Part shown: positions 1 to 64,000 of the stretch, in pieces | How the letters are laid out: each line of letters begins with the position of its first letter | Position numbering within the stretch: the stretch's first letter is position 1 | Source of the DNA: Nitrosomonas halophila | Lineage (GTDB): Bacteria; Pseudomonadota; Gammaproteobacteria; Burkholderiales; Nitrosomonadaceae | Assembly: GCF_900107165.1 (NCBI RefSeq) | Contig: NZ_FNOY01000010.1 | Span: 1-64,000, forward strand | Reading direction: 5' to 3' | DNA length: 64,000 bases | Notes under the pieces: generated by a model | What the model saw: only the letters and a program-made list of their open reading frames with translations | What the model was told of the DNA's origin: nothing | Databases searched by the model: none | Translations under genes and position numbers: made by a program

Positions 1-92
1 ATCGCAAACTCGTTTTGTTGGTGGTATAGGAACCCCAATATTACGAGTTTGTTTCTATCTATTAAATACTTATCTTAAAACGTCAACAGACC

Positions 93-259
93 CTAGGAGG
101 CTGCCCGATAATAGACTGATCTACTGCGGACGAACCTGCCAAGCTGGATTTTCCGATCCTTTTCGTTGAATAGAACCACTATTCGCCTCAAATGATCGAA
201 AAATCCCGCTCAGCCAGCTTCGCCCTCGCTACGATCGCTATTCTCGGACAGCCTCCTAG
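93..259. repeat. MITE-like element, family A, copy 1
   Basis: A 167-bp element with no coding capacity. Its ends are inverted repeats: CTAG followed by GAGGCTG(C/T)CCGA.AATAG on the left, and the complement followed by CTAG on the right (about 18 bp, two mismatches). A second copy lies in inverted orientation at 54967-55132 and matches along almost its whole length. The right-hand CTAG supplies the TAG stop codon of the minus-strand rluE gene. CTAG fits the YTAR target duplication known for the IS5 subgroup, but assignment to a parent transposon is inference. Confidence 0.85.
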
Positions 260-819
260 CGCCTGCGCGGCCCAACCGGCACGTCCACTCTGCGCCACTG
301 GCCGGGTGCCAATCCCTGCAGCGACCAGGGGCCGATCGCGGTCCGAATCAATCGCAGGGTAGGAAAACCTGCTTTCGCGGTCATTCGCCGAACCTGACGA
401 TTCTTGCCTTCTTTCAGTACGATTTCCAGCCATCTGGTCGGTACGGTCCTGCGAAAACGCACCGGTGGCACGCGTGGCCACAATCCATCCGGTTCGGCCA
501 CCTGGCGCGCTTGACAGGGGCGCGTCACGAAATCACCCAGGTCGATACCTTTGCGCAACTTCTGCAAGGCCGCTTCATCCGGCTCGCCTTCCACCTGAAC
601 GAGATAAGTCTTGGGTAATTTGTGGCGGGGATCGGCAATTCGATGCTGTAACAGTCCATCATCAGTCAACAGCAACAGCCCTTCACTGTCGGTATCCAAG
701 CGCCCGGCCGGATAAACGCCCGCTATCGGAATGAAATCCTTGAGGATCTGCCGGTCACCGTCACTGGAAAATTGGCAAATTACGCCAAACGGCTTATTGA
801 ACAGGATAAGCTGCCCCAT
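256..819 (-). CDS. rluE: 23S rRNA pseudouridine synthase, RluE-type
   Basis: Pseudouridine synthase of the RsuA/RluB/RluE family, expected to isomerise one uridine of 23S rRNA (U2457 in E. coli). The family core is intact: GRLDTDSEGLLLLT carries the catalytic aspartate (about residue 42 from the chosen start), and EGKNRQVRRM and GFPTLRLIR are the conserved C-terminal motifs. There is no S4 domain, as in RluE. The frame is open up to a GTG at 915. The ATG at 819 is preferred because it starts just before the conserved ILFNKPFGV strand, but E. coli RluE also carries an N-terminal extension, so the longer form is possible. The stop codon TAG is the outer end of a family A repeat element. Confidence 0.85.
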   Translation of the reverse strand: MGQLILFNKPFGVICQFSSDGDRQILKDFIPIAGVYPAGRLDTDSEGLLLLTDDGLLQHRIADPRHKLPKTYLVQVEGEPDEAALQKLRKGIDLGDFVTRPCQARQVAEPDGLWPRVPPVRFRRTVPTRWLEIVLKEGKNRQVRRMTAKAGFPTLRLIRTAIGPWSLQGLAPGQWRRVDVPVGPRRR

Positions 820-1052
820 CAGACCCGCTGCGCCCGTCTGCGCGCAACCAGAAAAATTTGTCGAGACATCGTTGTAAGGCCTTCTTCGCCGAATAAGCTT
901 TCCCATCATTATCACGTGGATCTAAACCGAGGGGCAACTTTTGACGGCCACAGGCATCACGGCATGCCAGCTGGAAGACTGGCCAGACATCAGTTTCCAA
1001 CCTGCTGTTATAGTATGCTGTACGGACACGTATCTTCCAGGAGGCCCCCATC

Positions 1053-1532
1053 ATGAAAAACTCGATTATCGCAACAGCCATGCTTGTGGCCGCGTGCGCA
1101 ACTATTGATAAACCGAGAGAAAAGCCAGTTCTTTATACGGACAATGTTACCGGCAATCATGCTGAGCTTGCACTTTGCGTGACCCAACGATTGCAGGCGG
1201 ATAGCAGGTGGTCGGTGCGCATGCTGCAGTTCAGAAACCGCTCCTATCAAGCTATCGATGCATCGGAAATTATCGCTTATGACGTGCGCTTGATGCCGGG
1301 TACTTTTGCGCGCAACATCCCGACCAATCCTGACGCAGTCATGGACTATCATGCTTATCCAAGGCTGGAAGTGGTGCATTCCTATGACGAAAGCACTGAA
1401 GCGTACACCCAGCCCGCTTACAGATTTTCCTTGATAATCAAAGAAACTGAGGCGGCAAGCGTCACGGCCACTCTCAAAGGAGACAGGCATCTGGGCAATA
1501 TTGCCTGGCAACATTTACAGGCATGTTCTTAG
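1053..1532 (+). CDS. putative lipoprotein of unknown function
   Basis: A 159-residue protein that I do not recognise. A short hydrophobic N-terminus (residues 4-14) ends in LVAAC, a plausible lipobox with Cys15 as the lipidated residue, so it is probably anchored to a membrane on the periplasmic side. The rest is soluble and mixed in composition, with no motif I can name. An AGGAGG ribosome-binding site lies about 8 bases before the ATG and supports the start. It stands alone, with rluE divergent on the left and acsA about 230 bp downstream; no terminator is obvious in that gap. Confidence 0.65.
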   Translation: MKNSIIATAMLVAACATIDKPREKPVLYTDNVTGNHAELALCVTQRLQADSRWSVRMLQFRNRSYQAIDASEIIAYDVRLMPGTFARNIPTNPDAVMDYHAYPRLEVVHSYDESTEAYTQPAYRFSLIIKETEAASVTATLKGDRHLGNIAWQHLQACS

Positions 1533-1761
1533 AATGCCGGCAGAGCGGTTATTTGCCAGGCCGCCGGCAGCCTGACGAGCCCTGAGTATACCCGGTGTGT
1601 ACACAATCTGTTATGGCCTGATTACTGAACGCGGGATTTCCAAACAATTCCCGGACATTGCGAATGCCAATTAACAAGGAATTTTATCGACTACGAAATG
1701 CCACGCCAAAAGCAAATGGTACAATAACACCAGTTGATTAATTGTTACGCGAGGATCCAGT

Positions 1762-3732
1762 ATGGCTACGATTGAATCTATCCTGCATGAAACCCGAGTA
1801 TTTTCTCCTTCCGCCGAATTTGCCAAGCGCGCCAATATCTCCGGAATGGCAGCGTATCAGGCATTGTGTGATGAGGCCAAAAGCGATTACGCCGGTTTCT
1901 GGGGAAGATTGGCGCGTGATCATATTAACTGGCACAAACCGTTCACGCGCGTGCTGGATGAATCCAATGCCCCTTTCTACAAGTGGTTTGATGATGGTGA
2001 ACTGAATGTTTCCTGGAATTGCCTGGACCGTCATCTTGCGACGCAAGGGGATAAAACTGCGATCATTTTTGAATCCGACGAGGGTGAAATCACGCATTGC
2101 AGCTATCGCGAATTGCATGAACAAGTCTGCCAATTTGCCAATGGCCTGAAATCGCTCGGGGTCAAGCAAGGTGACCGGGTCGTCATCTACATGCCGATGC
2201 GTATTGAAGCAGTGATAGCGATGCAGGCCTGTGCGCGAATCGGCGCGATCCATTCAGTGGTATTTGGCGGTTTCTCGGCCAAAAGTGTACACGAGCGTAT
2301 CGTCGATGCCGGCGCAAGCGTGGTGATCACAGCCGATGAGCAAACACGGGGTGGCAAGCACCATGCGTTGAAAGCCACTGTGGATGAAGCGATGAGCATG
2401 GGAAATACCGACCTGGTTCGTGCTGTCGTGGTCTATCGGCATACCGGCACCGATATCGGCTGGCAACCCGGGCGGGATAAGTGGTGGCATGAGCTCGTCG
2501 AGGGACAAGCAAGTGAATGTGAGCCCGTCTGGGTGAATGCCGAGCATCCTTTGTTTACACTGTATACCTCCGGCTCTACCGGCAAGCCCAAAGGGGTGCA
2601 GCACGCCACGGCCGGTTACCTGCTGGGCGTGATGACCAGCATGCACTGGATTTTCGATTACCAGCCGGACGACATCTTCTGGTGCACGGCTGACGTGGGC
2701 TGGATCACCGGCCACAGTTACGTCACTTACGGACCGCTTGCCATGGGGGCAACCCAGGTGATTTTTGAAGGCGTCCCCACCTATCCCGATGCCGGACGTT
2801 TCTGGAAAATTGTCCAGGATCACAAGGTCACGACTTTTTATACCGCGCCGACAGCCATTCGCTCACTGATGAAGCTGGGGCCGGATCTGCCCCAGCAGTA
2901 TGATCTTTCTTCCCTCCGTTTGCTGGGCTCGGTCGGGGAGCCGATCAACCCCGAGGCCTGGATGTGGTATTACACCGAAGTTGGCCAATCGCGCTGTCCG
3001 GTGGTCGACACCTGGTGGCAAACTGAAACCGGCTGCCATATGATCGCACCGGCGCCCGGCGCGGTTCCGCTCAAGCCCGGCTCCTGCACACTGCCGTTAC
3101 CGGGAATCGATGCGGCAGTGGTCGACGAAGCAGGACACGAAGTCGAGCCGGGTTATGGCGGTTTCCTGGTGATCAAACGCCCCTTCCCCTCTCAGCTGCG
3201 CACCTTATGGAATGATCCGGAGCGGTTCAAGAGAGCGTATTTTCCGCATGATATCGGGGGCGGGCGCTATTATCTCGCTGGCGACTCTGCACACTGCGAT
3301 AAGGATGGCTACTTCTGGATTATGGGGCGCGCCGATGATGTACTGAATGTTTCAGGCCACCGGTTGGGCACCATGGAAATTGAATCGGCATTGGTGGCAC
3401 ACCCCTATGTGACCGAAGCCGCGGTGGTCGGCAGGCCGCATGAAGTCAAGGGGGAAACGATCGTTGCGTTCGTCGTGCTGAAGAACAAATTACCGCAAGG
3501 CGATCAAGTGGCTGAAATCACGGCAACCCTGCGGGACTGGGTCGCAAAGGAAATCGGCCCGATCGCCCGCCCCGAGGAAATCCGCTTCGGTGAGAATCTA
3601 CCCAAGACCCGTTCGGGAAAAATCATGCGGCGGCTCCTGCGCGCCCTGGCCAAAGGTGAGGAAATCACTCAGGATACTTCCACCTTGGAGAATCCAGCGA
3701 TACTGGAACAATTAAAGCAACCTGCACCCTAA
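1762..3732 (+). CDS. acsA: acetyl-CoA synthetase
   Basis: AMP-forming acetate-CoA ligase, 656 residues, a normal length for the family. It activates acetate to acetyl-adenylate and then acetyl-CoA. The N-terminal ACAS domain is followed by the AMP-binding domain with the nucleotide loop [13 protein letters not shown] (about residues 267-279) and the WWQTETG motif. The small C-terminal domain carries [10 protein letters not shown] with the lysine (about 618) that is acetylated in homologues to switch the enzyme off. A GAGGA ribosome-binding site precedes the ATG. A metallo-hydrolase gene follows 27 bp downstream and may be co-transcribed. In an autotroph the enzyme would serve acetate salvage. 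Confidence 0.97.
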
Positions 3733-3759
3733 CATCTGACTGGCATAACTATTATTTCG

Positions 3760-4737
3760 ATGGAACAACTTCCCTCTATCACTGATTACCCGGCTGGGAT
3801 CAGCGTCATCGACGCGCAATATCATCGTCCTGGGCGTGCAGCGATTCACCTGATGGTGGAAAACGGCGTTGCTGCGCTGGTGGATACCGGCACCCGCTAC
3901 TCGGTGCCAGGGGTGATGGCGGCCCTGGCCCACAAGCGCATCGCCCCGGAACAAGTCGCTTATATTTTTCTCACCCACATTCATCTTGACCATGCCGGGG
4001 GCGCCAGCGAGTTCATGCGGCAACTGCCTAACGCCAAGCTGATCGTCCACCCGCGCGGCGCCTCGCACATGGCCAATCCGGTCAAACTGATCGCGGGTGT
4101 CATGGCGGTTTATGGTGAAGCCAAATTCCGGCGCATGTATGGCGAAATCCACCCGATTGCGGCAGACCGCATCATCAGCGCGCCGAATGGCACCTGCATC
4201 GAACTGAATGGCCGGCCGCTGCATCTGCTGGATACACCGGGACACGCACGCCATCACTACTGCATCCACGATGCGCGCAGTCAGTCGATTTTTACCGGTG
4301 ATACATTTGGCGTTTCCTACCGGGAGTTCGATGTAAATGGGTTGGAATTCGTTTTTCCGACCACTTCACCGGTTCAGTTCGATCCTGATGCCGCCCATGC
4401 GTCCCTTGACCGGCTCATGGCGCTCGATCCCAAGCACGCTTTTCTCACGCATTATGGCCGCATCGATAACTTGCCCCATCATGCATTGCACATGCACGCC
4501 CTGATCGATGCCTTTGTCGCTATTGCACAGCAAGCCCCACCATACCCGGACCGGCATGCGGCTATTGCGCATGCTCTGCAGGACTTGCTGCTGCAACGGC
4601 TCATGGCACACGGCTGTATATTGCCGCAAGACGCGATATTATCCCTGCTGCAAATAGACATCGAACTGAATGCACAAGGATTGGGAATCTGGCTCGATCA
4701 AATCACCCGGCAGCCGGCACAAACCGTACAGTCATAG
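3760..4737 (+). CDS. metallo-beta-lactamase-fold hydrolase
   Basis: A 325-residue member of the metallo-beta-lactamase superfamily. The metal-binding signature THIHLDHAGG (HxHxDH) is at about residues 72-81. Later ligands are visible as DTPGHARHH, TGDT and the C-terminal LTHYGR. The domain order suits the glyoxalase II-like, single-domain hydrolases, followed by a helical tail of about 90 residues. The substrate cannot be read from the sequence. The gene follows acsA by 27 bp on the same strand, so a link to thioester or acyl metabolism is possible but is inference only. Confidence 0.85.
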   Translation: MEQLPSITDYPAGISVIDAQYHRPGRAAIHLMVENGVAALVDTGTRYSVPGVMAALAHKRIAPEQVAYIFLTHIHLDHAGGASEFMRQLPNAKLIVHPRGASHMANPVKLIAGVMAVYGEAKFRRMYGEIHPIAADRIISAPNGTCIELNGRPLHLLDTPGHARHHYCIHDARSQSIFTGDTFGVSYREFDVNGLEFVFPTTSPVQFDPDAAHASLDRLMALDPKHAFLTHYGRIDNLPHHALHMHALIDAFVAIAQQAPPYPDRHAAIAHALQDLLLQRLMAHGCILPQDAILSLLQIDIELNAQGLGIWLDQITRQPAQTVQS

Positions 4738-4923
4738 CCAGTCCGGCATTCGCCGCCTCGCCAGAGCGAAAATCCTGCCGGGCTGGGCCGACTTGCCGAA
4801 TGTCGTCTTGCGGCAGCACCGCACTGATAACCGTTCGCACAAATAGGCTTTTAGGCATGTTCAATGACAGTTTTTGGTTTAAGCTTGGAGGACTTGCTGT
4901 TTCCTCACAGGTGCTAAAAATCC

Positions 4924-5766
4924 ATGAAACGCATGATAGTCTCGCTTACCACCAGCCTGTTTGCAGTCTGGCTGCTGTTTTCTTTGCTGCTGTATATCCT
5001 GCAACCGATATTCATTTATTTTCCTGACAATGCCGTCCGGATGAAGCCCCCAGGTTTTGGTCTGCACCATGAAACAGTCACACTGACCACGGCCGATGGC
5101 GTAAACATAAACGGCTGGTGGCTACCGCATGAAAATCCACGCGCAACGATGCTCTTCCTGCACGGGAATGCGGGCAACATTTCGCATAGATTGCAGAAGC
5201 TGCAAATCTACAACCGGCTGGGACTGTCTGTCTTGATCGTTGACTACCGGGGTTATGGCCTGAGCGAAGGCACTCCAACCGAACAGGGCACTTATCTGGA
5301 TGCCGAGGCGGCATGGGCCTATCTGACACAAGTACGCCGCATTCCGGCCCGCGATATCGTGCTCTACGGTGAATCCCTTGGGGGCGTAATCGCGGCCAGG
5401 CAAGCCAGCCAGGTCGCAGCGGGTGCCTTGATACTCGAATCGACCTTTACTTCCGTCAGGGATATGGGCAAGCATTACTATCCTTTCCTGCCGGTCAATC
5501 TGATCACGCGCATCCACTATCCCGCGCTGGAGTATATCCAGGCAGTCGCCAGTCCCGTCCTGGTCATACACAGTCCAGCCGATGAAATCGTGCCATACGA
5601 AATGGGACGAAGACTATTTGAGGCGGCAAGCCCCCCCAAGGATTTTCTGGAGATCAAGGGAGACCACAATGGCGGCTTCCTGCGTAGTGGCGAGTTATAC
5701 ACCGATGGGCTGGATCAGTTTATTCAAAAGCATTTCGATCAGCCTCCAAACCGTCTGGAAAGTTAA
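4924..5766 (+). CDS. membrane-anchored alpha/beta hydrolase
   Basis: A 280-residue serine hydrolase of the BEM46/ABHD13 type. A single hydrophobic segment near the N-terminus (about residues 10-30) probably anchors it in the inner membrane with the catalytic domain outside. Family motifs are present in order: the oxyanion segment FLHGNAGN (about 78), the nucleophile elbow YGESLGG (Ser about 151), the acid in SPADEIVP (about 219) and the histidine in KGDHNGG (about 246). The substrate is unknown; related proteins are assigned as esterases or thioesterases. A 186-bp gap separates it from the preceding hydrolase gene. Confidence 0.85.
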   Translation: MKRMIVSLTTSLFAVWLLFSLLLYILQPIFIYFPDNAVRMKPPGFGLHHETVTLTTADGVNINGWWLPHENPRATMLFLHGNAGNISHRLQKLQIYNRLGLSVLIVDYRGYGLSEGTPTEQGTYLDAEAAWAYLTQVRRIPARDIVLYGESLGGVIAARQASQVAAGALILESTFTSVRDMGKHYYPFLPVNLITRIHYPALEYIQAVASPVLVIHSPADEIVPYEMGRRLFEAASPPKDFLEIKGDHNGGFLRSGELYTDGLDQFIQKHFDQPPNRLES

Positions 5767-5835
5767 CTCCCATACATCGAAGGCTATGACACTGTTTGGA
5801 CATTTCCGTCTTGGGCCCAGCAATCATCCTTCACC

Positions 5836-5875
5836 GGTTTTACGGTGCGCAAGCGCACCCTACCGCACTCCGCCC
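5836..5875. repeat. short dispersed repeat, copy 1
   Basis: A 40-bp intergenic sequence that recurs with few changes at 17594-17634. The core is a perfect hairpin, GGTGCGC-AA-GCGCACC, followed by CTACCGCACTC. It sits between the alpha/beta hydrolase and abgT and resembles a REP-type palindromic element. In this copy the hairpin arms match exactly; in the other copy one arm carries a change. Confidence 0.7.
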
Positions 5876-5908
5876 AAACAACTTCTATGACCCACAATAT
5901 AAAAAGCG

Positions 5909-7423
5909 ATGCGCATCCTTGATCGGATAGAACAAATCGGCAACCGGCTGCCGCACCCGGCAACCCTGTTTCTGATCGGATTGGGCCTGGTGATTGCCCT
6001 ATCCTGTTTGGCGTCCCTGCTGGACTGGACGATTATTCATCCTGTCACTGACGAGCCATTGGTTGCCAACAACCTCGCCTCCAGCGCCGGGGTATGGTGG
6101 CTGCTCAGTCACCTGGTGGAAAACTTCATCAGGTTTCCTCCGCTGGCAATCGTCCTGGTCGGCATGCTCGGCATCGGCATGGCCGAGCGCACGGGTTTGC
6201 TGGCAGCGGCGCTGCGCTATCTGGTCGTGCGCATTCCCCCGGCATGGCTGACACCCGCCACATTGTTCCTTGGAATTATGTCATCGATTGCTGTCGATGC
6301 CGGCTACGTGGTGTTGCCACCGGTTGCGGCAGTGCTTTACATGGCAGCAGGCCGCTCCCCGCTGACCGGGATTGCAGTCGCCTTTGCCGGTGTCTCGTCC
6401 GGCTTTAGCGCCAACTTGTTCATCACTGCGCTCGAACCGCTGCTCGCGGGTTTCACGCAAAGCGGCGCAACGCTGATTGTGCCGGAATATCAGGTGGCCG
6501 TGACAGCCAACTGGTGGTTCATGATTGCATCGACCTTTGTGCTCACACTCACTGGCTGGTGGGTGACAGTCCGCTGGGTGGAACCCATGAGCAGCCGTTA
6601 CACCATCACCTCCGGCCGGCAAGAGCCTGTTCTGGGCGAGCAGCTTGCCGAATCGGAAAACAAAGCGCTGCGTCAGGCATTACTCGCGCTGCTCGTGACT
6701 TTCGCTGTTTTTCTACTGTGCATCCTGCTGCCAGGTGCCCCCCTGTATGGCGAAGGGGTGCGTTTCTCACGCTGGATTGAGGCCACGGTGCCGCTGCTGT
6801 TCCTGATATTTGTCATCCCCGGGGTTGTTTTTGGCATCAGTGCGGGGTACATCAAAAACGACAAGGATGCCGCCCACCTCATGGGAGACACCCTGGCAGC
6901 CCTCGGCCCGTATATCGTCCTGGCTTTTTTTGCCGCGCAATTCGTGGAAGCCTTCAAGTATAGCGGCCTCGGAGAAATGCTCGCCATTGCCGGCGGGCAG
7001 ATGCTGGTGGCGGCACAAATTCCCGCGCCGGTACTGCTGAGTGGGTTTGTCGTACTGGCCATGCTGGCCAACTTGCTGATCGGCTCAGCCTCGGCCAAAT
7101 ATGCCTTTCTGGCGCCGGTGTTCGTGCCCATGCTGATGCTGGCAGGACTCAGCCCCGAGCTCACGCAGGCCGCTTACCGTGTTGGGGATTCGGTCACGAA
7201 TGTGATTACTCCGCTCAACCCCTACATGATCATCATCCTGGCCTTTGTGCAAAAATATGCGAAGGATGCCGGCATGGGCACGCTGATTGCCATGATGCTG
7301 CCCTATGCCCTGGCATTTGCAGTAGTCTGGATTCTGCTGTTGGTTGGCTGGTGGCTACTGGATATACCGCTCGGACCGGGAGGTGGCCTGTTATTCGATT
7401 TACAGGCGGAAAAAGGCCGCTAA
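5909..7423 (+). CDS. abgT: AbgT-family transporter
   Basis: A 504-residue polytopic membrane protein of the AbgT family (p-aminobenzoyl-glutamate uptake in E. coli; some homologues export sulfonamides). Features seen: the N-terminal IGNRLPHPATLFLIGLG segment typical of the family, about a dozen hydrophobic helices, the re-entrant motif SSIAVDAGYVVLPPVA, and the second repeat motif SVTNVITPLNPYMIIIL. Length is normal. The substrate in this organism is unknown. The ATG is not preceded by a strong ribosome-binding site. The TAA stop codon is also the target-type repeat at the left end of a family C repeat element, so the gene stops exactly at an insertion boundary. Confidence 0.9.
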   Translation: MRILDRIEQIGNRLPHPATLFLIGLGLVIALSCLASLLDWTIIHPVTDEPLVANNLASSAGVWWLLSHLVENFIRFPPLAIVLVGMLGIGMAERTGLLAAALRYLVVRIPPAWLTPATLFLGIMSSIAVDAGYVVLPPVAAVLYMAAGRSPLTGIAVAFAGVSSGFSANLFITALEPLLAGFTQSGATLIVPEYQVAVTANWWFMIASTFVLTLTGWWVTVRWVEPMSSRYTITSGRQEPVLGEQLAESENKALRQALLALLVTFAVFLLCILLPGAPLYGEGVRFSRWIEATVPLLFLIFVIPGVVFGISAGYIKNDKDAAHLMGDTLAALGPYIVLAFFAAQFVEAFKYSGLGEMLAIAGGQMLVAAQIPAPVLLSGFVVLAMLANLLIGSASAKYAFLAPVFVPMLMLAGLSPELTQAAYRVGDSVTNVITPLNPYMIIILAFVQKYAKDAGMGTLIAMMLPYALAFAVVWILLLVGWWLLDIPLGPGGGLLFDLQAEKGR

Positions 7424-7589
7424 GGAGCCGTGAAGGAATAAGTGTGACAATTGGGTGCGTCTGGTGGGATGCAATGCAATGCAAGGCGAGAGGAGGAGTC
7501 ATAGCAAGGCTATGGCGACGACGAGTAACGCCGCAGTGCGCCCGCCAGATGCGATCCAAGTGTTACAGTTATTTATGAGCGACTCCTAA
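7421..7589. repeat. MITE-like element, family C, full copy
   Basis: A non-coding element of about 163 bp (7424-7586) flanked by TAA on both sides. The ends are imperfect inverted repeats, GGAGCCGTGAAGGAATAA against the complement of TTATTTATGAGCGACTCC. Inside lies a second imperfect inverted repeat (TTGGGTGCGTCTGGTGGG pairing with a segment near 7540-7559), so the element can fold into one long hairpin. The left TAA is the stop codon of abgT. A 45-bp deleted relative is at 24034-24081. A TAA duplication fits the TNA pattern of some IS5-family groups; parentage is inference. Confidence 0.85.
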
Positions 7590-7694
7590 CCATAGCTTTT
7601 GGGTTGTTGACACTGAATCGGCGCAGGGTGCATTGCATGCAGTGAGCAGAACCGGGTCGTCCGGTTTTGTGGCTATATCATGAGAGGAATCTAA

Positions 7695-8579
7695 GTGAAA
7701 CACTTGCAGATCAAAAATATTCTTTTTCTGTGCACGGCGAATGCTGCACGCAGCCAGATCGCAGAGGGACTGGCGCGCAACCTTCTCGGCCCCAGCACCA
7801 ACATCATGAGCGCTGGCGCTCAACCCACAGCGGTCCATCCCTACGCGATCGAAACCATGGCTGAGATCGGTATCGATATTTCCCGCCAGCGATCGACATC
7901 AGAAATGGACATCGATCCCGCCAGCATCGATCTCGTTATCACCTTATGTGCTGAAAGGGTCTGCCCATCCCTGCCAGCGAACATCAGGCATCTCCATTGG
8001 CCGATCCCCGACCCGGTTCCGGACGATCCGGCGCTGGCACCCGATGCAATACGGGCGCACTTCCAAGTCACGCGGGATCAGATCCAGGCACGTATAGAAA
8101 TTCTGGCAAGTCTGCTCAATATACCCCCAGGACCACTGCCACAGGAATTCCATGGCAGCATCCGGGTAAACAGCCTGCCTCATAGTGTCCGCTTTTATGC
8201 CTGGCTGCTCGACATATGGCCCAAGGAATGGACACACCGTTATGCGACATTCATCCGCCCGGATCTGAATCTCAACTTCGTCCTGCTGGTTTCGGACGGC
8301 AAAGCCCTGCACCATGATACGCTCTACCATCTTGGCATTGGCGTTGCCAACCGGAACGAGGTGATCGAGGCCTACCACCGGGCAATCGCCGTCGGCGCCC
8401 AGGTCGAGAAACCGCCGCGCACAACCTGGAAAGGCACCCCCCTGCACGAGCTATGGCTCAAGGATCCGGATGACAACCTGGTCGAGATTTATGCGCGCCT
8501 GACCGACGACGAGCTTTTGCAGAAACCCGAGAATGAAGCGCCGTCCTATCTGGTACCCGGCACGGCGCCACCACCGTGA
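7695..8579 (+). CDS. arsenate reductase (LMW-PTP type) fused to VOC domain
   Basis: A 294-residue two-domain protein. Residues 1-145 form a low-molecular-weight phosphatase-like arsenate reductase: the P-loop CTANAARS has the nucleophilic Cys13 and Arg19 (CX5R), and IPDPVPDD supplies the acid loop near 100-106. Residues about 150-275 form a vicinal-oxygen-chelate (glyoxalase/ArsI-CadI-like) domain with [30 protein letters not shown] and [14 protein letters not shown]. The double-cysteine motif of the C-As lyase ArsI is not visible, so that activity is doubtful. An arsenic role is inferred from the first domain and from the ars genes 2-6 kb away. A family C repeat element lies about 100 bp upstream. 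Confidence 0.8.
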
Positions 8580-9011
8580 CAGATTTGCCTGCAACCAAAA
8601 TCCCCGGCTGACCATTACCGGGAAAAACCAACCGTATCAATCATTCAGAGGCACGCACTCAATCCGCAACATAGAAGAACTGGGCGGGACCACTACGACG
8701 AATACAAGAAGCAGTACGGTGACGAGCCGGAGTTGATCGAAGAAATGATGAAAAACGAACGCTTTGTGCTGCCGCCCTGTATGCGTGCCGTTTTGAGCCC
8801 GACAGCAGCTTCAGCGCAGCGCCAATAGCGCCATGGTACACATCTATCGGCACATTGGCCGCTTGATCATTTAATATAAACAACGAAAACAATATCATGA
8901 TCAACAAAAAAGCCGAGGAAGCGTTATCCGAGTAATCTGAGCAATTGAGCATGGCGTTATTTGAAACCACATCTGCCAGTATCAGCCGTGGGGAGGCCGC
9001 GGGAGTTGAGT
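8580..9011. other. gene-free stretch, probable decayed DNA
   Basis: No intact gene is seen. A short open stretch near 8685-8800 (encoding YDEYKKQYGDEPELIEEMM) has a protein-like composition but matches nothing I recognise and has no start or continuation. The remainder is AT-rich and leads into the transposase remnant. Confidence 0.5.
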
Positions 9012-9600
9012 ATGCGTCAGTTGTTAAATGTGATTTTGTATATTTTGAAGACAGGGTTGCCAATGGCGGCAATTGCCTCGTGAATTCCCGGCCTGGTGCT
9101 CGGTTTATTACTATTTTCACCGCTGGTCTCATGACGGGACATGGGAACGCCTTCATCATTTGTTGCGTTCCCGCTTGCGAGAGAAATGTGGACGACACAA
9201 ACAACCGACGGCAGGCTGCCTGGACAGCCAAAGCGTCAAATGCAGCGCAGTTCCTGGGCAACGTGGTTTTGATGCAGGTAAGAAGATCAATGGCCGTAAA
9301 CGCCATATTCTGGTGGACATACTGGGATTACTGTTGACGGTTGTAGTGACTGTTCCAGTGTACAGGACCGTGACGGTGCTCGCCTGCTGTTCCGTCATCT
9401 GCCGGGCGGGTGCAAAAGATTGAGGAAGATTTGGGTGGATGGTGGCTATAGTGGTCGCTTGGTAGACTGGGTTGCCGAGCGGTTTAAATTCTGTCTGGAG
9501 GTGGTTGCGCCCAAGGAAAACCAGGAAGTTTGTGCTACTGCCTCGTCGCTGGGTAGTTGAGCGTACTTTTGGCTGGCTGAAAAATTACTGAAAGATTCAG
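9012..9600 (+). pseudogene. IS5-family transposase remnant
   Basis: Recognisable IS5-family DDE transposase broken by at least three frameshifts. It begins MRQLLNVILYILKTG, shifts at about 9057 into CQWRQLPREFP and VYYYFHRWSHDGTWER, continues through DAGKKINGRKRHILVD, shifts again near 9350 into VQDRDGARLLFRHLPGG, and carries the second catalytic region as WVDGGYSG. A third shift near 9530 leads to [15 protein letters not shown] with the last catalytic Glu, then stops. It cannot make an active enzyme. No terminal repeats of the parent IS could be identified. It shows that an IS5-type element once occupied this spot, which matters for the short inverted-repeat elements nearby. Confidence 0.85.
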
Positions 9601-9744
9601 TTATACGAAATTTCCGGATAACTGCCGCTGATTACACCGTCATTCCCGCGCAGGCGGGAATCCATATCGCCTGCGGTAAACAACCGCAAACATGGCTGAT
9701 CAGGCTGAAAGGCGAGACAACAAAATATCTGGAGGAATTGGGCC

Positions 9745-9934
9745 ATGAGTAACCTGAGCTTTGCAAAACTCGATGTCCTGAAGGCCAAGCTGGGTGCCTC
9801 CCGCCCGCTGAATATAGAGGTCGCCAACAATCTGCATGATAACTTGGTGCTGAATGGACGCACCACAGCAACGCCATTGAAGGGAACACACTGACCCTGA
9901 AAGAAACCAAGGTCGCACTGGAATTAAATGAGTG
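9745..9934 (+). pseudogene. Fic-family protein, N-terminal remnant
   Basis: The ATG at 9745, with GGAGG upstream, starts SFAKLDVLKAKLGASRPLN and continues to about residue 36. A frameshift near 9852 then hides the Fic-family hallmark HHSNAIEGNTLTLKETKVAL in another frame, and that frame stops at about 9934. The AMPylation core (HPFxxGNGR) is absent, so only the N-terminal inhibitory-helix region survives. Fic proteins act as AMP transferases or toxins; this copy is not functional. It lies in the decayed accessory region next to a transposase remnant. Confidence 0.75.
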
Positions 9935-10483
9935 ACAGGTGGTAGGTGGTAGGGGTGGACGCTTACGGATGAACTGGTATTTTCGCCAATGATAAATTCA
10001 CTTTCATCCTTCACACTAAACCAGGATGTTAAAATATGGACTATGCATCTGCAACTGCGCCACAATACGCTCCGCTTCCACCGCGACGGCTGCGGGAAGG
10101 TTAACTTCAAAGAAGCTCGCCTAGCCGACCATGAGTGCTTCGATGCGCGCGCGCAAGGCAGGCCAGAGCGACCGGTCTACCGGATAATGTTCCCCGGTAG
10201 CGTTGAACGGAAAAAATCGTACGTTAAGCTATCACCTGCAGATTTAACCATAGCACAGTGTATCAAAAGCCGGCAGCACATCCATTCGATACGTTCTTTG
10301 CCGGCCCTTTAGCCTTCTCAATGTTGCTGCTGTGCGTGCAAACTGGATGGGTAGTACTACTACTCATAGCTGCTGGGCACACACCCCTTTGCGGCACTCA
10401 TACTTGGCACGGCTCCGATTCACGATGGCGTCAGCGGCAAGTATCACTGGCACGCCCACCACTGTGGTCAGTGATACACTCAC
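9935..10483. other. gene-free stretch between Fic remnant and ars cassette
   Basis: No gene could be supported on either strand. Open frames here are short and have no recognisable motif. On the minus strand around 10030-10200 there are protein-like patches separated by stops, suggesting another decayed gene of unknown type. Confidence 0.45.
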
Positions 10484-10649
10484 CTAGTACTCCGTTCCGC
10501 CAAACCGCTTACATGAAATCGCGCCTTCGCCTGTCATGCGTTGTTGCAAATCCTTGCCATAGCTACGGCTATGACTGCGGTTTGCGCCTAGCCTGGCAGG
10601 CGAATCCATCGATTTCATTTGCAAGCTAATTGACGGAACGGAGTACTAG
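10484..10649. repeat. MITE-like element, family B, copy 1
   Basis: A 166-bp non-coding element beginning CTAGTACTCCGTTCCG and ending with its complement, CGGAACGGAGTACTAG, so the outer repeats are about 16 bp. A copy in the same orientation and of the same length is at 13634-13799, with only a handful of differences. Internal palindromes (CGCCTGGCAGGCG and CATAGC.GCGGCTATG) are present. With its partner it brackets the ars operon. The CTAG ends fit a YTAR-type target duplication. Confidence 0.9.
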
Positions 10650-10706
10650 AGGCAGGGCCACCGTCAACTCGAAGAAATCGGAAATGCAAATCAGCGCCCA
10701 GGAATA

Positions 10707-11993
10707 TCATGTGATACTCAAGCGCAGCGCCAGCGCAGCCAAGGTTGCCGCGAGCACGGGAACAGTAAGTATGACACCCACCTTAAAATAATATCCCCAG
10801 GTGATCATTATGCCCTTGCGCGCCAGCACATGCAGCCAGAGCAGCGTCGCCAGTGAGCCGATAGGCGTGATCTTCGGCCCCAGGTCGCTACCGATCACGT
10901 TGGCATAGATCATGGCCTCCTTAACCACCTCTGACGCACTTGCCTCATCGATGGACAGCGCCACCACCATCACCGTTGGCATGTTGTTCATGATGGAAGA
11001 AAGCAGTGCCGCCAGGAAGCCCGTCCCGAACGCGGCCCCCCACACGCCGCCCTGCGCGAATTGATCAAGCAGGACGGCGATCTCATTCGTCAAGCCCTGG
11101 TTGCGCAGGCCGTAGACCACGAGGTACATCCCCAGCGAAAAGATGACGATCTGCCAAGGCGCCTCGCGGACTACCTTGCCGATACTGATGACACCTCCCC
11201 GTGCCGCGGTAGTGAGCAGGATCACTGCACCTACAGCGGCCACAGCGCTGACCGGAACCCCCATCGGCTCGAGACCGAAGAATCCGAGGAGCAGCAACAC
11301 TAGCACGGCCCAGCCCATGCGGAATGTGGCCCGATCGCGGATGGCCTCGTGCGGCATTTTTAGCTGATTCATGTCATAGGAAACCGGCAGGCTACGGCTG
11401 AAGTAGAGCAACAGCACGACAAGCGACACGATGACGGCCACAAGGTTTACCGGCACCATCACGACAGCATAGCGGTTGAACCCGATGCCGAAGAAGTCGG
11501 CCGAGACGATATTGACTAGGTTGGATACGACAAGCGGCAGGCTCGCCACATCGGCGATAAACCCCGCTGCCATGACGAAGGCCAATGTAGCGGCAGGACC
11601 GTAACCGAGTGCCAGTAGCATGGCCATGACGATGGGAGTGAGGATCAGTGCCGCGCCGTCGTTGGCGAATAGCGCGGCCACCGCCGCCCCGAGCAGGACG
11701 ATGAGCACGAACAACAACCGGCTGCGCCCACCGCCCCAGCGCGCCACGTGCAGAGCGGCCCACTCGAAGAACCCAGCCTCGTCCAGGAGCAAGCTTATGA
11801 TGATGATGGCGATGAACGCTGCGGTGGCATTCCAGACAATGTCCCAGACGATAGGAATGTCCTCGAGGTGAACGACGCCGGCCAATAGCGCCATGATGGC
11901 GCCGATGGAAGCGCTCCACCCGATGCCGAGGCCCCTGGGCTGCCAGATCACCAGCACCAGGGTGGCAATGAAAATAAGCAGTGCGACAAGCAT
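10707..11993 (-). CDS. arsB: arsenite efflux permease ArsB
   Basis: A 428-residue inner-membrane arsenite/antimonite exporter of the ArsB family. It is close to the classical E. coli type, with segments such as [38 protein letters not shown] and [20 protein letters not shown]. About 12 hydrophobic helices and full family length indicate an intact transporter. It works alone as a secondary carrier or with the ArsA ATPase; here arsA is broken, so only the carrier mode would be available. It is the last gene of the minus-strand series arsR-(arsC'-'arsA)-CBS-arsB, starting 4 bp after the CBS gene stops. Confidence 0.95.
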
Positions 11994-11997
11994 GCCG

Positions 11998-12471
11998 TTA
12001 ATCCTCCCTCTTGAGCGGGTTTTCCATTTTTTTCAGGTGACCCAGCAGATCGATGCGGGAAATAACACCGATCACCTTGCCTGCCTCCATCACAGGCAAC
12101 GAAACCAGGCGATGATTTACCATCAACCGCGCGGCCACGGAAGGATCCATGTCCGGCCCCACGGTATGGATTTCGGCGGTCATCACCTCCGCAGCGGTGC
12201 GTCCCTCGGCTTTGCCCGGTGCGTGGCCGCGAGGGTTGAGGAAGGAGATGTAGAAGTTCTCCTTCCAGACCGATTCGCGAGGTTCGAGACGCTCATCGGC
12301 GCCGCGGTAGACCAGGTCCGCCGCCGTAACAATGCCGAGCAGGCGACCGGCTTCATCGACCACCGGCATCCCGTTGATGCGGTGCTTCAGCAGCAGATTC
12401 GCGATTTCCTCGACAGGGGTATCGGGCCGAACAGTCAGGGGGTCGGGGGTCATGTAGTTGCGGATCAACAT
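11998..12471 (-). CDS. tandem CBS-domain protein in ars operon
   Basis: A 157-residue protein made of two CBS domains: residues about 1-60 ([19 protein letters not shown] ... [12 protein letters not shown]) and about 90-150 ([15 protein letters not shown] ... [12 protein letters not shown]). CBS pairs bind adenine nucleotides and usually regulate partner proteins; no enzyme domain is attached. The frame is open to 12534, but the ATG at 12471 is chosen because AGGAGT lies about 9 bases upstream and the protein then begins right at the first CBS motif. I recall CBS genes in ars operons of other bacteria, for example the arsenic transposon of Acidithiobacillus caldus. The precise role is not known to me. 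Confidence 0.85.
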
Positions 12472-12481
12472 AGCTGTACTC

Positions 12482-13121
12482 CTAGGTTTGAGTTTGAACA
12501 AGGGCCCGCAGGCGTTCCACGCCGACCGGCTCATCCTTCAGCAACGGAACAACCGCATAGCGATCCGCATACTGATTCGCCACGGCGTTGATTTCGCTTA
12601 GCTCGTTGGCGGCGCGCTGGCGCAACAACGGTGATTTGACCGAGGCCGCCGCCACGCTGGTATTGATAATCCATGCCCACGGCTCGAGCTCAACTGTGTC
12701 ACGCGGGAGTACGGTCAACGTAGCGGGGATATTCTTGAGCGCCGTTTGTTCCCGTTCGTGGATCGCCGCGGCGAGTGGGTCATTGTCCGCTTCGATGCTG
12801 GGCAGGATACCGTTGATGAGGAGATGCCGCTGTTTGAGGCCGATAGCAGCCAACTCTTCATGGGGGTGCGCGCCACTTCGCGCAGTGTCGCCTGCTGTGC
12901 GCGTGCGACCAGCACGAGACGTGTTTGCATTGGATCGGCCAAGGTTTTGACAGCCGCCTTGTACTGGACGCGCTGTTTCTCCAGGCCGGCCAGCGGGCCA
13001 AGACACGAGGCGTCGCCCTTGCCCGCTTCCAGGAAACCCGACCATGCGCCAGGTGGTTGAAAGTCGCCTCAGCCAGAATGGAACGACAGGAGTACCCGGT
13101 ACAAAGGAAAAGAATATTCAT
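12482..13121 (-). pseudogene. arsC'-'arsA deletion fusion, frameshifted
   Basis: The ATG at 13121 begins an arsenate reductase (MNILFLCTGYSCRSILAEA, about 28 codons). At about 13040 the sequence jumps into ArsA, out of frame: FLEAGKGDASCLGPLAGLE, then ADPMQTRLVLVARAQQATL. A frameshift in a run of five C near 12862-12866 leads to AAIGLKQRHLLINGILP. The first ArsA half then passes from LPRDTVELE directly into EPWAWIINTSVAAA and YAVVPLLKDEPVGVERL, the C-terminal end of the second half. So the reductase body, the ArsA ATP-binding start and most of the second ArsA half are missing. No ArsC or ArsA activity is expected from this locus. Confidence 0.85.
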
Positions 13122-13489
13122 ATCGTCGTCGTTTTGGTGGGGATGGGGACAGTCGTAGCCTTGAAACCCTTAGAAGCAATACGCATTTCAATGCACTCAG
13201 CTGGGCTGCCTGAACAGCATTCTTCGGTGAGATACACGATCAAGTCCAGCATTAACGGGATATCTGCGCGATAGCGCTGGAAGCGCCCCTCCTGTTCAAC
13301 CGTCACCAGGTGAGCTTGTGACAACGCCTTTAAGTGGAAGGAAAGGTTTGCCGGGGGCACATCCAGCATGGCAGCAATCTCGCCAGCCACCATGCCTTCT
13401 GGTCCCTTCTTGACCAGCAGTCTGAACACATCCAGACGTAGCCCTGATGAGAGAGATTCGAAGATAGATGTCGCAATTTGTTTCTCCAT
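13118..13489 (-). CDS. arsR: ArsR-type transcriptional repressor
   Basis: A 123-residue winged-helix repressor of the ArsR/SmtB family that should bind the ars promoter and release on arsenite. The DNA-binding part reads LRLDVFRLLVKKGPEGMVAG then LDVPPANLSFHLKALSQAHL, and LVTVEQEGRFQRYRAD is the wing. Vicinal cysteines CC in YLTEECCSG, plus a later Cys, are plausible arsenite ligands but sit near the C-terminus rather than in the classical helix. The ATG at 13489 is preferred over an upstream non-ATG start at 13507. Its stop overlaps the arsC' start (ATGA). A TTGTTG/CAACAA operator abuts the start codon. Confidence 0.9.
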   Translation of the reverse strand: MEKQIATSIFESLSSGLRLDVFRLLVKKGPEGMVAGEIAAMLDVPPANLSFHLKALSQAHLVTVEQEGRFQRYRADIPLMLDLIVYLTEECCSGSPAECIEMRIASKGFKATTVPIPTKTTTI

Positions 13490-13507
13490 TGTTGAATAAT
13501 ACAACAA
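13489..13507. promoter_or_regulatory. probable ArsR operator
   Basis: Perfect inverted repeat TTGTTG-AATAATA-CAACAA directly at the 5' edge of arsR. ArsR-family operators are imperfect AT-rich dyads in the promoter of their own operon, and this is the only strong dyad before arsR. TATTAT inside it could be the -10 box, so bound repressor would block transcription. The position leaves almost no leader. Function is inferred from place and symmetry. Confidence 0.55.
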
Positions 13508-13633
13508 CTATTTAAATAATATTAACCGTAAGGTTATGCATCTGTTTAAGCTATCTCTTACCCTGAATATTGCATCAATGAAGGAGGCAATTCCTTCTAA
13601 ATGTTTTATAAAAATGTTTTATAATTCAGTTAT

Positions 13634-13799
13634 CTAGTACTCCGTTCCGCCAAATCGCTTACATGAAATCGCGCCTTCGCCTGGCAGGCGTTGTTGCAAA
13701 TCCTCGCCATAGCTGCGGCTATGACTGCGGTTTGCGCCTAGCCTGGCAGGCGAATCCATCGATTTCATTTGTAAGCTAATTGACGGAACTGAGTACTAG
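13634..13799. repeat. MITE-like element, family B, copy 2
   Basis: Second 166-bp copy of the element at 10484-10649, in direct orientation, with the same CTAGTACTCCGTTCCG end and a near-identical interior (CGCCTGGCAGGCG in place of CGCCTGTCATGCG). One base in the right terminal repeat differs. It lies about 130 bp upstream of arsR, so the two copies enclose the whole ars operon. Confidence 0.9.
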
Positions 13800-14167
13800 G
13801 CAGTATTGGTGCATTGGCTCTGAATTTTGATGCAACCGATAATGCGGTTGCACGGCAAACAATCAGGAAGGCCATTCTTTCACAGCTACTATGATCAGTA
13901 ATGCCCATACCAGAAACTCTTTCTTTCATGCTGCAGCCAAACTGACACCCGGATAGCACGTTCCAACATTTCAAGCTGATTTCTTCCGCAGAAAATGAAT
14001 CTGCGGGAATCAGCTACGCTTCAAACACTCTAAAATTGCAATTTAATACGACTTTATACCTATACCCAAATCTACTGCGAAATCCGAAATATCAAGGCAA
14101 ACTTGAAGAAAAATCCAATCTAGATGACATGCTTTATTATCGGACCATCAAAATTTTGATATAGCCA
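13800..14167. other. gene-free stretch
   Basis: No gene supported. The first 150 bases could encode a patch such as ALNFDATDNAVARQTIRKAI on the plus strand, broken by stops and not recognisable, perhaps a decayed gene cut by the adjacent repeat element. The last 100 bases are AT-rich and would hold the promoter of the MATE gene. Confidence 0.4.
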
Positions 14168-15496
14168 GTGCCCTCCCCGACTCGTCCCTTTGCCGTGACT
14201 CATCGCATGGTCTTCAATCTGGCCGTGCCGATGACGCTCGCCTACCTGACAACACCGCTGCTGGGACTGGTCGATACGGCCGTGGTTGGCAGATTGGGCG
14301 AGGCGTCACTGATCGGTGGATTGGCGGTGGGCGCCATTCTGATCGATTTGGCGCTGACAACCTTCAATTTTTTGCGCTCTGGCACGACTGGTCTAACTGC
14401 CCAGGCTTTTGGCCGAGCCGACGCAGTTGAAATTCAGGCGACGCTATTGCGCTCCCTGATGATTGGCGTGACTTGCGGCCTGATCCTGCTGGCACTGACC
14501 CCGCTGCTGCTGGCGATTGGACTGTATCTGATGGATCCTGGCGACAAGGTTGCCATAGCGACCCAGCAATATGTACAGATCCGCATGTTTGGCGCGCCGC
14601 TGGCATTGGGCAATTACGCGGTGCTGGGCTGGCTGATTGGATTGGGCCGGACAAAAACTGGTCTGTTACTGCAGATCGTACTCAACGGCACCAATATCGC
14701 GCTCTCCTTCCTGATGGGTCTGCACTTGGGATTCGGCATCGAGGGCGTTGCGGCGGCCACTGTCATCAGCGAATTACTTGCCCTGTTGCTCGGCCTGAGT
14801 ATTTGCCATCGATTGCTTGCAGGGAATAAGCGCCCATCCAGCGAGCGATTGTTTGATCGCGCCGCCCTCTGGCGGCTGGCCAATCTCAATGCCGATATCA
14901 TGCTGCGCTCCTTCGCCCTGCTCTTCGCCTTCGCATTCTTTACCGCTCAGGGGGCTGAATTGGGCGAGCAGACACTGGCGGCAAATGCCGTATTGATGAA
15001 TTTCCTCATGATCGCTGGTTATTTTCTTGACGGGCTGGCAACCTCTGCCGAGCAGCTGGTTGGACGCGCCATCGGTGCCAATTACCGCGCGGGTTTTGTG
15101 CGCAGCCTGCGTCTCACCCTGGCCTGGAATTTGTGCATGGCCGCTTTGCTCTCGCTGATTTTTGGCCTGTTTGGCGAGACCTTAATCGCAGTGATGACCA
15201 CGCTGGAATCAGTGCGAATGGAAGCATCGCACTATCTGTTACTCGCTGCTTTGCTGCCGCTCACCGGCGTGCTGGCGTTCCAGATGGATGGTGTCTTTAT
15301 CGGTGCAACCTGGTCGCGCGAGATGAGCCGGATGATGCTGGTTTCGCTCAGTGCCTATTTGATCGCATGGTGGCTGCTGCAGGATTTTGCCAACACCGGT
15401 CTGTGGCTTGCCTTGCATATCTTTCTGCTGGTGCGCGGCCTGACTCTGTCCGTGCGTCTGCCGGTCAGAGTCAGGCAGGCCTTCAGGCAATCATGA
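14168..15496 (+). CDS. MATE-family multidrug efflux transporter (DinF-like)
   Basis: A 442-residue polytopic membrane protein of the MATE family, DinF branch. It contains the two-fold repeat of six helices. Signature stretches are NLAVPMTLAYLTTPLLGLVD with TAVVGRLGEASLIGG in the first helices and LDGLATSAEQLVGRAIGA in the second half. It would export cationic or other toxic organics using an ion gradient; the substrate is not readable. The start is a GTG at 14168, chosen because THRMVFNLAVPM aligns with the family N-terminus. No clear ribosome-binding site is seen, and an ATG at 14207 is the alternative. Confidence 0.85.
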   Translation: MPSPTRPFAVTHRMVFNLAVPMTLAYLTTPLLGLVDTAVVGRLGEASLIGGLAVGAILIDLALTTFNFLRSGTTGLTAQAFGRADAVEIQATLLRSLMIGVTCGLILLALTPLLLAIGLYLMDPGDKVAIATQQYVQIRMFGAPLALGNYAVLGWLIGLGRTKTGLLLQIVLNGTNIALSFLMGLHLGFGIEGVAAATVISELLALLLGLSICHRLLAGNKRPSSERLFDRAALWRLANLNADIMLRSFALLFAFAFFTAQGAELGEQTLAANAVLMNFLMIAGYFLDGLATSAEQLVGRAIGANYRAGFVRSLRLTLAWNLCMAALLSLIFGLFGETLIAVMTTLESVRMEASHYLLLAALLPLTGVLAFQMDGVFIGATWSREMSRMMLVSLSAYLIAWWLLQDFANTGLWLALHIFLLVRGLTLSVRLPVRVRQAFRQS

Positions 15497-15584
15497 GTAG
15501 CAACATTTGGCTGGCATTTACTGGAATCACATTGAAATTCATCAGGCCGGACAGCAACAGGCATGCTACCGCTCCCGGTCAGGC

Positions 15585-16937
15585 TCATTTCCGGTCAGCT
15601 GATTCGACCGGGTCAACTGCCGTTTCAGCTGCTGTTTCAGCTGCTGTTTCAGCTGCTGTTTCAGCTGCCAGCGGATCTGGATGAGAATCCTGGTATGCCT
15701 CAAAATCTTCCTGCCGTGGATCCAATTCCAGAATGACCGTGGTTGAAACAGGCGCCACCCCCACACAGTGGGTCTGTTCCTCGACTGTCGGGTCTCGTTC
15801 CTTCAACGAAGAACGTATGCCCAGCAGCAATAACAGCGACAACGCAGCAGCTGTCAGGAAAAACAATCCCGGTGGTCCCAGCCAGGTGACCGAGAATCCT
15901 CCCAGGATCGGCCCGATTACGCTGCCCAGACCAGCCGAAAACAGCATGGTCGCGCTGGCAGGAACAATTTGATGATGAACAAGCATGTCATGCGTCAGGG
16001 CCAGGCATAACGGATAGATGCAGGCAACGAGCCCATAAAACAGCGATACGCTCAAATATAGCCAGAGTATTGATTGGTCCCCCAGCCATGCGGCCACCAG
16101 CCCGGCAGCAATTGAACCGCCGATGACCACCAGAATCAATATGCGCCGGGGCACAAAATCCGACAAAAGGCCAATTGGCCACTGCAGAAGCATGGCAGCC
16201 AGAATAGCCAGCCCCATGAATGCCGCCACTTGCCCGACATCCAGCCCGGACCGGACGGCAAAGATTGGACCAATCGCGGCAAATGCGCTCAATGCAATCG
16301 CACTGAACAAGGCGCCTGCAACACCCAGGGCTGACTTTCGCCAAAGTTCCAGTATGCCCAGACGTTCCCCTGCCTCCAGCTCCGGCGCTGGGGAACGCGT
16401 GAGCGACAATGGAATCAATGACACAACAATTAGAATGGCCGCAACAATAAACAAATGATGTGTGGCTGGATCACCCCATCCAATCAGGAATTGGCCGAGT
16501 GATGCCGCCAGATAAAACAGTACCATGTAAGTGGCGAGCAGTTTGCCGCGAGTTTCTGCTGTTGCGCGGGTATTGGCCCAGCTCTCGGTAATCAGCATCA
16601 GCCCTGCGATACAGAAACCCAGGACCAGACGCAACACGCCCCAACCGATAACTGAAATATGGATGGAATGCAGCAGTGCAACCGCACCAGCAACAGCGCC
16701 AAATACCGCAAAAGCCCGAATATGCCCCACACGCCGGATCACATGTATCCCGAAAAGTGAGCCGAGCACAAAGCCGATGGAAAAGAAAGCCAGAACCGTC
16801 CCGGCAATGCCGGCCCGGTAACCTTCGAGTTCCATTCTGAGCGCAATCACTGTTCCCAACAGATTGTTGCCCATTACCAGGAGTATGAGGCTAAGAAATA
16901 GGGCGACAATACTGAGTAATGTTTGAAGTAGCATCAC
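15585..16937 (-). CDS. MFS transporter, YcaD-like, with repeat-bearing tail
   Basis: A 450-residue major facilitator with about 12 hydrophobic helices. It is similar to the YcaD branch: NNLLGTVIALRMELEGYRAG, GFVLGSLFGIHVIRRVGHIR, ITESWANTRATAETRGK and FSAGLGSVIGPILGG. The substrate is unknown. After the last helix (ending near LLLLLGIRSSLKERD) there is a soluble C-terminal tail of about 75 residues containing (ETAA)4. The tail comes from a 12-bp tandem repeat and is not part of the usual family length. The gene converges with the MATE gene (stop codons about 90 bp apart). Confidence 0.85.
   Translation of the reverse strand: MMLLQTLLSIVALFLSLILLVMGNNLLGTVIALRMELEGYRAGIAGTVLAFFSIGFVLGSLFGIHVIRRVGHIRAFAVFGAVAGAVALLHSIHISVIGWGVLRLVLGFCIAGLMLITESWANTRATAETRGKLLATYMVLFYLAASLGQFLIGWGDPATHHLFIVAAILIVVSLIPLSLTRSPAPELEAGERLGILELWRKSALGVAGALFSAIALSAFAAIGPIFAVRSGLDVGQVAAFMGLAILAAMLLQWPIGLLSDFVPRRILILVVIGGSIAAGLVAAWLGDQSILWLYLSVSLFYGLVACIYPLCLALTHDMLVHHQIVPASATMLFSAGLGSVIGPILGGFSVTWLGPPGLFFLTAAALSLLLLLGIRSSLKERDPTVEEQTHCVGVAPVSTTVILELDPRQEDFEAYQDSHPDPLAAETAAETAAETAAETAVDPVESADRK
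15619..15666. repeat. 12-bp tandem repeat, four units
   Basis: Four head-to-tail units of GCTGTTTCAGCT (the first has GCC), inside the 3' end of the MFS gene. The unit is a multiple of three, so unit gain or loss keeps the reading frame and changes the number of ETAA blocks in the protein tail. The units are nearly identical, which suggests recent expansion. Confidence 0.9.
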
Positions 16938-17832
16938 AGAATCCCAAAAAAATCATTAAAACGATTCCAGCGAATGCAGTCTGTCACATGACGTCACCCC
17001 GCAACCCGGTTTTGGCAAGCAACCTGGCAGTATTATTGGAAAAACGCTGCAGTCGGCATCAGCTCCTCCGCAAAGCGGATAACATATTGGGTATTGGGGC
17101 ACAGGACAAGAGCAAGCTTACGACAGGATCATGCCAAGAAACAACAATGCTGCCATGTGCCTGAAAATTGCGTCATCCACCATAAAGCAAACTCACCCAT
17201 GGCGGGGCACCACATGTTTTTTGAGAAATCCAACTATCTGCCCAGCAGAACACTCAAATCAGCATCAGCCGGCGAATTCAGGATAAAACTGCCGTCACGG
17301 GATGGCGTAGCAGTCCGCATTTCGGATGACTGCGTCACCCTATGATCAATTTGGATCTAGAATGACAGACTCATTCTGGAAGAAATTATGTAATCGTTCA
17401 ATCTGTCTCTGAATTATTTTCAGTGACAGTGTAGTGCATGCAATGCGTCCTGGACGAATATCATGCTTGCCTGAAACGAGCATCAAGCACCACTGCTTTT
17501 TAGTATAAGCTACTTGGGTTGACATGGCTAATCGTAGCCGACGCGCAATGACGGTTGCCGGAAAAAGAACTCGCTTCGCGATTCTCAGCCGCCGGTTTTT
17601 ATGGTGCCCAAGCGCACCCTACCGCACTCTGCCCTCCTTGCCAGACAGGTAGCAGGAAAGGTTATCCATAGTTTTAAAAGCAGTACATATTGACACCTAT
17701 CCTGCTGCGGCATGATCACCCGAGTTCAGTGTTTCTAAACTGCTTCCAACCCCAAAACTGCATTCGACGACTGCGGTTGTGGGATTAAAATGTCTGGTCT
17801 TGCCGACTGTCCAACCGCCTCATGCTGCTGGG
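16938..17832. other. 895-bp gene-free region
   Basis: No coding region is supported on either strand. Contents seen: a hairpin-prone stretch around 17296-17340 (CAGTCCG-CATTT-CGG.ATG.ACTG), a 7-bp inverted repeat AGAATGA-CAGAC-TCATTCT at 17359-17377, and the second copy of the short dispersed repeat at 17594-17634. The first part must hold the MFS promoter, reading leftwards. The last part follows the 3' end of the Hpt-CheW gene. No tRNA or known small RNA was recognised. Confidence 0.55.
17594..17634. repeat. short dispersed repeat, copy 2
   Basis: Second copy of the 40-bp sequence at 5836-5875, same orientation, with CAAGCGCACCCTACCGCACT identical. The left hairpin arm is altered to GGTGCCC, so the dyad is no longer perfect. 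Confidence 0.7.
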
Positions 17833-20800
17833 TCAGCCCACACTCTCAACAGCTTGCGCAGCACTTTCCGGCAAAGGTTCGCTGGAGCCGTCTGGAGCGG
17901 ATGACGATGCCAGCAGCGAACCTTCTTTTGCTTGCCGGTATTGCAGAAGTTTGAGCGGATCGATAATCAGTATGGTCATGTCTTCTCCTATCATGGCCGC
18001 ACCGGCCAAACCGGGTACACGCGATAATTGTGCACCGAGATCTTTCATGACGATCTCGCACCGCCCGGCCAGTTCGCCGGCATGGAGTGCCAAGCGGCTT
18101 TGATCGGATTGTAGCAACAGTATTCGCTGATAGCATTTGATCACGGGAGCCTGATCGGCTTCTCCCAGCAGATGCGGGAGATAGCTCACCGGATAGCGTT
18201 CTCCCTGCCAATCGATGCCTCCGGTCTGGTAGGCGGTTGTCAAGGTCATATCATCCATTTCCAGAACCTGTGTCACGAGTGGTACCGAAATGCCGTATAT
18301 GTTGCCAGCCACGCTGGCGACCCAGGTACGCGTAACGGTCTGCGACGCTGGCAAACGCAATGTGCAAGTCATCCTTTGGTTATGTTCGGCAGTGATGGCG
18401 ATGCTGACACCGATTGCTGCCAGTGCATGCTGGAAATCATCCAGGCTATCGCTTGTGCCACATACTTTATCCAGCACCTCGTCCGAGGCAGTCATTTCAG
18501 GTTGATGTACTTTCCCGCTCTGGTGAAAGTGCGCGCCAGCCGGCTGAATGCCGCCAGCTGATAATGTGATGATGAAGCCATTGCCTTCCTGGCGCAGATT
18601 GAGCGTGATCTGACCGGTTTCCGCTCTGCCAGCCTGGCACGGTTCATCGGCTGATTCGGTCCCATGTTGCAGAACGCCCCGCAGCACATGCGTGAGTGGT
18701 GCTCTGATGGTCTCAAGCATCCTCTGCTCAATCGCCAGATCTTCTCCCTGAATAATGAAATTGATCTGTCTGTCTGTATCTCGAGCGCTTTCGCTGACCA
18801 CCTGCTGCAGCTGTGTGCACAAATGCGAAAGGGGCTTGAAGCGTATGTTGTCCAGTGTCTGCTGTAACTGGTAATTGAGATGCACTTGCTGGTCCAAAGC
18901 CGACTTAGCAGCCTGCTGGGTTGCCAGCAGATTTTGATGGACGCTCAGCAGCTCGTCTAGCTCCATCTCCAGTTGCTGGGTTAATTGCGGCAAGTGTATG
19001 GAATGGTCTGGCTGCCCAGCCTCTGCCGGGACCGGATTTTCGGCTGACGATGAGGGCGTGCCGGGTGAATAGCTATCTGCTCCTGTTTTTGCTGCATGCA
19101 GGCGTTCACGCATGTGGCGGATACTTGTGCCCAGATGCTGCAGCTGCTGCTCAAAGCCATATAGTTGTTTCTCGACTTGTGAACGGGCCACACTCGCCTC
19201 GCTCGCATCATCCACCAGACAGTCGATCAAACCGGCTTCCACCTGCAGAATGGAGGCCTGTCCACCGGTCCCAATCGCTACAGGCTGATTGCAGACAGGC
19301 ACAGACGGTATGGTATGCGCAGCGGTCTGATGGGATCCGGATTCGCTGGCCTCTCCTACGATCGGGGTTTGGGCCGCTTGATCTATTGGAGCACTGCCTG
19401 CATCAGATAGGGTATGCTCGCTGACTGTTTCTGTCACCAGGCTCGTGACTGCCTGATCCATCGACTGGGGCTGATCCTGCTCCACTGCCATGACTGGTTG
19501 GCACAAGCCCTCGTCTGATGGAACGCTGGCGGAGGATTGACTGGCTTCAAGCATGAAGCTCCTGATCTGCTCAATCAAGGCTGCGGCCTCGATTTCGACT
19601 TCCCCATTTTTGGCGAGCTGCGCACACCAGACACCAAAATGCTCATGGCTTTCTGCCAGCAGCGCCAACAGGCAATCCGTTGCAGGGGCTTGCTCGCCCA
19701 GCCAGCGATTCATGAGTTGTTCGATGCGCCAGGCAACCTCACCCAGATCCGGTAGTGCTACCATGCGGCCACTTTCCTTCAGTGTATGGAAACCTTGCCG
19801 GATGGCGGCCAGTGCTTCCAGGTCGGCAGGGTTGTAGCGGCATGCCTGCAAATTCTCGGCGATGCTGGCCAGCACGTCATTGCACTCATCAAGAAAGATT
19901 GTCAGCAAGTCTGTATCGATCATGGATTCGCTGCTTTCCGGGGAGGCAGCGGTTGATTGCGGAAGAGGCTCGCTGCCGGTATCAAGCGCTTGATCGGCTG
20001 GAGACTGATCAAACATGCTGATGGCGGCTTCCACCAGCGCTTCCCGATCTGGTTGAGGATTTCCGAGGGTTTCAATATAGAAACTAAAACTGCTGAGTGC
20101 ATCAGCCAGCAAAGTTTGTTCGCCAGGATGCGCTGATTCGGCCGGATTCATCAGTTTCTTGGCCTGGCCATGGCATAAATCGAGCAAGATGCCGGCACGA
20201 TCGAGCTCGAGCATGGCCAACATGCCGCCAATCTGTGTAAATAACCGTGGCAGCATGGACAAATCATCACGAGCTCCGGCATCGATAAAAAATCGCTCGA
20301 GAATGTCTTCAATTTGCGTCAGATTGGCGCGTATTTCCTGCGTGACCTGCTGCATCAACGCTTGCGCCTGCGCCGGATCCGTATCCTGATGTGTTTCAGG
20401 CGCATCGGCCGAAGATGGCGCCACTGTTTCACCAGCCATTAACGCATGTATACGGCGAGCAAGCAATGCCGCCTTTGATGACAGCTCCGGGGGAAGCTGC
20501 TGGATATTGTCCAGCATATTATCCATCAGTGCCAGGCTACCCGTTATCGCCAGCAAAATGCTGTCGTCCTCGCCAGCTGCTGGCATGCTCAATCCGGACC
20601 AAGCGTCGTGCACCGCTCCGAGCAATGTTTTCAGCGGCGGACAATTCGACTTAGCAGCAAGAACCTGGAATTGCTCGGACAAGGCCGTTAAAGTGGCTCG
20701 ATCTTCCGCTTCTTCGAAGCTAAACCGGTACCAGCGGTCGGTGATATCGCTCAACAAGGCACGCATGGCCTCCAATTCGGACGCCGGCAACACCAGGTCT

Positions 20801-21717
20801 TCCTCCGCGATTTCCGCCAGCGGGTCTAAATTATCGAATGCAGTCAGCAATTGCTGCCAGTCATAGACACGATTGATTTCCTGCAATCGTTCACTCACTG
20901 GCTGACAACGTGCGACGCGGTACAGGAGCTCCCTGGTCAACTGATCGGCAACGGTGTGCGCTTCGTTATTGAGCCGCCTGATTTCCTGCTCAATTTTTCC
21001 GCAGAGCCGGCGGATGGAATGATCAACACTCTGCTCTTGATGCAGCAGGCTGTCCAGAAAACCGGTAGAAATCCACCAAAAAGCTCTCTGTTCGATTGGT
21101 GCCGGCAGCTGCTCGATCATGCGTACGGCATCGATCATTTGCAGCAGACTTTGCTTGTTGCCCGAGTCCCGCAGCCAATTGACCAGGCCAGTCTGGAATA
21201 ACGTGCGCGCCTGCCGGGCGGCCGTTTGCCTGGCAGGCGTATCAAGATCGGATGATGCCGGGGTGAGCGGCAATGATTCACGCATGCTGGGAAAAAACAA
21301 ATCGCTTGCGGGAACCTCCTCCAATCCCTGCACCTGCATGATCTTACGATAGACAGGAAACAGTTTGGCGGGATTGTCCTCCCCGCCATCCACCAATGCA
21401 TTCAAGTAACGCTCTATCGACCGCAAGGATTGGCTGACCACCTGAAGCGTATCGGGCTGCGATGCTATTTTTTGCTCGCACAGGGACTTGAGCAAGGCTT
21501 CCAGCTTCTGGCTCACAAATGCAATCCCGCTCAGTCCCAGCATTTCCAGCATACCGTTAAGTTGATGGGTGTAATAATGACAATTTTCGATTTGCTGGCC
21601 ATCAGCAGGATTGCTGGTATAGGACTCCAGATGACGGTAAATCAGGCGAAAAATCTGCGCAATCGCTTCTCTAATGCCGACGACGGAAGATATATCGATT
21701 TTGGTCTCAGTATTCAT
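17833..21717 (-). CDS. ChpA/PilL-like Hpt-CheW protein without receiver domain
   Basis: A 1294-residue cytoplasmic protein resembling ChpA/PilL, the multi-Hpt histidine kinase for twitching motility. Residues 1-570 contain degenerate Hpt-like helical bundles. The clear Hpt domain is at about 600-725, with FHTLKESGRMVAL and phosphorylatable His644. A helical linker at 830-980 leads to a kinase-like ATP-binding domain (about 985-1125), whose N-box reads HVLRGVLQHGTES: the Asn that binds Mg-ATP is not where expected and glycine boxes are unclear. A CheW-like domain (about 1129-1285) ends the protein. The terminal receiver domain of ChpA is absent, and no pil or che genes are nearby. It may be a phosphorelay or scaffold protein rather than an active kinase. 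Confidence 0.75.
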   Translation of the reverse strand: MNTETKIDISSVVGIREAIAQIFRLIYRHLESYTSNPADGQQIENCHYYTHQLNGMLEMLGLSGIAFVSQKLEALLKSLCEQKIASQPDTLQVVSQSLRSIERYLNALVDGGEDNPAKLFPVYRKIMQVQGLEEVPASDLFFPSMRESLPLTPASSDLDTPARQTAARQARTLFQTGLVNWLRDSGNKQSLLQMIDAVRMIEQLPAPIEQRAFWWISTGFLDSLLHQEQSVDHSIRRLCGKIEQEIRRLNNEAHTVADQLTRELLYRVARCQPVSERLQEINRVYDWQQLLTAFDNLDPLAEIAEEDLVLPASELEAMRALLSDITDRWYRFSFEEAEDRATLTALSEQFQVLAAKSNCPPLKTLLGAVHDAWSGLSMPAAGEDDSILLAITGSLALMDNMLDNIQQLPPELSSKAALLARRIHALMAGETVAPSSADAPETHQDTDPAQAQALMQQVTQEIRANLTQIEDILERFFIDAGARDDLSMLPRLFTQIGGMLAMLELDRAGILLDLCHGQAKKLMNPAESAHPGEQTLLADALSSFSFYIETLGNPQPDREALVEAAISMFDQSPADQALDTGSEPLPQSTAASPESSESMIDTDLLTIFLDECNDVLASIAENLQACRYNPADLEALAAIRQGFHTLKESGRMVALPDLGEVAWRIEQLMNRWLGEQAPATDCLLALLAESHEHFGVWCAQLAKNGEVEIEAAALIEQIRSFMLEASQSSASVPSDEGLCQPVMAVEQDQPQSMDQAVTSLVTETVSEHTLSDAGSAPIDQAAQTPIVGEASESGSHQTAAHTIPSVPVCNQPVAIGTGGQASILQVEAGLIDCLVDDASEASVARSQVEKQLYGFEQQLQHLGTSIRHMRERLHAAKTGADSYSPGTPSSSAENPVPAEAGQPDHSIHLPQLTQQLEMELDELLSVHQNLLATQQAAKSALDQQVHLNYQLQQTLDNIRFKPLSHLCTQLQQVVSESARDTDRQINFIIQGEDLAIEQRMLETIRAPLTHVLRGVLQHGTESADEPCQAGRAETGQITLNLRQEGNGFIITLSAGGIQPAGAHFHQSGKVHQPEMTASDEVLDKVCGTSDSLDDFQHALAAIGVSIAITAEHNQRMTCTLRLPASQTVTRTWVASVAGNIYGISVPLVTQVLEMDDMTLTTAYQTGGIDWQGERYPVSYLPHLLGEADQAPVIKCYQRILLLQSDQSRLALHAGELAGRCEIVMKDLGAQLSRVPGLAGAAMIGEDMTILIIDPLKLLQYRQAKEGSLLASSSAPDGSSEPLPESAAQAVESVG

Positions 21718-22155
21718 TGCACGGCTTTCCTAAATCTTGAGAATGAGAGTAAGTATTCCACATTGAACAATCAGCTGGCACGGATGCAAGCCTTTGCACC
21801 GGGTCATCATGGACCAGGAGGCCATGGTGCGCTGCCATCTGGCTGGCTGCAATCAGATATCAGATGCATGAAAATTATATTGACATATCCGGACACCACG
21901 ATAGAGTAATCGCAGACTGCTGGAGACAAAAATGCAAAGAAGTTCGTAAAAACAGCGCTTATCGGTACTTTGCAGCAATAGCAAAATCAGATTTCTGGCA
22001 GCGGCCGGAGAGTTGTGCCCGCTCGTTGCGGCATGAGAAGGTGCATGAAGGGGGGGCGGCAAGCAGCAATGCGGGTTGATCGATGCCGTTTTTATCGAAA
22101 CCAACCCGCTCGCGGTATGCGGCAGATTCGATATGAACCTGGCTGATTCAGGTTG
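21718..22155. other. gene-free stretch between two minus-strand genes
   Basis: 438 bp lying upstream of the Hpt-CheW gene and downstream of ilvA. No gene, known RNA or repeat copy was recognised. Frames are short and of low coding quality. It should contain the promoter for the Hpt-CheW gene near 21720-21800. Confidence 0.45.
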
Positions 22156-23667
22156 TCAACCGAGAAAAAGCTTATAGGCGGGGTTGGTGCTTTCTTCCCA
22201 GTAGCGATAACCCAGCTTGTCAAGGAAATCCCTGAATTCGTGTTTTTCGTTTGGCGGCACTTCCATCCCGACCAGCACGCGGCCAAAATCTGCGCCATGA
22301 TTGCGGTAATGGAACAAGCTGATGTTCCAATGGTGGCTCATATGATTCAGAAAATTCATGAGCGCACCCGGTCTGTCCGGGAACTCAAAACGATACAGGA
22401 TTTCATGTTTGACATCCCGGGAGCGGCCACCCACCATATGACGGATATGCAGCTTTGCCATCTCGTTAGCCGTCATGTCTTCGGTACGCAGACCGCTATC
22501 CCGCAGACTCTGGATTAAATGCAAAGCTTCTTCGCGGTTACGCACCGATACACCGACAAAGACATGGGCTTCCTTGGGATCGGCATACCGGTAATTGAAT
22601 TCTGTAATGCTGCGGGCACCCAGCAAGCTGCAGAACTTCTTGAAACTGCCGGGTTGTTCGGGAATCGTTACAGCCATGACCGCTTCCCTTTGCTCACCAA
22701 GTTCCGCGCGCTCGGAAATATGGCGTAACCGGTCAAAATTCATATTGGCGCCGGAAGCCACCGCGACCAGCGTTTCATGCTGCAGATTTTCCCGCTCGAC
22801 ATAAGCCTTCAAGCCAGCGACGGACAGCGCACCGGAAGGCTCGACGATGGCACGGGTATCTTCAAAAATATCCTTGATGGCCGCACAGATCGCATCGGAA
22901 TCGACCAGCAATATTTCATCGACCAGTTCCCGGCATATGCGAAAGGTTTCCTTGCCTACCATTCGAACCGCGACACCATCGGCAAACAATCCCACCTGCG
23001 ACAGTTTCACGCGCCTTTTGTTTTTCAGGGAACGATGCATCGCGTCGGAATCGACTGGCTCGACACCTATGATCTTGATATTGGGATCGAGCCGTTTTAC
23101 ATAGGATGCAATGCCGGCAATCAGGCCCCCCCCGCCTATCGGCACGAAGATTGCATGGATCTTGCCTGTATGCTGACGCAGGATCTCCATCCCTATCGTT
23201 CCCTGCCCGGCAATGACTTCCGGATCATCATAGGGATGGACAAAAGTTGCATCTTCCTTTCTTGTCAGCTTCAATGCGTACTCATACGCATCGTTATAGG
23301 AATCACCATGCAACAGAACCGTCGCACCCAGAGCCATCACAGCGTTGATCTTGATCTGGGGCGTGGTTGCCGGCATGACAATGGTGGCCGAACAGCCGAG
23401 TTTGCTCGCAGCCAAGGCCACGCCTTGGGCATGATTACCAGCTGAGGCAGCGATCACGCCATGCTGGAGCAAATCTGGGGGGATTTTCGCCATCTTGTTG
23501 TAGGCTCCCCGCAGCTTGAAGGAAAATACTTGCTGCATGTCTTCTCTTTTGAGAAAGACTCGGTTGTGCATGCGCGCTGACAAAGACGCCGCCCGATCCA
23601 ATGGGGTTTCTATGGCGACATCGTAGACACGGGCCGTGAGTATTTTTTCAAGGTAATTATTCTTCAT
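22156..23667 (-). CDS. ilvA: threonine ammonia-lyase, biosynthetic
   Basis: PLP-dependent threonine deaminase, first step of isoleucine synthesis (threonine to 2-oxobutyrate plus ammonia). The catalytic domain has SFKLRGAYNKMA with the PLP lysine at about 51, SAGNHAQGVAL, and the phosphate-binding GGGGLIAG. The C-terminal third holds two ACT-like regulatory domains (VTIPEQPGSFKKF and RFEFPDRPGALMNFL), so it is the long, isoleucine-inhibited form. The frame is open to 23736, but the ATG at 23667 gives 503 residues and the family N-terminus (ILTARVYDVAIETPL). It stands alone. Confidence 0.95.
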   Translation of the reverse strand: MKNNYLEKILTARVYDVAIETPLDRAASLSARMHNRVFLKREDMQQVFSFKLRGAYNKMAKIPPDLLQHGVIAASAGNHAQGVALAASKLGCSATIVMPATTPQIKINAVMALGATVLLHGDSYNDAYEYALKLTRKEDATFVHPYDDPEVIAGQGTIGMEILRQHTGKIHAIFVPIGGGGLIAGIASYVKRLDPNIKIIGVEPVDSDAMHRSLKNKRRVKLSQVGLFADGVAVRMVGKETFRICRELVDEILLVDSDAICAAIKDIFEDTRAIVEPSGALSVAGLKAYVERENLQHETLVAVASGANMNFDRLRHISERAELGEQREAVMAVTIPEQPGSFKKFCSLLGARSITEFNYRYADPKEAHVFVGVSVRNREEALHLIQSLRDSGLRTEDMTANEMAKLHIRHMVGGRSRDVKHEILYRFEFPDRPGALMNFLNHMSHHWNISLFHYRNHGADFGRVLVGMEVPPNEKHEFRDFLDKLGYRYWEESTNPAYKLFLG

Positions 23668-24120
23668 GGGATATATTGGATGATCGGCAGCAACAGCAGC
23701 CTGAAACAGCATAACCTGGCTACAATTCCAAACCATCGCTATACTATGGCCGATTTGATCAGCGCGTCCTGCCTGGCATGGCTGACAGAAAACATTGGTT
23801 ACATTTTATTGTCGTGCATGTTGCATGCAGTATGCTCTGGCTGCTGCAATGGCTTATTCTATCATGCAGGATGCGCGGTCAAGACAGTAAGTCGTTATCT
23901 CTATCGGTAAAGTACATGCACACTATATAATCCCAGCTGCCTCAATTGGCCACTCAGCATATTCGTACAAGGTAAATTTTACCGGTCATGCCCATCATTA
24001 TGATCTGAATTACAACATTGCGATCCCGCTCTAAGGAGCCGTGAAGGAAGAAGTGTTACAGTTATTTATGAGCGACTCCTGACTACCCACATTCAATACC
24101 AATAAAAGGAGAGATATATC
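23668..24120. other. intergenic region with deleted repeat element
   Basis: Divergent promoter region between ilvA (minus) and the PA2779-type gene (plus). Nothing coding is supported. It contains the 45-bp family C remnant at 24034-24081. AAAAGGAGAG at about 24106-24115 is the ribosome-binding site of the next gene. Confidence 0.6.
24034..24081. repeat. MITE-like element, family C, internally deleted copy
   Basis: Forty-five bases (24037-24081) carrying only the two ends of the element at 7424-7586: GGAGCCGTGAAGGAAG joined through AAGTGT to TACAGTTATTTATGAGCGAC and TCC. In the full copy AAGTGT occurs near both ends (about 7440 and 7558), so the short copy is explained by a deletion between these direct repeats. 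The left flank is TAA as in the full copy; the right flank is TGA. Confidence 0.85.
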
Positions 24121-24534
24121 ATGCGTTTTTTTCATCGCATTCGTGTGGCACTCGCATTACCCTTGATACTGAGTCTTATCCTCACCAGTTTTCCCATGGC
24201 GGGTTTTGCCGCCAGCCATATCAGCACGGATCAGCTCATTGAAGACAGCATGCTTGCGACTGAACGTGCACGGATCCATGAATTTATGTCGCGCGAGGAT
24301 GTGCGTGCTGAAATGACCGCTTTGGGTGTGGACCCGGATGAGGCGCTGGCCCGTATCAATAGTTTCTCGGATAGCGAAATACAGCTGATAGCCGGACAGA
24401 TCCATGCCCAGCCCGCTGGGGAAGGCGCTATTGGCCCCATCATTGGCGCTCTGGTCGGGGTATTCATTATTTTGCTTATCACCGATTTGCTTTGCCTCAC
24501 TACCGTCTTCAACTTCACCAAGTGCGCAAGATAA
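24121..24534 (+). CDS. PA2779-family protein
   Basis: A 137-residue protein of the PA2779 family. An N-terminal signal-like segment (LALPLILSLILTSFPMAGFA) is followed by a conserved helical region (IHEFMSREDVRAEMTALGVD then PDEALARINSFSDSEI). A C-terminal membrane helix (IGALVGVFIILLITDLLC) follows. Function is not established. The gene is regularly found beside a PA2778-type cysteine peptidase, as here, so the two probably act together in the envelope. AAAGGAGAG supports the ATG. Confidence 0.85.
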   Translation: MRFFHRIRVALALPLILSLILTSFPMAGFAASHISTDQLIEDSMLATERARIHEFMSREDVRAEMTALGVDPDEALARINSFSDSEIQLIAGQIHAQPAGEGAIGPIIGALVGVFIILLITDLLCLTTVFNFTKCAR

Positions 24535-24702
24535 AGCTTCAACCCTGCAGCTGCCCCAGTTGGGCTGGTGGCGGCAGCATAACTCTACGGCTTTGCCGGT
24601 ATGACCCGGCAGGCCGTAACGCAATGGCCGCGTTGCCATGTCCTGAAATGGGATCGCCATTTCTCTTCATGCCAGCTCGCCATGCTCTCTTAGGGCTCGC
24701 TA

Positions 24703-25680
24703 ATGAGCCCTAAGCTACTGCGCCTATGCCAACAGGCCCAACTGGGGCAGGTCAACCTGAAACTGCGCGCAGGCCTGCAATGCTGTCTGCTGATGATTCT
24801 GCTGAGCGGTTGCACCGCACCGCAAACCCGGTTGGCGCTGGAACAACCAACGGGGTTTGCCAGGCAGGCGATAGTCGCGAATGTGCCATTCTATCCGCAA
24901 GAGGCGTATTACTGCGGTCCGGCAGCGCTCGCCATGATGCTAACCTGGGCAGGCATGCCAACCGGGCAGGAGCAAATAGCCCCCGAGGTTTTTACGCCTG
25001 GCCGGCAAGGCACGCTCACTCAGGATATATTGGCTGGCGCGAGACGCCATGGCGCTCTGGCAATCACCGTTGATTCCCTGAGCGATATCCTGACCGAGAT
25101 TTCAGCAGGTAATCCCGTTATGGTATTCCAGAATCTGGGTCTGAAAATCTGGCCACAGTGGCATTTTTCGGTGGCTGTGGGTTATGATCTGGCCAACGAA
25201 AATCTGCTGTTGCACTCTGGCCTTACGCCTTATCGCACGACTGATCTGCATGCCTTCGAGCAGACCTGGCAGCGCGCTGGCGCTTGGGCGGTTACCATTA
25301 CAGCACCCGATCGCTTGCCGGCAACCAGCACGGAAATTGCGGCACTGAAAGCGGCCGCCGGGTTGGAACGTGCGGCGCATTACACGGCCGCGATCACAGC
25401 CTATCAGGCCATCATCCAGCGCTGGCCCGAAAGCAAGATTGCTCGCATGGGGATAGGCAATACGGAATACAAGCAAGGCCGGTTTGAACAAGCGGCCACT
25501 GCCTTTCGTGCAGTCATCCAGATCGATGCTGCCTATGCCGCTGCCTGGAATAACCTCGCCCATGCGCTTGCCGGCCAGGGGCTCGGCAGCGAGGCGGCCG
25601 CAGCTGCCCGCAGGGCCGTTGTCCTGGACGCCAGCAACCCAGCCTATCAGGCGACGCTGCACGCGATCATACAGGACTGA
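24703..25680 (+). CDS. PA2778-family C39-like cysteine peptidase with TPR repeats
   Basis: A 325-residue exported protein. LMILLSGC gives a lipobox with Cys37, so it is probably a lipoprotein. Residues about 55-200 form a C39-like papain-fold domain with the nucleophile in YYCGPAALAMML (Cys71) and the histidine in QWHFSVAVGYD (about 154). Residues 215-320 contain three tetratricopeptide repeats (AAHYTAAITAYQAIIQRWP, EYKQGRFEQAATAFRAVI, and so on). It follows the PA2779-type gene by 168 bp. The substrate is unknown; processing of a peptide or a role in exopolymer export are possibilities only. Confidence 0.85.
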   Translation: MSPKLLRLCQQAQLGQVNLKLRAGLQCCLLMILLSGCTAPQTRLALEQPTGFARQAIVANVPFYPQEAYYCGPAALAMMLTWAGMPTGQEQIAPEVFTPGRQGTLTQDILAGARRHGALAITVDSLSDILTEISAGNPVMVFQNLGLKIWPQWHFSVAVGYDLANENLLLHSGLTPYRTTDLHAFEQTWQRAGAWAVTITAPDRLPATSTEIAALKAAAGLERAAHYTAAITAYQAIIQRWPESKIARMGIGNTEYKQGRFEQAATAFRAVIQIDAAYAAAWNNLAHALAGQGLGSEAAAAARRAVVLDASNPAYQATLHAIIQD

Positions 25681-25745
25681 TGGCGCCCGGATTCCTGCTT
25701 TCCAGACAGGCTGGAAACTATGATGCCAAGGTGGCCAGAACCGGT

Positions 25746-26921
25746 TTAACCCAATCCGCGTGCCAGATCCGTTCTGATATCCGCTGGTGATTCCAGTCCA
25801 ACTGCAATCCGCAACAGCCCGTCGCTGATGCCGGCAGCATCGCGCGCTTGCTGACTGATGCGGCCATGTGTCGTGGTGGCTGGATGAGTGAGTGTACTCT
25901 TGGTATCGCCAAGATTGGCTGTAATCGATAACAACTTGGTCGCATCGACCACGCGCCAGGCCATCTCCCGGCCCCCCTTCACTTCAAACGAAACGATACC
26001 GCCACCGGTCTTCTGCTGCCGCATGGCAAGCCGATGTTGCGGATGCGAGGGCAAGCCAGGATAAAAGACGCGCGCCACGTTAGGATGTGCTTCCAGCCAT
26101 TGGGCGATTTCCAGTGCATGGGCGGAATGCGCCTGCATTCTGATGCCCAGGGTTTCCAGGCCTTTCAGGATCACCCAAGCATTAAACGCACTCAGCGTGG
26201 GCCCTGCCGTACGCAGGAAACCGAATATGCCGCCTTCCATGATCAAATCACGATTACCCAGCACTGCGCCGCCGAGCACCCTGCCCTGCCCATCCAGGTA
26301 TTTGGTGGCGGAATGAATCACCAGGTCCGCGCCCAATTTCAATGGCTGCTGCAAGGCTGGTGTGCAGAAGCAGTTATCGACCACCAGCCACGCTTGGTTT
26401 TGATGGGCGATTGCAGCCAATGCTGCAATATCGGAAATTTCAGTCAATGGATTGGAAGGTGTCTCCAGAAAAAACATTCTGGTGCTGGGGTTAACGGCGG
26501 CCTGCCATTCTCCAGGTTCCGTAGCGGAGACAAAAGTCGTTTCGATTTTGAAACGATTGAGAATGTTGGTAAAAAGATTGACGGTCGAGCCAAACAAACT
26601 GCGTGATGCGACAACATGGTCTCCGGCCGATAACAGCCCCATCACACAGGCCAAGATGGCAGACATTCCGGAAGCAGTCGCAATACATGCTTCCGCCCCC
26701 TCCAGGGCAGCCAACCGCTCTTGCATGACAGTCACGGTTGGATTGGTGAAACGTGAGTAAATATTGCCGGGCTCCTCACCGGAGAAACGCGCCGCAGCCT
26801 GTGCGGCGCTATCGAATACGAAGCTCGAGGTTAAATATAAGGGTTCCGAATGTTCGTTAAATTGACTGCGGTGTATGCCGGCATGAATTGCCAAAGTCTC
26901 GAGATCTAAATCGCTGGTCAT
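25746..26921 (-). CDS. metZ: O-succinylhomoserine sulfhydrylase
   Basis: A 391-residue PLP enzyme of the Cys/Met metabolism family. It makes homocysteine directly from O-succinylhomoserine and sulfide. Seen: YSRFTNPTVTVMQERLAALE, SGMSAILACVMGLL, the PLP lysine in HSATKYLDGQGR (about 207), and the C-terminal SLGD-like ANLGDTKSTLTHPATTTH. The ANLGDTKS form and its position directly after purF are typical of proteobacterial MetZ rather than MetB. It starts 16 bp after purF stops and is probably read from the cvpA-purF transcript. Confidence 0.93.
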   Translation of the reverse strand: MTSDLDLETLAIHAGIHRSQFNEHSEPLYLTSSFVFDSAAQAAARFSGEEPGNIYSRFTNPTVTVMQERLAALEGAEACIATASGMSAILACVMGLLSAGDHVVASRSLFGSTVNLFTNILNRFKIETTFVSATEPGEWQAAVNPSTRMFFLETPSNPLTEISDIAALAAIAHQNQAWLVVDNCFCTPALQQPLKLGADLVIHSATKYLDGQGRVLGGAVLGNRDLIMEGGIFGFLRTAGPTLSAFNAWVILKGLETLGIRMQAHSAHALEIAQWLEAHPNVARVFYPGLPSHPQHRLAMRQQKTGGGIVSFEVKGGREMAWRVVDATKLLSITANLGDTKSTLTHPATTTHGRISQQARDAAGISDGLLRIAVGLESPADIRTDLARGLG

Positions 26922-26937
26922 GGAGGTTCTTCAAAAA

Positions 26938-28455
26938 TCAGTCTATCGGCAACAGGCTCAAATCGAGCTGGGTCGCGCGCCCGGTTTGTGACTGGCTGCC
27001 GGCGTTGCGCTGTGATTCGATTTTGTATAGGTATTCCTGGGTGACATTCCCCGCAATGTAGCGCCCATCAAAGCAGGAAGTCTCAAAATTGCTGACTTGC
27101 AGGTTGACACTGGCAATCGCCTGTTTGAGCGCATCCAGTTCTTGATAGACTAGGTAATCTGCCCCGATTTCCCGGCAAATCTCCTCATCGGAACGGTCGG
27201 TTGCAATCAACTCCTGGCGAGTCGGCATGTCTATCCCGTACACATTGGGATAACGCACGGGGGGCGCAGCTGAAGCAAAATAAATCTTATTGGCCCCTGC
27301 TTCCTGTGCCATTTGCACGATCTCGCGGCTGGTCGTGCCGCGCACGATGGAATCGTCGACCAACAAAACATTCTTGCCTCGGAATTCCATTTCAATCGCA
27401 TTCAGTTTCTGCCGGACCGATTTGCGCCGATGTTGCTGACCGGGCATGATAAAGGTTCTGCCGACATAGCGGTTTTTAACGAATCCCTCCCGGAAGTCTA
27501 TGCCCAGGCGATTGGCCAGCTGCAGGGCGCTTGGACGGCTCGATTCGGGAATCGGGATGACCACATCGATATTCAAATGCCGCATCGATGTACTGATTTT
27601 GTCGGCTAAATTGATCCCCATGTTGAGACGGGTTTCGTACACGGAAATCTCGTCCATCATCGAATCGGGCCGTGCTAAATAAACATACTCAAAAATGCAT
27701 GGATTCAGGCTGGACTGGGTAGCGCACTGCTGATTGTAGAAATTCCCCTCTACGTCGATGAAAATGGCTTCACCTGGCGCAACATCCCGAATCAGGCGAA
27801 ATCCGAGCGTGTCGAGCGCAACGCTTTCGGATGCCACCATGTATTCCGTACCGGCATCTGTTTCGATGGAACCGAATACCAATGGCCGAATGCCGTATGG
27901 ATCACGGAAGGCCAGCAATCCATAACCGGCAATCATGGCGATGACCGCATAAGCCCCCTGACAGCGTTCGTGCACCCCCGAGACCGCCGAAAAAATTGCT
28001 GCGGGATCCAGCTGATAGCCGGCTGCGCGTTCCTGCAACTCATGCGCCAATACATTCAATAACACCTCGGAATCGGAATGTGTATTGACATGACGACGAT
28101 CGGCGATGAATAACTCATGGTTGAGTGTATCGGCATTGGTCAGATTGCCGTTATGCGCCAGCACAATCCCGAAAGGTGAATTGACATAAAACGGTTGCGC
28201 TTCGGCAGGCGAAGAGGAAGAGCCTGCCGTCGGGTAACGCACATGGCCTATCCCCATATGGCCCAACAAGGCCCGCATGTTACGGGTACGAAAAACATCG
28301 CGCACCATGCCCAAACCTTTGTGCATATGGAAGGTATTGCCTTGGGCGGTTACGATACCGGCAGCATCCTGACCGCGATGCTGCAACATTAGCAGGCCAT
28401 CATACAATAATTGATTTGCAGGTGACCGGGCTACTACACCTAGAATTCCACACAT
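26938..28455 (-). CDS. purF: amidophosphoribosyltransferase
   Basis: First committed enzyme of purine synthesis (PRPP plus glutamine to phosphoribosylamine), 505 residues as in E. coli. The N-terminal glutaminase begins MCGILGV, so Cys2 is the nucleophile after Met removal. The C-terminal phosphoribosyltransferase domain carries [18 protein letters not shown], the PRPP loop. It lies between cvpA and metZ on the minus strand. A perfect inverted repeat occupies the gap before it. Confidence 0.97.
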
Positions 28456-28507
28456 AGCGAGCTCGCTGAAAAAAGTGGATTACAAGAGAATTGAAAAGCT
28501 ACCAATA

Positions 28508-28533
28508 TGATTCACATGCATGGATGTGAATCA
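28508..28533. repeat. perfect inverted repeat between cvpA and purF
   Basis: TGATTCACAT-GCATGG-ATGTGAATCA: ten-base arms, perfect, six-base loop, in the 94-bp gap between cvpA and purF. It is not followed by a T-run in either direction, so it is more likely a processing or stabilising hairpin, or a protein-binding dyad, than a terminator. It does not look like the PurR box known from E. coli. Confidence 0.7.
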
Positions 28534-28549
28534 AACAGTCCCAAATGGG

Positions 28550-29044
28550 CTATCTATCAAAAACGACAAGATCCCTGAATTCCTGGGGCAACCAGGGAAC
28601 GATATCAGCGGCCATGATTTCCAGTGGCTCGCTCAGCACCGCCTCCTGCCAGAAGGACTGTTGAGGCAATGGCGTGAAGCCGGCGGCTAATACCAGGAAC
28701 AGCACGATGACCAATCCGCGCGCGAATCCAAATGCGGCGCCCAGCATTCTGTCGACAAGACCAAGCCCCACGCTCCTTACCAATGTTGACAGCAATTGAG
28801 CCCCCAGCATGGCCATCAGGAGCACAACAAAAAATGTCACGGCAAATGCCGACAGCATCCGAATGGACGGATCCTCAATAAAATCAGCCAGAAAGGGTTC
28901 TATCTCGACTGAATAACGGCTGGCAACAAAGAAAGCGATCACCCAAGCCAGCAGTGATACAACTTCTCTCACCAGGCCACGCGTTACGCTCAGTAATGCA
29001 GAAACAGATACGATGCCCAGCACAAAATAGTCGAAAGCCGTCAT
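28550..29044 (-). CDS. cvpA: CvpA family membrane protein
   Basis: A 164-residue inner-membrane protein of the CvpA family with about four hydrophobic helices (FDYFVLGIVSVSALLS, VVSLLAWVIAFFVA, SAFAVTFFVVLLMAML, GLVIVLFLVLAAGF). CvpA was named for colicin V production and is linked to envelope homeostasis. Its usual place just upstream of purF is kept here. It starts directly after the SPOR gene stop, so the two are translationally close. Confidence 0.92.
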   Translation of the reverse strand: MTAFDYFVLGIVSVSALLSVTRGLVREVVSLLAWVIAFFVASRYSVEIEPFLADFIEDPSIRMLSAFAVTFFVVLLMAMLGAQLLSTLVRSVGLGLVDRMLGAAFGFARGLVIVLFLVLAAGFTPLPQQSFWQEAVLSEPLEIMAADIVPWLPQEFRDLVVFDR

Positions 29045-29692
29045 CTATTTACTCGTGATTACACCGCTTAAACCGATTGCCTTCAATCGCTCGTGTTCAG
29101 TCTCGGCCACGTCGCGTGTGGGAAACGGGCCAATGCGCACCCGAGTCATTTCATTATTGCCGATCTTAATTGTTTCGGTATACGCGCTGATGCCATTGGC
29201 AATGAGATTTTGCTGCTGCTGTTGAGCTTTGGAAACATCAGAAAATGCGCCCAGTTGTATGACAAATGCTCCCTCAGGTTTTTTTATGGCGGTTTCCTTG
29301 GCAACTTGATCCCGATTGGCTGGCCGCATCAGCGAAGGCTTTCTGGCTGGTACGGGTATCCCGCCGACTGCCGGATACTGGCTAGGCGGAATATCCGCCA
29401 CTGCGGGAAAATCCGGATCGGTGAATGGCAACGGCTTGTCCAGTTCGGGCGCAATGGTCATATCCTCGGCCAAGGATTTATCCTCTTCGGGCAGCATCCA
29501 GGGGTAGGCGTCATCCACCAGATTTTCAGAAGGAATTAGAATGTCGATTTCCTGCTGCTCCGGCTTGGGTTCATCATCCAGGACCATAGGTAAAATGACC
29601 ACTGCCAGAACGACAAGTGTAATCGCACCTATCAGGCGTCGTCTAGCGCGTTTCCTCAGCAGGATCTCTTCTTCACTGATATCTCTGACCAT
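29045..29692 (-). CDS. SPOR-domain cell-division protein (DedD/FtsN-like)
   Basis: A 215-residue bitopic membrane protein. A short basic cytoplasmic N-terminus is followed by one membrane helix (IGAITLVVLAVVILPMVL, about 22-39), a proline-rich periplasmic linker, and a SPOR domain from about 140 (GAFVIQLGAFSDVSKAQQQQ to RVRIGPFPTRDVAE). SPOR domains bind denuded glycan strands at the division septum. The DedD-like position between folC and cvpA is common in betaproteobacteria and gammaproteobacteria. Confidence 0.9.
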   Translation of the reverse strand: MVRDISEEEILLRKRARRRLIGAITLVVLAVVILPMVLDDEPKPEQQEIDILIPSENLVDDAYPWMLPEEDKSLAEDMTIAPELDKPLPFTDPDFPAVADIPPSQYPAVGGIPVPARKPSLMRPANRDQVAKETAIKKPEGAFVIQLGAFSDVSKAQQQQQNLIANGISAYTETIKIGNNEMTRVRIGPFPTRDVAETEHERLKAIGLSGVITSK

Positions 29693-29712
29693 TTATGATT
29701 ACCTGTTCATTT

Positions 29713-31005
29713 TCAAGAATTCGACATACCATGGCCTTCCATGACGGCACCCACTGTATGGAAAGATCCAAAAACGCATATTCTATCATTATCATGCGCA
29801 TGTTCGCGCGCGTATGCGTAGGCACTGCGCACATCAGGAAATACATGTATAGCTTCTGGTCTGGCAACGCCCGCACCCTCAAGCGCTTGCGCCATTTGAG
29901 CCTTGGTGGCGCCCCGCGGCACTTCCAATCCCGCCACCAGCCAGCGGTCCATATGTGCTCCGAGTGCCTGAATCGTCGCGACCATATCCTTATCTTGCAA
30001 CATTGCCACAATCGCATAGGTCTGCCCCGCAGCAGGCAAGGTACTGAGATTGAGCGCCAGTTCACGCGCCGCCGCCGGATTATGCGCGACATCCAGTATG
30101 GTCACAGGTTTACCAGGCAATACCTGAAATCTTCCCGGCAAGGTGACTTCAAGCAATCCCCGTCGAATGGCATTCATTGGCACCGGCAATCTGTCACGCA
30201 AGGCATCCAATGTAGCCAAGGCAGCACTGGCATTCTGCAATTGACAAGCGCCCCTCAAAGCGGGTAAAGGCAGACTGATCCCAGCACCATCGGAGCCTTG
30301 GTAATGCCATTGCACAGCATCAATTTTCTTGTAGCCAAAATGCTCGTGAATGCATGAAAGCCTGGCACCCATGATCGACATCTGCTGGCGTACACCTGGC
30401 GGTATGTCCGGTTCGGCACAAACTGCAGGCCTGTCGACTCTGAAGATTCCGATTTTCTCCAAACCGATGGCTTCACGGGTAGTGCCGAGATATTCCATGT
30501 GGTCCATATCAATACTGGTCAAGACCGCACAGTCAGGATCAAACACATTGACAGCATCGAGGCGCCCGCCCAGCCCCACTTCCATGATGGCAACATCCAC
30601 CTCGGACTGGATGAACAGCAACATTGCTGCCAGGGTGCCAAATTCGAAATAGGTTAAAGATGTTCGGCTCAACTCGCGTGCCGTTTCGATGCGCTCAAAA
30701 GCAGAACATAAAAGATGATCTGAAATTTCCTGTTGATCGATACGTATCCGTTCCTGGTAGCGCACAAGATGTGGTGATGTATAACAACCGACGCGATAAC
30801 CCGCGCATCCGAGTATCGATGCGAGCATGGCACACACCGAACCCTTGCCGTTTGTGCCGCCGACGATGATGACAGGAAAACCGGGCGTCAGGCCGGCCAC
30901 CTCCTGCACGCTTTTCACCCGTTCCAATCCCATATCGATGGTTTTGGGATGGAGTTGACCAAGATAGTCCAACCAGTTATCCAGTGTCATTGACTGTGCG
31001 GCCAT
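29713..31005 (-). CDS. folC: folylpolyglutamate/dihydrofolate synthase
   Basis: A 430-residue Mur-ligase-type enzyme that adds glutamate to dihydropteroate and to folates. The ATP loop GGTNGKGSVCAML is at about 49-61. The helical segment VAIMEVGLGGRLDAVNVFDP and the C-terminal ILDVAHNPAAARELA domain are intact. It sits between accD and the SPOR gene as in many proteobacteria. Polyglutamylated folate is the substrate pool of MetF, encoded in the same window. Confidence 0.95.
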   Translation of the reverse strand: MAAQSMTLDNWLDYLGQLHPKTIDMGLERVKSVQEVAGLTPGFPVIIVGGTNGKGSVCAMLASILGCAGYRVGCYTSPHLVRYQERIRIDQQEISDHLLCSAFERIETARELSRTSLTYFEFGTLAAMLLFIQSEVDVAIMEVGLGGRLDAVNVFDPDCAVLTSIDMDHMEYLGTTREAIGLEKIGIFRVDRPAVCAEPDIPPGVRQQMSIMGARLSCIHEHFGYKKIDAVQWHYQGSDGAGISLPLPALRGACQLQNASAALATLDALRDRLPVPMNAIRRGLLEVTLPGRFQVLPGKPVTILDVAHNPAAARELALNLSTLPAAGQTYAIVAMLQDKDMVATIQALGAHMDRWLVAGLEVPRGATKAQMAQALEGAGVARPEAIHVFPDVRSAYAYAREHAHDNDRICVFGSFHTVGAVMEGHGMSNS

Positions 31006-31071
31006 GATTCGCTGTGGCGCGGGCTAGATTGAGCGCTCAATCTGAGAAACAGAGAAAGCACTCAAGCCTGG

Positions 31072-31965
31072 TCAAGATTCTGCAGTAAAGGCTGGTTGGG
31101 TCACGGGAACTGGCGAGCGCATCAGCAAAGTGCATAGATTTGCCAAGCGATCCCGCATGGCCCGGCGATCGATAATCAAATCGATCGCACCATGTTCCAG
31201 TAAAAATTCCGCTCTCTGAAAACCCTTTGGCAATGTCTGCCGGACGGTCTGTTCGATTACGCGCGGACCGGCAAAACCGATCAACGCACCTGGCTCTGCA
31301 ATGACGACATCGCCAATGAAGGCAAAACTGGCAGAAACGCCTCCCATCGTGGGATCGGTCAATACAGAAATAAACGGCAAGCGCGCTTTGCTCAGCTGCC
31401 CCAATACCGCCGTGGTTTTCGCCATTTGCATGAGCGAGAACAGGCCTTCCTGCATGCGTGCCCCGCCGCTTGCGCTAAAGCAGATAAAAGGAATATGATG
31501 CGTGATACTTGTCTCGACCGCACGAATAAAGCGTTCGCCGACGACCGAGCCCATCGAGCCCCCCATGAATCCAAATTCAAAAGCGGCGGTGACGACAGGC
31601 ACAGATTTGATATGGCCACGCATGGCAATGAGCGAGTCGGTCTCGTTTGTGCTGGTAGTAGCTTGTGACAGTCTGTCTGTATAGCGTTTGCTGTCGCGGA
31701 ATTTCAAGGGATCCTGAGGCAGAATTTCAGCCCCGAGCTCGTGACGATCTGCCGGGTCGAGCAATAGCTCGAGCCGCTGCCGCGCAGAAATCCGGTTGTG
31801 ATGCCCGCATTTCGGGCAGACATTGAGATTCTTTGCAAGATCGGTGTAATAAAGCACCGCTTCACAAGAGTCGCATTTGCTCCACAATCCTTCCGGCACA
31901 ACTTTCTTCTCGCCATTTTCCTTGCGCTTTATTTTGGGCGGGATAATACTGTGAAACCAGCTCAT
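31072..31965 (-). CDS. accD: acetyl-CoA carboxylase carboxyltransferase subunit beta
   Basis: A 297-residue beta subunit of the carboxyltransferase that, with AccA, transfers the carboxyl group from biotin to acetyl-CoA for fatty acid synthesis. The N-terminal zinc ribbon has four cysteines at 31, 34, 50 and 53 (CDSC ... CPKC). The crotonase-like core shows [15 protein letters not shown] and [16 protein letters not shown]. The start codon overlaps the trpA stop by 4 bp (ATGA), giving translational coupling. Confidence 0.97.
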
Positions 31966-32795
31966 GAATCAGCTTCCCTCAAAGAGTTATCCGTTTTTGT
32001 TCCATCGATGGCATGACGCAAGGACTGCACAAACTGACCCACGTTATTCAGTAAATTGTCGGCTGAAGATTGCTCGATCTCTTCCACAATACGGCTCCCC
32101 ACCACGACGGCATCCGCCTGTTCGGAAATAATCCGCGCGGATTGTGCGTCCCGTATGCCAAATCCCACCCCGATCGGCACATTAATGTAAGTGCGAAGCG
32201 ATGCCAGCTTACGATTGACACTGTCGATATCGAGATGCGCAGCGCCCGTCACGCCTTTTAGCGAAACATAGTAAACGTATCCCTTGGCAAGTTTTGCCAC
32301 TTGTTCAATCCGCGCTTGTGGTGTGGTCGGTGACAAGAGAAAAATAGGATCTATATCCCATTGTTCCAGGCATTGCACCCATTCCGCACATTCTTCTGGC
32401 GGATAATCCACCACCAATACGCCATCAACCCCAGCTTCATGCGCTTGCTTTGCAAAATTGGCATACCCCATCGCCTCGACTGGATTTGCATACCCCATCA
32501 GGACAACCGGAACTGTTTGATTAGTCTCTCTGAAGGTAGCCACCAGCGCCAGCACGTCTTTCAGGCCAACATGGTGTTTCAACGCCCGTTCGGATGCGCG
32601 CTGTATGGTCGGACCATCGGCCATCGGATCGGAAAAGGGCACGCCCAGCTCGATGAGATCCACCCCGGCCTGGACTAATTGATGCATCAACGCAACGGTA
32701 GTCTTGGGATCAGGATCACCGGCAGTGATGAAGGAGATCAATGCCTTCCGGTTTTGTTGCTTGAGACTGGAAAAAGTCGATGCAATACGATTCAT
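31962..32795 (-). CDS. trpA: tryptophan synthase alpha subunit
   Basis: A 277-residue TIM-barrel subunit that cleaves indole-3-glycerol phosphate and channels indole to TrpB. Catalytic residues Glu49 ([12 protein letters not shown]) and Asp60 (ADGPTIQ) are present, as are the phosphate-binding GVTGA and GFGI segments. It lies downstream of trpB (60-bp gap) and overlaps accD by 4 bp. Confidence 0.97.
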
Positions 32796-32854
32796 TTAAA
32801 AGTTACTCAGTAGCGTCAAATAGCTGAAATTCTTACCCGGCATGACTCAATCGA

Positions 32855-34054
32855 TCAAAGCGAGATACCTGACTGCTGCGCGACCGTTGCCATGTCTTTG
32901 TCACCCCGTCCGGACAAGTTGACCAGAAGCAATTGATCCTTGGCCAAAGTGGGCGCCAGCTTGGCGGCGTAAGCCAGTGCATGGCTGGATTCGAGCGCCG
33001 GCATGATGCCCTCAAACCGGCAAAGTGTATGAAATGCAGACAAAGCTTCTTCATCGGTGACCGCAACGTATTCGGCGCGGCCACAATCCTTGAGCCAGGC
33101 ATGTTCAGGCCCGACGCCCGGATAATCCAGCCCGGCAGAAATGGAATGGGTCTCGATTATCTGTCCATTCTCGTCCTGAATCAAATACGTGCGATTGCCA
33201 TGCAACACACCCGGTCTGCCAGTGACCAACGTTGCCGCATGCTGGTGGGTGTCGATTCCTTTGCCTGCCGCTTCCACACCGATCATGCGAACATTTTCCT
33301 CGCCGACATAGGGGTAGAACAAACCGATAGCATTTGATCCGCCTCCCACACATGCGATCAGGGCATCGGGCTGCCTGCCATAATCCTCGAGCATTTGCGA
33401 CTTGGCTTCCCGTCCGATGATAGCTTGAAAATCCCTGACCATCATCGGATAGGGATGGGGACCGGCTACGGTACCGATGATGTAATAGGTATTTTCGACA
33501 TTGGTTACCCAGTCACGCATGGCTTCATTCAGCGCATCCTTGAGGGTACGGGAACCCGAATCGACCGGGACCACCGTTGCGCCAAGCAGCTTCATGCGAT
33601 AAACATTGGTCGCCTGGCGCCTGACGTCTTCCGATCCCATGTACACGATGCACTCCATGCCATAGCGCGCAGCGACTGTAGCACTGGCCACACCATGCTG
33701 ACCTGCACCGGTTTCCGCGATGACCCGGGTTTTGCCCATACGCCTCGCCAGCAGCGCCTGACCCACAGTATTGTTGATCTTGTGCGCACCAGTATGGTTG
33801 AGATCTTCACGCTTAAGCAGGATCTGCCCCCCCCCCAGATGATCTGACCAGCGCTTGGCATGATAAATGGGGCTGGGCCGACCCACATAATGCTTTAATT
33901 CTCGATGAAACTCCGCCTGAAACTCGGCATCGTTCCGGTAATGCTCATATTGCTCACACAGCTCTTCCAGCGCCGCTATCAGCGTCTCGGCAACAAATGT
34001 GCCACCATATGGGCCAAAGTGGCCATGTGCATCAGGAAGATTGTAAATCTTCAC
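32855..34054 (-). CDS. trpB: tryptophan synthase beta subunit
   Basis: A 399-residue PLP enzyme that condenses indole with serine. The Schiff-base lysine is in [14 protein letters not shown] (Lys92), and the phosphate-binding loop is [10 protein letters not shown]. The start codon lies inside the 3' end of trpF (23-bp overlap), so the two are coupled. Confidence 0.97.
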
Positions 34055-34667
34055 AAGATTTTACTCCTTGCATAAAAGCAGAAATTTTAGTGACGTCCTT
34101 AATGCCTTTCGCGGATTCGACACCGCTTGAAACATCGATGGCCAAGGGACGCGTTTGTTTGATTGCATCCGCAATGTTACCGGGATGAAGACCGCCTGAT
34201 AATATCCATGGCAGCGACATCGTGGCAGGGATCAATTTCCAGTCAAAAACTTGACCCGTCCCGCCCGGCTTGCCAGCCGTATAGGTATCGAGCAACAACC
34301 CTTGCGCATGTTCATGCTGCCGGGCATATTGTACCAAATCTAGCTCTGCTCGGACACGCACGGCCTTGATGTAAGGCAAACAAAATTGCGCACAAAATTC
34401 AGGCGATTCATCGCCATGAAACTGGAGCAAACTCAGGCCGGCTGCCGAGCAGCTTTCCTCTACCCAGGATTTATCAGGATTGACGTATACTCCCACAGCA
34501 TGCACAAACGGGGGCAGAAGTTTCACGATCCGGCGGACGGCTGCAGGCGCTATATATCGTTCACTCTGGGACCACAGGATGAACCCAATGGCATCTGCTC
34601 CGCACTGGACCGCTGCGATGGCATCTTCTGGACGGGTAATTCCACATATTTTCACACGAACACGCAT
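34032..34667 (-). CDS. trpF: phosphoribosylanthranilate isomerase
   Basis: A 211-residue TIM-barrel isomerase of tryptophan synthesis. [12 protein letters not shown] carries the general-base cysteine (about residue 9), and [10 protein letters not shown] and [16 protein letters not shown] are the C-terminal phosphate-binding motifs. It heads the trpF-trpB-trpA-accD series and overlaps trpB. The remaining trp genes are not in the window. Confidence 0.95.
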
Positions 34668-34694
34668 CGACTGAGTTTCCCAATAAGCTTGATG

Positions 34695-35507
34695 TTAGAT
34701 GATTGCAGGCGGCCAGAATCCGTGCAAAGCAGCAACTGGATCAACCGTTCCACAAGCAGGGAAGTTCCATTTGGAGTCGTAACGGACGCCTGCCAGATAC
34801 AACCCGTCTGGAGAAAATGTCGGGGCGGCAAATTTGCGGTCGCGCTGCTCGAGCAGCATTTGTACCCATTCGGGCGGATATTTGCCTTTGCCTACGTAAA
34901 TCAGGCTCCCCAGGATGTTGCGAACCATATGATGCAAAAATGCATTTGCACGAAATTCAAACAGGAAAAAATGTCCCTGGCAGTTGATTTCCAGTTTGGT
35001 CAGCTGACGCACCGGACTCTTCGCCTGACATTCTGATGAACGGAAGGCACTGAAATCATGCGCACCCATCAGCATTCTTGCTGCGGCACGCATTTTTTCC
35101 AGATCGAGGCGGTCGTGAATCCAGCCAACTTTTCCCTGGCAAGCACCAGGACGCGCAGGCCGATTCAGCAAGCGATACAGGTAAGTACGCTCGATTGCAC
35201 TGAAGCGGGCATGAAAATCGGAGCTGACTTGGGATGCCCATAGCACCGAAATATCGCCCGGCAGCCAGGCATTGGCACCCCGCACCCAGGCGCCCAATGG
35301 CCGCTGCACATGGGTGTCGAAATGCACCACCTGATAGAGCGCATGCACACCGGCATCCGTCCGGCCTGCGGCAACGACGTGTACCGGACTGCAGGCTATG
35401 CGCGACAAAGCGCTTTCCAGTTGGGTCTGAATCGACGCATGCTGGAGCTGCTTTTGCCAACCGCAGTACTCCTGGCCATTGTATTCAAGGATTAGGGCGA
35501 TTCTCAC
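34695..35507 (-). CDS. truA: tRNA pseudouridine(38-40) synthase
   Basis: A 270-residue pseudouridine synthase acting on the anticodon arm of tRNAs. The catalytic aspartate is in AAGRTDAGVHALYQVVHF (Asp51). The C-terminal FLHHMVRNILGSLI motif is intact. It lies between fimV and trpF, its usual betaproteobacterial neighbours, 27 bp before trpF. Confidence 0.96.
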   Translation of the reverse strand: MRIALILEYNGQEYCGWQKQLQHASIQTQLESALSRIACSPVHVVAAGRTDAGVHALYQVVHFDTHVQRPLGAWVRGANAWLPGDISVLWASQVSSDFHARFSAIERTYLYRLLNRPARPGACQGKVGWIHDRLDLEKMRAAARMLMGAHDFSAFRSSECQAKSPVRQLTKLEINCQGHFFLFEFRANAFLHHMVRNILGSLIYVGKGKYPPEWVQMLLEQRDRKFAAPTFSPDGLYLAGVRYDSKWNFPACGTVDPVAALHGFWPPAII

Positions 35508-35645
35508 AGCAAGATTAGTTGATCTCTGCCATTTGGGGTCGATGTCATGCTAGCGAAATGATGGCCTGCTTCCAGCCTGCCATGGCAACTGCCGGGCTGG
35601 GTGCGAAGTCATTGGAAGCAGCTTGCCAGGTAATGCACGACAAGC

Positions 35646-37916
35646 TTAATTCATTCCATCCAGCATCGAACGAGCCTTTGCCTGTTGTTCACTATCACCC
35701 TCTGCGAGCACCTCCTCGAGTATTTCCTTGGCGCCTTCCTTGTCATCCATTTCGAGATAAGCTTTGGCAAGATCTATTTTTGTTGCCACCTCGCGCCACT
35801 GCAAATCTTCATCGACAGGATAATCTTCAGCCGTTGTGCTCGAGGACTCATCGCCCAGATTCAAATCGATATGCGTCAAGTCTGGTTCCCTGAGCGATTT
35901 GCCCCGCAAGCCATGATCTGTATCGGCGCTGCCCACATCCGCGATATCTCGCTGTGAATCGCCCCCATGCGCATCCTCGATCAAAGTATCATGCTGCCCA
36001 ATTTTTTCCTCGGCATGGTCATCATTGCGCTGTATGTCCAGATCCATGCCATAATCCGGGAAACTCCATTCCGCCTCTCCGGAATGATCCTCGAGCTTAC
36101 CGGCATCTTCTTCAGCCGGGCTGACTGGATCGGGGCGCATGCCCCCGAGGGATGTATCTAGTTGGGTTGCCTCATCCGACAGGCTTGATGTCTCAGGCGC
36201 CCAGTCCGATTCAAGTGACAGCAGCGTATCGGCCGCATTTTCACCGGGATATCCATCCCCATCCTTCGAGAGGCTTTCTTCGACTCTATTCTCAAACTCG
36301 GACCTGGCATGCTCATGATGATCATCATGAAGTTTTAATGCAGACTGATCCATGCCAGTGTGCATCTTTTGTTGATTATCTGGCTCAAAACCGGTTTCCG
36401 CAAATGCTGCGGAAACCCGCCCTGCTTCGTTACCAAGATGGCTATATGAGGCCATGTCATCAAAATCATCGGCTTGCTCACTTTTTCGGCGAGCGATCGA
36501 CGCAGCCAGCCAAATAGCGAGCAAGGCCGCAAGCGTTCCACCGAGCAATCCGCCATAGTCCGCTGTCAACGCGGAAAAGGTATCGAACATAGAAAATTTT
36601 TCGGATGTCGAATCTTCTGGTCGCTCGATGGCGTTGGGCAGCAGTTCAGAAGAAACCGGCTGTGCGGGAATTGTAAATTCAGGTATCGCCAGATCTTCCA
36701 TCGGCTGCGGTGCCGAATTGGCAGCCAGGGCCATTGCTGAACGCGCCCCAGAGTACACCTCGTCATCTATCGGAACTCGATCCTGGGCGACCGGAATCCG
36801 GGTGTCCTCGGTTGTATTTTTCAGCTCGAGCAAACGCTGTAATTTGGCAATATTCTGTTCTAGGATTGCAACACGCTCATTGGCTTCCGCTAGCGCACGC
36901 GCTTTCGCGATGGCGTCTTCTTCCATCATACGCAGATATTGCTGTGCAGAATGGTTGTCGTCCTGCTTATTGGATTGCGGATCGCTATCCAGCAACTCTC
37001 CTTTTGAAAGAATCAAAACTTCTTCCGGCTGAGATGCGCCAGTCGTGGTTAATTTCTCTGAAATGGCAGTTATCTTGCCTGTGTGCGAACGGCGGATTTC
37101 ATTGCTGCCTGGTACACCGGTGGCCATATCTGCGATATTTCGCCGGTAATTGTTCCAGCGCTCAGTCTGTATACTGACCTCACGAGTCGCTGTTTGCGGC
37201 GTAATGGCAGCAATGACGCTCTGATCAGGAATCCGCAGAATAGCTCCCACCTTGAGCAAATTCATATTCTTCTGCAGGAAGGCATCGCGGTTGGCACGGT
37301 ACAGAGCTACCAGCATTTGATTAAGGTCAACATTGCCGGGGGATACCTGACGCGCAATTTTTGTCAAGGTATCGCCATGGTTAACCGGCCCGTAGGTCTT
37401 CCCGGCTTGGTCAGATGAGCCTGTCTGAGCGCTGGCGCCCCTGGGCGAATCATCGCTACCTTCAGCTGGGCCATCAATCTGCCCTCTGGCTGGCACCGCG
37501 GTACCGGCTGCCTGGGCTTTCGCTGGGTCGAGCAATACAGTGTAATCACGCAGCAGGCGCCCTGAAGACGAGTTAAGCTCGACCAATAAATTGATAAAAG
37601 GCTCATTGACAACCTGAGGGGAAGTCACCAGGAGATAGGGTTGGCCATCTATCCGTTGCTCCACTGAAACCGACAGCGATGAGTGATAGGGCAAATAGTT
37701 AAGACCTGCTTTCCGAAAAGCCTCGGATGATGCCACCCCGGCAGACAAAGAAGCAGCCTCTTGATCCGTGACCGATACCAGTGCGATTTCTGCTTTAAAA
37801 GGTTGCCCGAGATATGATCCCACGGTCAACTTTCCCAGACCGGCCGCATGGATCACCCATGAAGACATGAGTACGAGCACCAACAATGCCTTAAGGACAA
37901 TACGGGAAAAATCCAT
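35646..37916 (-). CDS. fimV: FimV-like peptidoglycan-binding inner-membrane protein
   Basis: A 756-residue FimV-type protein. A signal peptide (residues about 5-25) precedes the FimV N-terminal domain (GKLTVGSYLGQPFKAEIALV). A LysM peptidoglycan-binding domain follows (YGPVNHGDTLTKIARQV to GAILRIPD), then a coiled coil (NERVAILEQNIAKLQRLLEL) and a membrane helix (LLGGTLAALLAIWLAASIA). A long acidic cytoplasmic region ends in the conserved FimV C-terminal TPR motif (KIDLAKAYLEMDDKEGAKEI). FimV organises polar type IV pilus assembly in Pseudomonas. The ATG at 37916 is preferred over an upstream frame start because AGGAAAG precedes it and the signal peptide then begins the protein. Confidence 0.9.
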   Translation of the reverse strand: MDFSRIVLKALLVLVLMSSWVIHAAGLGKLTVGSYLGQPFKAEIALVSVTDQEAASLSAGVASSEAFRKAGLNYLPYHSSLSVSVEQRIDGQPYLLVTSPQVVNEPFINLLVELNSSSGRLLRDYTVLLDPAKAQAAGTAVPARGQIDGPAEGSDDSPRGASAQTGSSDQAGKTYGPVNHGDTLTKIARQVSPGNVDLNQMLVALYRANRDAFLQKNMNLLKVGAILRIPDQSVIAAITPQTATREVSIQTERWNNYRRNIADMATGVPGSNEIRRSHTGKITAISEKLTTTGASQPEEVLILSKGELLDSDPQSNKQDDNHSAQQYLRMMEEDAIAKARALAEANERVAILEQNIAKLQRLLELKNTTEDTRIPVAQDRVPIDDEVYSGARSAMALAANSAPQPMEDLAIPEFTIPAQPVSSELLPNAIERPEDSTSEKFSMFDTFSALTADYGGLLGGTLAALLAIWLAASIARRKSEQADDFDDMASYSHLGNEAGRVSAAFAETGFEPDNQQKMHTGMDQSALKLHDDHHEHARSEFENRVEESLSKDGDGYPGENAADTLLSLESDWAPETSSLSDEATQLDTSLGGMRPDPVSPAEEDAGKLEDHSGEAEWSFPDYGMDLDIQRNDDHAEEKIGQHDTLIEDAHGGDSQRDIADVGSADTDHGLRGKSLREPDLTHIDLNLGDESSSTTAEDYPVDEDLQWREVATKIDLAKAYLEMDDKEGAKEILEEVLAEGDSEQQAKARSMLDGMN

Positions 37917-38174
37917 CTCTTTCCTGAAATCAACTGTCTTCACACAGATACCTCTCTTATTTCTCGGATTAGCCTGGATAGTAGCATCGAAGAAAATTAG
38001 TGGAAAATTTGATAACTCATCGCAATACCGTTTATTTCGATAAATCTCATCAAAACCATCGGAGTTGTGGTCAGCCCCAATAACCATTCCGGTATGCCTG
38101 CCCGTAGCGGATGCTCAAACGCTTTCTCAGCTGAATAATGGTAGCGAGCAGGCCCAGAACCGAATAATCGATGG

Positions 38175-39296
38175 CTATGCTGCCTGCTGTTCAATCAGAA
38201 TGCGCAGCATTCGGCGCAAGGGTTCAGCGGCGCCCCATAATAATTGGTCACCTACTGTAAAGACAGAAAGATATTCACCACCCATGGCCAATTTGCGCAT
38301 GCGTCCGACATGCACATCCAGTTTACCGGTCACGGCAACTGGCGTGAGCTCCTTGGTGGTGGCTTCCTTATCGTTGGGTATGACGCGCACCCAATCATTG
38401 GCCCCTGCGACCACCGCTTCGATTTCATCCAGCGGAATATCCTGCCGAAGTTTGATTGTCAACGCCTGACTGTGGCAGCGCATGGCGCCTATGCGCACAC
38501 AAATACCGTCAACTGGTACCGGCTGATCGGTGTGACCCAGAATTTTATTGGTCTCAGCCTGTCCTTTCCACTCTTCCCGACTTTGTCCGGGCGCCACTTC
38601 CCGATCTATCCAGGGTATCAGACTCCCTGCCAAGGGCACTCCAAAATTTTCTGCAGGAAACGTCTTGTCGCGCAGTTTTTGCGCGACTCTGCGATCGATT
38701 TCCAGGATATTGGATGCAGGATCATTCAGCAAATCCTCTGCCACATGGTGGGTTTCACCCATTTGCAGCAGCAACTCGCGCATATTCTGTGCACCAGCAC
38801 CCGATGCGGCCTGATAGGTCATGACACTTGCCCACTCGACCATTTCCCGCTCGAATAATCCACCGACCGCCATCAGCATCAGGCTGACTGTACAATTGCC
38901 ACCGATATAGCTTTTTACACCCTTGTGCAATGCTTGCTCGATTACAGACCGATTCACCGGATCAAGAATAATCACGGCATCATCATGCATTCTCAACGCG
39001 GAGGCCGCGTCTATCCAGTAACCCTGCCAGCCCGATTCGCGCAGTTTGCCAAACACCTGGTTGGTATAATCGCCTCCTTGGCAAGAGATAATGACATCCA
39101 TTTTCTTGAGCGCCACGATATCAAAGGCATCCTTGAGTGGCACCATTTCCTTGCCAATATCCGGCCCTGCCTGACCCACTTGGGAGGTCGAAAAAAATAC
39201 GGGGTCAATCAATGAAAAATCATTTTCTTCACGCATTCGTTGCATGAGCACGGAGCCCACCATACCCCGCCAGCCCACAAATCCTACTTGTTTCAT
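38175..39296 (-). CDS. asd: aspartate-semialdehyde dehydrogenase
   Basis: A 373-residue NADPH enzyme at the branch point to lysine, threonine and methionine. The N-terminal nucleotide-binding stretch is [17 protein letters not shown], the active-site cysteine is in [15 protein letters not shown] (Cys135), and the catalytic histidine is in [16 protein letters not shown]. It belongs to the gammaproteobacterial-type long Asd group. It follows leuB by about 90 bp, as usual in betaproteobacteria. Confidence 0.96.
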
Positions 39297-39384
39297 ATAA
39301 TTCTTTAAACCTTTTGCAAAAGAAAGTTATCGATCAGTTGCTCATGCCCACATTGAGCGATTATCCGCCTGGCCAGTGCGAAAC

Positions 39385-40446
39385 CTACATATTCGCGAGC
39401 ACCGCATCCCCCATTTCCACCGTACCCACCCTTTTCATGCCCGATTCAAAAATATCGGCCGTCCGATATCCCTGCTTCAATACTTTCTTAACAGCATGCT
39501 CGATGCGCGAAGCAGCAATTTCCTGATTGAATGAATAACGCAGCATCATGGCAGTTGAAAGAATGGTCGCCAAAGGATTGGCAATATTCTTGCCAGCGAT
39601 ATCGGGAGCAGAGCCATGAATCGGTTCGTACAACCCTTTATTCTGGTCATTCAGGGATGCGGAAGGCAGCATTCCGATCGAACCGGTCAGCATCGAGGCT
39701 TCATCCGACAGGATATCGCCAAACATATTGCCCGTCACAATGACATCAAATTGTTTCGGATCGCGCACCAGCTGCATGGCTGCATTGTCTACCAGCATAT
39801 GCGTCAGCGCCACATCCGGATATGTTTGCGCCGTCTCCGTCACAATATCGCGCCACAGTTGCGTACATTCCAGCACATTCATCTTGTCTACCGAACACAC
39901 CTTGCCCTGCCGCCTGCGGGCGGCCTGGAATGCGATATGGGCGATGCGCCTGATTTCGGATTCAGAATAGATCATGGTATTAAAACCCACTCGCTGCCCA
40001 TCTCTTTGTTCAATCCCGCGCGGCTGGCCGAAATAGATATCGCCAGTGAGCTCACGGACAATGAGGATATCCAGTCCCGCCACAATTTCCGGTTTCAGCG
40101 TTGAAGCATTTGCAAGCTCCGGATAAAGAATGACCGGACGTAAATTGGCAAACAAATTAAGTGTCTTGCGTATGGTCAGCAGCCCTTGTTCAGGCCGTTT
40201 TTCTCGAGGCAAATTATCGTATTTCAGTCCACCCACTGCCCCCAGCAGAACGGCATCGGCTTCGATCACCAATTTGCGGGTTGCTTCGGGAAAAGGCTCG
40301 CCGGTGGCGTCAACGGCACAACCACCCAGCAAACCGGATTCAAGCTCCATCTTCAATCCGTCTGCCATCAGAAACCGTAAGACACGCTCGGCCTGCGCAA
40401 CAATTTCTGGACCGATTCCGTCACCGGCCAGCAATGCAATTTTCAT
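39385..40446 (-). CDS. leuB: 3-isopropylmalate dehydrogenase
   Basis: A 353-residue NAD enzyme of leucine synthesis. It shows [19 protein letters not shown] at the start, the substrate-binding [13 protein letters not shown], and the metal/NAD segment [20 protein letters not shown]. It is the last leu gene of the leuC-ecn-leuD-leuB operon, 18 bp after leuD. Confidence 0.96.
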
Positions 40447-40464
40447 ATCACTTGTCCATTTTTA

Positions 40465-41103
40465 TCACGTGAATAACCAGGGCTGTTGTTGCCGCCGGTT
40501 TTCCTCGAATTGCCTGATTTTGTCGGCATGCTGCAAAGTCAGTCCGATTTCATCGAGTCCGTTGAGCAAGCAGTGCTTGCGAAATGGATCAATTTCAAAG
40601 GGATAAACATCATTCGAGGCTGCTGTAACCGTCTGTGCAGCCAAATCAATCAGCAAACGATAGCCGTTGGTAGCAATCGTATCCTGGATCAATTTATCCA
40701 CTACAGCCGCCTCCAGCACGATTGGCAGCAATCCAATCTTGAAACAGTTATTGAAGAATATATCGGCGAAACTTGGGGCAATAATGGCCACAAAACCATA
40801 ATCCTGCAAGGCCCAGGGCGCATGCTCCCGGCTCGACCCGCAACCAAAATTATCACGTGCAACCAGTATTTGGGCACCTTGATAACGCGCCTGATTAAGG
40901 ATGAAATCCGGGTTAATCTGACGTTGCGAGGCATCCATACCTGGCTCGCCATGATCGAGAAAGCGCCATTCATCGAACAAATTCTGTCCAAAACCGGAAC
41001 GCTTGATGGATTTCAGAAATTGCTTGGGTATAATGGCATCGGTATCGACATTGGCGCGGTCGAGCGGTACGACCAGGCCATGACATCGCTCAAATTTTTT
41101 CAT
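40465..41103 (-). CDS. leuD: 3-isopropylmalate dehydratase small subunit
   Basis: A 212-residue swivelling-domain subunit. [14 protein letters not shown] near the N-terminus and [15 protein letters not shown] are the family signatures. It pairs with LeuC to isomerise 2- and 3-isopropylmalate. An entericidin-type lipoprotein gene stops 11 bp upstream. Confidence 0.96.
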
Positions 41104-41114
41104 GTATTTAGATT

Positions 41115-41243
41115 TTATTTAGCCGTTCTTTCAATCGCTTCGCCGCCGCGCTGAAGATCTTTACCAAATCCTTGCACGGTGTTGCAGGCCGACAACTGCG
41201 CCGCAATGGCCAGCAATAGAAGAAATGTGAATATCATTTTCAT
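41115..41243 (-). CDS. entericidin-family small lipoprotein
   Basis: A 42-residue reading frame between leuC and leuD. A hydrophobic signal ([12 protein letters not shown]) ends in the lipobox LSAC with Cys20, followed by [20 protein letters not shown]. The GxGxDxxxxGxxIE pattern is typical of the entericidin A/B family, small membrane lipoproteins linked in E. coli to an antidote/toxin pair. No second entericidin gene is adjacent. A gene of this kind between leuC and leuD is common in betaproteobacteria. ATG-AAA-ATG leaves two possible starts (41243 or 41237). Confidence 0.88.
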
Positions 41244-41270
41244 GTTTAATCCCGGAAACAAAGAGAAACT

Positions 41271-42686
41271 TTATTGACGAGGAAAAGCACGCACATCGAC
41301 AAAATGGCCGCTCACAGCCGCTGCCGCCGCCATAGCCGGACTGACCAGATGGGTACGGCCTCCCGGACCTTGCCTGCCTTCAAAATTACGGTTGGAAGTC
41401 GACGCACAACGTTCTCCCGGCATCAATCTATCATCATTCATCGCCAGGCACATCGAGCAGCCCGGTTCACGCCATTCAAATCCAGCTTCAAGAAAAATCT
41501 TGTCCAACCCCTCCTGCTCAGCCATGGCCTTGACCAATCCAGAGCCAGGCACCACCAACGCCAGCTTGACATTTGGCGCAACATGCCTGCCTTTGACAAC
41601 TTGCGCGGCTTCGCGCAAATCCTCGATACGGGAATTCGTGCAAGACCCAATAAACACTTTATCGATATGGATATCTTCAATCGGCATATCGGGCAATAGC
41701 CCCATATAGTCCAGTGCATGCTCAATATCCTTGCGCTTGACTGGATCGGCGCACTGTGCCGGATCGGGTACACGCCCATCAATAGCGGTCACCATTTCCG
41801 GCGAAGTTCCCCAAGTCACCTGTGGTCTAATCTGTGAAGCATCAAGCTCGACTGTTCGCGCAAAGACCGCGCCCGGGTCGCTGTTCAAGGTGCGCCAGTA
41901 AGCCACCGCCCGGTCCCAGTCAGCCCCCTTGGGCGAAAAAGGACGATTTTTGAGGTAATCGATGGTGACCTCATCGACACCGATCATGCCTGCGCGCGCT
42001 CCGGCCTCGATCGCCATGTTGCAAAGGGTCATGCGCCCTTCCATGGAAAGCGCCCGGATGGCACTGCCCGAAAACTCAATGGCATAGCCCGTACCACCGG
42101 CCGTTCCAATGGCGCCGATGACTGCCAACGCAATATCCTTGGCAGTCACACCCGGTAACAATACTCCGTCGACCTCGACCCGCATTGCCTTGGATTTCTT
42201 CGTCAATAAACACTGTGTGGCCAGCACATGCTCAACCTCGGAGGTGCCGATCCCGAACGCCAGGCAGGCAAACGCACCATGCGTGCTGGTATGAGAATCC
42301 CCACAGACCACTGTCATGCCGGGCAGCGTTGCGCCTTGCTCAGGGCCGATTACATGGACAATACCTTGCCGCTTGTCATTCATTTTGAACTCGGTGATCG
42401 CCAGTTCTTCACAATTGCGATCCAGGGTCTCGACCTGCAATCGCGAGACCGGGTCACTGATGCCAAGGCTGCGATCGGTGGTTGGCACATTATGATCTGC
42501 TACAGCCAGCACCGAACTGCTTCTCCAGGGCCGCCGCCCTGCCATCTTCAACCCTTCGAAAGCTTGCGGACTGGTGACTTCATGCACCAAATGACGATCG
42601 ATATAAAGGATCACCATCCCATCCGGATCACTTGACTCCGTGTGGACGACATGATCTTCCCATAACTTGTCGTATAACGTTTTCAT
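41271..42686 (-). CDS. leuC: 3-isopropylmalate dehydratase large subunit
   Basis: A 471-residue aconitase-family subunit binding a 4Fe-4S cluster. Cysteine ligands appear in [14 protein letters not shown] and in [20 protein letters not shown], and [20 protein letters not shown] is conserved. The frame is open to 42743, but the ATG at 42686 gives the family start [14 protein letters not shown]. First gene of the leu operon. A hairpin with a T-tract lies about 135 bp upstream and may attenuate it. Confidence 0.96.
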
Positions 42687-42819
42687 TTTCGATATGATTG
42701 CCTGCTTTTTACTTTTCACGATTATCCCATAAAGGCCAGTCAACTAACAAATTGCCAATCAGATCGCACACCATTTTTGAGTAACAATTATCAGTTACTT
42801 CCTGGCATTAACATCCATA

Positions 42820-42844
42820 TAAAAATGCCTGTTTTTTTACAGGC
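42820..42844 (-). terminator. hairpin with T-tract upstream of leuC
   Basis: On the minus strand GCCTGT-loop-ACAGGC is followed by ATTTTTAT, the form of an intrinsic terminator reading towards leuC, about 135 bp before its start. Because the next gene upstream is divergent, there is no minus-strand gene for it to terminate, so an attenuator in the leu leader is the simplest reading. The 6-bp stem is short and no leader peptide was identified. Confidence 0.45.
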
Positions 42845-42905
42845 CGATCGAACGTAACTCAATAAACCACAAGGCAAAAATGGATTTTAGAATGTCAAGA
42901 ATTAG

Positions 42906-42934
42906 TTGACATCGATTTGTATCAAATGTAGATT
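42906..42934 (+). promoter_or_regulatory. probable promoter of the sNOR-type cluster
   Basis: TTGACA (42906-42911), a 17-base spacer, and TAGATT (42929-42934) form a sigma-70-like promoter about 40 bp before the first cluster gene. The spacer contains an inverted repeat, ATTTG-TAT-CAAAT, placed where a repressor would occlude RNA polymerase. The regulator cannot be named; NO-responsive NsrR and FNR-type proteins are candidates by context only. Confidence 0.5.
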
Positions 42935-42975
42935 CGACGCTTTGAACGTCAACCTAATGGAGGGAGAAATCTAAA

Positions 42976-43500
42976 ATGGTCTCAACAGTTTATGCTATCA
43001 CACTTGTGTGCATAGCCTTGATAGCAGCGGTTTTCTATTTTGTCATCGCCAATTCCAAAAAAGCTGAAGCGGATTACCCGTCAATTACCAAAAAATGGTA
43101 TGGCGTACGTGGCAAATGGTTCCTGTTTCTGATCACACTCGGTCTCGTTATCACATACTTTTCACTGAGTCCTTTCCCGATCCCAGATCAAAAGAAAGAC
43201 TATCCGGCCAATGATCATCAGGTTGTTAAAGTTGGGGCCTATCAATGGTATTGGACCATGACACCCGATACCGTGGAAGCCGGCAAACCAGTGGCATTTC
43301 TGGTAACAGGTGAAGACGTGAACCATGGATTCGGCATTTATGACGAAAACTTGAAACTGGTCGGTCAAACCCAAGCGATGCCAGGCTACACCAACAAGCT
43401 CGTGCATGTATTCGACAAGCCAGGCAAATATAAGATCCTCTGCCTGGAATATTGTGGGCTGGCACATCACGCCATGATCACCGAGTTAACCGTAAAGTAA
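42976..43500 (+). CDS. CuA-bearing subunit II of sNOR-type heme-copper reductase
   Basis: A 174-residue membrane-anchored cupredoxin. Two N-terminal helices (about 5-25 and 48-65) are followed by a periplasmic domain with the aromatic YQWYWTM. A complete CuA site is present: His117 (DVNHGFGIY) and CLEYCGLAHHAM, giving Cys156, Cys160, His164 and Met167. It would pass electrons from cytochrome c to the catalytic subunit encoded 54 bp downstream. It is shorter than a standard cytochrome oxidase subunit II. Gene order with SenC and a small membrane protein matches the norSY-senC-orf1 (also annotated coxBA-senC) cluster of ammonia oxidisers; the exact symbol is left open. A GGAGG ribosome-binding site is present. 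Confidence 0.88.
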   Translation: MVSTVYAITLVCIALIAAVFYFVIANSKKAEADYPSITKKWYGVRGKWFLFLITLGLVITYFSLSPFPIPDQKKDYPANDHQVVKVGAYQWYWTMTPDTVEAGKPVAFLVTGEDVNHGFGIYDENLKLVGQTQAMPGYTNKLVHVFDKPGKYKILCLEYCGLAHHAMITELTVK

Positions 43501-43554
43501 GTAATTCAATAGCATAGCAATGTCGCAAAGAAAAATTAAAGAGTGGAGGGCACA

Positions 43555-45030
43555 ATGAGCAGTACAGCAGCAAGTAGAAAGATTGAATATAGTGACTCAG
43601 AAAACAGGAATGCCTTGATTGCGGTCAAAGCACATTTGATCGGCGGTTTATTGGTATTTCTGTTGATGATGCTGGCCGGATTTGCCATGCGGGCAGCCCA
43701 AGGCACCTGGCTGGAAATCGCCGTTGATTTGTTTTACCAAATCATGACCGTTCACGGCGTAGGCGTTGTCGGTGCGGCAGGGATCGCTTCAACCGGCGTG
43801 CTCTGGTATTTCCTGCGCCAGTATGTGCGTTTGAGCAATACCATTTTTTGGGTTAATTTCTGCATTTTCCTGACCGGGGTCGTCATGATCCTCGGCTCCA
43901 TTTTCCTTGGCGGCTATGGCGGCGCGTGGACCTTCCTTTATCCATTGCCAGCCATATCAATGGGCGCCTGGTCCACTGGCGCAGCAGCTGTCTTCCAATT
44001 GGGGCTGCTGGTAATCGGTACTGGTTTCCTGATTCTGTATTTGGATATCGGCCGTGCCATTCTTGCCGGCTACGGTAGCCTGGCTGCCGCCCTCGGACTG
44101 CCTCAGCTGTTCGGCAAAGTACCTGTCGACAATACACATCCACCCACCGTTGTGGCTGGCACCATGGTGCTGATCGTCAATTTCCTGGGAATCGCAGCAG
44201 GTGCAGTGGTATTGGTAATGGGTTTGGTCAATCTCTACAATCCAGAATTCCAACCCGATGCCTTGCTGATGAAGAACCTGATTTACTTCTTCGGCCATGT
44301 TTTCATTAACGCGACCATTTACGCCTCGGTAACAGCAGTGTATGAATTGCTGCCGCGTTATACCGGCCGCCCCTGGAAAACCAGCAAAGTCTTTTATGCA
44401 GCCTGGTTTGCCATCGTATTCATGGTAATGGCCGTTTATCCACACCACTTGATGATGGACTTCCCAATGCCGCAATGGATGCTGGTAATGGGCCAGATAT
44501 TATCTTTTGGTAGCGGCATTCCGGTCCTCGTTGTCACTGGCTACGGTGCCCTGATGATCGTTTACCGCTCCGGTATTCAATGGAGCACCACTACGAAATT
44601 GTTATTCCTGTCCATGTTTGGCTGGGCAGCGGGTGTCATTCCTGCAATTCTGGATGCCATGGTGACCATCAACCGCGTATTCCACAACACCATGTGGGTG
44701 CCAGGGCACTTCCATTTCTACTTGCTGCTTGGATTGTTACCGATGATTATCGGCTTTACCTATCACCTCGCTGGTGAAGGCCGCCAGAAAGAAGTCAAAG
44801 CAACCGATAATGTGGGTTTCTACGCCTACCTTATCGGCGGCTTCCTGACTTCGATGGTGTTCCTTGCCAGCGGCGCCAGCAGCGTTCCACGCCGCTGGGC
44901 CGTGCACATGGATGAATGGGTCACCTTTGCGCAAGTTGGCACTGTCGCCGCCGCATTGGTTGTATTGGGCACGTTATTGTTTATATTACGTGCGCTGATC
45001 AGCCTGCCCAGAGCGGCTGATCCCAGCTAA
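43555..45030 (+). CDS. catalytic heme-copper subunit of sNOR-type nitric oxide reductase
   Basis: A 491-residue membrane protein with about 12 helices. Heme-copper ligands are all present: His67 (TVHGVG) and His387 for the low-spin heme, His385 (VPGHFHFY) for the active-site heme, and His248, His297 and His298 (FFGHVFIN, YPHHLMMD) for the second metal. At the position of the cross-linked tyrosine of A-type oxidases (HPEVY) this protein has Asn252 (HVFIN), which argues against a standard oxygen-reducing enzyme and suits NO reduction. The ATG at 43555 is chosen: GGAGGG lies 5-7 bases before it, while the GTG at 43543 would overlap that site. It would reduce NO to N2O or act on low oxygen. Confidence 0.85.
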   Translation: MSSTAASRKIEYSDSENRNALIAVKAHLIGGLLVFLLMMLAGFAMRAAQGTWLEIAVDLFYQIMTVHGVGVVGAAGIASTGVLWYFLRQYVRLSNTIFWVNFCIFLTGVVMILGSIFLGGYGGAWTFLYPLPAISMGAWSTGAAAVFQLGLLVIGTGFLILYLDIGRAILAGYGSLAAALGLPQLFGKVPVDNTHPPTVVAGTMVLIVNFLGIAAGAVVLVMGLVNLYNPEFQPDALLMKNLIYFFGHVFINATIYASVTAVYELLPRYTGRPWKTSKVFYAAWFAIVFMVMAVYPHHLMMDFPMPQWMLVMGQILSFGSGIPVLVVTGYGALMIVYRSGIQWSTTTKLLFLSMFGWAAGVIPAILDAMVTINRVFHNTMWVPGHFHFYLLLGLLPMIIGFTYHLAGEGRQKEVKATDNVGFYAYLIGGFLTSMVFLASGASSVPRRWAVHMDEWVTFAQVGTVAAALVVLGTLLFILRALISLPRAADPS

Positions 45031-45040
45031 AACAGCCCCC

Positions 45041-45068
45041 CCCTCCCTGCCGCACTTGGCGGGGAGGG
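45041..45068 (+). terminator. GC-rich hairpin between catalytic subunit and senC
   Basis: CCCTCCCTGCC pairs with GGCGGGGAGGG (11 bp, one G-T pair, six-base loop), starting 10 bases after the catalytic-subunit stop. No T-run follows, so it is more likely an mRNA 3'-end stabiliser or partial attenuator that lowers senC expression relative to the structural genes than a full terminator. Confidence 0.5.
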
Positions 45069-45161
45069 ATTGCGAAAAAAGCAGAAACGTCTAGAATAGC
45101 GCCACGATAAGCAACACCGTTTCAATAATTTTAGGCATTTCTGCCGAAGGAGAATTAAAGA

Positions 45162-45788
45162 ATGAGAACTTTCCTGGCAACGACTCTGATTGTCATTACA
45201 GGATTACTCATTCTCTGGACCAGCACAGATGGGGGGCGTGCCTTTACCGCTGAAGAGGCCCGCCGTCTCGACGTACGCGAAAATCCCCGCCCCGTTCCTC
45301 ACTGGCAGCTGGAGAACCAGAGTGCCGAGATCATCACAGTCAACAATTGGCACGGTCATTTCATAGTCGTTGATTTTATCTACACGAGTTGTCCAAGCGT
45401 ATGTCTGATACTCAGTAGTGGTCTGAGGACGCTACAAAAGGATCTTGCCGACAAACTGGAGAACAGCCGTTTACACTTGCTAAGTATCAGCTTCGACCCG
45501 GAAAAAGACACCCCGCAAAGGCTCAAGGAACACCTTTCCCATTTTTCTGCCGATCTTCGATCCTGGACAGCATCCCGTCCAACCAGCCCATCTCAGAGAG
45601 AAGCCATTCTCGACTTCTTTAAAGTCATTGTCATCCCTGATGAATACGGTGGATACACGCATTCTGCCGGTTATCACGTCATCGATCCAGAAGGCCGGCT
45701 GGTCGCCATTTTTGGCGTCGAACAACTCGATGAACTTAAAGAATACCTAATTCAAGCACTGAACACAGAAAATGCTCCTCAAGATTAA
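45162..45788 (+). CDS. senC: SCO1/SenC copper chaperone
   Basis: A 208-residue membrane-anchored thioredoxin-fold protein of the SCO family that delivers copper to CuA sites. An N-terminal helix (about 4-20) is followed by the copper motif YTSCPSVC (Cys77, Cys81) and a distal histidine in GGYTHSAGYHVIDPEG. It serves the CuA subunit encoded upstream. GAAGGAG precedes the ATG. Its last 17 bases overlap the next gene. Confidence 0.92.
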   Translation: MRTFLATTLIVITGLLILWTSTDGGRAFTAEEARRLDVRENPRPVPHWQLENQSAEIITVNNWHGHFIVVDFIYTSCPSVCLILSSGLRTLQKDLADKLENSRLHLLSISFDPEKDTPQRLKEHLSHFSADLRSWTASRPTSPSQREAILDFFKVIVIPDEYGGYTHSAGYHVIDPEGRLVAIFGVEQLDELKEYLIQALNTENAPQD

Positions 45789-46341
45789 GCAGGAATGGCT
45801 GCCACTGGCAGCTTGGTTCATTTTGGCCCTCCCCCCCATGCAGCGGTTTCTCGAACAAAGCATGGTCACGCACATGCTGGTACAAATTCCGATGCTGATC
45901 ATCATCGGATGGATGATCGGGAAAACATTGCCCGCCGAATGGAAGGCGAAAATTGCCCCATGGAATCGATGGGGTATAACTGGCATGGCACTGACTATTG
46001 TCATCATGGCCTATTGGATGCTGCCCCGCTCTCTGGACGGCGCCGTGTCGGAATGGTATTTTGAAGTCCTGAAATTCATCACCCTACCTGTCATGGGCAT
46101 TGCTCTGAATCTGAGCTGGCCGTTGCTCAATTCGATCGCACGGGGCGTACTCATGCTTGAATTCTGGGCAACCCTTATGCGCCTTGGATGGTTGTATCTG
46201 GATTTGCCCGATCGTCTGTGCGCAAACTACCTGTTGAGCGATCAGCGTATCTTGGGGCAATTGCTTTTGCTGGGAGGAAGCGCCTACGCCATCAGCTGGA
46301 CACTCCGCATCATGTTTGGCACCAAAATTATCAAGGCCTGA
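45772..46341 (+). CDS. sNOR-cluster accessory membrane protein
   Basis: A 189-residue protein with about five hydrophobic helices (LAAWFILALPPMQ, LVQIPMLIIIGWMIG, WGITGMALTIVIMAYWML, FITLPVMGIALNL, LLLLGGSAYAISWTL). No catalytic motif is recognised. It corresponds in place and type to the last gene (orf1) of the norSY-senC-orf1 cluster of ammonia oxidisers, and to membrane proteins found beside some heme-copper oxidases. Overlap with senC indicates translational coupling. Function unknown; assembly help is a guess. Confidence 0.75.
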   Translation: MLLKIKQEWLPLAAWFILALPPMQRFLEQSMVTHMLVQIPMLIIIGWMIGKTLPAEWKAKIAPWNRWGITGMALTIVIMAYWMLPRSLDGAVSEWYFEVLKFITLPVMGIALNLSWPLLNSIARGVLMLEFWATLMRLGWLYLDLPDRLCANYLLSDQRILGQLLLLGGSAYAISWTLRIMFGTKIIKA

Positions 46342-46531
46342 TTAAATACTATATTCTTCTTCCCGGTCGGATATCGGCCGAAGAAGAACCAATAAGCATC
46401 GCAAACCATGCGCCAAATCAAGAAGATGAATGGCGTGCAAGGCACCTCCCATTCTCGTACGGTTTTCCATGCGCACGCGGCATCAGACATAGGCATAGAC
46501 TTAGTCGCTATTTTTCAACAACTTTACCCAT

Positions 46532-46564
46532 AAAAAACGGTGATGCGCGCATCACCGTTTTTTT
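46532..46564. terminator. bidirectional intrinsic terminator
   Basis: AACGGTGATGCG-CGCATCACCGTT forms a perfect 12-bp stem with almost no loop, flanked by A-run and T-run, between the convergent sNOR-type cluster and the FNT gene. It should stop transcripts from both sides. A 14-bp palindrome, GTACTGATCAGTAC, follows at 46569-46582 and overlaps the FNT stop codon. Confidence 0.9.
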
Positions 46565-46581
46565 AACTGTACTGATCAGTA

Positions 46582-47547
46582 CTAGGCACTATGCGTGCGG
46601 TACCACAACATCGAATTGAATATCACCGCACCCAGAATATTACCAATCGTCACAGGAATCTGATTCCACCACCACCACTGTGAAATGGTCACATCAGCCC
46701 CCGACAGTATCCCGATCGGAAAAACAAACATGTTTACCACAGCATGCTCAAAGCCTAACGCGAAGAAGGTGGCGATTGGCAACCAAATCAGCATGACCTT
46801 GCCAGGCACGCTACGCGATGCTTTCGCAAAAACCGGGCCAAGGCTGACCAGCCAGTTACACAATACCCCCATGCCCACTGCAGCCAGCCAGCCATTCATG
46901 CCAAATTCGGAATAAGAAGCTTTCTTTTCAGCGAGCTTGGCCAGTGTAGTCAATACACCGCTGGGCTCCGTAGAACCGCCCTTCGTCAACGAGAACCAAA
47001 GCAACCAGGCGAAGAAAATGCCCCCCACCAAATTGGCGACAAATGTCCAGGACCAGTTGCGCACGACGCTCGGAAGCTTGATTCGTCCGGCAAACATGGC
47101 CATCGGCATGACCGAGAAACTACCGGTTGCCATTTCCAGACCGAGCATGGCCAGCATGATATATCCCACTGGGAAAATCAAACCTGCGGCCGCTGTCGTC
47201 CAGCCCTGAGATACCAATAACGCAGTCAATGCCGTAGCATAGGCAAGAAATGGCGTACACAGAAATCCTCTCACCAGGATCTGCGATACATTGAATTTAC
47301 TTTTCTTGACTGCATCCTCGACCAGATCGCGCCCCATCTGCGGCGGCAACACCTGATCCAAGGCCGAAGCATCGCCGCCTTTAGCAGGTGCAGCACCCAT
47401 ACTTCCCGCGGCAACACTGGCGGAGGATGACGCTGTTGTCACATTTTCACCGGCATGCCCACCACCGCCTGACAAGCTTTCGGCGACAATACTTGATTGA
47501 ATGACCTGTTCGTTTGAACTGATCGTAGGTTGTTCGGATTCTTTCAT
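46582..47547 (-). CDS. formate/nitrite-family channel, probable nitrite transporter
   Basis: A 321-residue FNT-family protein. Six helices are expected from about residue 90; seen are GLEMATGSFSVMPMAMFAGR (family first signature), NWSWTFVANLVGGIFFAWLL, NWLVSLGPVFAKASRSVPGK and FALGFEHAVVNMFVFPIGIL (second signature, with the central pore histidine). The first 70-80 residues are a polar, Ser/Ala/Gly-rich extension absent from FocA and NirC. FNT channels carry formate or nitrite. In an ammonia oxidiser, next to an NO reductase cluster, nitrite is the more likely cargo, by inference. Confidence 0.88.
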   Translation of the reverse strand: MKESEQPTISSNEQVIQSSIVAESLSGGGGHAGENVTTASSSASVAAGSMGAAPAKGGDASALDQVLPPQMGRDLVEDAVKKSKFNVSQILVRGFLCTPFLAYATALTALLVSQGWTTAAAGLIFPVGYIMLAMLGLEMATGSFSVMPMAMFAGRIKLPSVVRNWSWTFVANLVGGIFFAWLLWFSLTKGGSTEPSGVLTTLAKLAEKKASYSEFGMNGWLAAVGMGVLCNWLVSLGPVFAKASRSVPGKVMLIWLPIATFFALGFEHAVVNMFVFPIGILSGADVTISQWWWWNQIPVTIGNILGAVIFNSMLWYRTHSA

Positions 47548-47723
47548 ATTTTCTCTTAGATAACGTTAGTAGAGGAAATGCTGACTGTTATACTATGCGA
47601 TGCTATGCATGGTGGCCATCGATTCTGCCACATCTTGGGATGACCGGCAAGCAGCCGAGCCATCCGCTGAATAAGTTAAGTCACTGATAGAGCAAGTGCT
47701 AATTTTCTGGGAATCTTATACGA

Positions 47724-48644
47724 ATGAAAGAAATTGGCTTCATCGGTCTGGGTATCATGGGCAAACCCATGGCCAGACACTTGATTGAATATGGCTATAC
47801 GGTTTTTTTAAACTCCCGCAGCGGTGTGCCGGATGAGCTGATTGCCTTGGGCGGCCGGGCCTGCCCTGCCCCCAAGGACGTGGCGGAAAAATCCGATATC
47901 ATTTTCCTGATGCTGCCCGACACTGCACATGTTGAAACCGTGCTGTTCGCCCAGAACGGCATTGCAGAAGCCCTGTTGGTCGACCGCTCGCGACCCCGAA
48001 TCATTGTAGACATGAGTTCGATATCGCCCGTTCAAACCTGGGCATTTGCCAAACGGCTATCGGAATTGGGCCACCATTACGCTGATGCACCGGTTTCTGG
48101 CGGCGAAATCGGCGCCCAGAATGCCACACTGACGATCATGGTTGGCGCGACCGAAGCCATTTTTGAAACGATCAAACCGGCGCTGGCGGTGATGGGGCAA
48201 ACGATTACCCGGATAGGTGATCCTGGCGCTGGACAAATCTGCAAGGTCGCAAACCAGATTGTTGTCGCACTCACGCTGGAAGCTGTAGCTGAAGCATTGG
48301 TATTCGCTTCCAAAGCGGGGGCGGATCCAGAAAAAGTAAGGCAAGCACTGCTGGGAGGATTCGCGGCATCGCGCATCCTCGAGGTTCATGGTGAACGGAT
48401 GATCAAACATACATTCGACCCCGGATTCCGCATTGATTTGCAGGTCAAGGATCTGGACATTGCGCTTGCCAGTGCCTCGGCTCTGGGTGTGAGCCTACCC
48501 GGCACCGCCCTGGCCCAATCACTCTACAATGCGTGCATGGCACAAGGCGATGCACGCTTGGACAATTCAGCCATTGTCCGCATACTTGAAAAATTGGCTG
48601 AGCATGATCTGACCCAACCGATACCATGCAACGCACCCGATTGA
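47724..48644 (+). CDS. garR: 2-hydroxy-3-oxopropionate (tartronate semialdehyde) reductase
   Basis: A 306-residue beta-hydroxyacid dehydrogenase. GFIGLGIMGKPMARHLIEYG is the nucleotide-binding start, YADAPVSGGEIGAQNATL the substrate loop, and GAGQICKVANQIVVALTLEA carries the catalytic lysine. The sequence suits the GarR/GlxR group, which reduces tartronate semialdehyde to glycerate in the glycolate/glyoxylate route. It overlaps the start of glcD by 19 bp, so the link to glycolate oxidation is strong. A glyoxylate carboligase gene is not in the window. Confidence 0.88.
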   Translation: MKEIGFIGLGIMGKPMARHLIEYGYTVFLNSRSGVPDELIALGGRACPAPKDVAEKSDIIFLMLPDTAHVETVLFAQNGIAEALLVDRSRPRIIVDMSSISPVQTWAFAKRLSELGHHYADAPVSGGEIGAQNATLTIMVGATEAIFETIKPALAVMGQTITRIGDPGAGQICKVANQIVVALTLEAVAEALVFASKAGADPEKVRQALLGGFAASRILEVHGERMIKHTFDPGFRIDLQVKDLDIALASASALGVSLPGTALAQSLYNACMAQGDARLDNSAIVRILEKLAEHDLTQPIPCNAPD

Positions 48645-50080
48645 TCCAGGCATTCCGGAATTTTCTGCCGGCGGAATCCGTACTGGCTGCAACAGAAGAT
48701 CTCAGACCCTACGAATGCGACGCTTTGTCTGCTTACCGGCAGTTACCCATGATTGTGGTATTGCCGCAGACGGAAGCGGAAATCGCTGAAATTCTCAGGA
48801 TCTGCCATGCCGAGCAAGTGCCTGTCGTCGCGCGCGGCGCTGGTACAGGCCTTTCGGGCGGCGCGCAGCCGCATGCAGAAGGCGTGCTGGTATCCCTGGC
48901 TAAGTTAAACCGTATTCTTGAAATCGATCCTCTGGCATGCAGCGCAAGAGTCCAACCCGGTGTCAGAAATCTGGCAATCAGCGAAGCGGCCGAAGTTTAT
49001 GGCCTGTACTATGCGCCCGATCCCTCCTCGCAGATTGCCTGCACAATTGGCGGCAACGTGGCGGAAAACTCGGGCGGTGTGCATTGCCTTAAATATGGCT
49101 TGACCGTGCATAACATTCTGAAATTGCGCGTATTGACGATCGAAGGCGCTTGTCTGGAAATTGGCGGGGATGCACTGGATAGCCCCGGTTATGACTTGCT
49201 TGCATTGCTGACGGGCAGTGAAGGCATGCTGGGTATTGTCACAGAAATCACGGTCAAACTTCTCCCCAAGCCGGAAACTGCCAAGCTGGTTATGGCCATG
49301 TTCGACGATATCAAAAAAGCTGGCGAAGCCGTCGCCAACGTCATTCGGGCCGGCATTATTCCAGCCGGGATGGAAATGATGGATAAAATCACCATTCATG
49401 CTGTCGAGGATTTCATTCACGCTGGTTATGACAAGGATGCCGCTGCGATTCTGCTATGTGAATCGGATGGCCTGGAAGAAGAAGTGGCCGATGAAATCCG
49501 GCAGATTCAGGCCATTCTGACTGCAAGCGGCGCGGTGCGTGTCGACACATCACGCAATGAACATGAACGTCAACGATTCTGGGCGGGACGCAAGGCTGCA
49601 TTCCCCGCAGCAGGCAGAATCTCTCCCGACTATTACTGCATGGACGGCACCATTCCCCGCAAACACCTGGCCCAGGTACTGCAGCAAATCGAGCAGCTCT
49701 CCGTGGAATATGGCCTGCGATGCATGAATGTCTTCCATGCGGGCGATGGCAATTTACACCCGCTGATTCTCTACGATGCCAATCAGCCAGGAGAGCTACA
49801 GAAAGCGGAAGACTTCGGTGCACGCATCCTGGAAATCTGCATCGCGGCAGGCGGCACGCTTACCGGCGAACATGGTGTCGGGATCGAAAAACTCAATCAG
49901 ATGTGCTTACAATTCAGCGATGCAGAACGCGAACTTTTCCATGCCCTCAAAAGTGCATTTGATCCTTCCATGCTGCTGAATCCAGGCAAGGCTGTTCCCA
50001 CGCTCCATCGTTGTGCTGAATTCGGCGCGATGCATGTTCATCGTGGCACAGAGAAATTCCCGGAAATACCGAGATTCTGA
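48626..50080 (+). CDS. glcD: glycolate oxidase FAD subunit GlcD
   Basis: A 484-residue FAD-linked oxidase with PCMH-type FAD domain (PVVARGAGTGLSGGA, TIGGNVAENSGGVHCLKYGL) and the C-terminal cap domain (MNVFHAGDGNLHPLI, TGEHGVGIEKL). It oxidises glycolate to glyoxylate together with GlcE and GlcF. It begins inside the 3' end of the reductase gene. A frame open from 50013 overlaps its end, but the true glcE start is downstream. Confidence 0.95.
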   Translation: MQRTRLIQAFRNFLPAESVLAATEDLRPYECDALSAYRQLPMIVVLPQTEAEIAEILRICHAEQVPVVARGAGTGLSGGAQPHAEGVLVSLAKLNRILEIDPLACSARVQPGVRNLAISEAAEVYGLYYAPDPSSQIACTIGGNVAENSGGVHCLKYGLTVHNILKLRVLTIEGACLEIGGDALDSPGYDLLALLTGSEGMLGIVTEITVKLLPKPETAKLVMAMFDDIKKAGEAVANVIRAGIIPAGMEMMDKITIHAVEDFIHAGYDKDAAAILLCESDGLEEEVADEIRQIQAILTASGAVRVDTSRNEHERQRFWAGRKAAFPAAGRISPDYYCMDGTIPRKHLAQVLQQIEQLSVEYGLRCMNVFHAGDGNLHPLILYDANQPGELQKAEDFGARILEICIAAGGTLTGEHGVGIEKLNQMCLQFSDAERELFHALKSAFDPSMLLNPGKAVPTLHRCAEFGAMHVHRGTEKFPEIPRF

Positions 50081-50111
50081 TCTCTACCTTAAACGATCTG
50101 AAATTTCCATC

Positions 50112-51185
50112 ATGCAGGCTATACTCGATCATCTGACCAACACCATCGTTGAAGCGGGAACAGAGAAACAACGCTTATACATCCAGGGTGGCGGGAGCAA
50201 GGATTTCTATGGCAATCCGCAGGCATTGCACCATCCCAAGCTGGACCTGACCCCCTATCACGGCATACTTGATTACGAACCCAGCGAACTGGTGATCACC
50301 GCGCGTGCCGGCACACGCATGCAGGATTTGGAAAAAACATTGCATGACCAGGGGCAAATGCTGGCCTTTGAGCCCCCTTGTTTCAATACCGCAGCCACAC
50401 TCGGCGGGTGCGTAGCCGCCGGACTCTCTGGCCCCAGGCGTGCCTATGCCGGCGCAGTCAGAGATTATGTGCTAGGCGTCAAACTACTCGATGGCAAAGG
50501 AAGCGTGCTGTCCTTTGGTGGCCGTGTCATGAAAAATGTGGCGGGCTACGATGTTTCCCGTCTCATGGTCGGCGCGATGGGCACGCTGGGCGTACTGCTC
50601 GAAATCTCCCTCAAGGTTCTGCCCAGGCCGGCAGCGGAACAGACCCTCGGCTTTCAGGTAACGATGGACAAGGCCATGGCAATTATGCGCCAGTGCACTG
50701 GCAGCCCCCTGCCAGTTTCCGCGACATGCTTTGTTGATGAGCATTTGTATATCCGGCTTTCTGGCGCTGAATCCGCCATCCGGGCTGCGCAAAGCAAACT
50801 GGGTGGCGAATGGGTCGGTGACGATACAAGCTTCTGGAATGCCATCAGACATCACACTCATCCATTTTTTACGATGAAAAACATGCTCTGGCGTTTGTCG
50901 GTCAAAGCCACGACACCGCCACTGTCATTGCCTGGCACGCAGATGATCGAATGGGGCGGTGCACTTCGCTGGGTGGCGATGGATGAGCATGATTGCCATC
51001 CCGCGGGGATTCGTGATTTGGCATCCAGTGCGGGTGGGCATGCAACTTTATTTTATGGGGATAAATCGGCAGCTCCGGTCTTTCATCCCCTGCCCCCTGC
51101 CCTGTTGACCCTACACCGGCGCCTGAAAGATCAATTCGATCCGGCAGGCATCCTGAATCCTCAACGCATGTACACTGAGTTTTAA
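50112..51185 (+). CDS. glcE: glycolate oxidase FAD-binding subunit GlcE
   Basis: A 357-residue partner of GlcD with its own FAD-binding PCMH domain: LYIQGGGSKDFYG, ITARAGTRMQDLEKTLHDQG and TLGGCVAAGLSGPRRAYAG. The frame is open from 50013, but the ATG at 50112 gives the family N-terminus and leaves a 31-bp gap after glcD. It is shorter than GlcD and has the usual GlcE form without the full cap domain. Confidence 0.93.
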   Translation: MQAILDHLTNTIVEAGTEKQRLYIQGGGSKDFYGNPQALHHPKLDLTPYHGILDYEPSELVITARAGTRMQDLEKTLHDQGQMLAFEPPCFNTAATLGGCVAAGLSGPRRAYAGAVRDYVLGVKLLDGKGSVLSFGGRVMKNVAGYDVSRLMVGAMGTLGVLLEISLKVLPRPAAEQTLGFQVTMDKAMAIMRQCTGSPLPVSATCFVDEHLYIRLSGAESAIRAAQSKLGGEWVGDDTSFWNAIRHHTHPFFTMKNMLWRLSVKATTPPLSLPGTQMIEWGGALRWVAMDEHDCHPAGIRDLASSAGGHATLFYGDKSAAPVFHPLPPALLTLHRRLKDQFDPAGILNPQRMYTEF

Positions 51186-51190
51186 TCACC

Positions 51191-52453
51191 ATGCAAACCC
51201 GCCTTACCGATCTCATCAAGGATACACCTGAAGGAAAAGAAGCCGATGCCATTCTGCGCAGCTGTGTGCATTGTGGTTTCTGTCTGGCAACCTGTCCCAC
51301 TTATCAATTATTGGGCAATGAGCTTGACAGCCCACGGGGGCGAATTTATCTGATCAAACAATTAATGGAAGGCGAGCCAGTCACTGCTAGCACGCAATTA
51401 CACCTCGATCGCTGTCTGACCTGCCGTGCCTGTGAGACCACCTGCCCTTCAGGGGTGCGCTATGGCCATTTACTGGATATCGGCCGCGGCATGGTCGAGC
51501 GGCATGTCGAGCGCCCGCCTCATGCCAAATTTGTGCGTTATTTATTGCGCACACTGTTACCCAATCGGACAATATCCGGCCTCTTGTTTGGTTTGGCCCG
51601 CCTTGGACGCCCGCTGCTGCCAGGCCGCTTAAGAAAACTGATCGCTCCCGGATCCAGAACAGCCAATGAATTGCCCCAGACAAAGCATGCACGCACCATG
51701 CTGATTCTGGATGGCTGCGTACAGCCGGCCTTGACACCCAACACCAACCATGCCGCTGCCCGCGTGTTGGACAGGCTCGGAATCTCACTCGTTGCGGCAA
51801 AGCAGGCCGGGTGTTGTGGCGCATTGGCCTATCACCTCAATGCCCAGCAAGAAGGGCTCGACGCCATGCGTCGCAATATTGATGCCTGGTGGCCGCATGT
51901 CACCCACAAGGACAGACCGGTCGAGGCAATCGTCATAACCGCGAGTGGCTGTGGGGCAACCGTCAAAGACTATGGCCATCTTTTGCAACACGATCCGCTC
52001 TATGCCGGGAAAGCCGTACGCATCTCGGAATTGGCACGTGACATCAGCGAAATCATCGCCTCAGAGCTCCCCTGTCTGACATCCTTGCTGAATCAATCTG
52101 AACCCGCACCTTCACCACGCCATATCGCTTTTCATGCCCCCTGCACATTGCAGCATGGCATGCGTCTGGGTGGTAAGGTCGAAAGCATCCTGAAAGCCTC
52201 AGGCTTTCATTTGTCCAAGGTTGCAGATGCGCACCTTTGTTGTGGATCGGCCGGCACTTATTCGATTTTACAACCGAAACTTTCCCGCCAGCTGCGCGAC
52301 AACAAGCTCGCCGTGTTGACTGCGGATAATCCCGAGTTGGTGGTAACGGCCAATGTCGGCTGTCAAACGCATCTGCAAGGCGGGGCAGATTTACCCGTGC
52401 GGCACTGGATTGAAATACTGGATGAAAGACTCAATCATCACACCTCAGGGTAA
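51191..52453 (+). CDS. glcF: glycolate oxidase iron-sulfur subunit GlcF
   Basis: A 420-residue iron-sulfur subunit. Two 4Fe-4S ferredoxin motifs lie near the N-terminus: CVHCGFCLATCP and CLTCRACETTCP. Two CCG-type domains follow (AGCCGALAYHL and LCCGSAGTYSIL), which in this superfamily bind a non-cubane cluster or hand electrons to quinone. It starts 5 bp after glcE and completes the glcDEF set. Confidence 0.95.
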   Translation: MQTRLTDLIKDTPEGKEADAILRSCVHCGFCLATCPTYQLLGNELDSPRGRIYLIKQLMEGEPVTASTQLHLDRCLTCRACETTCPSGVRYGHLLDIGRGMVERHVERPPHAKFVRYLLRTLLPNRTISGLLFGLARLGRPLLPGRLRKLIAPGSRTANELPQTKHARTMLILDGCVQPALTPNTNHAAARVLDRLGISLVAAKQAGCCGALAYHLNAQQEGLDAMRRNIDAWWPHVTHKDRPVEAIVITASGCGATVKDYGHLLQHDPLYAGKAVRISELARDISEIIASELPCLTSLLNQSEPAPSPRHIAFHAPCTLQHGMRLGGKVESILKASGFHLSKVADAHLCCGSAGTYSILQPKLSRQLRDNKLAVLTADNPELVVTANVGCQTHLQGGADLPVRHWIEILDERLNHHTSG

Positions 52454-52548
52454 CGAATTCAGCAATCATCTTCCTCGCACACCTCAGCCTGGAGCAGGCA
52501 TAGCCTGGTGCAGCCGTTCCACCGCTATTCCACGAGAGCAGTTGATTG

Positions 52549-54018
52549 TCAGGAAAGCCCATACTCCAGTGCCAGCTTTTCGCCCCATGCCGTCAGATTA
52601 TCCAGCATGCGTGCTGCATCAGACGCATGCAACGGAGGTTGATCTCGCAACAGCTTTATTTTTTCGCGATATTCGGTTAGCGTCAAGCACCCGGCACTCA
52701 CCTTTTCAGTAAGGTGGGCACGGCAAATCATCCGCCAACGCTGGCTTTCTTCACCAGATAACGTCGCTGGCCAGTTACGCGCACGATAGCGGAACAGCAG
52801 TTCCGGGTAGCGTGCATCCCTGAATGGAAAAACCAGTTCAGTCAGCTGCTCCGGCGGGGCGGTACGGACCCGCTGCAACAGACTGCGGTCATGATCATCG
52901 ATGAACCCTTGATAAAGTGCCTGATCGGCATCATTGGCTGTTATGGGTTCGCGCAGCGCATAGGCACATCTGACACGCTGCCAGAAATCCTGACGACTCT
53001 GCAGCAACTGCCAATGATGACGGCACGCGCCGATATCCAGCTTGATTCTGTGCGCAACCTTATCATCGAGAATTTTCTGAGGCGCGATGGCCGGACACTT
53101 ATTCAATCTCACCGTCTTCACGGGCAAACGCAGCTGACCGGCTGCCAGATCCGAATTGGGAGTGAACAGGCATTCAGCCAGTGCGTCCGTATCCAGTTCC
53201 AGAAAAGGGATTGGATCATGCCGTAAATCATATGCCAGGATACTGTTGGCATTGTTCGCCTCGGCCAGCAACGGCATGATCAAGGTTGTGCAACCATACT
53301 CTGCCGGATACATGCGTGATGTATGCAGCACCGGAGTATGCTTTGCCAGATCCAGCAACTTCGCAACTGCGCGTTTGTCGCGCAAGCGAAACAACCAGTC
53401 ATACAGCCGTGGTTGCTGTGCGCGCATCAAACGCGCCAGTGCAATCGTCGCCCGCACATCTGACAAGGCATCATGCGCACTGTCATGTGCCAGCTGATTG
53501 GCAGACGCGATATCTTCCAACCGAAAGCTGGGCCTGCCGCCCTCATTCAGCGGCCAGACCATGCCTTCAGGGCGCAATGCATAAGTCATGCGCACCAGAT
53601 CAATCAAATCCCAGCGTGAATTGCCATGCTGCCATTCACGTGCATAGGGATCGTAGAAATTACGATAGAGTGCGTAGCGAGTAACTTCATCATCAAAGCG
53701 CAGGGTATTGTAGCCCAGTGCGCAAGTACCCGGCTGCATCAGCTGTTCATGAATGCGGGCCATAAACACCGGTTCCATGAGCCCCTGCTCGTCCGCCATC
53801 TGGGGAGAAATACCGGTAAGCAGACAGGCTTCGGGTTGCGGCAATCTGTCATGCGGCGGTCTGCAATAAATGACCAGCGGTTCGCCGATTTCATTCAGTG
53901 CCGAATCGGTACGGACCCCGGCGAATTGAACGGGACGATCCCACTTGGGATCAGTCCCGGATGTTTCATAATCATGCCAGTATAAGGTCACTGGCGCCTG
54001 CTGCGCGGTGTGCGCCAT
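52549..54018 (-). CDS. sbcB: exodeoxyribonuclease I
   Basis: A 489-residue single-strand 3'-5' exonuclease. DnaQ-type catalytic motifs: WHDYETSGTDPKWDRPVQFA (DxE, ExoI), GYNTLRFDDEV (ExoII) and HDALSDVRATIAL (ExoIII with the final Asp). SH3-like and helical C-terminal domains complete the full length. It acts in mismatch repair and recombination. It follows metF with a 3-bp gap in the same direction, an unusual partner, probably simple read-through. Confidence 0.94.
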   Translation of the reverse strand: MAHTAQQAPVTLYWHDYETSGTDPKWDRPVQFAGVRTDSALNEIGEPLVIYCRPPHDRLPQPEACLLTGISPQMADEQGLMEPVFMARIHEQLMQPGTCALGYNTLRFDDEVTRYALYRNFYDPYAREWQHGNSRWDLIDLVRMTYALRPEGMVWPLNEGGRPSFRLEDIASANQLAHDSAHDALSDVRATIALARLMRAQQPRLYDWLFRLRDKRAVAKLLDLAKHTPVLHTSRMYPAEYGCTTLIMPLLAEANNANSILAYDLRHDPIPFLELDTDALAECLFTPNSDLAAGQLRLPVKTVRLNKCPAIAPQKILDDKVAHRIKLDIGACRHHWQLLQSRQDFWQRVRCAYALREPITANDADQALYQGFIDDHDRSLLQRVRTAPPEQLTELVFPFRDARYPELLFRYRARNWPATLSGEESQRWRMICRAHLTEKVSAGCLTLTEYREKIKLLRDQPPLHASDAARMLDNLTAWGEKLALEYGLS

Positions 54019-54021
54019 GGT

Positions 54022-54870
54022 TTATAAATCCAGACGTTGCCAGATTTTTGTGGACAAGACGGCTGAATTCAGCGTGTAGAAATGCAGTCCCGGTGCGCCC
54101 GCTTCCAGCAAGCGCGCGCACATCGCTGTCACGACATCCAGCCCAAATGCCTGAATCGACGCAGTATCGTCCCCAAACCCCTCGAGCTTTCTGCGAATCC
54201 AGCGCGGAATCTCGGCACCGCAACCATCGGAAAATCTAGTCAGCTGGGAAAACTTACTGATGGGCATGATGCCCGGAACAATCGGAATCGTAATATTCGC
54301 GGCTTCACACATATCCACGAAATAAAAATAGGCATCGGCATTGTAAAAAAACTGCGTAATCGCTGCATCCGCACCTGCCTCGACTTTTCGCCTGAAGTTG
54401 GCAAAATCTTCTTGGGCGGAACGCGCCTGGGGATGGTATTCAGGGTAAGCCGCCACTTCAATGCGAAATGCCTGCCCGAATGTCTGGCGAATGAAAGCGA
54501 CCAGTTCATTGGCATAACGGAACTCACCTGCCCGCGCCATGCCCGAGGGCAGATCGCCGCGCAATGCAACGATATGGCTGATACCAAGGCTCTGGTATTT
54601 TTCCAGGATGGCAAGAATATTTTCCCGGGTTGAACCGATGCAGGAAAGATGGGGCGCAACCGGGTAGCCCTCCGCTTGAATTTCCAATACGGTCTCAAGC
54701 GTGCGTTCACGCGTCGATCCACCCGCACCGAATGTCACAGAAAAGAACTTGGGGTCAAATCGAGCCAGTTGCGCACGCGTCGCGCGCAATTTCTCCATGC
54801 CCTCAGGCGTCTGGGGAGGAAAAAATTCAAAACTAAAGGTAGGAGAAAATTTCTTCTGGGATTGCATCAA
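54022..54870 (-). CDS. metF: 5,10-methylenetetrahydrofolate reductase
   Basis: A 282-residue FAD enzyme that makes methyl-THF for methionine synthase. SFEFFPPQTPEGMEKLRA is the family start, VTFGAGGSTRERT and HLSCIGSTRENIL follow, and ITQFFYNADAYFYFVD and IVPGIMPI line the barrel. It lies downstream of ahcY in the same direction, separated by about 260 bp that now contain a family A repeat and a hairpin. The original ahcY-metF operon was presumably controlled by the S-adenosylhomocysteine riboswitch. Confidence 0.96.
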   Translation of the reverse strand: MMQSQKKFSPTFSFEFFPPQTPEGMEKLRATRAQLARFDPKFFSVTFGAGGSTRERTLETVLEIQAEGYPVAPHLSCIGSTRENILAILEKYQSLGISHIVALRGDLPSGMARAGEFRYANELVAFIRQTFGQAFRIEVAAYPEYHPQARSAQEDFANFRRKVEAGADAAITQFFYNADAYFYFVDMCEAANITIPIVPGIMPISKFSQLTRFSDGCGAEIPRWIRRKLEGFGDDTASIQAFGLDVVTAMCARLLEAGAPGLHFYTLNSAVLSTKIWQRLDL

Positions 54871-54926
54871 GACTTACACTCGCTGACACTATGAAGCGTG
54901 TCCGTAGAATCAGAAAAAAGATGAAC

Positions 54927-54958
54927 CGGGGAGCCATGATATCCGTCACGACTCCCCG
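54927..54958. terminator. hairpin between ahcY and metF
   Basis: CGGGGAG and CTCCCCG pair across an 18-base loop about 60-90 bp before metF. No strong T-run follows on the minus strand. It may weaken read-through from ahcY, or be the remains of a terminator; function unproven. Confidence 0.4.
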
Positions 54959-54966
54959 ATCAGCGG

Positions 54967-55132
54967 CACGAGGCCTGTCCGAGAATAGCAATCGTAGCGA
55001 GGGCGAAGCTGGCGGAGCGGAATTTTTCGATCATTTGAGGCAAATAGTAGCTCTATTAACAAAAAGGATCGGAAAATCCGGTCAGCCAGGCTCGTCCGCA
55101 GTAGATCAGTCTATTCTCGAACAGCCTCCTAG
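54967..55132. repeat. MITE-like element, family A, copy 2
   Basis: About 166 bp, inverted copy of 93-259, with the same interior (AATAGCAATCGTAGCGAGGG, GATCGGAAAATCC, CCGCAGTAGATCAGTCTATT) and the terminal repeats GAGGC(C)TGTCCGAGAATAG and CTATTCTCGAACAGCCTC. Its right-hand CTAG supplies the TAG stop of the minus-strand ahcY gene. The left flank reads GCAC in place of CTAG, so no clean target duplication is seen. It separates ahcY from metF. Confidence 0.85.
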
Positions 55133-56565
55133 TAACGGTACATATCGGGTTTATAGGGCCCGTTCTTATTCAAATTGAGATAACGTGCCTGCTCATCAGT
55201 CAACTCGGTCAGCTGGGCACCGAGTTTTTCAAGATGCAAGCGTGCAACCATTTCATCCAGGTGCTTCGGCAACACAAAAACTTTTTTCGGATAGTCCGCG
55301 CCATTTGTCCACAGCTCGATTTGCGCCAATACTTGATTGGTGAACGAATTCGACATGACGAATGAGGGATGGCCGGTTGCACAACCGAGATTCACCAGAC
55401 GTCCCTGCGCCAGCACAATGATCCGGCGGCCAGTCGGGAAAATAACATGATCTACCTGCGGCTTGATGTTCTCCCAAGGGTATTTCTGGATGGAGGCAAT
55501 ATCGATTTCCGAGTCGAAATGACCAATATTACAGATAATTGCCTGATCCTTCATTTTCACCATGTGGTCATGATGAATGACCCGAAGATTGCCGGTGGCA
55601 GTCACAAAAATGTCAGCTTTGTCACAAGCATCCTCCATGGTGACGACACGATAGCCTTCCATCGCGGCTTGCAATGCGCAGATTGGATCAATTTCAGTAA
55701 TCCAAACCGTTGCGCCCAGGCCGCGCAATGATTGCGCACAACCCTTGCCGACATCGCCATAGCCACAGATTACCGCAATTTTACCGGCGATCATGACATC
55801 GGTCGCGCGTTTGATCCCATCAACCAATGATTCGCGGCACCCATAAAGATTATCGAACTTGGATTTGGTGACCGAATCATTCACATTAATGGCAGGAAAT
55901 GGCAATTCGCCTTTCTTGTCCATTTCATACAACCGATGCACACCGGTGGTGGTTTCCTCGGTAACACCGCGAATATTGGCCAGGTTGCGTGAATACCAGC
56001 CAGGTTGCTCGGCCATGCGTTTTTTGATCGAAGCGAATAATACCCGCTCTTCTTCATTGGTCGGATTGGCAATGACGGAAGGATCCTGCTCGGCCTTGCT
56101 GCCGAGGATGAGCAGCAATGTAGCATCGCCACCATCGTCCAGAATCATATTGGCAGCGCGTGAGCCATCAGACGACCACTCGAATATACGATGAGCATAA
56201 TCCCAGTATTCTTCCAGCGATTCTCCCTTGTAGGCGAATACCGGAATTTTTTGGGCCGCAATAGCTGCGGCAGCATGATCCTGGGTGGAAAAAATATTAC
56301 AGGAGGCCCAACGAACCTCGGCACCCAGAGCGACCAAGGTCTCGATCAATACCGCAGTTTGTATGGTCATATGCAGGGAACCGGCGATCCGAGCCCCGGC
56401 CAGCGGTTGCTGACTGGCATACCGTTCACGCAACGCAATCAGGCCCGGCATTTCGGTCTCGGCAATGGCGATCTCCTTTCTGCCCCACTCTGCCTGGGAT
56501 GGATCGGCGATCTTGCAGTCGATAAAAGAGTTGTCGCCCGTATTGGGACTTATTACAGCATTCAT
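55129..56565 (-). CDS. ahcY: S-adenosylhomocysteine hydrolase
   Basis: A 478-residue NAD-dependent enzyme that splits SAH into adenosine and homocysteine, removing the inhibitor of methyltransferases. Seen: [35 protein letters not shown], the NAD-binding [19 protein letters not shown], and the C-terminal [10 protein letters not shown], whose last residues are the normal family end. The stop codon TAG coincides with the CTAG end of a repeat element, so the protein is full length despite the insertion. An SAH riboswitch lies in its leader. A GGAG ribosome-binding site precedes the ATG. Confidence 0.97.
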
Positions 56566-56587
56566 AGCACATCTCCAATTAATGAAA

Positions 56588-56663
56588 GAGCGCCGTTATA
56601 TCATCATCCACTTGCCCGAGCCTCACGGCGTTTAGCCGCTGCAGCGCTCCTCAGCACAAGTGG
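56588..56663 (-). promoter_or_regulatory. S-adenosylhomocysteine riboswitch
   Basis: On the minus strand the ahcY leader contains the conserved SAH aptamer segments in order: an outer stem CCACTTG/CAAGTGG, the core GAGGAGCGCTGC, a short variable hairpin (AGCGGC-TAAA-CGCCGT), GAGGCTCGGG, and the pseudoknot strand AACGGCGCTC that pairs with GAGCGCTG. The pattern matches the SAH riboswitch class known upstream of ahcY in betaproteobacteria, where ligand binding turns expression on. It ends about 20 bp before the ahcY ribosome-binding site. Confidence 0.9.
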
Positions 56664-56693
56664 AAATTCATTCACCCATCTATCGGGCAGTCA

Positions 56694-57857
56694 TCAAATA
56701 CCTGCATCCGCCCGCAACAACTCGGCCATATCTGTTTTTTCCCAAGTGAAATCAGTGTCCTCCCGGCCAAAATGACCATGGGCTGCAGTTTTGGCATAAA
56801 TCGGACGCAACAAATTCAGCTCATGAATAATTGCCCGCGGACGCAGATCAAAATGCCTGGTAATCAGTTCAGCCAGTTTCTCATCTGCAATTTTCCCCGT
56901 GCCAAAAGTTTGCACCATGAGCGAAACGGGTTGAGCGACACCGATCGCGTAGGCCACCTGCACTTCACACTTGCGTGCCAGGCCAGCGGCTATGATATTT
57001 TTGGCCACATAACGACCGGCATAGGCAGCTGAACGGTCAACCTTGGAAGGATCCTTGCCGGAGAAAGCGCCACCACCATGGTGGGCGGTGCCGCCATAGG
57101 TATCGACGATGATTTTGCGGCCCGTCAGACCGCAGTCGCCCATCGGCCCACCGACCACAAACCGGCCTGTCGGATTGACCAGGTACTTGATGCGGTCGTG
57201 GATCATTTCCGCTGGCAAGACAGGTTTGATGATCTCCTCGATGACACCTTCGGATAAGTCAGCGTGCGAGATATCCGGGTCATGCTGGGTGGAAATGACT
57301 ACGGTCTCTATGCTTTGTGGATAGCCGTCGACGTAACGTACAGTGACTTGTGATTTAGCATCCGGGCGCAGCCAGGGCAATTTGCCGTTTTTTCTCAGCT
57401 TTGCCTGCTGCTCAACCAAACGGTGCGCATAGAAGATCGGCATTGGCATCAATTCTGGGGTTTCATCGCAGGCATAACCAAACATCAGCCCCTGGTCTCC
57501 TGCTCCCTGATCCATCTCCTCCTCTTTGCTGCGATTCACACCTTGCGCAATATCCGGGGATTGTTTGTTAAAGGCAGTCAACACTGCACAAGTGGTGGCA
57601 TCGAAGCCGATTGCAGAGCTGGTATAACCGATTTTACGCACAGTCTCACGGGAAATAATGTTGTAGTCCACCGAAGCATGGGTGGTTATTTCTCCCGACA
57701 AGACGATCAAACCCGTGCTGCACATCGTTTCGCAAGCGACACGCGCATTGACATCTTGTTCCAGAATGGCGTCCAGTACTGCATCAGAAATCTGATCGGC
57801 CACCTTGTCAGGATGTCCTTCGGAAACCGATTCAGAAGTAAAAAGATAATCACTCAT
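56694..57857 (-). CDS. metK: S-adenosylmethionine synthetase
   Basis: A 387-residue enzyme forming SAM from methionine and [23 protein letters not shown] is the N-terminal signature, [12 protein letters not shown] and the P-loop-like [19 protein letters not shown] follow. It lies upstream of ahcY on the same strand with the SAH riboswitch between them, so ahcY can be controlled separately. No SAM riboswitch was recognised in its own leader. Confidence 0.97.
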
Positions 57858-58021
57858 AGTTATTTTTTGTAAATTAGAACCTTATATTGTAAATCAGAAC
57901 CTGTCAGAGCAGAAACTTTCAAGCAGTGCCCGTATTCGATTTAGCGTGACAGCTTGTACAGCCCTATGCCGGCTACACGAACATGCATGACAAGAAACAG
58001 AGGAAAAGCATACTTGAGCCG

Positions 58022-58807
58022 CTACGATATCGCCTTTGCCCGCATAAAATCTAACGGCACATCTGAACGTTTTCTTCCAGCCACTGCGTAATAATAAAGA
58101 GGTTGGCCCTCTATGGATAAACGATGCCGGTAGCGCTCTATGCGATAAACACGTAAATATTCTGAAAAAATCAGCTCACGAATTAACTTTGAAAACCCTG
58201 ACTCATCGCTTTGGTCCATGAAGGTTTCCTTGATATTGAATGCAACCCAGCCCTTGCTATCAATAATATTGAAAGCCTCGATAAATGCGCCCGGCGGAAT
58301 ATCCCCAAAGCCCAATGCTGCCACGGTCGTCATGCAATCACATTGCCAGGCGGTGATCTCTTCCCTGATATCGTCATTCAGGTTGGTGAAATCCTCGACA
58401 TAATACGCGTCATACAGATCCGGCCTGTCTCGAATAGTCGCATCATGGGCTTCCTGAATGATGTCTACCCCCACCAGCCTGGACACACCATGTTTTTTCA
58501 ATTCCTCCCCCATCATACCGTTGCCGGCACCCAAATCCAGAACGCGAAGTTCGCTGAGATTCTCCTCCGATTGATCCAGCGCTGACTGCAAAATAGCCGT
58601 CACTTTACTAGGTGATTGGCATTTCAGGCGATCATAGAACAATTGCTCATACAATCCCTGCACACGATAAATTTCCCCATAATCGTGAAAGCGTATTTTT
58701 TTTCTCGGCTGTCCCGCTCTTTGCAGATAGAAATAGGTTTCGTCTTGTTCCAGATTGTAAAACTTGTCCTTGGGAAATTGAATTCTATGCTTGATTTTTT
58801 GATGCAT
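58022..58807 (-). CDS. class I SAM-dependent methyltransferase
   Basis: A 261-residue protein with the Rossmann methyltransferase motif I VLDLGAGNGMMGEEL (about 89-103) and the acidic end of the next strand, LVGVDII. The N-terminal 80 residues are helical and charged (FHDYGEIYRVQGLYEQLFYD), and the C-terminal part has VAFNIKETFMD. The substrate is not recognisable. It lies upstream of metK on the same strand, 164 bp away, next to the SAM cycle genes, but a functional link is only suggestive. Confidence 0.8.
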   Translation of the reverse strand: MHQKIKHRIQFPKDKFYNLEQDETYFYLQRAGQPRKKIRFHDYGEIYRVQGLYEQLFYDRLKCQSPSKVTAILQSALDQSEENLSELRVLDLGAGNGMMGEELKKHGVSRLVGVDIIQEAHDATIRDRPDLYDAYYVEDFTNLNDDIREEITAWQCDCMTTVAALGFGDIPPGAFIEAFNIIDSKGWVAFNIKETFMDQSDESGFSKLIRELIFSEYLRVYRIERYRHRLSIEGQPLYYYAVAGRKRSDVPLDFMRAKAIS

Positions 58808-59010
58808 TGCGACCTTTTTTGAGATTTATGATCAGGATTTGAATCGTTCCGTGGTCCGGAACCAATGAGAAAGTTACTTTTCTATTTAAACATATCAGGC
58901 AGGTGCCAACCAAAAGATATCCGGCTGGCCATACAGAGCCCGTTCGAGCAAGCTGCCTGGCAAATCCATCAACGATAATGATTCTTGACTTAACCAGCAT
59001 ATTGCGATAA

Positions 59011-59218
59011 CTTCGCAGCCCTTGTTTTAGGTGACCCCAGGACGTCAGTCCGAGGGTTTAAACGGGAAGCTGGTGCGCGAAGATATTTATTCCGCAATCC
59101 CAGCACTGCCCCCGCAACGGTAAATGAGTCAAGAATTCGCAAAAGCCACTGTGTACAGACATGGGAAGGCGCGTGTTCATGGAATTCAACCCACTCATGA
59201 GTCCGGAGACCGGCCTGA
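59011..59218 (+). promoter_or_regulatory. cobalamin riboswitch
   Basis: About 200 bp upstream of a TonB-dependent receptor gene with the conserved adenosylcobalamin aptamer parts in order: AAACGGGAAGCTGGTG, CCAGCACTGCCCCCGCAACG, GTAA, the B12 box GCCACTG to TGGGAAGGC (59145-59170), and CATGAGTCCGGAGACCGGCC at the 3' end. Binding of cobalamin should reduce expression of the downstream gene, probably by hiding its ribosome-binding site, which is about 130 bp further on. Confidence 0.93.
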
Positions 59219-59363
59219 AGCGATTTCACGGTACTGCGGAGGGCGGTGCGCGGCATATACACTGGCGTGATTGACAGCCAGGGCGCTCGCCCGGGTTTCT
59301 CCCCCTCTGCTGCACCTCTATCCACTCATTAGCATCGCGCGGGTGTGCGCGGAGGAAAATATC

Positions 59364-61205
59364 TTGAAACGTCAAACTCTGCCTGTACTCTCAGGCTTAC
59401 TCTGGCTGGGTCATCCCGTGACGGCACTGGCCGAAGACAGCAATCATACTGAAAAGCCGATCGTCGTCACCGCGACCCGAACGCCTCAGAGGGTCGACGA
59501 AACACTCCTTTCAGCGACTGTCATCACACGCCAGGAGATTGAACGCCAGCAGGCCCGCTCCATGCAGGATCTGCTGCACGGCATAGCTGGCATTAATATA
59601 GCCAATAACGGCGGGCCGGGCAAAAACACCAGCCTGTTTTTGCGTGGCACCGAATCCGATCACGTCTTGATACTCATCGACGGCGTCAGAATGGGTTCAG
59701 CCACCTCCGGCACCACGGAAATCCAGAATATTCCGGTCGAATTGATCGAACGTATCGAAATTGTGCGCGGACCGCGCTCCAGTTTATACGGACCGGAAGC
59801 CGTTGGCGGCGTGATTCACATTTTCACCCGCAAGGGCAAAAAAGGCCTCAGGCCGACCTTCAGTTTTGGTGGCGGCAGTTATGGCACAATCAGCGGTTCA
59901 GCCACGCTCTCGGGTGGCGGCGAGCAAGGCTGGTTCAATCTTGGTGTCAGCGGATTTAGCACGGAGGGATTCAATGCCTGCTCCGGCAGCCCTCCCCCCA
60001 ACGGCGCGGGCTGTTTTACGTTCGAGCCGGACAAGGATGGCTATCGCAACCTTTCTGGGTCAGCGCGCGCAGGTTATCGGTTCGACAACGGGCTGGATAT
60101 CGAGGCCAGTTTTATCCATTCCGATGGCTATAATGAATTCGACGGCACTTTCGTTAATCGAAGCGAACTGGTGCAGCAGGTTTTTGGCGGCACGGCACGT
60201 TTTTCACCCATAGATCGCTGGCAAATGACTCTGGTTGCGGGCCGCAGCCGAGAAGACTCGGATAATTTCCTGGAAAAAACCTTCATGTCGCGCTTCAATA
60301 CCCGGCGCGATACCGTTTCCTGGCAAAATGACTTGTCGCTGAGTCCGGACCAGCTTTTGACCATAGGCGCAGATTATCTGTACGATACCGTCGACAGCAC
60401 ATCTGACTTTACCGAGACATCTCGCTATAACTGGGGTGTTTTTGCACAGCATCAGGTGACACTTGCCGCCCACAAACTGCAGCTTTCATTGCGTCACGAT
60501 GATAATCAGCAATTTGGCAGCCGCGTCACAGGCAGTGTTACCTGGGGCTATGCACTGACCGAGCAGGTGCGGTTGGCCGCCAGTTTTGGCAATGCCTTCA
60601 AGGCGCCCACTTTCAATGAGCTATACTTTCCCGGCTTTGGCAATCCCGATCTCAAGCCAGAAGATGCGCGCAGCGTGGAACTCAGTGCGATCGGCAGGTT
60701 TGACTGGGCCAACTGGTCCCTCAATCTGTATGAAACCCGGATCGACAACCTGATTGCCTACGACGCCAGCCTGTTTGCTCCCGCCAATATCGATGAAGCA
60801 CGCATTCGAGGACTGGAAGCCATACTCAGCACGCAGATCAAGGGCTGGCAAATCAACTCGAATCTGACTTTTCTCGATCCAGTCAATCTTTCAAATGGAA
60901 TGGCCCGGGGTAATATCCTGCCGCGGCGCAGCAGGCAATCCTTCCGAGTCGATACCGCGCGCCAGTTTGGTGATTATGTGGTGGGCGCCATGTTCCTTGC
61001 CGAAGGCCGGCGCTATGATGATCTGCAAAATACACGCACAATGAGCGGCTATGTCAAGGTCGACCTGCGGGCTGAATACATTTTCAACCAGCACTGGCGC
61101 ATACAAGGGCGTATCGAAAACTTGTTCGACAAGGACTATGAAACCGCTGCCTTCTTCAACCAACCGGGACGCAATTATTTCGCAACCTTGCGCTACCAAC
61201 CCTAG
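59364..61205 (+). CDS. btuB: BtuB-like TonB-dependent vitamin B12 receptor
   Basis: A 613-residue outer-membrane receptor. Signal peptide MKRQTLPVLSGLLWLGHPV ending near TALAED, TonB box region KPIVVTATRTPQ, plug domain (SMQDLLHGIAGINI, LFLRGTESDHVLILIDGVRM, IERIEIVRGPRSSLYG), and a beta-barrel with DLKPEDARSVELSA and the C-terminal RIENLFDKDYETAAFFNQPG. The frame is open to 59271, but a TTG at 59364 preceded by GGAGGAAA gives a proper signal peptide. Cobalamin specificity follows from the riboswitch. No btuCDF or cob genes are in the window. Confidence 0.9.
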   Translation: MKRQTLPVLSGLLWLGHPVTALAEDSNHTEKPIVVTATRTPQRVDETLLSATVITRQEIERQQARSMQDLLHGIAGINIANNGGPGKNTSLFLRGTESDHVLILIDGVRMGSATSGTTEIQNIPVELIERIEIVRGPRSSLYGPEAVGGVIHIFTRKGKKGLRPTFSFGGGSYGTISGSATLSGGGEQGWFNLGVSGFSTEGFNACSGSPPPNGAGCFTFEPDKDGYRNLSGSARAGYRFDNGLDIEASFIHSDGYNEFDGTFVNRSELVQQVFGGTARFSPIDRWQMTLVAGRSREDSDNFLEKTFMSRFNTRRDTVSWQNDLSLSPDQLLTIGADYLYDTVDSTSDFTETSRYNWGVFAQHQVTLAAHKLQLSLRHDDNQQFGSRVTGSVTWGYALTEQVRLAASFGNAFKAPTFNELYFPGFGNPDLKPEDARSVELSAIGRFDWANWSLNLYETRIDNLIAYDASLFAPANIDEARIRGLEAILSTQIKGWQINSNLTFLDPVNLSNGMARGNILPRRSRQSFRVDTARQFGDYVVGAMFLAEGRRYDDLQNTRTMSGYVKVDLRAEYIFNQHWRIQGRIENLFDKDYETAAFFNQPGRNYFATLRYQP

Positions 61206-61312
61206 CCAGGCGCAAAGGACTGAATCAATCGGCCATCACACAATGCATTGGCTGCGCATCCACCCACAAAACCTCGATTCTGGACAGATGCGCCGCATTT
61301 CATCAAGAAGCG

Positions 61313-63421
61313 CTACTTGATCCGCATGCCGGGCTGCGCGCCACTATCAGGGGCCAGCAAATAGGGTCCATCTCCCTTGCCATCGCCCGCAGCCAGCACC
61401 ATGCCTTCCGACAAGCCGAATTTCATCTTGCGGGGTGCAAGATTGGCCACCATCACTGTCAGCCTGCCCTTGAGCTGCGCCGGATCATAGGCGGATTTGA
61501 TACCGGCAAAAACGGTGCGCTGCCCACTGCCTATATCCAAGGTAAGCTGCAACAGCTTGTCGGCACCGGCTACATGCTGTGCATCGAGAATACGTGCAAC
61601 CCGCAAATCAATCTTGCTGAAATCCTCGATCGATATCGTTTCGGCAATCGGCGCCACCGTCCGCTGCTGTGCCTGGGCATGTCGCGTGAGTGAATGCGAA
61701 TCCGGTGCTGGTGCCATGGTTTGCTGATTGGCGGCCACCAGTGCAGCGATTTGCTTGGGATCAATACGGGCCATGAGATGCTGGTAGGCATTGATGCGAT
61801 GAGCGGCTGGCAATAACAGACTGGAAAGGGGTTGACCGGCTTCCTGTTTGGGCCAGGGCAATGACTCGCAGTTGAGAAAGCGCTCGATTTGTTCGGCAGT
61901 ATGCGGCAGAATCGGCTTCAAATAGCACGAAAGCAAATAGAACAGCTGGATGCCCAGGCTGCAGGCACGATGGAGCTCCCGTTCACGCGTGCTGTCCTTG
62001 GCAATTTCCCACGGTGCGAGTTCATGTATGAGCTCGTTCACTTCGTCGGCCCGTTTCATGATTTGACGCACGGCCGCCGAAAAATCCCTGGCCTCATAAG
62101 CGGCCTCTATGACCCCAGGTTGCCAGGATGAAAAGCGCGTATCGATGACTTCCAGCAACCGCTGATAATCTTCGTCCGCAACCAGCTTGCCATCAAAGCG
62201 CTTGCTGATGAATCCCGCACAACGGCTGGCGATATTGATGTATTTGCCCACTAGATCGGCATTGACACGCGCGGCAAAATCTTCCAGATTGAGATCAATG
62301 TCTTCCATGCTGCCATTGAGCTTTGCTGCATAGTAGTAGCGCAGCCACTCCGGATTCAGCTGCTGCTGCAGATAGCTTTCCGCAGTGATGAAGGTTCCGC
62401 GCGATTTGCTCATTTTCTCGCCATTCACGGTCAGAAAGCCATGTGCAAAAATTTGGGTTGGGGTGCGGTAACCGGCATTCTCCAGCATGGCTGGCCAGAA
62501 TAACGCATGGAAATAGAGAATATCCTTACCGATAAAATGATAGAGCTCTGTACCGGAATCCTTTTGCCAATAGGCTTCAAAATCGATGCCTTGCTGTTTG
62601 CAGAGTTTCTTGAAGCTCCCCATGTAACCAATCGGCGCATCCAACCACACGTAGAAATACTTCCCGGCTTCCCCGGGGATCTCGAACCCGAAATAGGGTG
62701 CATCGCGCGAGATATCCCAATCCGTCAACTTGTTTTCACCGGTCTCCCCCAGCCATTCCGCCATTTTGTTGGCCGCTTCCGATTGCAAATGGCCGCCCTC
62801 GCGCGTCCAGCGGCGCAAAAAATCACTGCAACGATAATCGGACAGCTTGAAGAAAAAATGTTCCGAAGCTTTTTTGACCGGGGTGGCACCGGACACAGCA
62901 GAATAAGGATTTTTGAGATCGGTTGGCGCGTATGCCGCGCCGCATACCTCACAGGAATCTCCATACTGGTCCGCGGCGCCACATTTCGGGCATTCACCTT
63001 TGACATACCGGTCCGGTAAAAACAAATTCTTGAGCGGATCAAACAGCTGCTCGATGGCGCGGACCGAGATCAGCCCCGCCGCCTTCAATTTCCGGTAAAT
63101 ATCTTCGGCGTAATAACGTGTCTCCTCCGAATGAGTGCTATAGTATTGATCGAAATGAATATGGAAACCGGTAAAATCGCGCAGATGTTCCCCGTGGACA
63201 CGCGCAATCAGCGCTTCCGGAGAAATGCCTTCCTTCTCGGCACGCAGCATGATGGGCGTGCCATGAGTATCATCCGCACACACGTAATGGACGGTATGTC
63301 CCAGCATTTTTTGATAACGCACCCAGATATCGGTCTGTATATACTCTACCAAATGGCCCAGATGGATGCTGCCGTTGGCATAAGGCAGCGCGGAAGTCAC
63401 TAGAATTTTGCGTGTAGTCAT
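61313..63421 (-). CDS. metG: methionyl-tRNA synthetase
   Basis: A 702-residue class I synthetase. HIGH-type motif [15 protein letters not shown] near residues 14-28, zinc knuckle region [23 protein letters not shown] loop [12 protein letters not shown] (about 335), an anticodon-binding helical domain, and a C-terminal tRNA-binding EMAP-like domain from about 600 ([27 protein letters not shown]), which mediates dimerisation in the long form. Converges with btuB. The Mrp gene starts divergently about 110 bp beyond its start. Confidence 0.97.
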
Positions 63422-63531
63422 CGCTTATTAATCTGTTCAAAAATCCCTAAACAAGAATTGTAGCAAACTGCGCGCGACTAACCGGGACGATATTTGCTAA
63501 CATCAAGGGTTTTGATGGAAGGAGATTTATT

Positions 63532-64000
63532 TTGACGATCACGCCACAACAGATCGAAACAACACTCAAACAGATCGTCGATCCTACGACCGGCAAGGAT
63601 TATGTGACCAGCAAAGCGCTGCGTGACATTCGGATCGATCACAACCAGGTATTGGTAGAGATTGAACTGGGCTATCCCGCCAGGAGTGTCCTGGAAAATG
63701 TACGTCAACAGGTGGCCGAAGCCCTGCAGGCAATTCCTGGCGTTGGACAGATCACTGTCAATGTAACAAGCCAGATCATCGCCCATAGCGCGCAACGCGG
63801 ACTCAAACTCATCCCCGGCGTCAAAAATATCATTGCCGTCGCATCGGGTAAAGGCGGAGTGGGCAAATCCGCAACCGCAGTCAACCTGGCACTGGCACTT
63901 GCTGCGGAAGGTGCGGCAGTGGGTATTCTGGATGCGGATATCTACGGCCCATCGCAACCGCAGATGCTTGGCGTGAGCGGCCGTCCCGATTCACCGGATG
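63532..64000 (+). CDS. apbC: Mrp/ApbC iron-sulfur carrier ATPase (partial, runs off the window)
   Basis: The first 156 codons of a P-loop ATPase of the Mrp/NBP35 group. An N-terminal MIP18-type domain (residues 1-90; [44 protein letters not shown]) is followed by the deviant Walker [21 protein letters not shown] and [16 protein letters not shown]. These proteins load Fe-S clusters onto targets. The start is a TTG at 63532 with GGAAGGAG 7-8 bases upstream. The 3' end lies beyond base 64000. Confidence 0.93.

Follow-up and report, generated by a model that had tools for sequence, protein, structure and literature searches.

At one edge of the window (the whole stretch of 64,000 nucleotides of Nitrosomonas halophila DNA analysed here), a pseudouridine synthase gene read on the minus strand runs into an imperfect palindrome of 159 bp that lies between two CTAGs. 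A second copy of this element, which we call family A, adjoins ahcY further along. The features concerned are the following:

93-259, no strand assigned: family-A element (palindrome with both CTAGs), the copy adjoining rluE
93-96, no strand assigned: distal CTAG of the 4-bp target duplication, a duplication demonstrated at locus L105 and by matched variant flanks
97-255, minus strand: 159-bp core of the putative MITE; its minus strand, on which rluE also lies, folds better and is RNA-like
256-259, no strand assigned: proximal target CTAG; 256-258 on the minus strand are the TAG stop of rluE
256-915, minus strand: rluE, pseudouridine synthase family, ending in CTAG; the true start may be inside the open reading frame
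54970-55128, plus strand: second 159-bp family-A copy; the better-folding strand is the plus strand, antisense to ahcY
55129-55132, no strand assigned: CTAG with the TAG stop of ahcY, as read in the sequence
55129-56565, minus strand: ahcY, ending in ...YRY-TAG

The names rluE and ahcY rest on NCBIfam models. The ahcY product scores 614.6 bits with TIGR00936 (cut-off 497.6), and the rluE frame scores 181.7 bits with the pseudouridine synthase model TIGR00093, above its cut-off of 109.3, and 219.6 bits with the RluE model, under that model's cut-off of 284. The 18-nucleotide end GAGGCTGTCCGAGAATAG has four matches in the window, against 0.03 expected from shuffles: at 238-255 (no mismatch) and 97-114 (two mismatches) for the rluE copy, and at 54971-54988 (three) and 55111-55128 (one) for the ahcY copy. 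An earlier note on this DNA had observed that the end of the element is the stop codon of rluE, that the same holds at ahcY and that the orientation with respect to the gene is reversed between the two copies. We confirm this observation: each gene's TAG is read on the minus strand within the adjoining CTAG, and the best model strand is minus for 97-255 and plus for 54970-55128, both genes being on the minus strand. The same note's statement that both ends carry CTAG is true of the rluE copy, but the ahcY copy has GCAC as its outer flank. For 97-255, the model R1 gives 149.9 bits on the minus strand and 62.2 on the plus strand, and the minimum free energy of 93-259 is -94.1 kcal/mol for the minus strand versus -71.9 for the plus strand. 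A gene that ends in a family-A CTAG runs into TAGGAGG, at each end of the element; the AGGAGG (257-252 of the window, minus strand) is Shine-Dalgarno-like and overlaps the stop codon, where it might influence termination or reinitiation.

Family A is present in about 100 copies in the host genome, a draft of 3.21 Mb in 156 contigs. With up to three mismatches, the 18-nucleotide end has 213 matches there (108 + 105), against 2 + 0 for a control with the reversed pattern, and the core has 100 matches, against none for its control. We examined the surroundings of the 98 cores matched elsewhere in the genome, and of six sites where an end was matched but no core; these six were picked from 100 listed among the 213 ends. 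Together with the window, these regions contain 93 near-full copies, 84-99% identical to the consensus, and 19 partial pieces; CTAG stands on both sides in 53 of the 93. Family A therefore combines the short length, the many copies and the terminal inverted repeats by which MITEs are recognized. In the sampled host regions CTAG is a scarce word, with 426 occurrences in about 600 kb, where base composition predicts 2322 and the counts of CTA, TAG and TA predict 517.

CTAG is the duplicated 4-bp target and lies outside the element proper. Orthologues of rluE differ too much for an empty site to be recognized in them, the best-scoring match outside the host genome reaching 67% over 464 bases. An empty site is provided by the family-A copy at L105, which splits a CTAG inside a repeat of another family, B: at the same site, six of seven other family-B copies have an uninterrupted CTAG, and that in L044 has CCAG. 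Matched variant flanks also occur, TTAG/TTAG and TTAA/TTAA in genome G183 and CCAG/CCAG in genome G145 (host's class). The empty site and the matched variant pairs show that four bases are duplicated, as in MITEs, and that the element itself measures 159 bp. Since the target is duplicated, a C-TAG stop is kept whichever way the element is inserted, as the earlier note had supposed.

Members of the IS630 family duplicate a TA target. A TA duplication in that style was set aside on the TTAG/TTAG and TTAA/TTAA flanks, the latter favouring a 4-bp duplication over a TA duplication, unlike IS630. The TA termini and TA duplication of ERIC/NEMIS-type repeats were not found either in family A, which has CTAG flanks and the same two variant pairs. 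Genome G183 is in a single contig, and 13 of its 15 examined copies are flanked by CTAG/CTAG, one by TTAG/TTAG and one by TTAA/TTAA. This pattern looks like recent activity; despite such flanks, G183 has no IS1182 match above the cut-off.

Two further repeats were seen in the course of this analysis. Family B is another long imperfect palindrome; its ends are TACTCCGTTCCG, and it is found in the window at 10488-10645 and 13638-13795 (158 bp). The window and the examined regions hold eight family-B end pairs, of which seven are spaced 158 bp; CTAG is on both sides in seven of the eight, L044 having CTAA on one side. Families A and B are of the same length class and have the same target, with different ends. 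Two family-A copies (L078:3001-3389 and L086:6377-6805) are interrupted by yet another inverted repeat, whose ends are TTAGGGCTCGTTAATGAATAACTTG.

Which transposase could move such an element? The only insertion sequence found with nearly family-A ends is at L187, in the complete genome of Desulfosediminicola flagellatus. It has CTAG on both sides, its ends show one and two mismatches in 18 to the family-A end, and the product of its 508-residue frame matches NF033551 (IS1182) with 383.7 bits (cut-off 270) as well as the Pfam DUF772 and DDE domains. Two mini-elements of 139 bp with the same ends stand in tandem beside it, sharing CTAGs. In two family-A copies of the host genome (L063, near 2943-3101, and L088, near 2919-3077), the flank continues directly into a further element end across a CTAG-type junction, an arrangement that we liken to the tandem at L187. 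IS1182 genes above the cut-off and with CTAG on both sides were also found in the host's genus (L140) and class (L405); their ends are of a related type, [CG]AGyCyGTCGGACTT, of which single ends occur at L139 and L143.

Family A differs from IS1182 elements and their MITEs in the content of its host genome, which has no IS1182 match above the cut-off, NF033551 having two weak matches (best E-value 3.7e-6) in this 156-contig draft, where collapsed insertion sequence copies could be missing. PF01609 has ten matches in the host genome, and in those loci no pair of GAGGCTGTCCGAGAATAG ends encloses a transposase; one of them, L034, has an ordinary 162-bp family-A copy nearby. An IS1182 gene above the cut-off is present in two of 16 carrier genomes, in neither case with exact family-A ends, and the IS1182 loci of the genus and of these 16 genomes show no family-A end pair among the matches listed. 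In viral contigs neither a relative of the L187 transposase nor an exact 19-nucleotide end was seen, and the plasmid collection has only relatives below 60% identity. The terminal repeats are thus shared with one IS1182 element, that at L187, related ends being found at L140 and L405, and no autonomous partner was found in the host genome. Because its ends and target match those of an IS1182-family insertion sequence, family A is best read as an IS1182-type MITE. It is very probably a non-autonomous element, a 159-bp palindrome that inserts into CTAG and duplicates it, with no need for stop codons to be recognized. Judging from the shared ends and target, it would be mobilized in trans by an IS1182-family transposase.

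In PMC8027508, GGCC targets are reported for the IS1182 member ISPsy36 and a CTAG target for ISPsy32, an IS630-family element. ISPsy32 thus has the same target as family A, but the transposase that goes with family-A ends, at L187, is of the IS1182 family. PMC2229807 and PMC10969869 describe ERIC, Correia/NEMIS, YPAL and RUP as non-autonomous repeats of about 100-200 bp, present in many copies and forming stable RNA hairpins; family A is like them in size, copy number, hairpins and lack of autonomy. YPAL is without the terminal TA, unlike the others, and its duplications measure 3 to 26 bp (PMC2229807). Unlike ERIC, Correia, YPAL and RUP, family A duplicates CTAG and is found in many genera, beyond one phylum. 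We found no description of the family-A element in the titles and abstract openings of the literature searched, and it is possible that it has been described elsewhere.

At least 106 stretches in genome records contain the exact 22-nucleotide end, 80 records being named. The carriers among the matches listed include Nitrosomonas, Methylococcaceae, Thiotrichaceae, Sedimenticola, Endozoicomonas and Mariprofundaceae, together with several Desulfo- and Deltaproteobacteria and one metagenome-assembled genome (MAG) labelled Verrucomicrobia; many of these are MAGs, whose labels can be wrong. The closest named carrier among the matches listed is a Nitrosomonas nitrosa record (L242), at 0.91 identity. 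Those loci and nine loci of the genus provide 90 paired elements, of which 51 measure 158-160 bp. Seven elements of 139 bp are a separate kind, all in Deltaproteobacteria, Desulfo- or Tharpella records. A model built from the alignment described below finds the element in at least 36 of 185 genomes of the class, host included, and in 36 of 177 genera; the scan used strict filters and scored at most 16 candidates per genome, and these figures are lower bounds.

In kind, family A is an ordinary IS1182-type CTAG MITE; what was unexpected is a fold of one strand that is widely conserved. We aligned the window copy with 45 of the 48 elements that measure 157-160 bp and have an identity of at least 0.67 to the host consensus. 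The consensus energy of this 46-sequence alignment is -75.5 kcal/mol on one strand and -17.8 on the other, 95.5% of cells pair, and compensatory changes are seen at 35 of 62 pairs. Cells changed on both sides number 272, versus 69.0 (standard deviation 8.6) in shuffles, a comparison in which the shuffles leave relatedness in and the structure is derived from the same alignment. Variable pairs include 167 G-U versus 16 A-C, or 46 versus 8 after dereplication to 16 sequences, a count in which G-U is favoured by deriving the structure from that strand. Independently of the alignment, the same strand folds better in all 46 diverse copies and in 90 of 93 host copies, and in 45 of the 46 when DNA parameters are used. 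It also folds better in all 51 copies taken from four genomes that were not part of the alignment, a cleaner test for that reason, drawn from four lineages only.

A fold kept on one strand suggests selection on RNA. The pattern points to selection on a single strand, putatively as RNA, and single-stranded DNA may also be its basis. It is possible, and we offer this tentatively, that family A is a mobile structured RNA, with a fold kept by selection and a transcript that would matter for the spread of the element or for its hosts, in Nitrosomonas, Endozoicomonas, Thiotrichaceae, Mariprofundaceae and the MAG labelled Verrucomicrobia. CTAG targeting would leave such an RNA close to the ends of genes, and the RNA would have no Rfam match: a search of positions 1-600 of the window against Rfam has nothing on 93-259, and two microRNA models fall below threshold at 6-52 and 405-473.

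Selection might also keep the element if a transcribed hairpin acted on the upstream mRNA and modulated its stability or termination, an effect described for ERIC and Correia/NEMIS elements. The better folding of one strand in the diverse copies and in the four other genomes, the excess of compensatory cells and the ratio of G-U to A-C would all be compatible with such a role, and Correia and ERIC elements are described as affecting transcripts in PMC10969869. Relative to the upstream gene, however, the element has no preferred direction: at stop sites 14 copies run with the gene and 8 against it (p = 0.29), and in tandem gaps the numbers are 27 and 22 (p = 0.57). The better-folding strand is thus often not in the gene's transcript, and we consider this role rather unlikely.

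Are stop codons themselves a target, as the earlier note had proposed? To class the insertion sites, each element was removed in silico, genes were called with a codon-based caller, and the restored CTAG was assigned to a stop, an intergenic region or the inside of a gene. This was done for 106 sites (93 near-full and 13 partial), of which 102 keep at least one intact CTAG. Copies are rare inside called genes of the host: only 3 of the 102 are there, while 22 are at stops of called genes and 77 are intergenic. In these regions 317 CTAGs of unique context are free of the element; this background, drawn from the neighbourhoods of copies, comprises 18 at stops, 158 intergenic and 141 inside genes. 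Stop versus intergenic sites give an odds ratio of 2.5 (22:77 versus 18:158, p = 0.012); with two other caller thresholds the ratio is 2.4 (p = 0.020) and 3.2 (p = 0.0014), and with only the copies that have CTAG on both sides (13:40) it is 2.9 (p = 0.012). Plain open reading frames give 1.8 (p = 0.086), 2.0 (p = 0.051) and 2.5 (p = 0.016) for minimum lengths of 80, 100 and 150 residues.

The earlier note had expected stops to be enriched over the CTAG background, and they are in the host genome; the enrichment is not significant in two samples from other genomes. The 106 loci of named records contain 76 elements, of which 74 could be classified with open reading frames of at least 100 residues: 6 are at stops, 54 intergenic and 14 inside frames, versus 18, 180 and 382 free CTAGs (odds ratio 1.1, p = 0.80). 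Four other genomes of the class contain 51 elements, 41 of them with at least one CTAG, and here the counts are 7, 14 and 20 versus 10, 28 and 60 (odds ratio 1.4, p = 0.57); gene avoidance is not clear in this sample, where crude reading frames place 20 of 41 copies and 60 of 98 free CTAGs inside. The pooled Mantel-Haenszel odds ratio is 1.6 (p = 0.084), and 1.2 (p = 0.74) without the host genome. The note had also held that a majority of copies at intergenic CTAGs, at the rate expected by chance, would speak against its reading: most copies are indeed intergenic, and only in the host genome are stops occupied more often than chance would give.

Distances from the stop, tested in the host genome with sites at region edges excluded and with tests picked after the data had been seen, also bear on the question. 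CTAGs at the stop are used no more than those 1-100 bp past it (odds ratio 1.1, p = 0.83), which indicates that the stop itself is not special. The whole interval from 0 to 100 bp past the stop is preferred over the remainder (odds ratio 2.1, p = 0.008), and the first 25 bp past the stop (1-25) alone hold 10 copies versus 2 (p = 0.0015). Copies show no avoidance of divergent gaps, which account for 22 of 91 versus 30 of 129. A transposase or host factor that targets the element to stop codons or to the 3' ends of genes could account for the 22 of 102 copies at stops and for the excess within 25 bp, but the 77 copies in intergenic CTAGs, the equal use of stops and downstream CTAGs, and the two other samples make it distinctly unlikely. 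Stop codons are an accepted landing place and no special target. The interpretation of the earlier note is thus partly supported, the element having been over-read as aimed at stop codons. CTAG choice together with tolerance at gene ends suffices, although the excess at 1-25 bp is above indifference and points to some preference for gene ends, arising either at insertion or through selection.

The sites of family A are best explained by the following course of events. The 159-bp palindrome with its GAGGCTGTCCGAGAATAG ends inserts into CTAG and duplicates it, putatively moved in trans by an IS1182-family transposase, and C-TAG stops are one class of harmless CTAG. Insertions in genes would mostly be lost, as we infer from the rarity of copies there (3 of 102, against 141 of 317 free CTAGs). 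With CTAG scarce in the host genome and insertions lost from genes, the survivors would be left in intergenic CTAGs and at or just behind the ends of genes.

The genes that end at element stops are real genes. The ahcY gene has matches in 36 of 38 genomes, and in 20 of the 30 loci examined it has TAA or TGA as the stop at the same YRY codon (seven of the other ten were unparsed, two were misparsed and one is the host's own), which argues that the position of the stop predates the insertion. We scanned 20 of the 22 stop-site proteins, leaving out those in L082 and L091. In thirteen of them the match to an NCBIfam model extends nearly to the end of the model and to no more than 15 residues from the protein's C-terminus. 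Sigma-54, release factor 2, ribonucleotide reductase beta and alanine racemase belong to this group, in which some matches are under the model cut-off; three other proteins match partly or weakly and four match no model. That insertion into coding sequence supplied new stops and truncated these genes, as the presence of the stop in the CTAG beside the element might suggest, is hardly credible and was rejected on the CTAG duplication (the target already contained TAG), the ancestral end codon of ahcY and the C-terminal matches of 13 of the 20 proteins.

The wider surprise is an element of near-constant 159-bp length with an RNA-like fold in at least 36 of 185 genomes, for which 14 of the 16 carrier genomes searched have no IS1182 gene above the cut-off and which also has no Rfam match. 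At the level of the genes, the proteins are left whole because the 4-bp palindromic target includes the stop codon and is duplicated. A mobile element of high copy number can thereby occupy the very stops of housekeeping genes such as those for AhcY, sigma-54, release factor 2 and ribonucleotide reductase beta.
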